Below, piece by piece: positions 1-40,314 of a DNA stretch of 40,314 nucleotides (position 1 is the stretch's first letter; the number at the start of each line of letters is the position of its first letter). The position numbers and the translations under genes were made by a program. The stretch lies in the NCBI GenBank assembly GCA_937890335.1, contig CALBXO010000443.1, positions 1 to 40,314 of the forward strand, given 5' to 3'. The notes under the pieces were generated by a model. That model worked only from the letters and a program-made list of their open reading frames with translations, made no database searches and had not been told where the DNA came from. The stretch is from an uncultured Pseudomonadota bacterium (lineage in GTDB: Bacteria; Myxococcota_A; Bradymonadia; Bradymonadales; GCA-2716585).

Positions 1-738
1 TACATAATCACGGCAGTCGTCCTGTCGTTGATTACGTTCATCGAGCTCATCGTCGTCCCGGAGTTCTGGCACCTGATCTTTGGGGACTCCGTCGCGGAGC
101 TGCCCAATAGCGTCGTGGTGCCCTCGCTGTACATCCTGGCCATCCTCAAGTTTGCGGGTGTCATCGGGCTGTTCATGCACCTCAAGGACGACCGGAAGAT
201 CTACTCATTGCTGTTCCTGTCCCCACTGGCCATCGCGGTGATCGTCGTGACGATCCTCGGCACGTTCACGGTCATCACGTACAAGCCCTTCTCCGGCGAG
301 ACGCCCGGCATGGTGGCAGATTTCGCCAACCAGAAGGACGGGTACCAGGAGACCGAGCGCATGTGGCGCGACGCCAAGCAGGAGCGACCCAAGCCCTCCA
401 CGGCAGAGGAGCTCACCGCTGGATTCGCCGCGGCCAAGGCTGAGGGCTTTGCCAAGGGCAAGACCATCTACGACACCCGCTGCGCCGCGTGCCATCGCGC
501 CGACGGTGGCGGCGGTATCGGGCCGGCCTTCACCGACAATTGCTACAAGAACGGTGGCACGTTGACCGAATTGGCGACCTCCATCCGTGAGGGCGTGCCC
601 GGTACGGCGATGGCCCCCATGAAGTACGAGTATTCGTTCCCCGAGATCGAGCAGACCGCCTTTTACGTCCGCAGCCTTCGCGACGTGAAGGTGGACGGCG
701 CCAAGGGCTGCGAGGGCGACGCCTACACTGGCGAGTAA
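1..738 (+). CDS. Cytochrome c oxidase subunit IV fused to cytochrome c (5' partial)
   Basis: The reading frame is open from base 1, so the true start lies before the window. The N-terminal part has three hydrophobic segments, with the phrase LKFAGVIGLFMHLKDD between the second and third. This matches the small prokaryotic subunit IV of caa3-type heme-copper oxidases. After the third segment come a linker of about 60 residues and a mono-heme cytochrome c domain with heme motif CAACH at 481-495 and a downstream Met in AMAPMKY as the likely axial ligand. The topology of the family places the heme domain in the periplasm, where it could pass electrons to the oxidase. In most caa3 enzymes the cytochrome c is fused to subunit II, so a fusion to subunit IV is unusual. 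Subunits I-III are presumably upstream, outside the window. Oxidase role: well supported. Direct electron entry through this domain: inference. Confidence 0.85.
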   Translation, partial: YIITAVVLSLITFIELIVVPEFWHLIFGDSVAELPNSVVVPSLYILAILKFAGVIGLFMHLKDDRKIYSLLFLSPLAIAVIVVTILGTFTVITYKPFSGETPGMVADFANQKDGYQETERMWRDAKQERPKPSTAEELTAGFAAAKAEGFAKGKTIYDTRCAACHRADGGGGIGPAFTDNCYKNGGTLTELATSIREGVPGTAMAPMKYEYSFPEIEQTAFYVRSLRDVKVDGAKGCEGDAYTGE

Positions 739-790
739 GCCCGCACCCCTGACGCGCCCGATCTACGAGCTCCAGCAGTGGTAACGGAGC

Positions 791-1729
791 ATGTGGTCCC
801 TTCCTCACTTCATCCTCCCGGCGCACCCGGGAAACCTGCTCTACCAGCCTACGCGTGAAGTTGCGTTCTCCTCCCTGGAGGAGTGGTTCGTCTGGGACTT
901 CCACGAGAGCATCTTCCTCGGCACGGTCGCCCTCGTCGTGCTCTACACGGTGGGCGTCACCCACTGGCGCAAGAAGTACAAGCTGTCGGATACGCCGGTG
1001 TCGACCCGGCAGGCCGTCACGTTCTACGGCGCAATGGTGCTGATGTACCTGTCGCTCGACGGCCCGCTGCACCACCTGGCCGACGAGCTGAGCTTTGCCA
1101 TGCACATGGTGCAGCACCTGCTGCTGCAGATGGTATGGGCGCCGCTGTTCATCCTCGGGCTGCCCGGCTGGCTCATCAAACCGCTGGTTCAGAAGGACTG
1201 GGTCAAGCGACTCGGCCGCACCCTGACGCGGCCCCTCTACGCGTCGATGCTCTTCCAGGGCTGCATCTGGATCTGGCACTTCCCGCCCATCTACGAGCTC
1301 GCCCTGACGAACCACCCGTTCCACATCGCCGAACACCTGCTTTTCATGGCCACGGCGGTGATCTTCTGGTGGGTGATCTTCAGCCCCATCGAGGAGACGC
1401 CGCGCCCGAGCCACGGGTGGCAGATGGTGTTCCTGCTTCTGAACCTCGCGCCCATGAAGGCACTCGGCCTCATCATCACCGTCCACAACGAGCTGCTGTA
1501 CACCTTCTACTCGGTGCAGCCACGCCTGTGGGGCCTGACTCCCATTGGCGACCAACGCGCGGGTGGGTTGCTGATGTGGGTGGTGGGCGGTCTGCCGCTA
1601 TGGGCGGCGCTCGCGTATGTGTTCTGGCACCTGCGCCGAAAGGGCGAGCCGGACAAGGGACTCACAGGGGTCCCACATCTGGACGCCCAGATCCTGGCGC
1701 GTCGCCAGGCAGAGGAGGCCCTCGGATGA
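791..1729 (+). CDS. ctaG: CtaG, caa3-type cytochrome c oxidase assembly factor
   Basis: This is a 312-residue multi-pass membrane protein of the Caa3_CtaG family, which helps assemble caa3-type oxidases, probably by helping copper insertion. It shows the family pattern of His and Met in membrane segments, such as PLHHLADELSFAMHMVQH followed by LLLQMVWAPLFILGLPG (residues about 93-130), and further hydrophobic segments to the C-terminus. The ATG has a GGAG a few bases upstream. It lies 52 bases after the subunit IV/cytochrome c gene and its stop overlaps the next start (ATGA), so it belongs to the same assembly operon. The name refers to the Bacillus-type CtaG; it is unrelated to Cox11, which is also sometimes called CtaG. 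Confidence 0.88.
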   Translation: MWSLPHFILPAHPGNLLYQPTREVAFSSLEEWFVWDFHESIFLGTVALVVLYTVGVTHWRKKYKLSDTPVSTRQAVTFYGAMVLMYLSLDGPLHHLADELSFAMHMVQHLLLQMVWAPLFILGLPGWLIKPLVQKDWVKRLGRTLTRPLYASMLFQGCIWIWHFPPIYELALTNHPFHIAEHLLFMATAVIFWWVIFSPIEETPRPSHGWQMVFLLLNLAPMKALGLIITVHNELLYTFYSVQPRLWGLTPIGDQRAGGLLMWVVGGLPLWAALAYVFWHLRRKGEPDKGLTGVPHLDAQILARRQAEEALG

Positions 1730-2229
1730 TGACTCGCTCCCACGCGCCGCAGCTCACACGCTGGGTCGCCACCCTCTCGTTGCTTGTCCTCTGCGGTGCC
1801 GGCTGCAAGGAGGCCCAGCGGCCCGCCCACCTGCCCGAGCCCAAGGCCCCCTCGTCCGAGCCCACGACCGTGTACGCGACACCAGAGTCCGGGCGGATGC
1901 GCGTACCCACCAGCGACGGCAAGGCGTGCTTCGTCGTAGGCTTTGAACCGGCCAGCCCAAAAGTGGGTGAGCTGTTCCTGGCGCATACGCAGGTCCTTGG
2001 ACCCGGTTGCAATGGCCCGCTGGCCGAGGCCGAGTTCAGCCTCGATGCCACAATGCCGGACCACGCCCACGGCATGGTCACACGCCCCGTTCACGAAGCT
2101 GCGCCCGGCACCGGCAACTGGACGACCAAGGGAATGAAGTTCCACATGCCGGGGTATTGGAAGGTGGACCTGAAGGCCGGCGAGCATGCTGCGAGCCTCA
2201 ATTGGAACCAGAGCGCAGCTGCGCAGTGA
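1726..2229 (+). CDS. YtkA/FixH-like lipoprotein
   Basis: This 167-residue protein begins with a hydrophobic leader ending in LCGAGC, a plausible lipoprotein cleavage site, then a Pro/Glu-rich linker and a compact beta-rich domain. The domain carries ATMPDHAHGM and later KGMKFHMPGYWKVDL, which is the YtkA-like pattern also seen near FixH proteins. Its Met and His residues could bind copper, but that is an inference. The first ATG (1726) overlaps the ctaG stop; a second ATG follows immediately at 1729. Its place between ctaG and a di-heme peroxidase suggests a periplasmic role in building or protecting the oxidase. The exact function is unknown. Confidence 0.72.
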   Translation: MMTRSHAPQLTRWVATLSLLVLCGAGCKEAQRPAHLPEPKAPSSEPTTVYATPESGRMRVPTSDGKACFVVGFEPASPKVGELFLAHTQVLGPGCNGPLAEAEFSLDATMPDHAHGMVTRPVHEAAPGTGNWTTKGMKFHMPGYWKVDLKAGEHAASLNWNQSAAAQ

Positions 2230-3602
2230 CCCTTCCCAAACCCAGCCGGCCAACACAGCTGCGTCCCCTGCGTTGCGCCGACGTGTCAGTGGGGGGCCCC
2301 GCTCGACTGCGCGCGCCAATCGGCCACCGCCGCCCCCTGCTTCGCGCAGCCTGGCGCGCGGCGTGCGCTGTCGGTCTGGCCTGCGCACTGGGCGCGTGCG
2401 AGGCGACGCCGGCCCCGACCGCCGTCACCCCCGAGGAGCTCGCCCTCATCCAGAGCCTCTCGCCGCCGCCGACCATTCCTGCGAGCCCTAGCAACCGCTA
2501 CGCCGACAACGACGAGGCCGCCGCGCTCGGTCATGCCCTGTTCTTCGACACCCGGCTGAGCAAGAACGGCAAGGTGGCCTGCAGCACATGCCACGTCCCC
2601 GCGCTCTACTTCACCGACGGAAAACCCCTCGCCGAGGGGATCGGCAAGGTGGCCAAACACTCGCCGAGCCTCTTCGGTTCGCACTTTGCCCCGTTTCAAT
2701 TCTGGGATGGCCGCGCGGACAGCTCCTGGTCACAGGCCCTGGGCCCCCTCGAGGCTCCGACCGAACACGGTTTGACGCGCCTTGCGGTGGCCCACCTGAT
2801 GGCCAGACACCACGCAGAAGCCTACACCGCGGTCTTTGGTCCATTGCCCGATCTGTCCGATTCCGAGCGATTCCCTGCCACGGGGCGCCCCCATTCCTTG
2901 GATCCAGCGCACCCCGAACACCTGGCGTGGGGCTCCATGGCGGAGTCCGACCGCGACGCGGTCAATCGCGTCTTCGCCAACACGGGAAAGGCCCTGGAGG
3001 CGTACACGCGCAAAATCGTCCCTGGCCCAGCCCCCTTTGACGCCTACGTCGCCGCCCTCACCGCGGGCGACGCGACCGGTGGTGGCCACATGAAGCCTGG
3101 GGCGGTCCGCGGGCTGCGGGCATTTGTGGGCGATGCCCAGTGTATCAACTGCCACAACGGCCCGCTGCTCACAGACTTTGCCTTCCACAATCTCGGTCTG
3201 CCCGGAGACCGCGACCTCGGACGGTCAAAAGGCGCATCCCAGGTCCTCAAGAGCGAGTTCAACTGCCTGGGTCCCTACAGCGACGCGGACGGGAAGTGCG
3301 ACGAGTTGGCCTATCTCGACCCAGCGTTCGAGGACTTCCGTGGCGCGTTCAAGACACCGTCGCTGCGCAATGTCGCCAGGACCGCACCGTATATGCACGC
3401 CGGCCAGTTCGCGGATCTTCCGGCCGTGATCGACTTCTACAAATCGTTGCCTGGCGAGCCGCAGATAGGCCATCGCGAGCTGGTTCTGAGCTTGCTGTCC
3501 ACCAAGGTCGCCACCGCGGATCTGGTCGCGTTTCTCGAGTCCTTGACGGGGCCGCTGCCGGATGAGAAGTGGACCCGGCCCCCCGGCCCGAGGACGCCAT
3601 GA
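2226..3602 (+). CDS. Di-heme cytochrome c peroxidase (MauG/CcpA family)
   Basis: This family reduces hydrogen peroxide with electrons from small cytochromes, or in MauG-like members oxidises protein residues. Two heme motifs are visible: CSTCH (2580-2594, about residue 119) and CINCH (3141-3155, about residue 306), at the usual di-heme spacing. Family phrases include ALGHALFFDTRLSKNG, QFWDGRADS and FKTPSLRNVARTAPYMHAG. The leader is Arg-rich and hydrophobic and ends in ALGAC, so it is probably lipid-anchored. The chosen GTG start at 2226 overlaps the previous stop as GTGA; GTG codons at 2283 and 2289 are alternatives. The frame is open further upstream, but that part overlaps the YtkA-like gene and looks non-coding. 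The stop overlaps the Sco gene start (ATGA). The location ties it to oxidase assembly or oxidative stress around the oxidase. Confidence 0.85.
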   Translation: MTLPKPSRPTQLRPLRCADVSVGGPARLRAPIGHRRPLLRAAWRAACAVGLACALGACEATPAPTAVTPEELALIQSLSPPPTIPASPSNRYADNDEAAALGHALFFDTRLSKNGKVACSTCHVPALYFTDGKPLAEGIGKVAKHSPSLFGSHFAPFQFWDGRADSSWSQALGPLEAPTEHGLTRLAVAHLMARHHAEAYTAVFGPLPDLSDSERFPATGRPHSLDPAHPEHLAWGSMAESDRDAVNRVFANTGKALEAYTRKIVPGPAPFDAYVAALTAGDATGGGHMKPGAVRGLRAFVGDAQCINCHNGPLLTDFAFHNLGLPGDRDLGRSKGASQVLKSEFNCLGPYSDADGKCDELAYLDPAFEDFRGAFKTPSLRNVARTAPYMHAGQFADLPAVIDFYKSLPGEPQIGHRELVLSLLSTKVATADLVAFLESLTGPLPDEKWTRPPGPRTP

Positions 3603-4231
3603 ACAAGCACAGCCTGCTCCTTCTTCTGGTCGTGGTGGCGTCGAGCGCCTGCTCCAAGCCGCCCCCGCTGGACGACCTCGGTACAGTCCCTGAGTGGACG
3701 GCGACGAGCCAGACCGGGGAACCCGTCGGCACAGCCCAACTCGCCGGCAAACCCTACGCCGTGAACTTCATGTTCACCTCGTGCCCAAGCTCATGCCCAC
3801 CGCTGGCCAAGGCCACAGGCGATCTGCAGCAACGCGTCAAAAAGTGGTCCCCCACGCCGCCCCACGCGGCGCATCTTGTGACCATCACCGTGGATCCGGA
3901 GAACGATACGCCGGAGAAGCTCGCCGCGTTCGGGGAATCCTACGAGGCGGACCCAGCCATGTGGAAGATGGCGCGGTCGGCGTCCTACGCCGACATGGAA
4001 GACCTCGTCACCAAGGGCTTTTTCCTGCCGATCATGCGCCGCGACCTCCTCAAGGCCAAGACCGACGAGGAGCGATTGGCCCTGCTGAAGAATCCGACAC
4101 CGCTGGACACCGCGCACAGCGTCCACTTCATGCTGATCGACGGCGAGGGAGTCATCCGCGGGCGCTTTGACAAGTCGGACGACGGACTCGACCGGCTGGA
4201 CGCCGCCCTCAAGCACCTGGCGGGCCAATGA
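3599..4231 (+). CDS. Sco1/SenC/PrrC-family copper chaperone lipoprotein
   Basis: Sco proteins deliver copper to the CuA site of cytochrome oxidase or keep its cysteines reduced. The sequence has the hallmark CPSSC (CxxxC) in FMFTSCPSSCPPLAK, the VTITVDPENDTPEKLAAF segment of the thioredoxin fold, and the conserved metal-binding His in DTAHSVHFMLID. The leader, rich in Leu and Val and ending in SSAC, suggests lipid anchoring to the membrane. The ATG at 3599 overlaps the peroxidase stop, and the gene's own stop overlaps the surf1 start. At 210 residues it is a normal length for the family. Confidence 0.92.
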   Translation: MNKHSLLLLLVVVASSACSKPPPLDDLGTVPEWTATSQTGEPVGTAQLAGKPYAVNFMFTSCPSSCPPLAKATGDLQQRVKKWSPTPPHAAHLVTITVDPENDTPEKLAAFGESYEADPAMWKMARSASYADMEDLVTKGFFLPIMRRDLLKAKTDEERLALLKNPTPLDTAHSVHFMLIDGEGVIRGRFDKSDDGLDRLDAALKHLAGQ

Positions 4232-4989
4232 GAGTCCAATTCAGCTGGAAGCTCACGGTCGTCCTGATCGTGATCCTCATGGTCGTAGGCAACCTCGGCA
4301 GCTGGCAGGTGCGCCGGTACAACGAGTCCATCGAGACCATTGATCACTACCGCGTGCAGCATGACGAGCTGCCGCCGCTGACCAGCCTTGATGTGCCGGA
4401 CGGCGAGCAGCGGCTCAAGTACCTGCACCACCGGCGCGCGAGTTTTGAGGGACACTTCGTCCCCAGCGAGATCCAGCTCCTCACCGCGCGCTACAAATTC
4501 CAGATTCCGGGCTACGGCGTGCTCATCCCCACCAGGGTGAAAGACAAGAAAATCCTCGTCTACATCGGGTGGGTGCCGCGCGACAACCTCAAGGAGTACC
4601 TGGCCACTCTGGACCCCGAGAAGCCGGTCACAGTCAGCGGGCGCCTGACCGCCGGGGACAACACCGGCAACGTGAGCGACCCGGCCGGAGAGCACCTGGG
4701 CCACACCACTTGGCGAGAGACCAACCTGGCGGCGCTCAAGGAGCGGATTCCAGACTTGGAGGACGACGTGCTCCTGCAGGCCGGTGAGCCCGCCACAGGC
4801 AAACAGATCAGCATCGAGGACTATCCGCTGGGCGGCTACAAAGGCCCCTGGCACGTGCCCCCCTCTCGACACGTCGAGTACGCGATTCAATGGTTTGGCG
4901 TGGGTGTGGCCGCAATTGGCGTATACTTGGCCCTCACGTTTCGGCGCCGCAAGCGCGAAGAGGAAGACGAGCCTGAGGCCGCCGAGTAG
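4228..4989 (+). CDS. SURF1-family cytochrome oxidase biogenesis protein
   Basis: SURF1 proteins assist cytochrome oxidase assembly, in bacteria probably by heme a delivery to subunit I. The protein has the expected layout: an N-terminal membrane segment leading into NLGSWQVRRYNE, a periplasmic domain with RRASFEGHFVP, GYGVLIPTRV, VYIGWVPRDN and VTVSGRL, and a C-terminal membrane segment introduced by HVEYAIQWFGVG. A highly charged Arg/Lys/Glu tail follows. At 253 residues it is a typical length. The ATG overlaps the Sco stop (ATGA), closing an unbroken coupled series from ctaG. Confidence 0.92.
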   Translation: MRVQFSWKLTVVLIVILMVVGNLGSWQVRRYNESIETIDHYRVQHDELPPLTSLDVPDGEQRLKYLHHRRASFEGHFVPSEIQLLTARYKFQIPGYGVLIPTRVKDKKILVYIGWVPRDNLKEYLATLDPEKPVTVSGRLTAGDNTGNVSDPAGEHLGHTTWRETNLAALKERIPDLEDDVLLQAGEPATGKQISIEDYPLGGYKGPWHVPPSRHVEYAIQWFGVGVAAIGVYLALTFRRRKREEEDEPEAAE

Positions 4990-5021
4990 TCGGCCGGCAG
5001 CCCCGGTGCCTGGAGGGGCCG

Positions 5022-6278
5022 ATGATAGGCAGCAAAAAGCCGGTCGTATGCGTTGCTGTCGCCCTGGCGCTGTGGCTGTCCGCATGCGCCACGCCGCCAA
5101 AGGTTGAGTCCACACCAGCCTCCGAGCCGAACGCGCTCGAGCCAGCGGTGGAGCCGGAGACACCGGAACCCGCAGCAGAACCTGTGACCGCCCCCGACAC
5201 CTCCATGCTGCCGCCAGTGACCGACGCGTGGGACCCGTGGCAGGCCTGGGCCGACGAGCAGGTCGCGCCGCTCGCGGATCATGTCGCGCCGGCAGAGTTC
5301 ATGCACGTGCTGCACGCCGACGGTCCCATCGCCATCGCTGGCACCATCGCGTGGCCCGAGTCCCCGGACGCCCCGAGCGAGTCGCAATGGGCGGCGCTGC
5401 TGCTTCGGTACGGCCAGACCACCGTCCATCGGTACTCGCCCCACGCCGTGATCCTGGTCACCAGGCTGCGGCCGGGCGCCACCTCACGCGCCGCCCGGCA
5501 GCTGGCCGGCCAGCGCCTTCAGGCGTTCTCCGCCCAGGGCGAGGCCTGCAAGGGCAGCGCGGCGCAGCCAGTGGAAGTGCTTTTTCTGGACCACGACATG
5601 TACGAGCCCGCGCCGGACGAGCCGTTTGACCCGTGGGACGAGCTCGGCTCAGCGCTCGCGATCTCCGATTTTCTGCGCAACCAGGGCGCCCACAACCGGT
5701 ACGTGGGACTGCCGCTGAGGACCCAGGACGCGTGCGCCGACGCAATCTGGGCGCGGCGCGCCGCCAAGGACACCCCTCGGATGGCGGTCGTCAATGCCGC
5801 CACCGCACCGGAGACCGAGCGAGCGAAGCGGGATCTGATGGACAGCGCCCCCTCCGAGTTTGCCCGCGCGCTCTTCCATCGCGAGGGCTGGGGCGACCCC
5901 TGGTCGATCGAGGCGTTCAATCTCCGGCGCGGGGCCAGCCGTCACGTGGACCCAGCGACGGACCCGGTGGTCGTCAGGGCCGTGGTCCCGGCGGAGGGCA
6001 AGCGGTGGATTCTGGCCGCCGCGCGCGGCGGTCACCACTACTGTGCGAGCCCCGCGGTCGACTTGTTTCGCGCATGGGACGCCGCCGGCTGGAAACCGCT
6101 GGCGCGCCCGGGGCCAGGGTCAACGGCCATCCCGACCGCTGTCATCGACGTCGACAACGACGGCATCTGGGAGATCCTTGAGCGAGGTCCGGGTGGCGCC
6201 ACGCTGCATTCCCTGCAGGACGGCCTCCTCATCGAGCGGACAATCCCCGTCACACCCCACTTCTGGGTTAGCTGCTGA
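5022..6278 (+). CDS. Lipoprotein of unknown function
   Basis: I do not recognise the family. The 418-residue protein has a good Shine-Dalgarno sequence (GGAGGGG) and a signal peptide with lipobox LSAC (Cys 22). A Glu/Pro/Ala-rich low-complexity linker runs to about residue 65, then a globular part with many Trp and Asp residues. Near the C-terminus (about residues 372-384) is VIDVDNDGIWEIL, which resembles the calcium-binding loop of FG-GAP/VCBS-type repeats. It sits 32 bases after surf1 and 31 before the acyltransferase gene, on the same strand, so it may share transcription with either. The envelope location is well supported; no function can be assigned. Confidence 0.7.
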   Translation: MIGSKKPVVCVAVALALWLSACATPPKVESTPASEPNALEPAVEPETPEPAAEPVTAPDTSMLPPVTDAWDPWQAWADEQVAPLADHVAPAEFMHVLHADGPIAIAGTIAWPESPDAPSESQWAALLLRYGQTTVHRYSPHAVILVTRLRPGATSRAARQLAGQRLQAFSAQGEACKGSAAQPVEVLFLDHDMYEPAPDEPFDPWDELGSALAISDFLRNQGAHNRYVGLPLRTQDACADAIWARRAAKDTPRMAVVNAATAPETERAKRDLMDSAPSEFARALFHREGWGDPWSIEAFNLRRGASRHVDPATDPVVVRAVVPAEGKRWILAAARGGHHYCASPAVDLFRAWDAAGWKPLARPGPGSTAIPTAVIDVDNDGIWEILERGPGGATLHSLQDGLLIERTIPVTPHFWVSC

Positions 6279-6309
6279 CGCCCGCGCGGGCCTGTGATAG
6301 GCAGAGAGC

Positions 6310-7752
6310 GTGCTTCTCTACCGTACGCTTCGAATGGCGCTGCGCGGCGCGCTGGGTCTCTACTTTGTAGACATCCAGAGCACGGGCCGTGAATTGATAC
6401 CGCGCAAGGGTCCCGTGATCCTGGCCGCGAATCACCCCAATAGCATCATGGACACGGTGATACTGGGGACCCAGACGCACCGTACCGTCTCGTATCTCGC
6501 CCGCAGCGGACTGTTCAAATTCTTCCCGGTGCGCTGGCTCTTCAACGCGTGCGGCGTCATCCCACTGTTCCGCGCACAGGACGATCCAACGCAGCTACAC
6601 AAGAACCAGGGCAGCTTTGACCGGGCGTTCGAGGTGCTCGCCGAGGGCGGCTGCATCGGGATCTTCCCCGAGGGTAAGAACGCGCCGGAGCGACACGTCC
6701 AGGACATCAAGACGGGGACCGCGCGAATCGCGCTCGGTGCGGAGAAGGTCGCGGGCTACGGGCTTGGCGTGAAGATCGTCCCGGTGGGCCTGAACTTCGT
6801 ACGCCGCGACCGCTTTCTGAGCAGTGTCCTGATCCGTTTTGGTGAACCCCTGGACACCGCCGACTTCGTTGCGCAGTACCAAGAGGACGAGCGCGCCGCC
6901 GTACGCGACCTGACACAGCAGCTCCTGGACGGCATCCGCGACGCGGCCACCCATATGGAAGACGACCGCACCGTGGCGCTCGCACGCGACGTGTACGGCA
7001 TCTATGGCAGCAAGCTCCTCGGCGATCTTGTGGACGACTGGGGCTCGCGCAACAACCTCGCAGGCCGGATGCTCGACGACGTGCGCTCCGAGCACAATGT
7101 GCGGACGAACCTGGACGACATGTTCTGGGTCAAGCAGCGCATCGGGGACGCCATCGCCCACTTTGCCAAGGCGCAACCGGATCTCGTGGAGGAGATTGAG
7201 CGCCAGGTGGAGCTCTACAAGTCCCACCTGGCCCAGTCCCGCATGCGCCACGATTTCATGGACAGGCGCCCTGAGACGCTCAGCGTGCGCCGCGAGTCCA
7301 TCAAGTTCACCCTCTACGCGATCCTCTTCGCACCCATCGCAGCCTGGGGCTTTTTGTGCAACGCGCCGGCCTACGCGGTGATGCGTCTGGCCGCCCTGCG
7401 CGCCCAGGACGAGGCGCAGAGGGCGTTTACGGCATTCCTGGTCGCCATCGCACTGTTTCCGCTCTACTGGTCGGCGCAAGTCTACGGGCTCCTCGCCCTT
7501 GGGGCCCCGTGGTGGCTTTGCCTGTTGCACACCGTCGCCGCCCCCCTGGCAGGCTTCTTCTTCCTGCGCTACCGCCGGCAGCTGCTGCGCTACCGCCGGC
7601 GCATTCTCACCCGCACGCTCTTCCTCAATGATCGACGCATGGTCGTGAGCCTCGCCGCCGAGCGCCAGCGCCTCCTGAACACCTTTGACGAGCTGCGCCG
7701 GAAGTTCGTCGAGTCCACCGAGTCGAAGTTCGACGAGCACATCAAGACATGA
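6310..7752 (+). CDS. PlsC-type glycerolipid acyltransferase with C-terminal membrane region
   Basis: The family transfers fatty acyl chains to glycerol-phosphate or related lipids. The catalytic block is NHPNSIMD (residues 41-48), with His and Asp separated by five residues. This is the spacing of the NHPN subfamily rather than the usual four. The binding block FPEGKNAPERHV follows about 80 residues later, around residues 119-130. The acyltransferase domain fills the first 220 residues, followed by a helical stretch and, from about residue 336, hydrophobic segments ending in an Arg-rich tail. At 480 residues it is about twice the size of minimal PlsC proteins. The start is GTG, preceded by a purine-rich stretch. 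The stop overlaps the next start (ATGA). The substrate is not known. Confidence 0.85.
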   Translation: MLLYRTLRMALRGALGLYFVDIQSTGRELIPRKGPVILAANHPNSIMDTVILGTQTHRTVSYLARSGLFKFFPVRWLFNACGVIPLFRAQDDPTQLHKNQGSFDRAFEVLAEGGCIGIFPEGKNAPERHVQDIKTGTARIALGAEKVAGYGLGVKIVPVGLNFVRRDRFLSSVLIRFGEPLDTADFVAQYQEDERAAVRDLTQQLLDGIRDAATHMEDDRTVALARDVYGIYGSKLLGDLVDDWGSRNNLAGRMLDDVRSEHNVRTNLDDMFWVKQRIGDAIAHFAKAQPDLVEEIERQVELYKSHLAQSRMRHDFMDRRPETLSVRRESIKFTLYAILFAPIAAWGFLCNAPAYAVMRLAALRAQDEAQRAFTAFLVAIALFPLYWSAQVYGLLALGAPWWLCLLHTVAAPLAGFFFLRYRRQLLRYRRRILTRTLFLNDRRMVVSLAAERQRLLNTFDELRRKFVESTESKFDEHIKT

Positions 7753-8246
7753 CCAAGATTCAAACGGGTTCGTTCAAGGTCTTCACCTACAAGGCAGGCC
7801 TGTTGGCCCGCCTCGCCCACGATCTGCGCCTGAATCTGGGCAAGTTCGAGGTCACGTACGACGCGGGCAAGGTCACCGCCCGGTTCTGGCCCGAGTCACT
7901 GTCCGTGGATGGGTCCGCGAAGAAGGGGACGGTGGACAGCACAACGCCCAGCCAGTCCGACAAGACCAAAATCCACGGCACCATCACCGACACGATTCTC
8001 GAGACGAGAAAGTACCCGGAGATCGTCTTCGAGGGGACGGGAGACGACGGCACTGGCAAGGTGCGCGGGGACCTGACCCTTCACGGGCAGACCCATGAGA
8101 TCGAGCTGACGGTGCGCGAGTCCTCGGGCGCCTACACCGGCGCGCTGGACCTCGTGCCGAGCCGGTGGGGCATCAAGCCGTACAAGGCGGTCGGGGGCGC
8201 GATCAAGCTCCAGGACAAGGTTCGTGTGGAGTTTGAGATCTCCTGA
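7749..8246 (+). CDS. YceI-like lipocalin-fold protein
   Basis: This 165-residue protein matches the YceI-like family, whose members bind polyisoprenoid-type or other amphiphilic molecules in a beta-barrel. Visible family features are the DGKVTARFWPESLSV strand, TRKYPEIVFEGTG and the RGDLTLHGQTHEIELTV strand pair. No signal peptide is present, unlike E. coli YceI, so a cytoplasmic location is likely. The N-terminal phrase GLLARLAHDLRL differs from the usual YceI opening. It overlaps the acyltransferase stop by 4 bases, which suggests a shared role in lipid handling (inference). Confidence 0.8.
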   Translation: MTKIQTGSFKVFTYKAGLLARLAHDLRLNLGKFEVTYDAGKVTARFWPESLSVDGSAKKGTVDSTTPSQSDKTKIHGTITDTILETRKYPEIVFEGTGDDGTGKVRGDLTLHGQTHEIELTVRESSGAYTGALDLVPSRWGIKPYKAVGGAIKLQDKVRVEFEIS

Positions 8247-8272
8247 CCGGGCCTCACCGGGCGAGCCGAAGC

Positions 8273-9637
8273 CTACGCCTTGCCGTAGTGGGACAGGAAG
8301 AAAGTTGCGCCGAGCAGCCCGCCGTGGAAACAGGCCAGGTCATACTTCTCGTTGGGTGAGTGCAGCCGGTCGTCGGGCAGACCAAATCCCATCAGCACGC
8401 TCGGAATCTCCAGGATCGTACTGAAGTCCGCCACCACCGGGATCGAACCCCCTCCTCGGATGAACACCGCCTCGGCGCCAAACGCGTCCGTCAGCGCAGC
8501 GCGCGCAGCGCCGACCGCCGGGTGGGTCGTGTCCACCACCACCGGACGACCGCCGTGCATCCGCCGGAAGGTGACCCGCACCGAGTCCGGCGCGAGCTTG
8601 CTCACGGCCGCCTCCATGAGGTCCTCGATCTTCTCCGGGGTCTGATCGGGCACCAGCCGACAGCTGAACTTGGCAGTGGCCTTGGCGGGCAACACCGTCT
8701 TGGCGCCCTCGCCGGTAAATCCACCCCAGATCCCGTTGCAGTCCAGCGTGGGACGGCCCCAGCGGCGCTCGAGGGTGCTGAAACCGGCCTCGCCGGTGAG
8801 GGTCTCCGCGCCGCAACTGGCGCGCCACACCTCATCGCTGTGCGGCAGCAGCTTCCACGCGTCGCGCTCCTCCTGCGTGAGGTCGCGCACGTCGTCGTAG
8901 AATCCAGGCACGGTGATGTGGCCGTCGTCGTCCTTGAGGGCGGAGATGATGTCACAGAGCACGTTGATGGGGTTGGCTACCGTGCCGCCATACAGACCGG
9001 AGTGCAGGTCGTGGGTCGGGCCCTCGACCGTCATCTCAAAGTAGGACAGGCCGCGCAGTCCGTAGACGATGGCGGGCACGCCCGGGGCGAACATGGACGT
9101 GTCAGAGATGACGACGACGTCGGCCTTGAGGCGCTCCTTGTTGGCGCGGATGTAGTTCTCGAGGTTCTTGCTGCCAACCTCTTCCTCACCCTCGATCACG
9201 TATTTGACGTTGACCGGGAGCCGACCGTTGACGGCCATATGCGCCTCGGCCGCGACGAGGTGCGCGTACATCTGCCCCTTGTCGTCCGTCGCCCCGCGGG
9301 CGTAGATCCTGCCCTCGCGCACGGTGGGCTCAAATGGACCTGTGACCCACTCGTCCAGCGGGTCCGGCGGCTGCACGTCGTAGTGGCCGTACACCAGCAC
9401 GGTGGGTGCGCCCTCGGCTCCCAGCCATTCGCCGTAGACGATGGGATGCCCAGGGGTGTCGTGGAGCTCGGCGTGTACACCAGCCGCGGCCAGTTTGTCG
9501 CGCACCCACTCGCCCGCGCGGCGCACGTCGCCCGCGTGGTTGGGATCCGTCGAGACGCTGGGAATGCGGAGGAGATCAAACAGCTCGCCGAGATGCCGTT
9601 CGGCGTTCGCGTCGAGCCAGGTACGGAGGTCTTTCAT
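8273..9637 (-). CDS. M20-family metallopeptidase (dipeptidase-like)
   Basis: The 454-residue protein is a zinc-dependent M20 peptidase of the cytosolic dipeptidase/CNDP type. Metal and catalytic motifs are in place: [39 protein letters not shown], the RGGGSIPVV segment and a late His in CFHGGLLG. The lid domain is recognisable in [18 protein letters not shown]. The enzyme probably hydrolyses dipeptides or related amides in the cytoplasm, but the substrate is not determined. It lies 15 bases after the unknown gene upstream on the same strand and converges on the YceI-like gene. It differs clearly from the argE'-type M20 enzyme at 28919. Confidence 0.9.
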
Positions 9638-9652
9638 GGCGTGCCCGTGGGG

Positions 9653-10618
9653 TTAGGAGTCCAATTGTTGGCGACCCTGCTCCAGCAGTTGGGCAGTGTC
9701 AACCTCGGTCGCCTGCTCCCGCTCACGCCCCTCACGCATGGCGTCGACGAAGTCGGCGTAGGCGAGCACCTCCGGGCGAGATTCCCCTTCGGCGGGAAAC
9801 GACCCGAGCGGGTAATCGGTCAGCAGGGCCATCCCCAAGACCGACAGCACCCCGGTGTCCACGTAGCGCGTGGGCCCCTTGGGCTTGAGCCATGCGTCGC
9901 CCAGTTGCCCCTTCATGTAGCCGGTGTAGGTCGCGACCACGTCGCCCAGCAGTACGCTCAAGTCCCGGCCACCGGGTGCCACGAGCTCTGCCAGGCCCTC
10001 GCACAGCCCCACATACCGGCTGAAGATCGCCTTCTGGACTGGATCGAGTTCGCCGCGAAACGCGGCCTTGTTCAGCGTCTGGATCGCGATCTTGACCTCG
10101 TCCGCATACCCACGCGCCGCCGAGGCGAGCGCAGCCGCATACACCGCGGCCGCCAGGCCGAGCAGCTGCTGGGGGTGCATGATGGGCTGCCCGCGCAACG
10201 CCGGTGACAGCGTCTTGAGCTCTGTCGCCAGATCCGGGGTGGCAAGCCCTCCCAGCGCGGTGACGAGCGGGAGTCCGTACGCGGCCGCGAGGCGCTTGCA
10301 CAGGTCCACCTGCCCACCCAGAATCCCGCACTCCACGGGAACGATACGACGGGTCAGCAGCTGCTCGTAGGCAAACCGCGCGAGGTGCTGGCCGGGATCG
10401 ATGCCGTAGCAGCGGCCCGCGTACCACAGGTCCGTGACGACCTCACCGGGGTCCCACCCCGCCGCAAACCGCAAGTGGGCGCGGGCGACGAACGCGCCGG
10501 CGTACGACGGCTCGAGCTTCTCGTCCTTGTACTCCACCTTCGCGCCGAGCTCGGTGAGCATTCGCTCGGCGATCTCAAGGTCGAGGCCGGCAACTCGCGG
10601 CTTCAATTCATCTTCCAT
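9653..10618 (-). CDS. Unknown protein, mostly helical
   Basis: I do not recognise this 321-residue protein. It is Ala/Leu-rich and looks almost entirely helical, with no signal peptide or clear membrane segment. Recognisable stretches include GWDPGEVVTDLWYAGRCYGID and ARGYADEVKIAIQTLNKA. I chose the ATG at 10618 because GGAG lies five bases upstream of it; an in-frame ATG at 10684 has no visible ribosome site, and a still longer frame would overlap the MepA-like gene. It lies between the MepA-like gene and the M20 peptidase gene, all on the minus strand, so co-expression is possible. The codon pattern, GC-rich at third positions, supports a real gene. Confidence 0.7.
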   Translation of the reverse strand: MEDELKPRVAGLDLEIAERMLTELGAKVEYKDEKLEPSYAGAFVARAHLRFAAGWDPGEVVTDLWYAGRCYGIDPGQHLARFAYEQLLTRRIVPVECGILGGQVDLCKRLAAAYGLPLVTALGGLATPDLATELKTLSPALRGQPIMHPQQLLGLAAAVYAAALASAARGYADEVKIAIQTLNKAAFRGELDPVQKAIFSRYVGLCEGLAELVAPGGRDLSVLLGDVVATYTGYMKGQLGDAWLKPKGPTRYVDTGVLSVLGMALLTDYPLGSFPAEGESRPEVLAYADFVDAMREGREREQATEVDTAQLLEQGRQQLDS

Positions 10619-10716
10619 CGGGACTCCGGGACCTGGTCGGGGGGTGCAGTCTGCCAAATCCTGCGGGGGTTCGGAAGTGGCCATGGGGCGCAAAACCGGG
10701 TTTGCGAAGCAGCGCG

Positions 10717-12651
10717 CTACCGATTGCACTCCGCCAGCCCCGGCGGAGCCTCTGGGAGGCGGAACTTGCGCCGGTTCTTGTCGAACCAACGCGTCCAATG
10801 CCAGCAGGCGTCCGCGCGCGACCAATTGAGGCTGCGCGGCCAGTGGTCGCTGAGCCGCATCAGAGTGCGTTGCGCATTGTAGCTCAGGTGATCGTCGTCA
10901 CGGATGGCCGGGACGATGTCCCAGACTTCGTCCACACGGATCCGGCGCACATCGTAGCCGCGCTGTCTGAAACCCAATGAGAGCCAGAACTCCCGGTTGC
11001 GCTTGCCGTGCTCAGCCAGCCAGCCGCGCCATGCCTCGACGCCGTGCTCCCGGTCGTCCTGGGACAGATCCGGACGCGCCCACGGCACGCCAAATCGATG
11101 GTTCGTCAACCTGCCCAACGCGCGGGCTGCGCGCGCACGCAAGACCGGATCCGCCGACGCCAGCGCTTCGATCAGGGCGGGCACCGGCTCGGGCCGTTCC
11201 AGGTTCGCAGCGGCTTCCACCGCCGCCAGCCGCACGGAAAGCTCGCGTTCGGACAGGTCGATGACCACCCCCTCAAACAGCGGGCCGTCCACGGCCACGT
11301 CTGTCTCGCTGCCCTCCGCGACGAGCGCAAACTCCTCGTCGTCCGGCCGCTGGAACGACGCCACGAGCCGCGGCGGCATGGGGCCGGCCAGCCGCTGGTC
11401 ATACGCCGTGTCTTCGATGACGGAGGCCAACATCCGCCCAGCGTGCACGCCACCCAGGTCCTGCGCGGCGTAGACGAGGTCGCGCTGGACGGTGGCCACG
11501 TCTTCCACCTCGAACCGGGCCGCCAGCGCCTGAACGTCTGCCTGCACCCCCATCGCTCCGACCGCCTTGGCCGCGGCGCTACGCACCCGCGGCGAGGCAT
11601 CCCCCAGACGACGGGCGATGTCGGAGGTGCGCGCGCGCGCCCTGAGCAGCGTCAGCCGTTCGATTGCGCGGGCTCGCTGCTCGGGAACAGGGTCCTTGAG
11701 CCGAGCGACCATCTGCGCCACCCGCTTGGCCTTGGCCCCCTCGAACAGCGCCACGCCGGCATGTGTCCGCCCACCGTTCTCGCACCCCGCCGCCACGTCC
11801 TCGCGCGAGCAATACACCCGGATGTGGAGGTGATCATTGTGCGGCGCAGCCCGGCCCGGCTGCCCGAGAATCGCATCCGCCCGCGCGAGCAGGGCCGGCC
11901 GAACCCCGCTGCGCCGGGCATGGGCCATGAGTTGGCGCTTGAGCGGGTTCGCGATGAACAGGTACTGAACCTGCACGCCCTCGTAGGTCAGCAGCGCCTC
12001 CACCACCGTCCACGTGCGCGCGGCATCAAAACGATAATACCCGTCGTACTTCTCGCTGAATCCTTCCGAGTCGAGGTGCACGAGACCCGGCGGGTCCACA
12101 GGCCGCCCCTGCGGGTCCGTGTAACAGAAGGCGATGTCCGCATCGCGGCCACTGTTATGGCTCACCGAGTAGGGGATGTCCCCGCCGCGACGGCGCCCGA
12201 TGTTGCCGAGCCACAACAGGGTCCCATGCCGCGCGTAGAGCGCGTCGGCGGAGTACAGCAGCGCATCGATGAGTTCGTCCGTGCCGTACATCAGGCTGCG
12301 CGCGCGCTGTCGCTCCAGGATCGCGTACGTCGGACCCGGAAGTGGCAGCTGCCGGCCCTCCACCAGGTACCCGTTGGTCACCGTGCCCACGGAGACGGAG
12401 ACGTCGGAGGGTTCGTCGTCCAGGAACGGGTGGTAGTGGTCTTCGAAAGGCTCAACAAGCTCGTCAGCGGGGAGCTGCTGCGGCTCGGGAATCCTCGGCG
12501 TCAACGACACATCGACGGCGGTGGCTGGGCGGAATACCGGTGCCGGGTCCGGGACGCGGGGCGCGGATCGCGTGCAATACCCCAGGGCGAGTCCCGCCAC
12601 GATGACGCCGGCTGACGCCGCAACCTTCTTTCCGTGCCGCCTCATGTCCAT
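10717..12651 (-). CDS. MepA-like murein endopeptidase with HEAT repeats
   Basis: The protein begins with a hydrophobic leader containing LALGYC, either a lipoprotein site or an uncleaved anchor. Residues about 80-300 match penicillin-insensitive murein endopeptidase (LAS metallopeptidase, peptidase M74), which cuts peptide cross-links in peptidoglycan. The metal ligands are visible: His and the second Asp in SHNSGRDAD (about 165-172) and NDHLHIR (about 272-274). From about residue 310 the chain becomes a series of helical repeats typical of HEAT/armadillo proteins (for example ASPRVRSAAAKAVGAMG and ADPVLRARAARALGRL), ending in a Trp-rich tail. E. coli MepA is under 280 residues, so half of this protein is extra. 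The start could be GTG 12657, ATG 12651 or ATG 12645; 12651 was chosen because GGG lies eight bases upstream. Confidence 0.82.
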   Translation of the reverse strand: MDMRRHGKKVAASAGVIVAGLALGYCTRSAPRVPDPAPVFRPATAVDVSLTPRIPEPQQLPADELVEPFEDHYHPFLDDEPSDVSVSVGTVTNGYLVEGRQLPLPGPTYAILERQRARSLMYGTDELIDALLYSADALYARHGTLLWLGNIGRRRGGDIPYSVSHNSGRDADIAFCYTDPQGRPVDPPGLVHLDSEGFSEKYDGYYRFDAARTWTVVEALLTYEGVQVQYLFIANPLKRQLMAHARRSGVRPALLARADAILGQPGRAAPHNDHLHIRVYCSREDVAAGCENGGRTHAGVALFEGAKAKRVAQMVARLKDPVPEQRARAIERLTLLRARARTSDIARRLGDASPRVRSAAAKAVGAMGVQADVQALAARFEVEDVATVQRDLVYAAQDLGGVHAGRMLASVIEDTAYDQRLAGPMPPRLVASFQRPDDEEFALVAEGSETDVAVDGPLFEGVVIDLSERELSVRLAAVEAAANLERPEPVPALIEALASADPVLRARAARALGRLTNHRFGVPWARPDLSQDDREHGVEAWRGWLAEHGKRNREFWLSLGFRQRGYDVRRIRVDEVWDIVPAIRDDDHLSYNAQRTLMRLSDHWPRSLNWSRADACWHWTRWFDKNRRKFRLPEAPPGLAECNR

Positions 12652-12772
12652 CCGCACATCCCAGGATCCAACCCGCCAGCGCCGCCCGAAATTCGTGGAC
12701 CGGCAGGCTGCAGCGCGGGAATTGCCTGCGTGATCACAGCCGGAAACACGGGCGACACACTGCGTCGTTCCG

Positions 12773-12793
12773 GGTCCGGCTCAGAACCGGACC
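12773..12793 (-). other. Inverted repeat across the stop codon of the TPR-protein gene
   Basis: Two 7-base arms, GGTCCGG at 12773-12779 and CCGGACC at 12787-12793, flank a 7-base loop that contains the stop codon of the upstream minus-strand gene. On the minus strand this could fold into a GC-rich hairpin at the gene end. No run of T follows, so it is not a standard intrinsic terminator. It could slow RNA decay or help Rho-dependent termination; both are guesses. Confidence 0.35.
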
Positions 12794-13689
12794 TCCACCG
12801 CCACGCTCGTCGGCCCAATCAACCAGCCGACGCCCGCTTCCTCTTGCCCGTCGAGGTAAAACAGGAAGCCAGCGGCAGTGCCCGCGGCGAGTCCGAGGCC
12901 AAATGTCGTCCACATCAGCGCCGACTGGCTGTCGTAGTCGTCCCGCAGCGACCTGTACTCCGACTCTACGCGCGTCGAATTGGCCCGGTCGATGGTGTCA
13001 ACACGTTGAACAGCGAGGACGGCGCCCGTGCCGATCAAGGCCACTGACAACCCTGTGGCGACCCAAGCGTAGGTCGTGAGGTTCGAACTCGACTCGGCGG
13101 CGGGCTGCGCCCGCTCCGGACGCACCGGGGCCTGCGTGAACCCAAAGCTGAGCGCCGCCGACTCAAATGCCTGCACGTTCGCCGTCCCGCGTTTGTCCTG
13201 GCCGCGCCAGGTCGCGACGACGGTATGGGTTCCAGGTGCAATCTCGCCGGACTCGTCGCAGGCCCATGGCTGGCCGTCCACCTCCAGCGTGATGTCGGGC
13301 TGCGCACAGACGACCCGCAGTCGTCCGGGACAGCTGGCGTTGAGCTCCGCCCGGTACTTTTGGGCCGTCTCCCGCACCAACTCTGCGGAGGGCTTGGGTA
13401 CAGCGGGAGCGTCGGGCGCCCGCTCGTAGGCCTCCTTGGCCCCCTCGCAGTCGCCGCTCTTCTGCAGGGCGCGGCCCAGGTTGAGCCAGACAATGTTGAG
13501 CTCGCCCTCGCGGTTGGCGGCGCGGAACAGCTCCGCGGCCTCCTCAAACTTCTCCGCTGCGTGGGCGTCGAGGCCCTCCAGGAGCAGCTTGCGCTGTGCG
13601 CGCGTCGCCGTGGCCGTCTCCTGCGCCATCGCAGGTGCGGCGGCGAGCAGGACGGCACAGAACACCACGGTCAGATGAATCCAGGTCAT
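12781..13689 (-). CDS. Exported TPR protein with PEGA-type domain
   Basis: This 302-residue protein has a Sec signal peptide ending in AMAQE, then a TPR-like helical region (about residues 25-75, with AEKFEEAAELFRAA and WLNLGRALQKSGDC). A small beta domain follows (about 115-175, LRVVCAQPDITLEVDGQPW ending in GTHTVVATWRG) that resembles the PEGA/carboxypeptidase-regulatory-like modules common in Myxococcota. Two hydrophobic segments complete the chain (about 205-230 and 262-285). Its ATG overlaps the stop of the kinase gene upstream (ATGA), so the two are translated together. This architecture is often found next to PEGA kinases in this group, but its function is unknown. Confidence 0.75.
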   Translation of the reverse strand: MTWIHLTVVFCAVLLAAAPAMAQETATATRAQRKLLLEGLDAHAAEKFEEAAELFRAANREGELNIVWLNLGRALQKSGDCEGAKEAYERAPDAPAVPKPSAELVRETAQKYRAELNASCPGRLRVVCAQPDITLEVDGQPWACDESGEIAPGTHTVVATWRGQDKRGTANVQAFESAALSFGFTQAPVRPERAQPAAESSSNLTTYAWVATGLSVALIGTGAVLAVQRVDTIDRANSTRVESEYRSLRDDYDSQSALMWTTFGLGLAAGTAAGFLFYLDGQEEAGVGWLIGPTSVAVEVRF

Positions 13690-15596
13690 TGGGCGATCCC
13701 GATGCCAGTGTTGGAGCTTGCCTTCTTCTTCTTGAGCGACACGGAGAACCGCGGGGCATCCGCGGCGCGCACGCGTACCTTGCGAGAGTGGTAGCCTCGG
13801 GCCTTGAACGTCAACTCAACGCCTTTCACCGGAACCCGCAGCGCCAGCGGCGTGTAGCCCAACTTGGCGCGGTTCGGACCGTACACGGTGGCCCCGACGG
13901 GTGTGGAGGCCAGCGTGACATCCACCGCGGTCGCGGCGCCCGCAGCCGCAGCGTCCACATCGGGAGCCGCGTCTGCGCCTGGGACGGCACCGGCGTCGGC
14001 GACTTCCGGGCTCCCGTCTTCGGTCCCAGCGCCGTCGCCCGACTCCCCTGGCGCGGGCTCGTCGCCCACTGCGTCCGATGGCGGCACGCCCACGTCTGGC
14101 TCTGCAACCGGGGCGTTGGACGGTCCATCCGCGACGTTGCCCTCAGGAACTCCCCCCTCCGGTGGCGCCGCGAGGTCGGCGATGTCGATCACCGTGACGG
14201 GCTCTTCCTGTGGGGCGTCGTCTCCCGAGGCGAGCAGAAAGATCACACCCAGAACGACTGCGACGAGAATAATGAGCGCAAGAACGGCGGCGCCCACGGC
14301 GAGCAGCAATCCAAATGCTCCGGCGGACGCGCTGGTGTCCGCCCGCCCCGGCTTGGGTTCGGGCTCCTTGCCGGCCCGGTCCGCCGCTACGCGCGCGTCG
14401 TACTCCGCCACGACATGGGCCGGCATCTCCATGGCCAGCGTCTCGCCCTCCCATGGGTCGGCCCCATCGGGTCCAGGCACGACGGCGACCGGCCCGGGCT
14501 CGGTCACCAACTGCCCGGCCACAGAAAACAACTCGCGTGAATCGAGGGCCTCGGTTCGCGCCGGTTCCGCATCCACCGCGCGCGAGGGGCCATCGAACGG
14601 CGTCGTGGACGCGAGTTCACCCGCGCGCAGTTCGACCCGTTCGCCATCGACGTCTGCGGTCTCCTCTGGGGGCGGGTTCACGGAGGTCAACAGCACGCGC
14701 GGTGCGCCGCGCTCCAACGCGGCGAACCCCTCCAATGACAGACCGCGCAGCGCGTCCGCAAACGCGTCGCAATGGTCGTAGCGGGCGTCCGGATCGCGCG
14801 CCATGGCGATCGCCAGAACCTGGGCGAGGGGACCCTTGAGCAGCGCCTCGGCTACCTCCATCTGCGCGAACCGGTGTCGATTGGCAGCCGCGAGCACATC
14901 GTCCTCCACGACGACGCGCTCCCCCATCATCATCTCCGCCAGGATCAACCCAGCCTGGTAGACGTCCAGCTGCGGCGACACCCGCTGCTGCACCAGGTAC
15001 TCGGGCGCGAGATACGCCACGGTCCCCACCACCTGGTTGCCCATGGTCATTGCATGGGACTCGTCCTGGAGCCTGGCGACGCCGTAGTCGAGCAGTCGCA
15101 GTCGCTCGTCGTCGGTGCCGCTGTCGGTCACAAAGAGATTGCCGGGCTTCAGGTCCTTGTGAATGATTCCCAGCTCATGCCCTTCCCCCAGCGCCTCCAG
15201 GCAGGGCAGCAGCAGCTTCTGGGCGCGCGCCGGCGCCATCGCCCCGTTGCGGGCAAGCTCGTGTTTGAGGCTCGCGCCGGCGAGGAACTCCATCACGATG
15301 AAGGGCTGCTCGAAGTCGCTGGTGACGCCGATGTCGTAGATCGTCACCACCGCGGGGTGACGAATGCGGGCGGCCGCTTTGGCCTCCTGACGGAAGCGAC
15401 GCAGGTTGAGCGCGTGCTCCTCATCCGCGGTGCCGAGGGCGTGGACGTTGAGCACCTTGATGGCCACGTCGCGCTCGATCATCAGATCGTGCGCTTTGTA
15501 CACCGACGCGAAGCCGCCCGCTCCGATGAACTTCTCGATCCGATAACGCCCGTTGATGACGGTATCGCTCTGGAGAATTGAGGGGGGCCGGGCCAT
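13686..15596 (-). CDS. Hanks-type Ser/Thr kinase with C-terminal PEGA-like domain
   Basis: The N-terminal kinase domain (about residues 15-290) shows the Gly loop GAGGFASVYK (25-34), the ATP lysine in VAIK (Lys 47), the catalytic loop IIHKDLKPGN (Asp 148) and the metal motif as DYG (170-172) instead of DFG. HKD replaces the more common HRD, which makes it a non-RD kinase. A Glu/Pro/Ala-rich linker leads to one membrane helix (about 428-455), another acidic low-complexity linker, and a C-terminal PEGA-like domain (about 560-630, starting near STPVGATVYG) in the periplasm. The Lys-rich tail ends in KKKKASS. The ATG at 15596 was chosen because the kinase homology starts soon after; the frame is open up to 15680. 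The likely role is signalling from the periplasm to cytoplasmic targets; substrates are unknown. Confidence 0.88.
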   Translation of the reverse strand: MARPPSILQSDTVINGRYRIEKFIGAGGFASVYKAHDLMIERDVAIKVLNVHALGTADEEHALNLRRFRQEAKAAARIRHPAVVTIYDIGVTSDFEQPFIVMEFLAGASLKHELARNGAMAPARAQKLLLPCLEALGEGHELGIIHKDLKPGNLFVTDSGTDDERLRLLDYGVARLQDESHAMTMGNQVVGTVAYLAPEYLVQQRVSPQLDVYQAGLILAEMMMGERVVVEDDVLAAANRHRFAQMEVAEALLKGPLAQVLAIAMARDPDARYDHCDAFADALRGLSLEGFAALERGAPRVLLTSVNPPPEETADVDGERVELRAGELASTTPFDGPSRAVDAEPARTEALDSRELFSVAGQLVTEPGPVAVVPGPDGADPWEGETLAMEMPAHVVAEYDARVAADRAGKEPEPKPGRADTSASAGAFGLLLAVGAAVLALIILVAVVLGVIFLLASGDDAPQEEPVTVIDIADLAAPPEGGVPEGNVADGPSNAPVAEPDVGVPPSDAVGDEPAPGESGDGAGTEDGSPEVADAGAVPGADAAPDVDAAAAGAATAVDVTLASTPVGATVYGPNRAKLGYTPLALRVPVKGVELTFKARGYHSRKVRVRAADAPRFSVSLKKKKASSNTGIGIAQ

Positions 15597-15682
15597 GGCG
15601 GGGATGATACGTCTACCCCGTGGCAGCGGCAAGATCGCGGCCGTCGCGTGACGCGGGCCGCCGGCGTGTTTATGATCCACCC

Positions 15683-15940
15683 ATGAACGCTTCCGTCCGA
15701 ATGTACATCCTCAATTGGTGCGGCTACTGCCACGCGGCCCGCCGCCTGCTCGACAGCAAGGGCGTCACCTACGACGTCGTAGACGTGACGGGGGACGACG
15801 ACACCCGTGCCTGGCTGCGCTCGACCACCGGGAGCGGAACCCTGCCGCAGACCTTCGTCGGGGATGAGCCGCTGGGCGGCTACACGGACCTGGTCGACCT
15901 CGACCGCACCGGGAAACTCGACAAGCTCCTGGTCTCGTGA
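15683..15940 (+). CDS. Glutaredoxin-like thiol oxidoreductase
   Basis: This 85-residue protein is a small glutaredoxin-fold protein. The redox motif is CGYC in YILNWCGYCHAARRLL, where classical glutaredoxins have CPYC. The glutathione-binding pattern is present: GTLPQTFVGDEPLGGYTDL, with the cis-Pro in LPQTF. It probably reduces disulfides or mixed glutathione disulfides in the cytoplasm. It starts at ATG 15683, divergent from the kinase gene across 86 bases that must hold promoters for both directions. Its stop overlaps the next start as GTGA. Confidence 0.85.
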   Translation: MNASVRMYILNWCGYCHAARRLLDSKGVTYDVVDVTGDDDTRAWLRSTTGSGTLPQTFVGDEPLGGYTDLVDLDRTGKLDKLLVS

Positions 15941-16404
15941 AGATCGCCCTGGCCGCCGACGAACCCTACGCAGTCCACGACACGATCGCGGCGGAGCTGA
16001 CCCGTCGCGGCCACCTCGTTGAACGGTTTGGCGCAATCGCGACGGGGAACGACGCGTCCTGGGTCACCACGGCCAGGGCGGCCGCCACCGCCATTGTGGA
16101 CGGCGACTGCGACGAAGGGATTTTCCTGTGTTGGACCGGCACCGGCATCGCGATGGCGGCGAACAAGATCTTCGGGATCCGCGCCGCTCTCTGTGGCGAT
16201 CCCGGCACCGCCGCCGGAGCGCGGGTTTGGAACCACGCCAACGTCCTGTGTCTCTCCAACCGCACACTGTCCCCCGATATGGCCCTTGAGATACTCGCCG
16301 CGTGGTTTGACACGGACCCCGGCGACAAGGGGATAGCGGGGGTCCGCGAGCTCGAGAGCCTGGACACATCCACACGGTCACTGGGGGTTGCCCCGCCCAC
16401 TTGA
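15937..16404 (+). CDS. RpiB/LacA/LacB-family sugar-phosphate isomerase, atypical active site
   Basis: The 155-residue protein has the fold signature of RpiB-type isomerases: the phosphate and catalytic segment GIFLCWTGTGIAMAANK with the catalytic Cys at residue 65, then FGIRAALCGDPGTAAGAR and NHANVLCLSNR. Family members interconvert aldose and ketose phosphates. Two residues expected for ribose-5-phosphate isomerase B are missing: the N-terminal Asp-His pair is Asp8-Glu9, and the His that opens the sugar ring (in RxHNxANVL) is Trp here (RVWNHANVL). The preferred sugar phosphate is therefore probably not ribose 5-phosphate. The GTG start overlaps the glutaredoxin-like gene's stop (GTGA). Confidence 0.82.
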   Translation: MKIALAADEPYAVHDTIAAELTRRGHLVERFGAIATGNDASWVTTARAAATAIVDGDCDEGIFLCWTGTGIAMAANKIFGIRAALCGDPGTAAGARVWNHANVLCLSNRTLSPDMALEILAAWFDTDPGDKGIAGVRELESLDTSTRSLGVAPPT

Positions 16405-16462
16405 CCCGGTCGGCCACGCCGGACACAGTACATGAGCTTGGCGGGCGCCCCAGGCAGGGACC

Positions 16463-18067
16463 ATGGCGCTACGCATCTTCCTCATTCTCACCTTGGCGAC
16501 TCTCTCCGCCTGCTCGACGGATTCCACGGACTCCGCCTCCGCAGACGACGTCGCGCACACCCCAGACGGGGGCGCTGACCTTCCGGACCGCCCCGACGCC
16601 GTGGTCAACGACACCGACCCGCCCGACACCGACGCTTCACCAAGCCCGGACGCCGCCGCCGACACGCCCCCCGCCTCGGTCTGCGGTGACGGGGTCCTGG
16701 ACGACGACGAAGACTGTGAGGACGGGCAACCCGTCGGCGTGGCCTGCACCGACGTAGGGTTCCACCGCGGCTGGGTCGGCTGCTCCGAGTGCCACTTTGA
16801 CACGTCGGGTTGCTACGCCGAGACGTGCGGAGACGGCGTAGTCCAGGACGGGGAAGCGTGCGACGACGGAAACCTGGACGACGGCGATGCGTGCGCCCGC
16901 AACTGCACCGACCCCGCGGCTTTCAATCGCATGGACCGCGAGATCGCGGCGCTGATGGAGCGCTATGAGATCCCGGGAGGCGTCGTAGCCGTGACCTGGC
17001 AGGGGCGACTGGTGTTTGCCCGTGGCTACGGCACCGCCGACGAACACGGCGCGCTGCCCACCGACGAGGCCGCACGCTTCCGCATCGCGAGCCTGTCAAA
17101 GACCGTCACGTCCGCTGCCATCCACCTCCTCGTCGAACGCGGCGAACTCAGCACGTCGGACCCGGTGCTCCCGCTGGTGGGTCCGGACGAGCTGCCGGAG
17201 GGGCTGGACCCGCGCTGGCACGACATCACCATCGAGCACCTGCTCACCCACCGCGGCGGTTTCGACCCAGACGACGACCCCATGTTTCTCAACCTCGACG
17301 TGGCAGACGCGCTCGGGATTGACGGACCGGCTGAGGCGAGGGACCAGCTACGCTACGCGCTCGGGCGTCCCCTGGACTACACGCCTGGCACACGCTGGGT
17401 GTACTCGAATCTCGGCTTTGTCCTGCTCGGGCTGGTCATCGAGTCCGTCACGAACACCGACTACGAGACCTGGGTTCGCGCCGAGCTGCTCTCGCCGATG
17501 GGCGTCCACCGGCTCGTCGCTGGGAAGTCTCGCCCGAAGGATCGCCCCGGCGACGAGACCTGGTACCACGTCACGTCGGACCGCTCCCCGTCCCCATCGG
17601 TGTTCCCGGAGGACGAGCGGGCCATCGTGCGTCACCCGGACGGTGGGTTCTACGTCGAGGGCATGACCGCCATGGGCGGCTGGACGGCTTCGGCCCCGGA
17701 TCTGGCGCGGTTCCTGGTCCACATGGACGGCCTGGACACCGTCCCTGACGTGCTCAGCTCGGATACCATCGCAGCGATGACGGCCCGACCGCCCGACATC
17801 GGCGCCTGGAGCGACGACGTGTGGTACGCCCGAGGGTGGTACGTCCAGCGGCTCCGCGACGGTGGAACTCTCTGGTCCCACCAGGGCGTCCTGTCCGGCA
17901 CGCGAGCCGTGATGGTTCGAGAGCCGAACGGCCTGTGTTGGCTTGGGATTTTCAACCTCTGGCCCAACGGCGGAGACTTCTCAAGCGATATGGTCGGGGC
18001 CCTTCGAAACGGCGCACGCGCGCCCTCCTCCTACCCGTCCCACGACCTGTTCGGCTTCTATCCGTAG
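16463..18067 (+). CDS. Beta-lactamase-family serine hydrolase lipoprotein with Cys-rich repeats
   Basis: The protein starts with a lipoprotein signal (LATLSAC), then an Asp/Pro/Thr-rich linker and two Cys-rich repeats (about residues 74-147, including CGDGVVQDGEACDDGN). These are the myxobacterial-type disulfide repeats found on surface proteins. The rest is a class C beta-lactamase/DD-peptidase fold with the catalytic SLSK (residues 210-213), YSN (from 314) and a HQG (from 473) in the place of the KTG box. Members of this family hydrolyse peptides, esters or lactams; the substrate here is unknown. It is probably exposed at the cell surface. The ATG has a purine-rich AGGCAGGGA upstream. It lies 58 bases after the isomerase gene. 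Confidence 0.85.
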   Translation: MALRIFLILTLATLSACSTDSTDSASADDVAHTPDGGADLPDRPDAVVNDTDPPDTDASPSPDAAADTPPASVCGDGVLDDDEDCEDGQPVGVACTDVGFHRGWVGCSECHFDTSGCYAETCGDGVVQDGEACDDGNLDDGDACARNCTDPAAFNRMDREIAALMERYEIPGGVVAVTWQGRLVFARGYGTADEHGALPTDEAARFRIASLSKTVTSAAIHLLVERGELSTSDPVLPLVGPDELPEGLDPRWHDITIEHLLTHRGGFDPDDDPMFLNLDVADALGIDGPAEARDQLRYALGRPLDYTPGTRWVYSNLGFVLLGLVIESVTNTDYETWVRAELLSPMGVHRLVAGKSRPKDRPGDETWYHVTSDRSPSPSVFPEDERAIVRHPDGGFYVEGMTAMGGWTASAPDLARFLVHMDGLDTVPDVLSSDTIAAMTARPPDIGAWSDDVWYARGWYVQRLRDGGTLWSHQGVLSGTRAVMVREPNGLCWLGIFNLWPNGGDFSSDMVGALRNGARAPSSYPSHDLFGFYP

Positions 18068-18080
18068 GGGGCCTGGGGCG

Positions 18081-18713
18081 CTATTGGGACTGAACCCAGG
18101 CCGTCAGTGCCGAGACCGCACCCCAGACGCCGCACCAACCAACCAGGCTCAAGACCACCACAATGGCGACGTAGCCCAGGGAGAACTTCTCGTCGTCGCG
18201 GGGCAGATGGATCCGCTCCATCTCGCGCTGGTCCATGCCGGACGCGATGTCGTCAAATGCGGCCCTCACGCCGGGGTTGAGCAAGATGACCAGGCCGGAT
18301 ATTGCCAGCAAGACGGAGGGGACCAGGCCACAGCCGGGCGCCATCAGCAACGCCGCGGCACACGCGACAATGCCCAGACCGCGGCTGCGGTACTCCTGGA
18401 TGCGGACCCCCGCCACGATCTGCACAATCGCCGCCACCGCGAGCGCCCCGCCGTAGGCGAGCGCGCCGAGCCCGAAGGCCACGTCGGTTCCCAGGCTGGA
18501 GACACCGCCAATCATGGCCGCCAAGGCCATCAGACCGCCAAGCGCCCCATGGATCCACAAGAGGTGGCTGACGCCGTCCAGCAATGCCAGAGAGCGAGAC
18601 TTGGGCCGCGCCGCCAGGCAGGTCCCGCACATTCCGCCAGCAGGCGCGCCCCCTTCGGATTGTTGGGGACCGCCGCAGCTGCTGCAGACCAGGTTGTCGG
18701 GTTCAGAGGACAG
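18081..18713 (-). CDS. Zinc-ribbon multi-pass membrane protein, non-ATG start proposed
   Basis: The first ATG of this frame (18632) begins at MCGTCLAAR, which would split a zinc ribbon in two. The in-frame sequence upstream encodes NLVCSSCGGP, followed by about 15 Gly/Pro-rich residues before MCGTC. That gives a CxxC-15-CxxC zinc ribbon, a common front end for small membrane proteins. The frame is closed at 18723-18725 by the stop codon of the upstream gene, and no ATG, GTG or TTG lies between. A CTG at 18711-18713 is the best remaining start, so I used it. After the ribbon come about four hydrophobic segments and a charged loop (MDQREMERIHLPRDDEK). The function is unknown. Confidence 0.62.
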   Translation of the reverse strand: MSSEPDNLVCSSCGGPQQSEGGAPAGGMCGTCLAARPKSRSLALLDGVSHLLWIHGALGGLMALAAMIGGVSSLGTDVAFGLGALAYGGALAVAAIVQIVAGVRIQEYRSRGLGIVACAAALLMAPGCGLVPSVLLAISGLVILLNPGVRAAFDDIASGMDQREMERIHLPRDDEKFSLGYVAIVVVLSLVGWCGVWGAVSALTAWVQSQ

Positions 18714-18722
18714 GGTTCGAGC

Positions 18723-20780
18723 TCACTGCACGTCAGTGTAGAAGCTCATAAAATCGCCGTTCGGGCCGTCCACTGCAACATAGGTGTTGAGCAGCTCGCC
18801 ACCGCCGTCCGCCCCGAGACCGCCTCCGCCACCGAGGAGGTCGCCCAGGCCGCCCTCGCCGAGCAGGTCCGGGATGGAACCAAAGATGGAGCCAATGACC
18901 GTCTCGAACTGCGCGTCACCGATGTCGAACAGGGGCTCCTCCACCAGGTCCGCGATGACATCAACCGTCAGGCCGAGATCCAGTTCGCCGTCGACTATGG
19001 CGAGGTTTACACCCATGTCCAAGGTGGTGGCCATGGTGGCAAAATGGATGGGCGCGGCGCCCGCGGGCTTGAGGTAGAACTCCAGCATCATGTCCGCGAT
19101 CACGACCCGCATGGTCTCGCCGTTGTCGCCGCCGAGCCGCGCGACCGGGGGCAGCAGCGGGTTGAGGCGAATGCCGACCGCAGTCTCGCCGGGCGCGTAT
19201 TGGAGGATGTCCTGGCCGACCAGCAGCGCGAAGGTGGACGCGTTCAATTCCAGGCCCAAACCGCCGCCCGCGTCGTCGCCGCCGGCGAGCGCCGAGCCGA
19301 TGTCCTCCACGTGGAGGCCGCCGGCGTTCCAGAGGTTGCCGAGGATGCCGTTGACCAGGTCGTCACCGATGCTGAACCGCACCATCCGGTCGATGTTGGG
19401 GTTGTTCGGCGCTGCGCCCGGCGTCTTCAGCGTTCCCGGTGAGGGCGGCGCCTGACCGGACGGCTGCAGGGTCAGGCCGGTGTCGGCGCCAAACGTCAGG
19501 CCGCCGGGATCGATGTCGAATTGGTTCAAGTAGAGGTCCAGTGCCGCGGTCTGTCCAAAGAGCTCGAGCGGCAGGCTGATACCACCGGCGCCCAGAAGAT
19601 CGCCCACGTCGATTCCGCTGATGGCCTCGGCAAACAGGCCCACGGCGAGGTCCTCTACGGCCCCCTCGATGAGACCGTCGATGATGCCTGCGATGCCATC
19701 GAGGTTCAGGTCAAAATTGTGCAGCTCGACCTCCCCCCCCTCCAGCCGGATGTCGAGCCCGCCGCGCCCGTTCTCGTTGATGTAGAGCTTGGTGCGAATC
19801 TCGGCGGGATTGACGCGGATGTCGCCGGTGATGGTGATCGGGATGAACAGAATGGTCTGCCGCGTCTCCACGTCGATGACGAGGTCATAGATGTAGATGG
19901 TCGTGTCGAAGTAGCCGTTCTGCGGGACGAGGTCGAGCTCCACGGACTCGAACGACATCCCGGTCACCCGGAAGTCGCCGGATTGCTGGCCGCCGCCGAG
20001 CAGATCGCTGTTCACGGTGCCGGCCAGCGCCGAGGCGAACCCCTTCTCCAGCACCCCGAGCGCGTCGGCCCGCAGCCGGGTGTTCACGCCGTCCAGCGCC
20101 AATTGGCCCCAGGGCTCGAACTGCCCGTACACCACGCCGCGGGTCGTGGAGCTCTTGTGGCCGGCCGCGTCCGTCGCGTCGATGGTGAGCACGTTGGCGC
20201 CAAACTCAGGCGTGACCTGCACGCTGAAGGTTCCGCCCGGATTCACCGGCACGGTCTGGCCATTGAGAGTCACCGTCTCCACTGCGGTGACAGCGTCCGT
20301 GACCGCGCCCTCCACAATGATCGTGTCTTGTTGTCCCGCTACCTGGAACGCGCCGCGGGCGGGGGATTTGATCTGGATGACGGGCCCGTGGATGTCGACA
20401 CTGATGGGCACGAACACTGGCGGAAGGCCCTCTGCCTCCACGGCCACCAGCTGGTCGCCCTCCTCAAACTGCACCGTCGCGCTGAACGTCCCGTCCGCGC
20501 CGACCGGCAGGGTGTTGCCGTTGACTGTGACCTTCTCCAGGCCCTCCGTCTTGCCCTGCACAATGAGGGAGCGCCGGTCCACGAGCTGTCCGGGGGTCGG
20601 CTTGATCACCGACAGCGCCATCCCGCCCTGCCGCACGCCGGTGGGCCCCGTGGCCTTGTTCCCCTCAGCGGCCGCGGAGTCGGAGCCAGGGTAGTTTCCC
20701 GTGAGCTTGAGCTCACCGTCGCCACACCCAGCCAGGACAAAGACGGCGACAATCGTGAGCAGGTAAGCGTTGGACCTCAT
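18723..20780 (-). CDS. Large lipoprotein with Ig-like domains and a lipid-binding-like region
   Basis: This 685-residue protein has a lipoprotein leader (VFVLAGC) and a good ribosome site (GGAG six bases before ATG). Two beta-sandwich domains follow (about residues 55-130 and 132-215, with LIVQGKTEGLEKVTVNGN and TVTLNGQTVPVN), of the type found in bacterial Ig-like and glucodextranase-B-like repeats. The rest consists of long amphipathic beta strands and Gly/Leu-rich helices such as LDGIAGIIDGLIEGAVEDLA. This pattern resembles TULIP/BPI-like lipid-binding tubes, but only loosely. Many GG and LLGxGG turns occur near the C-terminus. The likely location is the outer membrane or cell surface. Its stop codon is the in-frame stop that bounds the zinc-ribbon gene downstream. 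Confidence 0.75.
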   Translation of the reverse strand: MRSNAYLLTIVAVFVLAGCGDGELKLTGNYPGSDSAAAEGNKATGPTGVRQGGMALSVIKPTPGQLVDRRSLIVQGKTEGLEKVTVNGNTLPVGADGTFSATVQFEEGDQLVAVEAEGLPPVFVPISVDIHGPVIQIKSPARGAFQVAGQQDTIIVEGAVTDAVTAVETVTLNGQTVPVNPGGTFSVQVTPEFGANVLTIDATDAAGHKSSTTRGVVYGQFEPWGQLALDGVNTRLRADALGVLEKGFASALAGTVNSDLLGGGQQSGDFRVTGMSFESVELDLVPQNGYFDTTIYIYDLVIDVETRQTILFIPITITGDIRVNPAEIRTKLYINENGRGGLDIRLEGGEVELHNFDLNLDGIAGIIDGLIEGAVEDLAVGLFAEAISGIDVGDLLGAGGISLPLELFGQTAALDLYLNQFDIDPGGLTFGADTGLTLQPSGQAPPSPGTLKTPGAAPNNPNIDRMVRFSIGDDLVNGILGNLWNAGGLHVEDIGSALAGGDDAGGGLGLELNASTFALLVGQDILQYAPGETAVGIRLNPLLPPVARLGGDNGETMRVVIADMMLEFYLKPAGAAPIHFATMATTLDMGVNLAIVDGELDLGLTVDVIADLVEEPLFDIGDAQFETVIGSIFGSIPDLLGEGGLGDLLGGGGGLGADGGGELLNTYVAVDGPNGDFMSFYTDVQ

Positions 20781-20793
20781 TTCATCTCCGGTA

Positions 20794-20811
20794 CGAGACC
20801 CTGTGGTCTCG
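20794..20811 (-). promoter_or_regulatory. Hairpin just upstream of the Ig-like lipoprotein gene
   Basis: Perfect 7-base arms CGAGACC (20794-20800) and GGTCTCG (20805-20811) flank a 4-base loop. The repeat lies 13 bases upstream of the ATG on the minus strand, immediately before the ribosome site. It would form a stable stem in the leader RNA, or it could be a protein-binding palindrome. The intergenic region 20781-21012 (232 bases) also has a GC-rich inverted repeat with arms CAGGGC and GCCCTG at 20887-20906, without a T run. I see no other feature in it. Confidence 0.4.
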
Positions 20812-21012
20812 GTGCCATGCCCTCCCCTATCAGCAACAGGTGGGCCAGGTTCTCGATCCGATGATTACGGGGCCGACGGGCCTGTTCAGGGCCCACGGGC
20901 GCCCTGGGCGCGCCAGAGTGTCACGGTGAGAACTCCCCCTGCGTGACGTCGACGCCCCACACCGCACGAAAACCGCACTGACGCCGTCCACAACGGAGTT
21001 AAACGGGTGTTT

Positions 21013-22671
21013 TCAGGGATCGGCGGCGTGTTTGAGTCCCAGCGCGTAGCGGACTGCGTCTTTGGCCTTGAACGGACGCAGGGACAAGGGTTCCTGGAGC
21101 GGCCAGACGCAGCAGCGTCCAAGCTTGCCGTCCGCACGCAGGATGGCGTTGACCGCGCGGCGTGCGGCCTCGTTGGCTCCCTCCATCGTGGCCAGATCCG
21201 TGTGGGTGCGCACGTAGTCAGCCGCGAGCGTGAGGTTTCCGATCGCGGTGGTGGCGCGCGGCCTGTACCGCCATGTGTCTCGCTCATTGACGAGCAGTGG
21301 CTCCGCGTTGGCGTTGGCGCCGAGCGCCGGGTCCCAGACGATCGCCGGGTCCACGTAGGCGGCTGCGAAGGTCTGCGGGAGAACGGGCGAGGGGCCGTCG
21401 TTGAGGTGCTCGCTCAGCTGGAACCAGACCTCGTCGACGAGCTCCGCCCCCGTGCAGGCGCGGGCAGGCTTTGACCCCGTGATGGCCGCACTCCCCGGTG
21501 TGTTCCAATCGGACACGTCCACAGAGAGGACCGAGCGGATGGTACCGTCCCCAAATCCGGACATCGGGCGCGACCAGAACTGCGCCTGCTCCAGCGACGT
21601 CAACGCCCACGCGGAGTCCAGGTAGATCGTGTGCCCGTGCACGAGGTTCAGGTCCTCGTGCAGGTAGTAAATAAACCCGTTCATCCACTCCGTGTGGTGG
21701 GCCGCCAGCGTCTCGACACCCGCCAACGTGGGGTCTGCGGCGATGATGCCAGCGTGCAGCAGCGGAGCGGCCCGCTCCGCCGGCAGGCAGAGCATGAAGT
21801 GGTCCCCGCCCAGATCGTAGGTCGATCCATCGTCCACCGTGACCTTGGTGACTGCGCCGCCCGCCAGATGAATCTGTGTGACAGCGCTACCAAAGCGAAA
21901 CTCGGCCCCCTTGTTCTTGAGGTGGGCGACCCACGGGTCCAGCCAGACGTCGTTGGTGGGGCCGTTGAGCAGCCGGTCGGCGCCAAAGCGGCCGCGGAAC
22001 CAGTCATCCAGGTTGCGCCCGGGCTCCACGAGATCGAGCAGCAATTGCAACAGGATGATGCCCACGGTGCGCGTGCTGCCGCGCTCGGCCTGCATGGCCA
22101 CCAGCGTCTGCGTCAGCCCTCGCCCCAGGAGGCGTTGGTACGCGGCGCCGCGCGTGCCTGCCCCGATGAAATCCCACCACGACCGCTTCTCGAATTCATC
22201 AAAGCGGCGCGCGTCGCAGGACGTGGCCAGCACCCAGAGCCGGTTGACGAAGAACTGGATGTCGTCGTCGCTCAGCCCCCCGGTCGCGCCAAACAACGCC
22301 TCGATCTGCTCCCTCGATCGCAGGAGCGTGGAGGGGAACTTCACGGAGAGAAAGTTCTCGGCCCCGCCAGTCTGGGCGAGCATCAGGCTCGAGGCCGGGA
22401 CGAGGTTGTCCTCCACGTTGCCCGATCCGTACGGGATGCGTCGCATCGTGTCGGGCAGGTGCCGATAGAAACCAGGAAAAAAACGGAAGCCGTGCTCCGC
22501 CGGCAGGTCGGGGCGGCCCAGGGTCCCGCTGCCCGGCATGCCAAAGCTGCGCGCCTTTCCGCCGGCGATGTCGCGCATCTCCAGCACGACAACTTCGTAC
22601 CCGCGCTCGACGAGCTCGTGCGCCGCGCTCAGTCCAGCTACGCCGCCCCCCATGACGATGACTCGCTTCAT
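21013..22671 (-). CDS. FAD-dependent oxidoreductase, phytoene desaturase/HpnE-like
   Basis: The 552-residue protein opens with the FAD-binding motif VIVMGGGVAGLSAAHELVERG, then VVVLEMRDIAGGKARSF. This is the flavin amine oxidase/phytoene desaturase fold. The phrase PAEHGFRFFPGFYRHLPDTM is characteristic of a bacterial subgroup that is often labelled hydroxysqualene dehydroxylase. A C-terminal FAD contact region is seen in AIGNLTLAADYVRT. No squalene, hopanoid or carotenoid gene is visible nearby, so the substrate is open. The start at ATG 22671 was chosen because the FAD motif begins two residues later; the frame is open to 22719 but that part is not family-like. It is divergent from the glycosyltransferase gene across 68 bases. 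Confidence 0.85.
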   Translation of the reverse strand: MKRVIVMGGGVAGLSAAHELVERGYEVVVLEMRDIAGGKARSFGMPGSGTLGRPDLPAEHGFRFFPGFYRHLPDTMRRIPYGSGNVEDNLVPASSLMLAQTGGAENFLSVKFPSTLLRSREQIEALFGATGGLSDDDIQFFVNRLWVLATSCDARRFDEFEKRSWWDFIGAGTRGAAYQRLLGRGLTQTLVAMQAERGSTRTVGIILLQLLLDLVEPGRNLDDWFRGRFGADRLLNGPTNDVWLDPWVAHLKNKGAEFRFGSAVTQIHLAGGAVTKVTVDDGSTYDLGGDHFMLCLPAERAAPLLHAGIIAADPTLAGVETLAAHHTEWMNGFIYYLHEDLNLVHGHTIYLDSAWALTSLEQAQFWSRPMSGFGDGTIRSVLSVDVSDWNTPGSAAITGSKPARACTGAELVDEVWFQLSEHLNDGPSPVLPQTFAAAYVDPAIVWDPALGANANAEPLLVNERDTWRYRPRATTAIGNLTLAADYVRTHTDLATMEGANEAARRAVNAILRADGKLGRCCVWPLQEPLSLRPFKAKDAVRYALGLKHAADP

Positions 22672-22739
22672 CGGTCGGCACACTACTGGCACCCCGGCAC
22701 CGTGGCCAGTTGTTGGCACCCCTGCTATTGTGCGCGGCC

Positions 22740-23453
22740 ATGCAAAACGCGCCCGACGTCTCCATCGTCATCCCCATCTACAATGAAGAAGGCATCCTGA
22801 GCGCATCCGTGGCGGGCCTCAGGGAGGCCCTGGCGGATTTCGATCGGACCTACGAGATCATCCTCAGTGAGAATGGCTCCACCGATTCCACCGTTGAGGT
22901 CGCGACCCGGTTGATGGAGCGGCACGACGAGGTTCGCCTGATTCGCTCCCCCATCCCGGACTACGGCTACGCGCTGCGGCTGGCCATCCTGGACGCCAAG
23001 GCCCCCATCGTCATCTGCGACGAGATCGACCTGTGCGACGTGGACTTCTACAAGCGCGCCCTGGCCGAGATCGACTCGGGCGCAGACTTTGTCGTCGGGT
23101 CCAAGGCGCTGGACCGGTCGCTGGACAAGCGACCTGCCTACCGGCGCCTGGCCACGGGGGTCATCACGTCCCTGCTGCGCATCTTCCTGGGGTTCAAGGG
23201 CACAGACACCCACGGTCTCAAGGCGTTTCGCAAGGCGGCGGTCCTCGATGTCGTGGACAAATGTGTGGTCAACAAGGACCTGTTTGCCAGCGAGCTCGTC
23301 ATCCGCGCCGCGCGCATGAAGCTCGCCGTCGTCGAGATCCCTGTGCAAGTGATCGAAAAGCGCGCCCCGTCGGTCCACCTCTTTCGCAGGGTGCCCAACG
23401 TGCTCAAGGGCATCGCGCGGTTGACCTGGCACATCCGCGTCATCAACCGATGA
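22740..23453 (+). CDS. Family 2 glycosyltransferase (dolichol-phosphate sugar synthase-like)
   Basis: This 237-residue protein is a GT-A fold glycosyltransferase without membrane segments. The N-terminus has VSIVIPIYNEEGIL, then the nucleotide-binding LSENGSTDST. The metal-binding DxD is represented by ICDEIDLCD. Its size and its C-terminal segment (GFKGTDTHGLKAFRK, then VPVQVIEKRAPS) resemble polyprenyl-phosphate sugar transferases. It probably moves a sugar from a nucleotide donor to a lipid carrier or a glycan. The stop overlaps the start of the deacetylase gene (ATGA), so the two act as a pair. The ATG at 22740 was chosen because the family homology starts a few residues later. Confidence 0.85.
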   Translation: MQNAPDVSIVIPIYNEEGILSASVAGLREALADFDRTYEIILSENGSTDSTVEVATRLMERHDEVRLIRSPIPDYGYALRLAILDAKAPIVICDEIDLCDVDFYKRALAEIDSGADFVVGSKALDRSLDKRPAYRRLATGVITSLLRIFLGFKGTDTHGLKAFRKAAVLDVVDKCVVNKDLFASELVIRAARMKLAVVEIPVQVIEKRAPSVHLFRRVPNVLKGIARLTWHIRVINR

Positions 23454-24364
23454 AATCCCGCAGCGCGTGCGTCAGCGTCGATCTCGATGCGCTCGTCTGC
23501 TACACGGCGATTCACGGCCTGCCCAACCCGGAACCAGGGCCCGACCCGGTCCTCCACGCCGGCCTTCAGCGCTTTCTGGAGCTTTTTGACGCCGAGGGCA
23601 TCACCGCGACCTTCTTCGTCGTCGGGCGCGACCTGGACGACCCGGTGTACGCCGAGCTGCTGCGACAGGCAGCCGGGGCCGGCCATGAGCTGGCAAACCA
23701 CACGGAGAACCACCACTACGACCTGCGCAGCAAGGGGCTCGCGACCATCGCCGACGAGATCGCCGGGTGCGAGAAGCGCCTGCTGCGCCTGACGGGTCAC
23801 AGATGCGTGGGCTTCCGGACCCCTGGGTACAACCTGAGCCCCGACATCGCGCAGATACTCGCCCAACGCGGCTATGTGTACGACAGCTCGGTGTTTCCCT
23901 GCCCGCCGTACTACGCCGCCAAGGGCGCGGTCATGGCCGGGCTGCGCGCGCTCCGGAGGCCGAGCCGGTCCCAGATGACCCTGCCCGGACATCTGCGGGC
24001 GCCGCGCGCGCCGTACCGGATGCATCCCGACGCGCCCTTTGCGCCCAACGCACACGGCCCGCTCTGGGAGATTCCCATGGCAGTCAGTCGACGCCTGCGG
24101 CTGCCGATCATCGGGACGACGCTACCGATATACGGCATGCCGCAATTGGATGCGGCGTTCGACGACATGTTCAACCTGGAGTTTCACGCCATCGACCTGG
24201 TGGACGATTCCGACGGCCTGCCACCGGCGCTGGTGAGCCGCCAACACGACGCGCGAACAAACGTCGCGGCCAAGCGGCACGCCTTCCGTGCGGCGTTCAA
24301 GACGCTGCGCAACAGCCACAGATTCCGGACTCTGGCGGATGCCACCGGAGCCGTGCAGCCCTGA
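23450..24364 (+). CDS. Polysaccharide deacetylase (NodB-homology)
   Basis: The 304-residue protein has the NodB motifs in order: the catalytic Asp segment CVSVDLDAL (residues 7-15), TATFFVVGRDL, the zinc-binding ANHTENHH, and GFRTPGYN (motif 3). A second half without clear motifs contains PLWEIPMAVSRRLRLP and HAIDLVDDSDG, as seen in larger deacetylases acting on surface glycans. No signal peptide is present, so it probably works in the cytoplasm on lipid-linked or nucleotide-linked sugars. Coupling to the glycosyltransferase by a 4-base overlap suggests that one adds and the other trims the same sugar (inference). It ends 18 bases from the convergent helicase gene. Confidence 0.87.
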   Translation: MKSRSACVSVDLDALVCYTAIHGLPNPEPGPDPVLHAGLQRFLELFDAEGITATFFVVGRDLDDPVYAELLRQAAGAGHELANHTENHHYDLRSKGLATIADEIAGCEKRLLRLTGHRCVGFRTPGYNLSPDIAQILAQRGYVYDSSVFPCPPYYAAKGAVMAGLRALRRPSRSQMTLPGHLRAPRAPYRMHPDAPFAPNAHGPLWEIPMAVSRRLRLPIIGTTLPIYGMPQLDAAFDDMFNLEFHAIDLVDDSDGLPPALVSRQHDARTNVAAKRHAFRAAFKTLRNSHRFRTLADATGAVQP

Positions 24365-24382
24365 CCAATCTGTGGCGGGAGA

Positions 24383-26056
24383 TCAGTGCTCGACGGACTC
24401 GATGCGGTACCGGTAGCCCTGCTCGGTGAGGAAGAGCTGGCGCTTGGCGGAGAAGTCCTGCTCGGACGAGTCGCGCGTCACGACCGTATAGAAATGCGCG
24501 TTGTTGACGCCCTTCTTGGGCCGCAGGATCCGCCCCAGGCGCTGGGCCTCCTCCTGCCGTGACCCAAACGTACCGCTGATCTGGATCGCCACGTTGGCGT
24601 CCGGCAGGTCCACCGCAAAATTGGCGACCTTGGACACCACCAGCACCTGCACTTCGCCGGTGCGGAACTTCTCGTACAGCACCTCGCGCACTTTCTGCGG
24701 GGTTTTGCCGGTGATGATCTCCGCCTTGAGCAGGTTGGAGACGTGGTCGAGCTGATCCAGGTACTGCCCGATGATGAGAATCCGGTCGTCCTTGTGGACC
24801 TGCAGCAGCCGCTTGAGCGTGTCGAGCTTCCGGGGGTTTGTGGCCGCCAGGCGGTACTTGGTCCTCGGCTCGGCGAGTGCATACTCGAGCCGCAGGTCGT
24901 CGTCGTCGAAGGGGACCCGGATCTCGGTGCAGGACGCGTTCGCGATGAACCCGCGCCCCTCGAGCACGCGCCACGGCACATCGTACTTCTTGGGCCCAAT
25001 GAGGCTGAAGACCTCCTCCTCCTTGCCGTCCTCGCGCACCAACGTCGCCGTCAGGCCCAGCCTCCGCATGGACTGGAGGTTCGCCACGGCCCGAAAGACC
25101 GGCGCCGGAAGCAGATGCACCTCGTCGTAGACGATCAAACCCCATTGGGCATCGTCAAAAATCTTGAAGTGGACAAACGGCGAGTCCCGGCTCTTGCGGT
25201 AGGTGAGGATCTGGTAGGTCGTGATGGTGACCGGTTTGATCTCCTTGGTGTGGCCGCTGTACTCGCCCACGTCGTCAGCGGTGAGATCCGTCTTGTCCAG
25301 AATCTCATCGCGCCACTGCCGCAACGCCGTGGTGTTGGTGGTCAGGATGAGGGTGTGCGTGCCCAGTCGGGCCATGGTGCCAATGCCCACGACCGTCTTG
25401 CCCGCGCCGCACGGCAGAACGACCACGCCGCTGCCGCCGCGGGTGGTCCCACCGGCCCAGAACGCGTCCACGGCCTGGTTCTGGTAGTCGCGCAGGGCAA
25501 AGTCCGCGCCCTCGAGCGTCGGGGTCCGCAGGTCCACCTCCAACGGCGCGCCTTCGCGATACCCCGCCAGATCTTCCACCGGAAATCCGACCTTGATCAG
25601 CGCCTGTTTGACGAACCCGCGCTGCCCGGCAACCACCTCAACCCGGCCCTGGCCGGCCGAGCCGACCACCAGTGCCTGCACGGCCCGCTGCGAGCAGACC
25701 TCCTTGAGCAGGACCTCATCCTCGCTGACCAGAAGCAAGCGATCGCCCTCATCCACAAGCTGGATGCGACCGTACCTCGACATATAGTCGTCAACGTCGG
25801 ACAACACATTGTCGGGGACGGGATACTTCGCCATGTTGACCATGGCGTCTTTGATCCGATCAGGTGTCAGACCCAACGCGGCAGCGTTCCACAGACTGAG
25901 CGGGCTGACCCGGTAGGTGTGGATGTGCTCGGGGCTCTTGAGCAGCTCGGCGAAGGTGCTGAGCAGGTCGCGCGCCTCCTCGAAGCGCGGCGAGGCCGTC
26001 TCGAGGAGGATCGTTTTGTCCGATTGGACGATGAGCGGATTGTCTGGTGCGTACAA
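24383..26056 (-). CDS. XPB/Rad25-type DNA helicase
   Basis: This is a superfamily 2 helicase of the bacterial XPB type. After LIVQSDKTILLETASPR comes an N-terminal accessory domain. The ATPase core has ALRDYQNQAVDAF, Walker A GAGKT (about residue 219), DEVH (about 308), GLTATLVRED and the C-terminal motif QRLGRILRPKKG (motif VI). Bacterial XPB unwinds DNA 3' to 5' and is thought to serve repair. The TTG at 26056 puts the start just before the conserved LIVQSDKT and gives 557 residues, close to the mycobacterial homologue. The frame is open up to 26683, but that part runs over the divergent lipoprotein gene and is unlike the family. The start region overlaps the 27-base gap shared with that gene. 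Confidence 0.88.
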   Translation of the reverse strand: MYAPDNPLIVQSDKTILLETASPRFEEARDLLSTFAELLKSPEHIHTYRVSPLSLWNAAALGLTPDRIKDAMVNMAKYPVPDNVLSDVDDYMSRYGRIQLVDEGDRLLLVSEDEVLLKEVCSQRAVQALVVGSAGQGRVEVVAGQRGFVKQALIKVGFPVEDLAGYREGAPLEVDLRTPTLEGADFALRDYQNQAVDAFWAGGTTRGGSGVVVLPCGAGKTVVGIGTMARLGTHTLILTTNTTALRQWRDEILDKTDLTADDVGEYSGHTKEIKPVTITTYQILTYRKSRDSPFVHFKIFDDAQWGLIVYDEVHLLPAPVFRAVANLQSMRRLGLTATLVREDGKEEEVFSLIGPKKYDVPWRVLEGRGFIANASCTEIRVPFDDDDLRLEYALAEPRTKYRLAATNPRKLDTLKRLLQVHKDDRILIIGQYLDQLDHVSNLLKAEIITGKTPQKVREVLYEKFRTGEVQVLVVSKVANFAVDLPDANVAIQISGTFGSRQEEAQRLGRILRPKKGVNNAHFYTVVTRDSSEQDFSAKRQLFLTEQGYRYRIESVEH

Positions 26057-26066
26057 GGGCCCCCGC

Positions 26067-26073
26067 AGGAGGT
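26067..26073 (+). promoter_or_regulatory. Strong Shine-Dalgarno sequence of the small lipoprotein gene
   Basis: AGGAGGT at 26067-26073 lies ten bases before the ATG at 26084. It decides the start of the lipoprotein gene and lies in the only gap between this gene and the divergent helicase gene. Confidence 0.75.
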
Positions 26074-26083
26074 GTTCAGGACG

Positions 26084-26653
26084 ATGAGCGTAACATCTTT
26101 TTTCCAGATAGGCTGGTGCTGCGCCATGCTCATACTCGCCGCTGGCTGCGCGTGCAACACTGAAATCGGACCTGAACAGAATCCGGCGTCCGAGTTGGGA
26201 TGGCACCGCAAGAGCCAGGTGGGTGGGCCCATCGCCCATGTGCGCGAGGCCTGTGGCGGGCTGACGTGCACGCTCAAGCACCCGATCTTCGAGGAGGTCG
26301 AGTACACGGTCGACGCCTCGGACAACATCGAGGCCATATTGCTGCGCGCCCCGACGACGACGCCGCCCGACGTGACCAAGAGCCAACAAGCCTTCAAATC
26401 GACGCTCCTTGCAGTGAGCTCGGGCCTCGGACCGGGCAAAACGCTGCTCGAGTCTGGCGATCCCACCTACTGGCCCGACAGGCTCCCCGACGAGCGCGTC
26501 GTCACGGTGACCATGACCGCCGGCGACCGTACGGTGCTCGCCTTTGGTCCCACGGGGCCCGACGCCGGCAAGATCCCCACCAGCGGCGCCGCGTACAAAC
26601 GCAGCGAGGTGCAGAAATACTGGTCCAAGCTTTTTGAGGCCGCCGAATTCTGA
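26084..26653 (+). CDS. Small lipoprotein of unknown function
   Basis: I do not recognise this 189-residue protein. It has a signal peptide with lipobox LAAGC (Cys 22), then a soluble domain that starts ELGWHRKSQVGGPIAHVREACGG and contains a CGGLTC pair that may form a disulfide. The rest looks like mixed alpha/beta with an SRG-free, Asp/Pro-rich middle (SGDPTYWPDRLPDERVV) and a basic C-terminal helix. A strong ribosome site supports the start. It is divergent from the helicase gene with only 27 bases between the starts. The argF' gene follows 62 bases later, but a candidate promoter between them suggests separate transcription. Confidence 0.7.
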   Translation: MSVTSFFQIGWCCAMLILAAGCACNTEIGPEQNPASELGWHRKSQVGGPIAHVREACGGLTCTLKHPIFEEVEYTVDASDNIEAILLRAPTTTPPDVTKSQQAFKSTLLAVSSGLGPGKTLLESGDPTYWPDRLPDERVVTVTMTAGDRTVLAFGPTGPDAGKIPTSGAAYKRSEVQKYWSKLFEAAEF

Positions 26654-26676
26654 CTGGCGACGGCATCGGAGGGACG

Positions 26677-26705
26677 TTGACACGCGCGCACGCGTGAACT
26701 ACACC
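26677..26705 (+). promoter_or_regulatory. Candidate promoter with inverted repeat before argF'
   Basis: TTGACA at 26677-26682 is a perfect -35 match. After 17 bases comes TACACC (26700-26705), a weak -10 match. The spacer holds the inverted repeat CACGCG (26681-26686) and CGCGTG (26691-26696) around CGCA, which could be an operator. Transcription would start about 26712, only a few bases before the ATG at 26716, and no Shine-Dalgarno is visible there. This fits a leaderless or nearly leaderless mRNA, but the -10 element is weak. Confidence 0.4.
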
Positions 26706-26715
26706 CTCGACCCCG

Positions 26716-27711
26716 ATGACGAGGCACTTCCTGACAACTGCAGACTGGTCCCGCGAGGAGCTTCAAGCGCTCCTCGACGACGCCGTGGCGCTCAAGGCGA
26801 ACCCTCTGCAATCTCGACTCGGCGGCAAGTCCATTGCCCTCGTGTTCTTCAACCCTTCCCTTCGCACGCGCACCAGCTTCGACCTGGGCATGCACCAGCT
26901 CGGCGGGCACGCGATCGTGCTCCAGCCTGGCGCGGGCGCATGGCCCATCGAGTTTGAAGACGGCGTCGTCATGGACGGCAAGCCAGAGGAGCACGTCGCT
27001 GAAGCCGCGCGCGTCTTGTCTCGCTACTGCGACGCCATCGCCGTGCGCGCGTTCCCGAAGTTCGAGGACTGGAGCGTGGACCGGGAGGACCACGTGATCC
27101 GCCAGTTCGCGAGGTGGGCCACGGTCCCCGTGATCAACATGGAGACCATCACCCACCCGTGTCAGGAGATGGCGCTGATGATGGCCATCCAGGAGCGGCT
27201 CGGGAAACCCGACAGGAAGAAGTTCGTCCTGACCTGGACGTACCATCCGCGCCCGCTGAACACCGCCGTGGCCAACTCCGCGGCCCTCATCTCCACCAAA
27301 TTTGGTATGGATGTGACGCTGCTGTGCCCCAACAAGGACTACCTGCTCGACCCCCGCTACATGGACCTTGCGGCCCAGTACGCGCAGGAGCAGGGCGGCA
27401 GCTTCACGGTCACGCACGACATTGAGGAAGCCTACACGGGCGCCGACGTCGTCTACGCCAAGAGCTGGGGCGCGCTGCCGTACTTTGGCAACTGGGACGC
27501 CGAAAAACCCATCCGCGATGCGCACAAGCACTTCATCGTGGACGAGGCAAAGATGGCGATGACCAACGACGGCCTGTTCAGCCACTGCCTGCCCATGCGC
27601 CGCAACGTGAAGGCTACCGACGGCGTCACGGACTCCCCGAACTCCCTGGTCATCGAGGAAGCTGAGAACCGGCTTCACGTCCAGAAGGCGCTCATGAGCG
27701 CGATCATCTGA
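26716..27711 (+). CDS. argF': N-acetylornithine carbamoyltransferase
   Basis: This enzyme transfers the carbamoyl group to N-acetylornithine to give N-acetylcitrulline, instead of acting on free ornithine. The 331-residue sequence resembles the Xanthomonas enzyme: the carbamoyl-phosphate motif SLRTRTSF, the Trp/Pro loop AWPIEF, and [55 protein letters not shown]. The residue that sets acetyl over succinyl substrates in the Xanthomonas enzyme (Glu 92) appears conserved as Glu 91 in GKPEEHV. A Pro stands just before it, so an alignment shift by one residue should be ruled out. The lysine in NVKAT, carboxylated in the Xanthomonas enzyme, is present. argG follows after 8 bases. An ordinary ornithine carbamoyltransferase lacks these loops. 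Confidence 0.93.
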
Positions 27712-27719
27712 GGAAGAAC

Positions 27720-28922
27720 ATGGCCCAGACCGTCGTACTCGCCTTCTCCGGAGGGCTCGATACCAGCTTCTGTGTTCCGTACCTGATCGAGAAGGGGTAC
27801 GAGGTCGTCACTCTTTTTGTCGACACCGGCGGTGTCGATGACGAGGAGCGCCAATACATCCACGACCGCGCCATGGCGCTCGGGGCCAGGGAGCACCTGA
27901 CACGCAGCGGCGCAGACGCGATCTGGGACGAGTTCGTCATCCCGTTCCTCTGGGGCGGCGTGATGTACCAGGACCAGTACCCGCTCCTGTGCTCGGACCG
28001 GTACATCATCGTCAAACGCGCGTTGGAGCTGTGCCGGGAGAAGGGCACCAACCTGTTCGCCCACGGCTGCACAGGCATGGGCAATGACCAGGTCCGGTTT
28101 GACCAGACCGTGCGCTCGCTGGGTGAGTTTGAGATCATCGCGCCCATCCGCGAGATCCAGATGGAGCACACGAACGTCCGCGAGTACGAGCAGCAATACC
28201 TCGTAGACCGCGGCTTCCCCGTGCAGGCCAAGACCTCGCTCTACAGCATCAATACGAACCTGCTTGGCGTGACCACGTCGGGGTCGGAGGTGGACCTCTT
28301 CACCACGCCGGGGCCCGGCACGTACGTGCTCTGTCAGCCGCGCGCCGCGTGGCCGCAGGAAGCGCTCGAGGTCACCCTCTCCTTTGAGAAGGGCGTCCCC
28401 GTGCGCCTCGACGGCGAAGCGATCGCCGGGCCGAAGATGCTGCAGATTCTCAACGAGAGATTCGGCGCGTACGGCGTCGGGCGGGGACTGTACTGCGGCG
28501 ACACGACGATCGGACTCAAGGGCCGCATCGTCTTTGAGTGCCCGGGCCTGACCGCGCTGATGACCGCGCATCGCTCCCTCGAGGAGGCGATCCTCACGCG
28601 CTACCAGAACCAGTTCAAACCGACCGTGGCCCGCCAATGGGTCGAGCTCGTGTACCGCGGCTTCTTCTACGAGCCGCTCAAACGTGACCTGGAGGCGTTC
28701 CTCGCCAGCAGCCAGCACTTCGTCAACGGCGACGTGGTCGTGCGCACCGAGGGCGGGTATGCGCAGGGTGTGGCGGTCAAATCCGAGCACATTCTGCACG
28801 CCAAAGGCGCGGTCTACGCCCAAACGGCGGACTGGGGCGTGACCGAGGCCGAGGGCTTCATCAAGCTCTTTGGCCAGAGCTCGACCCTGTCGGCCCAGGT
28901 CAACCCGCTCTACGAGCTGTGA
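27720..28922 (+). CDS. argG: Argininosuccinate synthase
   Basis: ArgG joins citrulline and aspartate with ATP to give argininosuccinate. The 400-residue protein has the PP-loop ATPase motif SGGLDTS (residues 10-16), [14 protein letters not shown], and the substrate segment [18 protein letters not shown]. The ATG has a GAGGAAG ribosome site. It lies 8 bases after argF', and its stop overlaps the next start (GTGA), so argF', argG and argE' are translated together. In this pathway its citrulline comes from the downstream deacetylase rather than directly from the carbamoyltransferase. Confidence 0.96.
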
Positions 28923-29968
28923 CGCCGACGCTCACGCACCTGGAACGCCTGGTCGCGTTCAACACGACAAACCCGCCGCGGGCCATCGACGAAGCGGGCC
29001 TCTTTGCCTACGTGCGCCAGGCTCTGCCCGGGTTCGCCTTCCGGTCCTGGAACCACGGGGACGGCTGCATCTCGCTGCTGGCCACCCGCGGCGCCCCGCG
29101 GCTCCTGTTCAACTTCCATGTGGACACGGTCCCCGTCGCCGAGGGGTGGACCCGCGATCCGTTCGTCCTCGGCGTGGAGGGCGACCGGGCCATTGGTCTT
29201 GGCGCCTGCGACATCAAGGGCGCGTCCGCATGCATGCTGGCCGCGGCTGCCTTGACGTCTGGCCCGGTGGCGCTGCTGTTCACCTCCGACGAAGAAGCCG
29301 GCTCCAGCCAGTGCATCAAACGCTGGCTCAAAGACCAGGCCACCGCCTTTGACCAGGTGCTCGTCGCCGAACCCACGCGCACGCTGGAAGTGGTCGCCCA
29401 CCGCGGCATCGCGACGTGCACCGGTACCTTCACGGGCACACCGGGCCACGCATCGGCGGACCGCGCGCTGGACGACAGCGCCGTTCATGAAGCGGTCCGC
29501 TGGGCGGGTCGCGCGCTCGCGGCGGCGCATGAGGCCCAGACCGAGACGTTCGGGGCCCTCCACGGGATCCGCTTCAACCTCGGCAGAATTGAGGGCGGCG
29601 TGAAGCCAAACATGATCGCCGGCGAGGCGACACTGCGCTTTGGCGTGCGCCCGCTGCCCAACCAGGATCCGCTCGGCGTCCTTGAGCGCCTGTGGGCCCT
29701 GGCGCCCAACGCAGACCGGGTCCGCTGGGCCCCAGGATTCCTCGCGCCTCCCCTCCGACGCAGTCCGACACCGCTGCCCGTAGACCTGCGCACCGACAGC
29801 ATCGAGGTCGACTTCTGGACCGAGGCCGCCCTCTTCTCCGAAGCGGGCTATCCGACCGTGGTATACGGCCCGGGCGACATCGCCCAGGCGCACACTGTGG
29901 GCGAGTGGGTCGCGCTCGACCAACTGAACACCGTGACTGAGACCTATGCGCGACTCATCGGGGACTGA
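28919..29968 (+). CDS. argE': N-acetylcitrulline deacetylase (M20 family)
   Basis: This enzyme removes the acetyl group from N-acetylcitrulline, giving citrulline for ArgG. It is a zinc M20 hydrolase with FHVDTVP (His 67, Asp 69), [10 protein letters not shown] (Asp 98) and [11 protein letters not shown] (Glu 125-126). Its sequence follows the Xanthomonas enzyme: NPPRAID near the N-terminus, [26 protein letters not shown], the DFWTEA segment and [12 protein letters not shown]. The companion argF' supports acetylcitrulline over acetylornithine as substrate, although some members use both. The GTG start overlaps the argG stop. It is unrelated in use to the M20 dipeptidase at 8273. Confidence 0.92.
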
Positions 29969-29972
29969 CGCT

Positions 29973-31283
29973 GTGAAAGCCACTCAATCCGTCATCGTCA
30001 GATTGCTGCGCAACCTCGGCTCCGGCCGCGAAGTGGAGCAGTACCTCAAGCAATTTGCCGCCCTGGACACCCAGAAGTTCGCCGTCATCAAGGTGGGCGG
30101 CGGCATCATGCAGGACCAGCTCGACGACCTCGCCGGCGCGCTGACGTTCCTGACCCAGGTGGGCCTGTTCCCCATTGTCGTGCACGGCGCCGGCCCCCAG
30201 CTCAACGCGGCTCTGGCCGCCGAGGGCATCGAGACGACCCTACTGGACGGGATGAGAGTCACCGACGAGGCCACCTTGCGCGTCGCGCGGCGGGTGTTCC
30301 GCGAGGTCGGCGAGTCGCTGGTGGACAAACTGGAGAGCCTGGGCACCCGAGCGCGCCCCATCCACAGCGGCGTGCTGGAAGCCGAGCCGCTGGACTTTGC
30401 GCGCTACGGTTATGTGGGGAAGGTGACGACCGTCCACCTGGACCCTCTGCGGTCCGCAGTGCGCAAGAGCGGCTGCCTGCCCATCGTGTCCTCCCTGGCC
30501 GAGACCTCCAGCGGTCAGATCATGAACATCAACGCGGACGTTGCGGCCCGCGAGCTCGCCCTGGCCATTGAGCCGTTCAAGATCATCTTCCTCACGCCCA
30601 CAGGCGGTCTCCTCAACGAGCACGGCGGCATCATGAGCGCGGTCAACCTCGCCGAGGACTACGACCATCTGATGTCGCAAGACTGGGTCGCCGGCGGGAT
30701 GCGCCTGAAGCTCGAGGAGATCCACGGCTTGCTCGGAAAGCTGCCGTACTCGAGCTCCGTCTCCATCACCAAGCCCAGCCATCTGGCCAAAGAGCTGTTC
30801 ACCTACCGCGGGTCGGGGACGCTCATCCGCCGTGGTGAGCGCGTGGTCGAACACCACAACCTCGACGGCGTCGACCAGGACGGGATGAAGGCGCTGCTGG
30901 AGACGTGCTTCGGAAAGCGGCTGGTGGACGGATACTTTGAATCCAAGGAATTCTTCCGCCTCTACCTGGCAGACTCCTACCGCGCCACGGCGATCCTCAC
31001 CAAAGAGGGCGGCGTGCCGTACCTCGACAAATTCGCCGTCACCCAACAGGCGCAAGGCGAGGGAATCGGCGGCTCCATCTGGCAGCGGATGCGCAGCGAC
31101 AACCCTCGGCTGTTCTGGCGCGCGCGGGTGGGCAACGACATCAACGGCTGGTACTTCCGGCACGCCGACGGCACGTTCCGCAGCGACGATTGGGTCGTGT
31201 TCTGGTACGGGCTCGAGGATTTTGCCACGGCCAAAGACTGCGTGGACCGCGCGTTGGCCATCGCGCCGACCATGCTCCCCTGA
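29973..31283 (+). CDS. argB/argA: Bifunctional N-acetylglutamate synthase/kinase
   Basis: The protein makes N-acetylglutamate and phosphorylates it, the first two steps of arginine synthesis. Its N-terminal amino-acid kinase domain has KVGGG (Lys 40), VVHGAGPQLN, INADVAARELA and the FLTPTGGLL segment. The C-terminal GNAT-like acetyltransferase (about residues 290-436) has YLDKFAV, AQGEGIGGSIW and FWYGLEDF. This is the fused Xanthomonas/animal-type layout, different from the separate E. coli enzymes. The GTG at 29973 follows the argE' stop by 4 bases. An ATG at 29946 would overlap argE' by 23 bases and adds residues unlike the family. Arginine feedback control is expected for this class but is not visible in the sequence. 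Confidence 0.92.
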   Translation: MKATQSVIVRLLRNLGSGREVEQYLKQFAALDTQKFAVIKVGGGIMQDQLDDLAGALTFLTQVGLFPIVVHGAGPQLNAALAAEGIETTLLDGMRVTDEATLRVARRVFREVGESLVDKLESLGTRARPIHSGVLEAEPLDFARYGYVGKVTTVHLDPLRSAVRKSGCLPIVSSLAETSSGQIMNINADVAARELALAIEPFKIIFLTPTGGLLNEHGGIMSAVNLAEDYDHLMSQDWVAGGMRLKLEEIHGLLGKLPYSSSVSITKPSHLAKELFTYRGSGTLIRRGERVVEHHNLDGVDQDGMKALLETCFGKRLVDGYFESKEFFRLYLADSYRATAILTKEGGVPYLDKFAVTQQAQGEGIGGSIWQRMRSDNPRLFWRARVGNDINGWYFRHADGTFRSDDWVVFWYGLEDFATAKDCVDRALAIAPTMLP

Positions 31284-31331
31284 CAGCGTCGTCCGACCAT
31301 ACGGCGAGCGGGAGCAGGGACCGGGTGACGA

Positions 31332-32615
31332 TCAGCCGTCCAGGCGCTCGCGAAGGCGCTCGAGCGCCAGATTGCCGGGCGCACCCAACGAGACGCGCGC
31401 CGCGTTGCTCGCCTCCGCCGTGCGATCCCCCAGCGTACCGAGCTCCGCTGCGACCTGGACGTAGGCATCGCGGAACGGCATACCCGCCGCCGTTAGCTCC
31501 ACGGCCCTGTCCGTAGCGAACATGTCCGGACTGATGGCCGCGCGCATTGCCGCGCGGTTGAACTCCAGCGACATCGTCAGGTCCGGAATCAGCGCCAAAG
31601 CCGACAGGCCGTGTCCGAGCGCGCGCAGCAGCGGCGGCTTGGTGTTCTGGAGATCCCGGTGGTAGGCGCTGGGGAGCCCCAATGTCGCCTGGAGCTCGGA
31701 CGTAGCGCCCTGCACCACCGCGTACGCCGCCCGCAGAAGCTCGACCACATCCGGGTTGCGCTTGTTTGGCATGATGGACGAGCCCGTCGTGTACCGGGCC
31801 GGCAACGAGACAAAGCCGAACTCCGCGGTCGTGTACAAGCTCAGATCCCAGGCCAGGCGGCGGACATCGAGGAGCGCCTGGCTGAGCGCCATCAACACCT
31901 GCAGCTCGTATTTACCACGGCTGTTCTGGACCGCCTGCGGGTTGAGCTGGACGCGGGAAAAACCAAGTTCGTCGGCGACACCGTCGCGATCCAAGGGCAG
32001 ATTCACCCCGTAGCCGGCGGCGCTGCCCAGCGGGCACGAGTCGATCCACTGGGCGGTGAGTCTCGCCAGATCCCGGTCGTCCAAAAAAGCCTCGGCGTGC
32101 CCGCCGAGCCAATGCCCGATGGACGACGGCATGGCGCGCTGGAGGTGCGTGTAGCCCGGCATGGGCGTGTCCGCGTCCCGCTGCGCGCGCTCGAGCAGCG
32201 CGGCGGCGGACGCCTCCGTGAGTACCGCCATCTCGGCGCACGCGGCGCGCATGTACAACCGCAGCGCTACCTGCACCTGGTCATTGCGGCTCCGGCCCGT
32301 ATGAACCTTCTTGCCCACATCCCCAAGCCGCTCGGTCAGCCACGCCTCGATGGCCGAATGTCCATCCTCAAACCGCTCGTCCAGGAGGAACGCGCCGGAT
32401 TCAAACGCCTCGCTGAGCCGATCCAGCTCGACCACGAGGGCCTCAACTTCGGCTGCATCCAACACCCCGATGCGACCGAGGCCATGGACGTGCGCGCGGC
32501 TGGCCAGGATGTCGTGCGGCAGCAGCTGCCTGTCGAGAATCGCGTCCTCCGCGGCGCAGAAGGCCTGCACGCGCGCGTCCACCGACGACCCACCCTTGTC
32601 CCAGATCAAACTCAC
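31332..32615 (-). CDS. argH: Argininosuccinate lyase
   Basis: ArgH splits argininosuccinate into arginine and fumarate, the last step of the pathway. The 427-residue protein belongs to the fumarase/aspartase superfamily, with HTGRSRNDQ (substrate binding), TPMPGYTHLQRAMP, and the signature GSSIMPNKRNPD (about residues 278-289). The GTG start overlaps the argC stop by 4 bases (GTGA). The gene is convergent with the synthase/kinase gene, with only 48 bases between their stops and no clear terminator stem. The chain is a little shorter than the roughly 460 residues usual in E. coli, mainly at the N-terminus. Confidence 0.95.
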   Translation of the reverse strand: MSLIWDKGGSSVDARVQAFCAAEDAILDRQLLPHDILASRAHVHGLGRIGVLDAAEVEALVVELDRLSEAFESGAFLLDERFEDGHSAIEAWLTERLGDVGKKVHTGRSRNDQVQVALRLYMRAACAEMAVLTEASAAALLERAQRDADTPMPGYTHLQRAMPSSIGHWLGGHAEAFLDDRDLARLTAQWIDSCPLGSAAGYGVNLPLDRDGVADELGFSRVQLNPQAVQNSRGKYELQVLMALSQALLDVRRLAWDLSLYTTAEFGFVSLPARYTTGSSIMPNKRNPDVVELLRAAYAVVQGATSELQATLGLPSAYHRDLQNTKPPLLRALGHGLSALALIPDLTMSLEFNRAAMRAAISPDMFATDRAVELTAAGMPFRDAYVQVAAELGTLGDRTAEASNAARVSLGAPGNLALERLRERLDG

Positions 32616-33532
32616 GCGATGCCCTCCAGCTCCGAGTACCCACAGGTCAGATTCAGGTTCTGGAGCGCCTGGGTGGCGGCCCCTTTGAACAGGTTGTCCA
32701 ACGTCACCACCAGCGCGACCCGACGCCCGTCCCGGTCCATACTGATCCCGCCGATCCGAACCCCGTGATGCAAGGCCGCGTCGCGCACCTCGGGCACGTC
32801 GGCCACGACGTCAACCAGGGGTTCCACCGCATAGGCCCGTTGGAACGCGTCCACAACATCCGCCTCGGCCACGCCACCGACGAGGGGGACGGACAGGGTC
32901 AGCGTGATGCCGCGAAAGAACGGCGCCACGTGCGGACTGAAGAAGACCTCGTGGCCCACATGTCGGCTGATCTCGCGCTCGTGCGTGTGGTTTGTCAGCG
33001 CGTACGGGAGCAGGTTGTCCCGAAGCCGCACCGGATCGTTCTTGGGGCTGGGCGTCGAGCCTGCGCCGCTGTACCCGGAGACCCCAAAAACGTGCGGCGG
33101 TGCCGACACGAAGCCCGCGTCCACAAGCGGTCCCAGGCCCAGCTGCGCGCCCGTGGCATAACAGCCGGGGTTGGACACGCGGCGTGCGCCGAGGATCGCG
33201 CCTCGGTTGCGCTCGGGCAGCCCGTACACCCACCCGTCGTCAAACCGATGGTCCGCGGAGATGTCGATGATGATCGCGTCCTCACCAAGGGCGCGGGCCC
33301 ACTCGGGCGCGAGCCCATTGGGCAACGCAAGCACCCAGACATCGGCCGGATTGTCGGCCACGGACTCCGGGGTCACGGTGCGGAACGTCTGGTCAAAGCC
33401 GGGGACCGGCTGTTGCGCGAGGGAGCGGCTGGAGGCAAACGCAAGATCGAATCCCCGGTGGCCGGCCAGCAGGGAGAGAAGCTCGGCCCCGACGTAACCG
33501 CGGGCGCCGATGAGTGCAACGGAGGTCGTCAT
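32612..33532 (-). CDS. argC: N-acetyl-gamma-glutamyl-phosphate reductase
   Basis: ArgC reduces N-acetylglutamyl phosphate to the semialdehyde using NADPH. The 306-residue protein has the NAD(P) motif IGARGYVGAELL and the active-site SNPGCYATG (Cys 124). The segments FGVSGYSGAGSTPS, FFSPHVAPFFRGI and TLDNLFKGAATQALQNLNL match the Xanthomonas-type enzyme closely. The start at ATG 33532 was chosen because family homology begins within five residues; the frame runs open to 33709 but this overlaps the kinase gene. It lies 11 bases behind that kinase gene, so both are probably on the same transcript. Confidence 0.95.
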   Translation of the reverse strand: MTTSVALIGARGYVGAELLSLLAGHRGFDLAFASSRSLAQQPVPGFDQTFRTVTPESVADNPADVWVLALPNGLAPEWARALGEDAIIIDISADHRFDDGWVYGLPERNRGAILGARRVSNPGCYATGAQLGLGPLVDAGFVSAPPHVFGVSGYSGAGSTPSPKNDPVRLRDNLLPYALTNHTHEREISRHVGHEVFFSPHVAPFFRGITLTLSVPLVGGVAEADVVDAFQRAYAVEPLVDVVADVPEVRDAALHHGVRIGGISMDRDGRRVALVVTLDNLFKGAATQALQNLNLTCGYSELEGIA

Positions 33533-33543
33533 GGCGCGGCAGT

Positions 33544-35481
33544 CTACTCGACCGCGCTCGCCGAGGACACCCGCCGCCGACTGAGCCGGTACCAGAGCTT
33601 GGACAGGATCCCGAGCCCGAGCAGCAGTGTGACCGCCTCGATCTCCATGGAGTAGCCCGGCCACAGCGCCGCCCCCATCATGCCGACGAAGGAGAGCCCA
33701 GCCACCCACATCATCCGCATCTCCACGGTCACCGCTGTCACCGCGAGGGTCACGGCGAGCACCAGGAGATCAAACACGAACACGCCCTCGATGGGCCAAT
33801 CCAGCGCGTAGGCGGCGTAGCGGTTGGCCATCACGCCCATGACCGTGACCCCGACAGCCCCGGTCAGACGGCGGTTGATGGTGGTGGCCAGCAGCTGCCG
33901 ACGCCAGACGAGCAGGATCCCTGCGAGCGCGACGAAGATGAGCGTGATGGCCATCGTCGTGGTGTCGTGGGTGATCTCGATGCGGCCGACCCTACGAAGC
34001 ACGGCCGCGGTGCCAGTCGTCAGCGCAAGGCCAATGGCCATGACGCCGGTCGCCCAGGCCCGCTCACGCGCGCCCACTGCGATGTCCAGGTCCTGCTGGA
34101 GCTCGGCGAACTGCTCCACCTTGCGCTGGTTGATCTGCAACGCACGTCCGAGTTCAGCGACCTTGGCATCCAGGTCTGGACGCGGATCTGGCAGCTCCGC
34201 CACCAGCGTCTGCGCGAACGAATGATCCCCTCGCGACAGCGCCCGCCGCGCCATCAACTCCAACACACTCTGGAGTCCGCGCTCGGCCTCCACATTGCCC
34301 GGCCACATCCGCAGCGCGTGCAGGTAGCCGAACCGACACTCCCGGAAGATGGCCAGCAGGCCCGGCTCGGGCGCAGAGGCCTCGATCTGCGCCCGCAGCC
34401 GGCCCATCGCCGCGTCGGACTCGTCTGCCAGCTGAATCGAACCCCTGTGTTCGAGGAACTCCTCGACCTCGAGCCGCAGGGCGAGCGCGCTCTCCGGGCG
34501 AACCGCCGGGTCCACGCTTGTGGCCCGGTTGCACAGCCGCGCGAGCTCTTCGGGAACACTGTCATCGTAGTCGACCGCACGCGAGACCAGCGCAGCCCCC
34601 AGAACGGACTCGAGCGACTCCCCGTCGTGTCGGGGCGTGCCGGTGAGCACCTCGTGCAGAGTCGCCGCGGCCAGGTACACATCGGTGCGCTCTGTGACGC
34701 CGAGCGGGCCATCGAGCATCTCCGGCGCCATGAACGCCGGAGTCCCCACGATATTGGGCGACGCCTCCGCCAGCTTGTCCAGGCGCAACGCCAGCCCCCA
34801 GTCCAGGAGATAGACCTCCCCAAAGTGCCCGATCATCACATTCTCGGGCTTGACGTCGCGGTGTAGAATCCCGTGGCTGTGGGCAAAATGCAGCGCATGG
34901 CAGACCTGGGTGAAGACCTCCAGGTGGAAGCGCAGCTGGTCCCCTACGCCGAGGATCCCCCAATGCGGGTTGTCCGGCGCCAGCGTCAGCTCGCTCCAGG
35001 CCACCCCCTCCACGCGCTTCATGACCAGGACGGGCTCTCCGTCCGCGTCGCGGCCAAGCAGGTGTACAGGGACGATGTTCGGGTGTTCGAGAAACCCGGT
35101 GAACAGGGCCTCCTGCAACAGCGCGGCGCGCGACTCCACCGTGTGGTGACGGGGCTTGAGGCGCTTGACCGCCACCTCGCGCCGCAGGCTGCGCTGCACC
35201 GCCCGATCCACCCGCCCCATGCCGCCCTCGCCCAGCACAGACAGGACCTGCAGGTCGAGCTCGTCGACCGCCTCGTCCCCGATGGCCAAAGCTGGCAGTC
35301 CGCCCATGGACATCGACGCGGGTCCGAGCTCGGTCCCCGAGTCGAACAGGAGCGTCGCTGCCCCGTTTTCCGGCAGCTTGATCGTCGCCCGGGGGTCCGC
35401 CGCGCCGTGCCCGGCCTGCACCAGGGTCTCCAGCACGGAGCGCACACGATTGGCCTCAGCCGTCTCGTCGTCGTACGTCAC
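33544..35481 (-). CDS. Hanks-type Ser/Thr kinase with polytopic membrane C-terminus
   Basis: After an N-terminal region of about 75 low-complexity residues, the kinase domain shows GEGGMGRV (84-91), VAVKRL (Lys 106), the catalytic HRDVKPEN (Asp 209) and DWG (227-229) in place of DFG. Segments such as TPAFMAPEML and ERTDVYLAAATLHEVLTG complete the fold. A helical region (about 340-480) with IFRECRFGYLHALRMWPGN and a TPR-like or coiled-coil stretch follows. The C-terminal third contains about six hydrophobic segments, an unusual output or sensor layout compared with the single helix of the PEGA kinase. The GTG start is the furthest upstream; a Met at residue 57 is an alternative. It is followed closely by argC and preceded by the transglycosylase gene after 77 bases. 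Confidence 0.87.
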   Translation of the reverse strand: MTYDDETAEANRVRSVLETLVQAGHGAADPRATIKLPENGAATLLFDSGTELGPASMSMGGLPALAIGDEAVDELDLQVLSVLGEGGMGRVDRAVQRSLRREVAVKRLKPRHHTVESRAALLQEALFTGFLEHPNIVPVHLLGRDADGEPVLVMKRVEGVAWSELTLAPDNPHWGILGVGDQLRFHLEVFTQVCHALHFAHSHGILHRDVKPENVMIGHFGEVYLLDWGLALRLDKLAEASPNIVGTPAFMAPEMLDGPLGVTERTDVYLAAATLHEVLTGTPRHDGESLESVLGAALVSRAVDYDDSVPEELARLCNRATSVDPAVRPESALALRLEVEEFLEHRGSIQLADESDAAMGRLRAQIEASAPEPGLLAIFRECRFGYLHALRMWPGNVEAERGLQSVLELMARRALSRGDHSFAQTLVAELPDPRPDLDAKVAELGRALQINQRKVEQFAELQQDLDIAVGARERAWATGVMAIGLALTTGTAAVLRRVGRIEITHDTTTMAITLIFVALAGILLVWRRQLLATTINRRLTGAVGVTVMGVMANRYAAYALDWPIEGVFVFDLLVLAVTLAVTAVTVEMRMMWVAGLSFVGMMGAALWPGYSMEIEAVTLLLGLGILSKLWYRLSRRRVSSASAVE

Positions 35482-35558
35482 GGGTTCGTTCTGGCACAGT
35501 GGGGCGCTCCCGACAATGTGCGCCGACCCGCACGGGGCTGCACAGGGTCAAGCCGGGT

Positions 35559-38429
35559 TCAATAGCGGGGATCGACGAGGATGTCGGCGCGCAGATCCTG
35601 ACCGACGTAAATGCCGTCGGCCCCCTCGTACATGCGAAGGAACAGCGCCAGAAAGCGCAGCACCTTCTTGGTGTAGCGCCGGGCCTGGTTGAACGGAATC
35701 TCTTCCACAAACTCGTCGAGGGGCTCGTCGTGCTTGTGGATGAGCCACCGCTGCACATTGTGCGGGCCGCCGTTGTAGCTGGCGATGGCGAGCGGCTCCT
35801 GGCCCTTGAACTTGTGCACCAGTCGGGCGAAATACCAGGCGCCGTGGCGGATGCTCGTCTCAGGATCCAACAGGTCGTACTGTCCAAACTGGTTGTCCCC
35901 GATGTCCGCGGCCACCTTATTGCCCGTCTTCGGGATCACCTGAAGCAGTCCGCGCGCGTCGGCGTACGACACCGAATCCGGGTTGTAGGCGGACTCGACG
36001 GTCATCAGCGCCCACAAGAGATAGGGGTTGAGCTCCTCTTTGGCGGCGTATTTCTGGACCCACTCCGGGAACGCGCGCGGGTACGCCTCGGACCACATTT
36101 CGCGACTGTCCCCAGCGGGATCCTCACGCCACCAACCGCCACGACCCAATCTCTCCTTGCGCACGAAGTGGTAGTCGCCCACCTCCTTCATCGCATCGAT
36201 CATGTCGTCGCGCACGGCGCTGCGGCGCTCGTAGATGTCGACCTGGCGCTGCCCAAAGTCCCGCTTGTGTCCGGGCAGGCGGGGGATGTCGTAGCGGTAG
36301 TCGCCCTTGGACATGCCCCAGAAGCCGCGCGTGGAGCTGCCCCGGTGATCGATGAAGTGCTCCCACTGCCGCGTGTTGAGCTGAATCGGCCGGTCCGACG
36401 AGGGCTTGCGACCGCGCGAGAAGTAGTAGTTCAGACCGCGGAACTCCAAGGTCACGTCGCGCAGCGTCAGCTGTGCCTGGCGCAAAAGCCCGACATCAAA
36501 GAGAAAGGCCACCTCGTGCAAACCGGGGAAGAGGTCGCCGTGCAACCGCGCCGCCAGCCGGGCATCGCCGGCGAGTGTGCCACCGTCGGCATACGCCTCC
36601 ATGCGGTCGGGGTGGTCTGCCGCGTTCGGGTGGGCGCCATACCCAGCGCCCCCGCGGGGTGACGGCTCCTGGTCAGGGCCGAGCCAATAGACGCGCGCAG
36701 TGCGTTTGACCTCGGCGATGCTGTGGACGGCCTCCACCACCGGCGGCCGCGCGGCTACGGGGACCGCCTCCACGGACGCCGACTCGCTGACGGACATGAC
36801 CTTCCCATCAGCGACGGGACGCTGCGTCACCCGCTGGTCGGTCTCCTTGGCCTGCCGCGACGACACCGGGGCGTGGAGAACGCCGCGGTCCTGCATGTCG
36901 CGGATGCGGTTGCGTGACTGGTAGCCGTAGTAGGTCAGCGGCCAGGTCGCCCCGACCTCCTCGTAGACGGCCAGGGCTTCGTCGTATTTGCCCCGTTTGT
37001 CCAGGATTCGACCGAGCCAATACTTGGACTGGTACCGCGGGACTTCTCGCGTGCGCGCCACGCTCGACATCAGCCGTTCCGCCTGGGCCAGATGGCCCGC
37101 CTTCATCGTCAGGAACGCATAATCCCAGCCGCGCTTGAAGGCCTTGCCCCACCCTTTGTCGTAGTGGGTTTTGCTCTTGGCATACTGCCCGGTCGCCATG
37201 TAGAAGTCCGCGAGCTCACGGTCGCGCGTGTTGCCCTTCCGGCGCGACAGGCGCGCCAGCGCGATCTCTTCGGCCTTCTCCACAACACCCATGCGCATGT
37301 ACGTGTTCTGGAGCAGAGACAGAATCCAGTCCCGCCCGAGCCCCGCGCCCTGCCCGGAGGTGCGCGTGCGCTCCTCGAGCTCGATCAGTCGCGGCAGAGC
37401 CACATCGTAATCCTGCATGTCGTACCGGCACAGCGCGAGCTCCTGACGGACCTCGTTCTCCAGCGCGGTGTTGCCCTTGTCGGTTTTGATCTCGTCCTGA
37501 AGGTCCAGCAGCTCGCGTTCGGCGACCAGCCAGTGCTTGACCCGACGCAGCGACCGACCCCGCTCCAGCAGGGTGGACGTGGGGACGCGCCGCGGTGACA
37601 GGCCCAGAAGCGGAGCGGACTCGAGCACCAGGCGCGCCTTGGTGCCCTCCTCCTTGTACGGAAAGTCCAGCCACACCTTCTGCATCAGGTCGGTGCCCTC
37701 CCGTGTCTTGCCCTGTCGCAGGAGAATCTGAGCCCGGCGGTAGGCTGCCACGTGGCGCCTCGGGTACTCGGGGTAGCGCTTGAGGATGTCGCGGTAGGCG
37801 ACCTCCGCTTTGTCGAACTTGCCTGCGCCATAGAGCGCGTCGGCGCGACGCGCCCGAGCGATGTGCCCCAACTGGGTGTCCTCGGACGCCTCCCACACCT
37901 TCGCGAACAGCGCCGCAGCCCGCTTGTGCTGCCCCGCCATCTCCGCCGCCTCCGCCTGGAGAAAACGGACCTGCGCGGGCGCCGGTGTCGCGTCGATGTC
38001 CACACTCTTGAGGTAGCGCAGCGCCTTGTAGCCCAGCCCGCGATGGAGGGCGGCGCGGGCTTGCAGGATGCGAATGCGGGTGCGGGCGTATCCCTGCGGG
38101 TCCTCCTTGAGGAGGGCGTCGAGCTTGCGCGCGGCCTCTGCGTGACCATCCAGAAGGAGATCGTCCCTGGCGGCGTCTATCCGGCGGTGGAGAACCTCGC
38201 CGTCGGCCGCAGCTGCTGCTGCGTCGCGCGCTCCGTGAACGACCGAGAACGCGTCCGGCGTGGATTCCGCATCGCCTGGGGCGGCCTCGAGGAGCTTGGT
38301 GTCAGTGGGTGGGGCTGGAGAAGGAGCCTGGGCTGACGACGGATCCGGATCCGCTGCGGCGCTCGTGTGGATCAGGGCCACTGCGAGCACGCAGGTGCCA
38401 ATCGAGATCACGTTCTGTGAGTACCGCAT
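35559..38429 (-). CDS. Large lytic murein transglycosylase with TPR-like repeats
   Basis: This 956-residue exported protein has a signal peptide (IHTSAAADPD), a Pro/Ala-rich linker and a long helical TPR-like region (about residues 90-530; for example GKFDKAEVAYRDILKRYPEYP). A middle part with little similarity to anything I know follows, then a C-terminal SLT domain (about 790-930). The domain has the catalytic Glu in MTVESAYNPDS (Glu 811), ADARGLLQVIPKTG and LAIASYNGGPHNVQRW, the Slt70-type motifs. It cleaves the glycan strand of peptidoglycan, forming anhydromuropeptides. It is about 300 residues longer than E. coli Slt70. The ATG lies 54 bases from a perfect palindrome. Confidence 0.9.
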   Translation of the reverse strand: MRYSQNVISIGTCVLAVALIHTSAAADPDPSSAQAPSPAPPTDTKLLEAAPGDAESTPDAFSVVHGARDAAAAAADGEVLHRRIDAARDDLLLDGHAEAARKLDALLKEDPQGYARTRIRILQARAALHRGLGYKALRYLKSVDIDATPAPAQVRFLQAEAAEMAGQHKRAAALFAKVWEASEDTQLGHIARARRADALYGAGKFDKAEVAYRDILKRYPEYPRRHVAAYRRAQILLRQGKTREGTDLMQKVWLDFPYKEEGTKARLVLESAPLLGLSPRRVPTSTLLERGRSLRRVKHWLVAERELLDLQDEIKTDKGNTALENEVRQELALCRYDMQDYDVALPRLIELEERTRTSGQGAGLGRDWILSLLQNTYMRMGVVEKAEEIALARLSRRKGNTRDRELADFYMATGQYAKSKTHYDKGWGKAFKRGWDYAFLTMKAGHLAQAERLMSSVARTREVPRYQSKYWLGRILDKRGKYDEALAVYEEVGATWPLTYYGYQSRNRIRDMQDRGVLHAPVSSRQAKETDQRVTQRPVADGKVMSVSESASVEAVPVAARPPVVEAVHSIAEVKRTARVYWLGPDQEPSPRGGAGYGAHPNAADHPDRMEAYADGGTLAGDARLAARLHGDLFPGLHEVAFLFDVGLLRQAQLTLRDVTLEFRGLNYYFSRGRKPSSDRPIQLNTRQWEHFIDHRGSSTRGFWGMSKGDYRYDIPRLPGHKRDFGQRQVDIYERRSAVRDDMIDAMKEVGDYHFVRKERLGRGGWWREDPAGDSREMWSEAYPRAFPEWVQKYAAKEELNPYLLWALMTVESAYNPDSVSYADARGLLQVIPKTGNKVAADIGDNQFGQYDLLDPETSIRHGAWYFARLVHKFKGQEPLAIASYNGGPHNVQRWLIHKHDEPLDEFVEEIPFNQARRYTKKVLRFLALFLRMYEGADGIYVGQDLRADILVDPRY

Positions 38430-38482
38430 TGTCAGCCGTGTCTGAAGTTGTGTAAGCCCTGCTCCTCCTACGGTGGTCTCCG

Positions 38483-38503
38483 CAGGTCACTTCCTGTGAC
38501 CTG
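38483..38503. promoter_or_regulatory. Perfect palindrome upstream of the transglycosylase gene
   Basis: Eight-base arms CAGGTCAC (38483-38490) and GTGACCTG (38496-38503) flank the loop TTCCT. The site lies 53-74 bases upstream of the transglycosylase ATG, in the 257-base gap 38430-38686. The gap also carries AGGAGG on the minus strand about 38 bases from the ATG, too far to serve it. No T run follows the palindrome on either strand, so an operator is more likely than a terminator. Nothing else stands out in the gap. Confidence 0.45.
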
Positions 38504-38686
38504 TGTCCATGCTCACATCTACATAACGCGGGGGCTGCGCAAATCCTTCCGCGCGCCGCGTTCCACCACCAAAGAGCGTACCCCCGCCTACATGCACGGC
38601 AAGAAATCCACGCGCACAGGGGCGCCGTAGCACGCACCTGGTGATGTTGGACCGGAGCTGGGGAGGTGGTTGTCCGAGGTCGGCGG

Positions 38687-39379
38687 TCAGAAGTCGATCG
38701 GATCCGTGGCCGCGCCCCACGACTCATAGCCGTCGTCGTCGCCGGGCTTCTTGTCCGCCTCAGGCGTGGGCTTCGCCGCCGCATCGGCGGGCGCTGGAGT
38801 CCGCCTGGCCGCTCGCACACGTCGCGCGGGCTTCGTCTCGACCACCGGCTCGGGCTCGCCACCGAGTGGTTGGTCTGTGCGAATGAAGTCCCCCACGAGC
38901 ACACCGCGGCTGCGCAGGAATGGGAGGGACGACGGGTTGGGTCCCCCCACGACCCGCGCGACGCCCAACGGCCCCTCAATGCTGACAAGCGTCACGACGC
39001 CGACCTGAATGGTCACCTCGGACCGGCGCAGCGTTGGCGCGGGCACCTTGCGAAAGACGGTGAAACTCTGCCCGGGCGTCGCGCCCTTGATGTCTGTGAG
39101 GTCGAGGTAGAGATCGACCCCTGTCTGGCCACTGGGCACGACGCCCTCTGGCCGCGGCATGGACATCCTGCTCGGTTCAACCGGGCGGTAGGAACCAACG
39201 ATACGTGCAGTCGGTGACAGCCTTGCGGGCGCGGCGTCGGGCGTCGCAGCCGGATCCGGCAGGTCGCTCATCCACGCGTCTGCCTGCGCCTTTGCGTCCG
39301 CCATCATCGCGCCATCTTGCGCGTGCACGGTGGCGCAACCGCAGAGCACCGCGGCCACGATGAGCGCCCGGGCGCGCAT
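38687..39379 (-). CDS. Exported protein of unknown function
   Basis: I do not recognise a named family. The 230-residue protein has a secretion signal that could end as a lipoprotein (LCGC) or by signal peptidase I after VHA. The central domain (about residues 85-165) reads LYLDLTDIKGATPGQSFTVFRK followed by VGVVTLVSIEGPLGVARVV and RGVLVGDFIR. This layout resembles the small beta domain that follows LysM and is found in FlgT-type flagellar proteins, but the match is weak. The C-terminus is a Lys/Ala/Pro-rich acidic tail with ADKKPGDDDGYESWG. The ATG overlaps the fliW stop by one base, so it is translated with fliW. Confidence 0.7.
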   Translation of the reverse strand: MRARALIVAAVLCGCATVHAQDGAMMADAKAQADAWMSDLPDPAATPDAAPARLSPTARIVGSYRPVEPSRMSMPRPEGVVPSGQTGVDLYLDLTDIKGATPGQSFTVFRKVPAPTLRRSEVTIQVGVVTLVSIEGPLGVARVVGGPNPSSLPFLRSRGVLVGDFIRTDQPLGGEPEPVVETKPARRVRAARRTPAPADAAAKPTPEADKKPGDDDGYESWGAATDPIDF

Positions 39380-39867
39380 CAGGCGGCCTGGCTGGCAGCC
39401 CGACGCTTGCGCCGGCTCTCACGATTGCCGCCGCCGGGGCGCAGCTCGTGCCGCGTCGAGTAGCCGGAGTGGTGCTGGACGACCTGGAGCGCCTTGCGGG
39501 TCCGCATGGCGATGCACAGGGGCGCGAGCAGGTTTACGGTGGGGTTGCGCGGGTCGCTGACGTTGACCGTGGCCAACACACAAATCTCAGCGCCGTTGTC
39601 CTCGCCGGACAAGTCCGAGACCCCGAGGACCTCCAGCTCGCCGTCGGTCAGACGAAGATTGTGCTCGCCTACCACGAAGGCCGGGTCCATGACGACGAAC
39701 GCCAGGTCCGGATCATCGCAGCATTGAAGCCACTGAAAGATGCCACCGGGGTGGTCAAACAGAATGAAGTTCTGCAATCCGGGCAAGCCCATCATGCCTT
39801 CGGGGAAGAAGATGCGATCCTCAGGATCGATCTCAAGGGTGCCAAAGCGGCTCGTCTCTACCTTCAC
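39379..39867 (-). CDS. fliW: Flagellar assembly factor FliW, CsrA antagonist
   Basis: FliW binds CsrA and blocks it, and is itself held by flagellin, so flagellin translation follows export. The 162-residue protein has the family pattern TSRFGTLEIDPEDRIFFPEGMMGLPGL, LFDHPGG, CCDDPDLAFVVMDP and ATVNVSDPRNPTVNLLAPLCI. The GTG at 39867 has a strong GGAGG seven bases upstream (39879-39875), so the longer frame to 39903 is unlikely. The C-terminal tail is Arg-rich (RPGGGNRESRRKRR), which is longer than usual. It lies 84 bases after csrA. Its stop shares one base with the next ATG. Confidence 0.92.
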   Translation of the reverse strand: MKVETSRFGTLEIDPEDRIFFPEGMMGLPGLQNFILFDHPGGIFQWLQCCDDPDLAFVVMDPAFVVGEHNLRLTDGELEVLGVSDLSGEDNGAEICVLATVNVSDPRNPTVNLLAPLCIAMRTRKALQVVQHHSGYSTRHELRPGGGNRESRRKRRAASQAA

Positions 39868-39951
39868 GTCACGTCCTCCGCGAGCGCGACCGCGATTCAC
39901 CAACCCTGGTGACTGCGGAAGCCGGATAGCCGTGTCGTGAACGGAGACTGC

Positions 39952-40260
39952 TTAGACTCCTCCCTGACCGGCCTTATCGTTCTTAGGGCTCTCAGAGCCC
40001 TGACGATCGTTGCCTGGGGAGGCCTTGGGTTCTTCGCCAAAGTCGATCATCAGATCGTCGAGTGCTGAGACGTCCGCTGCCTGGGCAGCGATCCGGTTCT
40101 CGGCGACGATGTTCTGATAAACTTCGTCTCGGAAAATTTTGACGTCGCGGGGAGCAATAACTCCGATTCGGACTTGATTCTTGCGAATCTCCTTCACGAC
40201 GATTTGGATATCGTCGCCAATCCGAATTATTTCCCCGACCTTGCGAGTGAGAGTCAGCAT
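39952..40260 (-). CDS. csrA: Carbon storage regulator CsrA with long C-terminal tail
   Basis: CsrA binds GGA motifs in mRNA leaders and usually blocks translation, flagellin mRNA being a typical target in FliW-containing bacteria. The core [42 protein letters not shown] fixes the start at 40260. The chain is 102 residues, compared with about 60-75 usually. The extra tail holds an acidic helix ([13 protein letters not shown]) and a Ser/Lys/Asp-rich end. Third codon positions are less GC-rich than in neighbours (for example AAA ATT TTC). The Shine-Dalgarno AGGAG is separated from the ATG by one base only, much closer than normal, and its GGA may be an autoregulatory CsrA site (inference). fliW follows after 84 bases. 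Confidence 0.95.
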
Positions 40261-40314
40261 GCTCCTGCCGTGGTGCAGCTGGAAATACGAAACTCACCTT
40301 AACGTCGGGCCTTA
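40261..40314 (-). promoter_or_regulatory. csrA leader (partial)
   Basis: This 54-base segment is the leader side of csrA on the minus strand and continues beyond the window. It includes AGGAG directly before the ATG and an AGGTGAG about 30 bases further up. I see no clear promoter; it may also contain the end of an upstream gene. Confidence 0.4.

Follow-up and report, generated by a model that had tools for sequence, protein, structure and literature searches.

The window, the whole 40,314-nucleotide stretch of DNA analysed here, is an entire contig (C443) of its source genome and opens within a gene, ctaF::cytc, whose frame runs through 245 codons without a stop and is open at its 5' side (Table 1). 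As the initial annotation had it, the 5' end lies beyond the window: the gene reaches the contig edge, and alignment to relatives indicates that ~17 to 41 residues are absent from the N terminus of the protein. The same annotation had read the frame as a subunit IV-type membrane domain continuing into a cytochrome c, and Pfam, the open frame and aligned relatives bear this out; its position for the CAACH motif was exact. Pfam matched COX4_pro to residues 3–83 (E = 2.6e-6) with 28.2 bits, slightly below the gathering score of 28.9. This match (PF03626), together with the position of the gene between ctaE and ctaG in relatives, identifies the protein as a subunit IV. The AlphaFold model (mean pLDDT 79.9, superseding an earlier model at 60.7) has helices at residues 2–33, 36–59 and 62–93, and is confident in the cytochrome part, where block pLDDT is 87 to 98 over residues 131–240.

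Downstream of the fused gene, the order ctaG, YtkA-like, MauG-like, SCO and SURF1 is common to the window and three other genomes of family f1, so that the MauG-like and YtkA-like genes lie within the caa3 operon in these relatives also. A MauG-like gene with two CxxCH motifs is present in family f28 (L213, L214) as well, and another MauG-like gene lies near the unfused oxidase of genome G064.

Table 1. Features at the start of the window
Feature	Position	Strand	Basis
ctaF::cytc, subunit IV (caa3-type oxidase) and monoheme cytochrome c	1–738	+	Open frame, Pfam, 26 aligned relatives
COX4_pro domain, three predicted transmembrane helices	7–249	+	Pfam, AlphaFold model, hydropathy
Flexible linker	280–351	+	Model pLDDT <50, residues 94–117
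Cytochrome c domain, CcoP-like	451–678	+	Pfam (residues 151–226), PDB sequence matches, trees
CAACH heme c attachment motif	481–495	+	Sequence; His in 26/26 aligned rows
Cys181, possible disulfide partner of Cys237	541–543	+	Alignment of fusion rows
Met204, likely sixth heme ligand	610–612	+	Met in 24/24 rows reaching the position
Cys237, possible disulfide partner of Cys181	709–711	+	Alignment of fusion rows
ctaG, caa3 oxidase assembly factor	791–1729	+	Pfam Caa3_CtaG, E = 8.3e-56
YtkA-like putative lipoprotein	1729–2229	+	Pfam YtkA, E = 4.1e-5, just under cut-off; matching place in relatives
Di-heme MauG/cytochrome c peroxidase-like enzyme, start codon unsettled	2007–3602	+	Pfam CCP_MauG, E = 9.2e-32; matching place in three relatives
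SCO1/SenC copper chaperone	3569–4231	+	Pfam, E = 4.1e-18
SURF1	4228–4989	+	Pfam, E = 1.2e-25

The C-terminal part of the fusion has the CxxCH motif, distal Met and fold of a class I cytochrome c, according to its sequence, Pfam and the model. Pfam Cytochrom_C matched residues 151–226 (E = 4.5e-8), and Cytochrome_CBB3 also matched. Cys181 and Cys237 occur together in the 21 complete f1 and f11 rows of the alignment, and the three f28 and f26 rows have neither. Such joint presence and absence is the pattern expected of a disulfide, which is possible in the f1 and f11 fusions.

Several comparisons relate this cytochrome to CcoP of the cbb3 oxidases, its nearest kin. PDB sequence matches were headed by CcoP chains, and a structure search returned CcoP 9g83_v as the closest solved fold (Z = 12.2, 95 residues, rmsd 2.3), while giving little information on the membrane part. 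In trees built on few columns, with some weakly supported forks, window-type cytochromes cluster with CcoP rather than with CtaC cytochromes, and by these trees and the PDB matches the tail is a CcoP-type cytochrome c domain. Two truncated fusions were omitted from the first tree and eight more rows from a later one (five f11 near-copies, two ActE sequences and G062, the last three for their long branches). By anchor and context, however, the protein is not a CcoP: Pfam found no FixP_N in the window fusion, which has the three helices of COX4_pro in its place; its setting is a caa3 rather than a cbb3 (ccoNO) operon; and the ccoP model scored it at 34.6 bits against a cut-off of 179.95. Two other sources for the tail were considered and rejected. 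A copy of the CtaC cytochrome is contradicted by well-supported branches that separate the CtaC cytochromes of f1, f11, f28 and f26 from the window-type tails, and a fused ActE by the ActE-like gene that remains beside the genes for alternative complex III (ACIII).

The source genome also encodes a cbb3 oxidase, with CcoN and CcoO in one protein (COX1 and FixO domains; L036 1754–4697, G000:C369). Its CcoP carries FixP_N, unlike ctaF::cytc. CcoP usually has two CxxCH motifs; that of the source genome has one, as do all five f1 CcoP proteins read.

A fusion-profile search found COX4_pro and cytochrome c joined in 26 of 377 sampled genomes of the phylum, distributed over families f1 (4), f11 (19), f28 (2) and f26 (1); in trees, the f26 member bears a second cytochrome type, described below. 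The 26 proteins align across both domains, a few of them cut by contig ends. Pfam cytochrome c models matched every one, and COX4_pro matched 25 of them at E = 0.01 or better. Besides the source genome, three genomes of family f1 have a full-length fusion, and the operon order in relatives is ctaC-ctaD-ctaE-ctaF::cytc-ctaG. An alignment scan of genome contigs had returned ten relatives, four of them full-length fusions; the protein scan of these contigs that preceded it confirmed no relative. An earlier search of the phylum was followed up only for listed matches, whose E values ranged up to about 2e-10, and among these for open frames of ~195 amino acids or longer; 58 were read and 5 had CxxCH, numbers that are not a census, as weaker matches, including most of the window type, were missed there and surfaced in the fusion-profile search.

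The source genome is fragmented (972 contigs, 91% complete, 4.8% contamination) and the gene lies at a contig edge, circumstances in which a frameshift or assembly error could join two genes, as the initial annotation had cautioned. The joined frame is nevertheless conserved in 26 genomes, which makes an artefact exceedingly improbable. The fusion of subunit IV to cytochrome c is real and recurrent.

The initial annotation had offered two readings of the added heme: a different electron entry point, or a second heme in addition to the one on subunit II, and had called for a search for a subunit II gene with its own CxxCH. Among the 26 window-type operons, CtaC could be read in 19, and in all 19 the CuA motif is followed by exactly one CxxCH; in the remaining seven the fetched stretch stops short of CtaC. 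One CxxCH was likewise found in CtaC of all 15 readable operons of a second set of fusions, so that across both sets CtaC has its own motif in 34 of 34. The only COX2 match in the source genome, on contig C923, also has one CxxCH, and a tree places its cytochrome with the f1 CtaC cytochromes. With CxxCH kept on CtaC and another on CtaF, two hemes c are expected per complex, and the motifs indicate that the enzyme should be a caa3-type oxidase with one heme c on each of these subunits. The second-heme reading is thereby supported, whereas a different entry point is not supported for the window oxidase and fits only three divergent oxidases without heme c on subunit II (see below).

The remainder of the oxidase was sought in the source genome. 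No A-type COX1 (ctaD) was found there at a threshold of E = 1e-100; the lone COX1 match is the cbb3-type CcoN–CcoO fusion. Because relatives have both ctaD and ctaE between ctaC and ctaF, these two genes probably fall in a gap between contigs. We considered joining C923 to the window and rejected it, as no overlap links the contig ends and C923 seems to finish in foreign sequence: the C terminus of ctaC shifts abruptly near the contig end (L035, about 2750–2957), perhaps through misassembly, and the final part of C923 reads as neither ctaC nor ctaD. The operon is therefore complete in relatives alone and its full form in the source genome is extrapolated from them. The COX1 and the CuA subunit II with cytochrome c that mark a caa3-type oxidase are present in the relatives' operons, and the source genome has ctaC, ctaF and ctaG without ctaD.

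The next relatives of this oxidase were sought with the COX1 of genome G001, and 20 were fetched, leaving out G172 and G182 (COX1 60 and 65% identical). Subunit IV is fused to cytochrome c in 16 of the 20 (f18 and f26), the second set referred to above, and unfused in G290 and G064; in G097 and G138 no subunit IV gene was identified. Four of the 16 fusions were run through Pfam; cytochrome c models matched all four, and COX4_pro matched each with an E value no higher than 2e-5, its scores falling a few bits short of the cut-off. In a COX1 tree that included only some f11 rows, the fused lineages, G290 and G064 make up a single group (support 100/99) of 32 rows, 30 fused and 2 unfused; G097 and G138, labelled not fused in this tree without an identified CtaF, fall outside it.

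The tails in this group are of two types. Type A, that of the window (f1, f11 and f28), clusters with CcoP, and type B (f18 and f26, with G174) clusters with the two subunit II cytochrome domains of family f2, which belongs to the window's order. A single clade for both was rejected (p-AU 0.0008, for a grouping named after the first tree and tested on few columns). Two fusions, or one fusion and a later domain swap, would leave the same pattern in the A and B tails. The subunit II of family f2 has two CxxCH motifs after CuA, and so would equal the proposed window oxidase in its count of hemes c, with both on subunit II and none on subunit IV.

Six more genomes, outside this group, have a frame joining COX4_pro to cytochrome c: G053, G056 (f3), G062 (f13), G122 (f28), G208, G311 (f26); no COX1 was read for G122. 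In trees the tails of G053, G056 and G122 are of the CtaC kind, for which duplication of a CtaC cytochrome fits as the origin. CtaC has no CxxCH in G311, where the genes lie on one contig, in G208, or in G056, which is split over two contigs, and this leaves the heme c motif on subunit IV alone; the oxidases of these three genomes belong to a separate COX1 clade. The frame was also found in L074, a record labelled as belonging to the Thermus/Deinococcus group, and the trait may therefore extend beyond the Myxococcota; four other records from the same scan (L075–L078) are unfused.

The caa3 oxidases of Bacillus subtilis and Thermus thermophilus resemble the window's relatives in having the order ctaC-ctaD-ctaE-ctaF-ctaG and a subunit II in which CuA is joined by a cytochrome c at the C terminus. 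In the textbook enzyme, a single heme c, carried by subunit II, admits the electrons. To our knowledge, subunit IV of the known caa3 enzymes carries no cytochrome c and so differs from that of the window. The recognised position of cytochrome c is subunit II, as in B. subtilis caa3 (PMC9145763, in part), and fusions of COX1 to COX4 and of COX2 to cytochrome c have been described (PMC4013037, in part); the available portion of PMC8239418 does not mention a fusion of COX IV to a cytochrome. The initial annotation had asked whether relatives with the same fusion were already described. They are in one respect: Table A3 of PMC8756737 has a row of ORFs (PKB63614.1, PIQ26724.1) with the same domain pair, COX IV and a ‘C1’ cytochrome. 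They are not in another, since the accessible text of that paper does not discuss the operon, subunit II or function of these ORFs. This row is the sole trace of a subunit IV–cytochrome c fusion that we found among open-licence PMC papers, whose accessible text gave no discussion of it.

On balance, we favour the reading that the window encodes the CtaF of a caa3-type heme-copper oxidase extended, after its third helix, by a flexible linker and a periplasmic CcoP-like monoheme cytochrome c, giving a complex with two hemes c. The fusion and its conservation, the heme ligands, the operon and the CxxCH motifs on both subunits are observed; for the CtaF tail we infer that the heme is attached, that the tail lies in the periplasm and is built into the complex, and which way electrons flow. 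As known for CyoD, proteins of the COX4_pro family are oriented N-in, C-out, and the three helices, with charges in the loop that joins the second helix to the third, fit this topology, with few charges and weak agreement with the positive-inside rule. From this topology and the loop charges, the cytochrome would be periplasmic. As to its donor, cytochrome b had no match in any of the five f1 genomes; NrfD was found in four of the five, and the same four have ACIII-like gene runs, including a monoheme ActE-like protein, with ACIII gene names that we assume from gene order. In Flavobacterium johnsoniae, the aa3 oxidase draws its electrons solely from ACIII (PMC8552683, in part). On account of these f1 gene contents and the F. 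johnsoniae precedent, the CtaF cytochrome is most likely a relay heme between donor and CtaC, and electrons would be handed on by ACIII, or by its cytochrome c, to the tethered CtaF heme and then to the CtaC heme. Counting against a relay, the sister oxidases of G290 and G064 manage without the fusion.

Other roles for the tail are less probable to differing degrees. The CtaF heme could dock at CuA and be reduced by a donor other than that of the CtaC heme, giving two parallel inputs. The long, partly disordered linker of the model would permit this, and in G311, G208 and G056, where CtaC has no CxxCH, a CtaF heme that donates electrons must reach CuA; these three, however, belong to a separate COX1 clade, with G056 split across two contigs, and every readable window-type operon keeps the motif for the CtaC heme, the usual donor to CuA. 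We regard independent entry as unlikely, if the strongest of the competing explanations. A mainly structural tail, tethering the oxidase to ACIII as a supercomplex with a heme of minor use in electron flow, is more doubtful again, given that the heme ligands are conserved without exception in the rows that reach them and that the joining of different cytochromes at one place points to a redox role. Slightly lower still we place service to another partner, either the cbb3 oxidase or the MauG-like di-heme enzyme. The CcoP-like domain, the cbb3 oxidase encoded in the genome and the MauG-like gene in the operon would all suit such a role, but kinship with CcoP is uninformative about the present partner, and the MauG-like gene, found also near the unfused G064 oxidase, does not track the fusion.

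Beyond the relay proposed for the window oxidase, the trees suggest that several different heme tails have been attached at the subunit IV site in related bacteria. We tentatively propose, as a possibility somewhat short of even, that heme c modules plug into the periplasmic end of subunit IV, a site that one Myxococcota oxidase lineage filled from two or more sources (CcoP-like and the f2 subunit II type) and through which some other oxidases, with heme c on subunit IV alone, admit electrons. A heme acquired there by repeated attachment would give a redox function to a small subunit whose role is unsettled. Electron entry into caa3-type oxidases thus becomes a testable question, and annotation that counts hemes on subunit II alone would overlook the heme of subunit IV.

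Some further features were observed around these oxidases. The linker that precedes the cytochrome c in the type B fusions (L229–L243) contains a conserved Cys pair (CNAW...YCSSP-like), perhaps a disulfide. In family f2, the two-cytochrome subunit II (L084–L087, L090) sits in a gene run that resembles alternative complex III and leads into the oxidase. The oxidases of G097 and G138, which are more distant, have a free-standing gene for a di-heme cytochrome c beside them (L244, L245).
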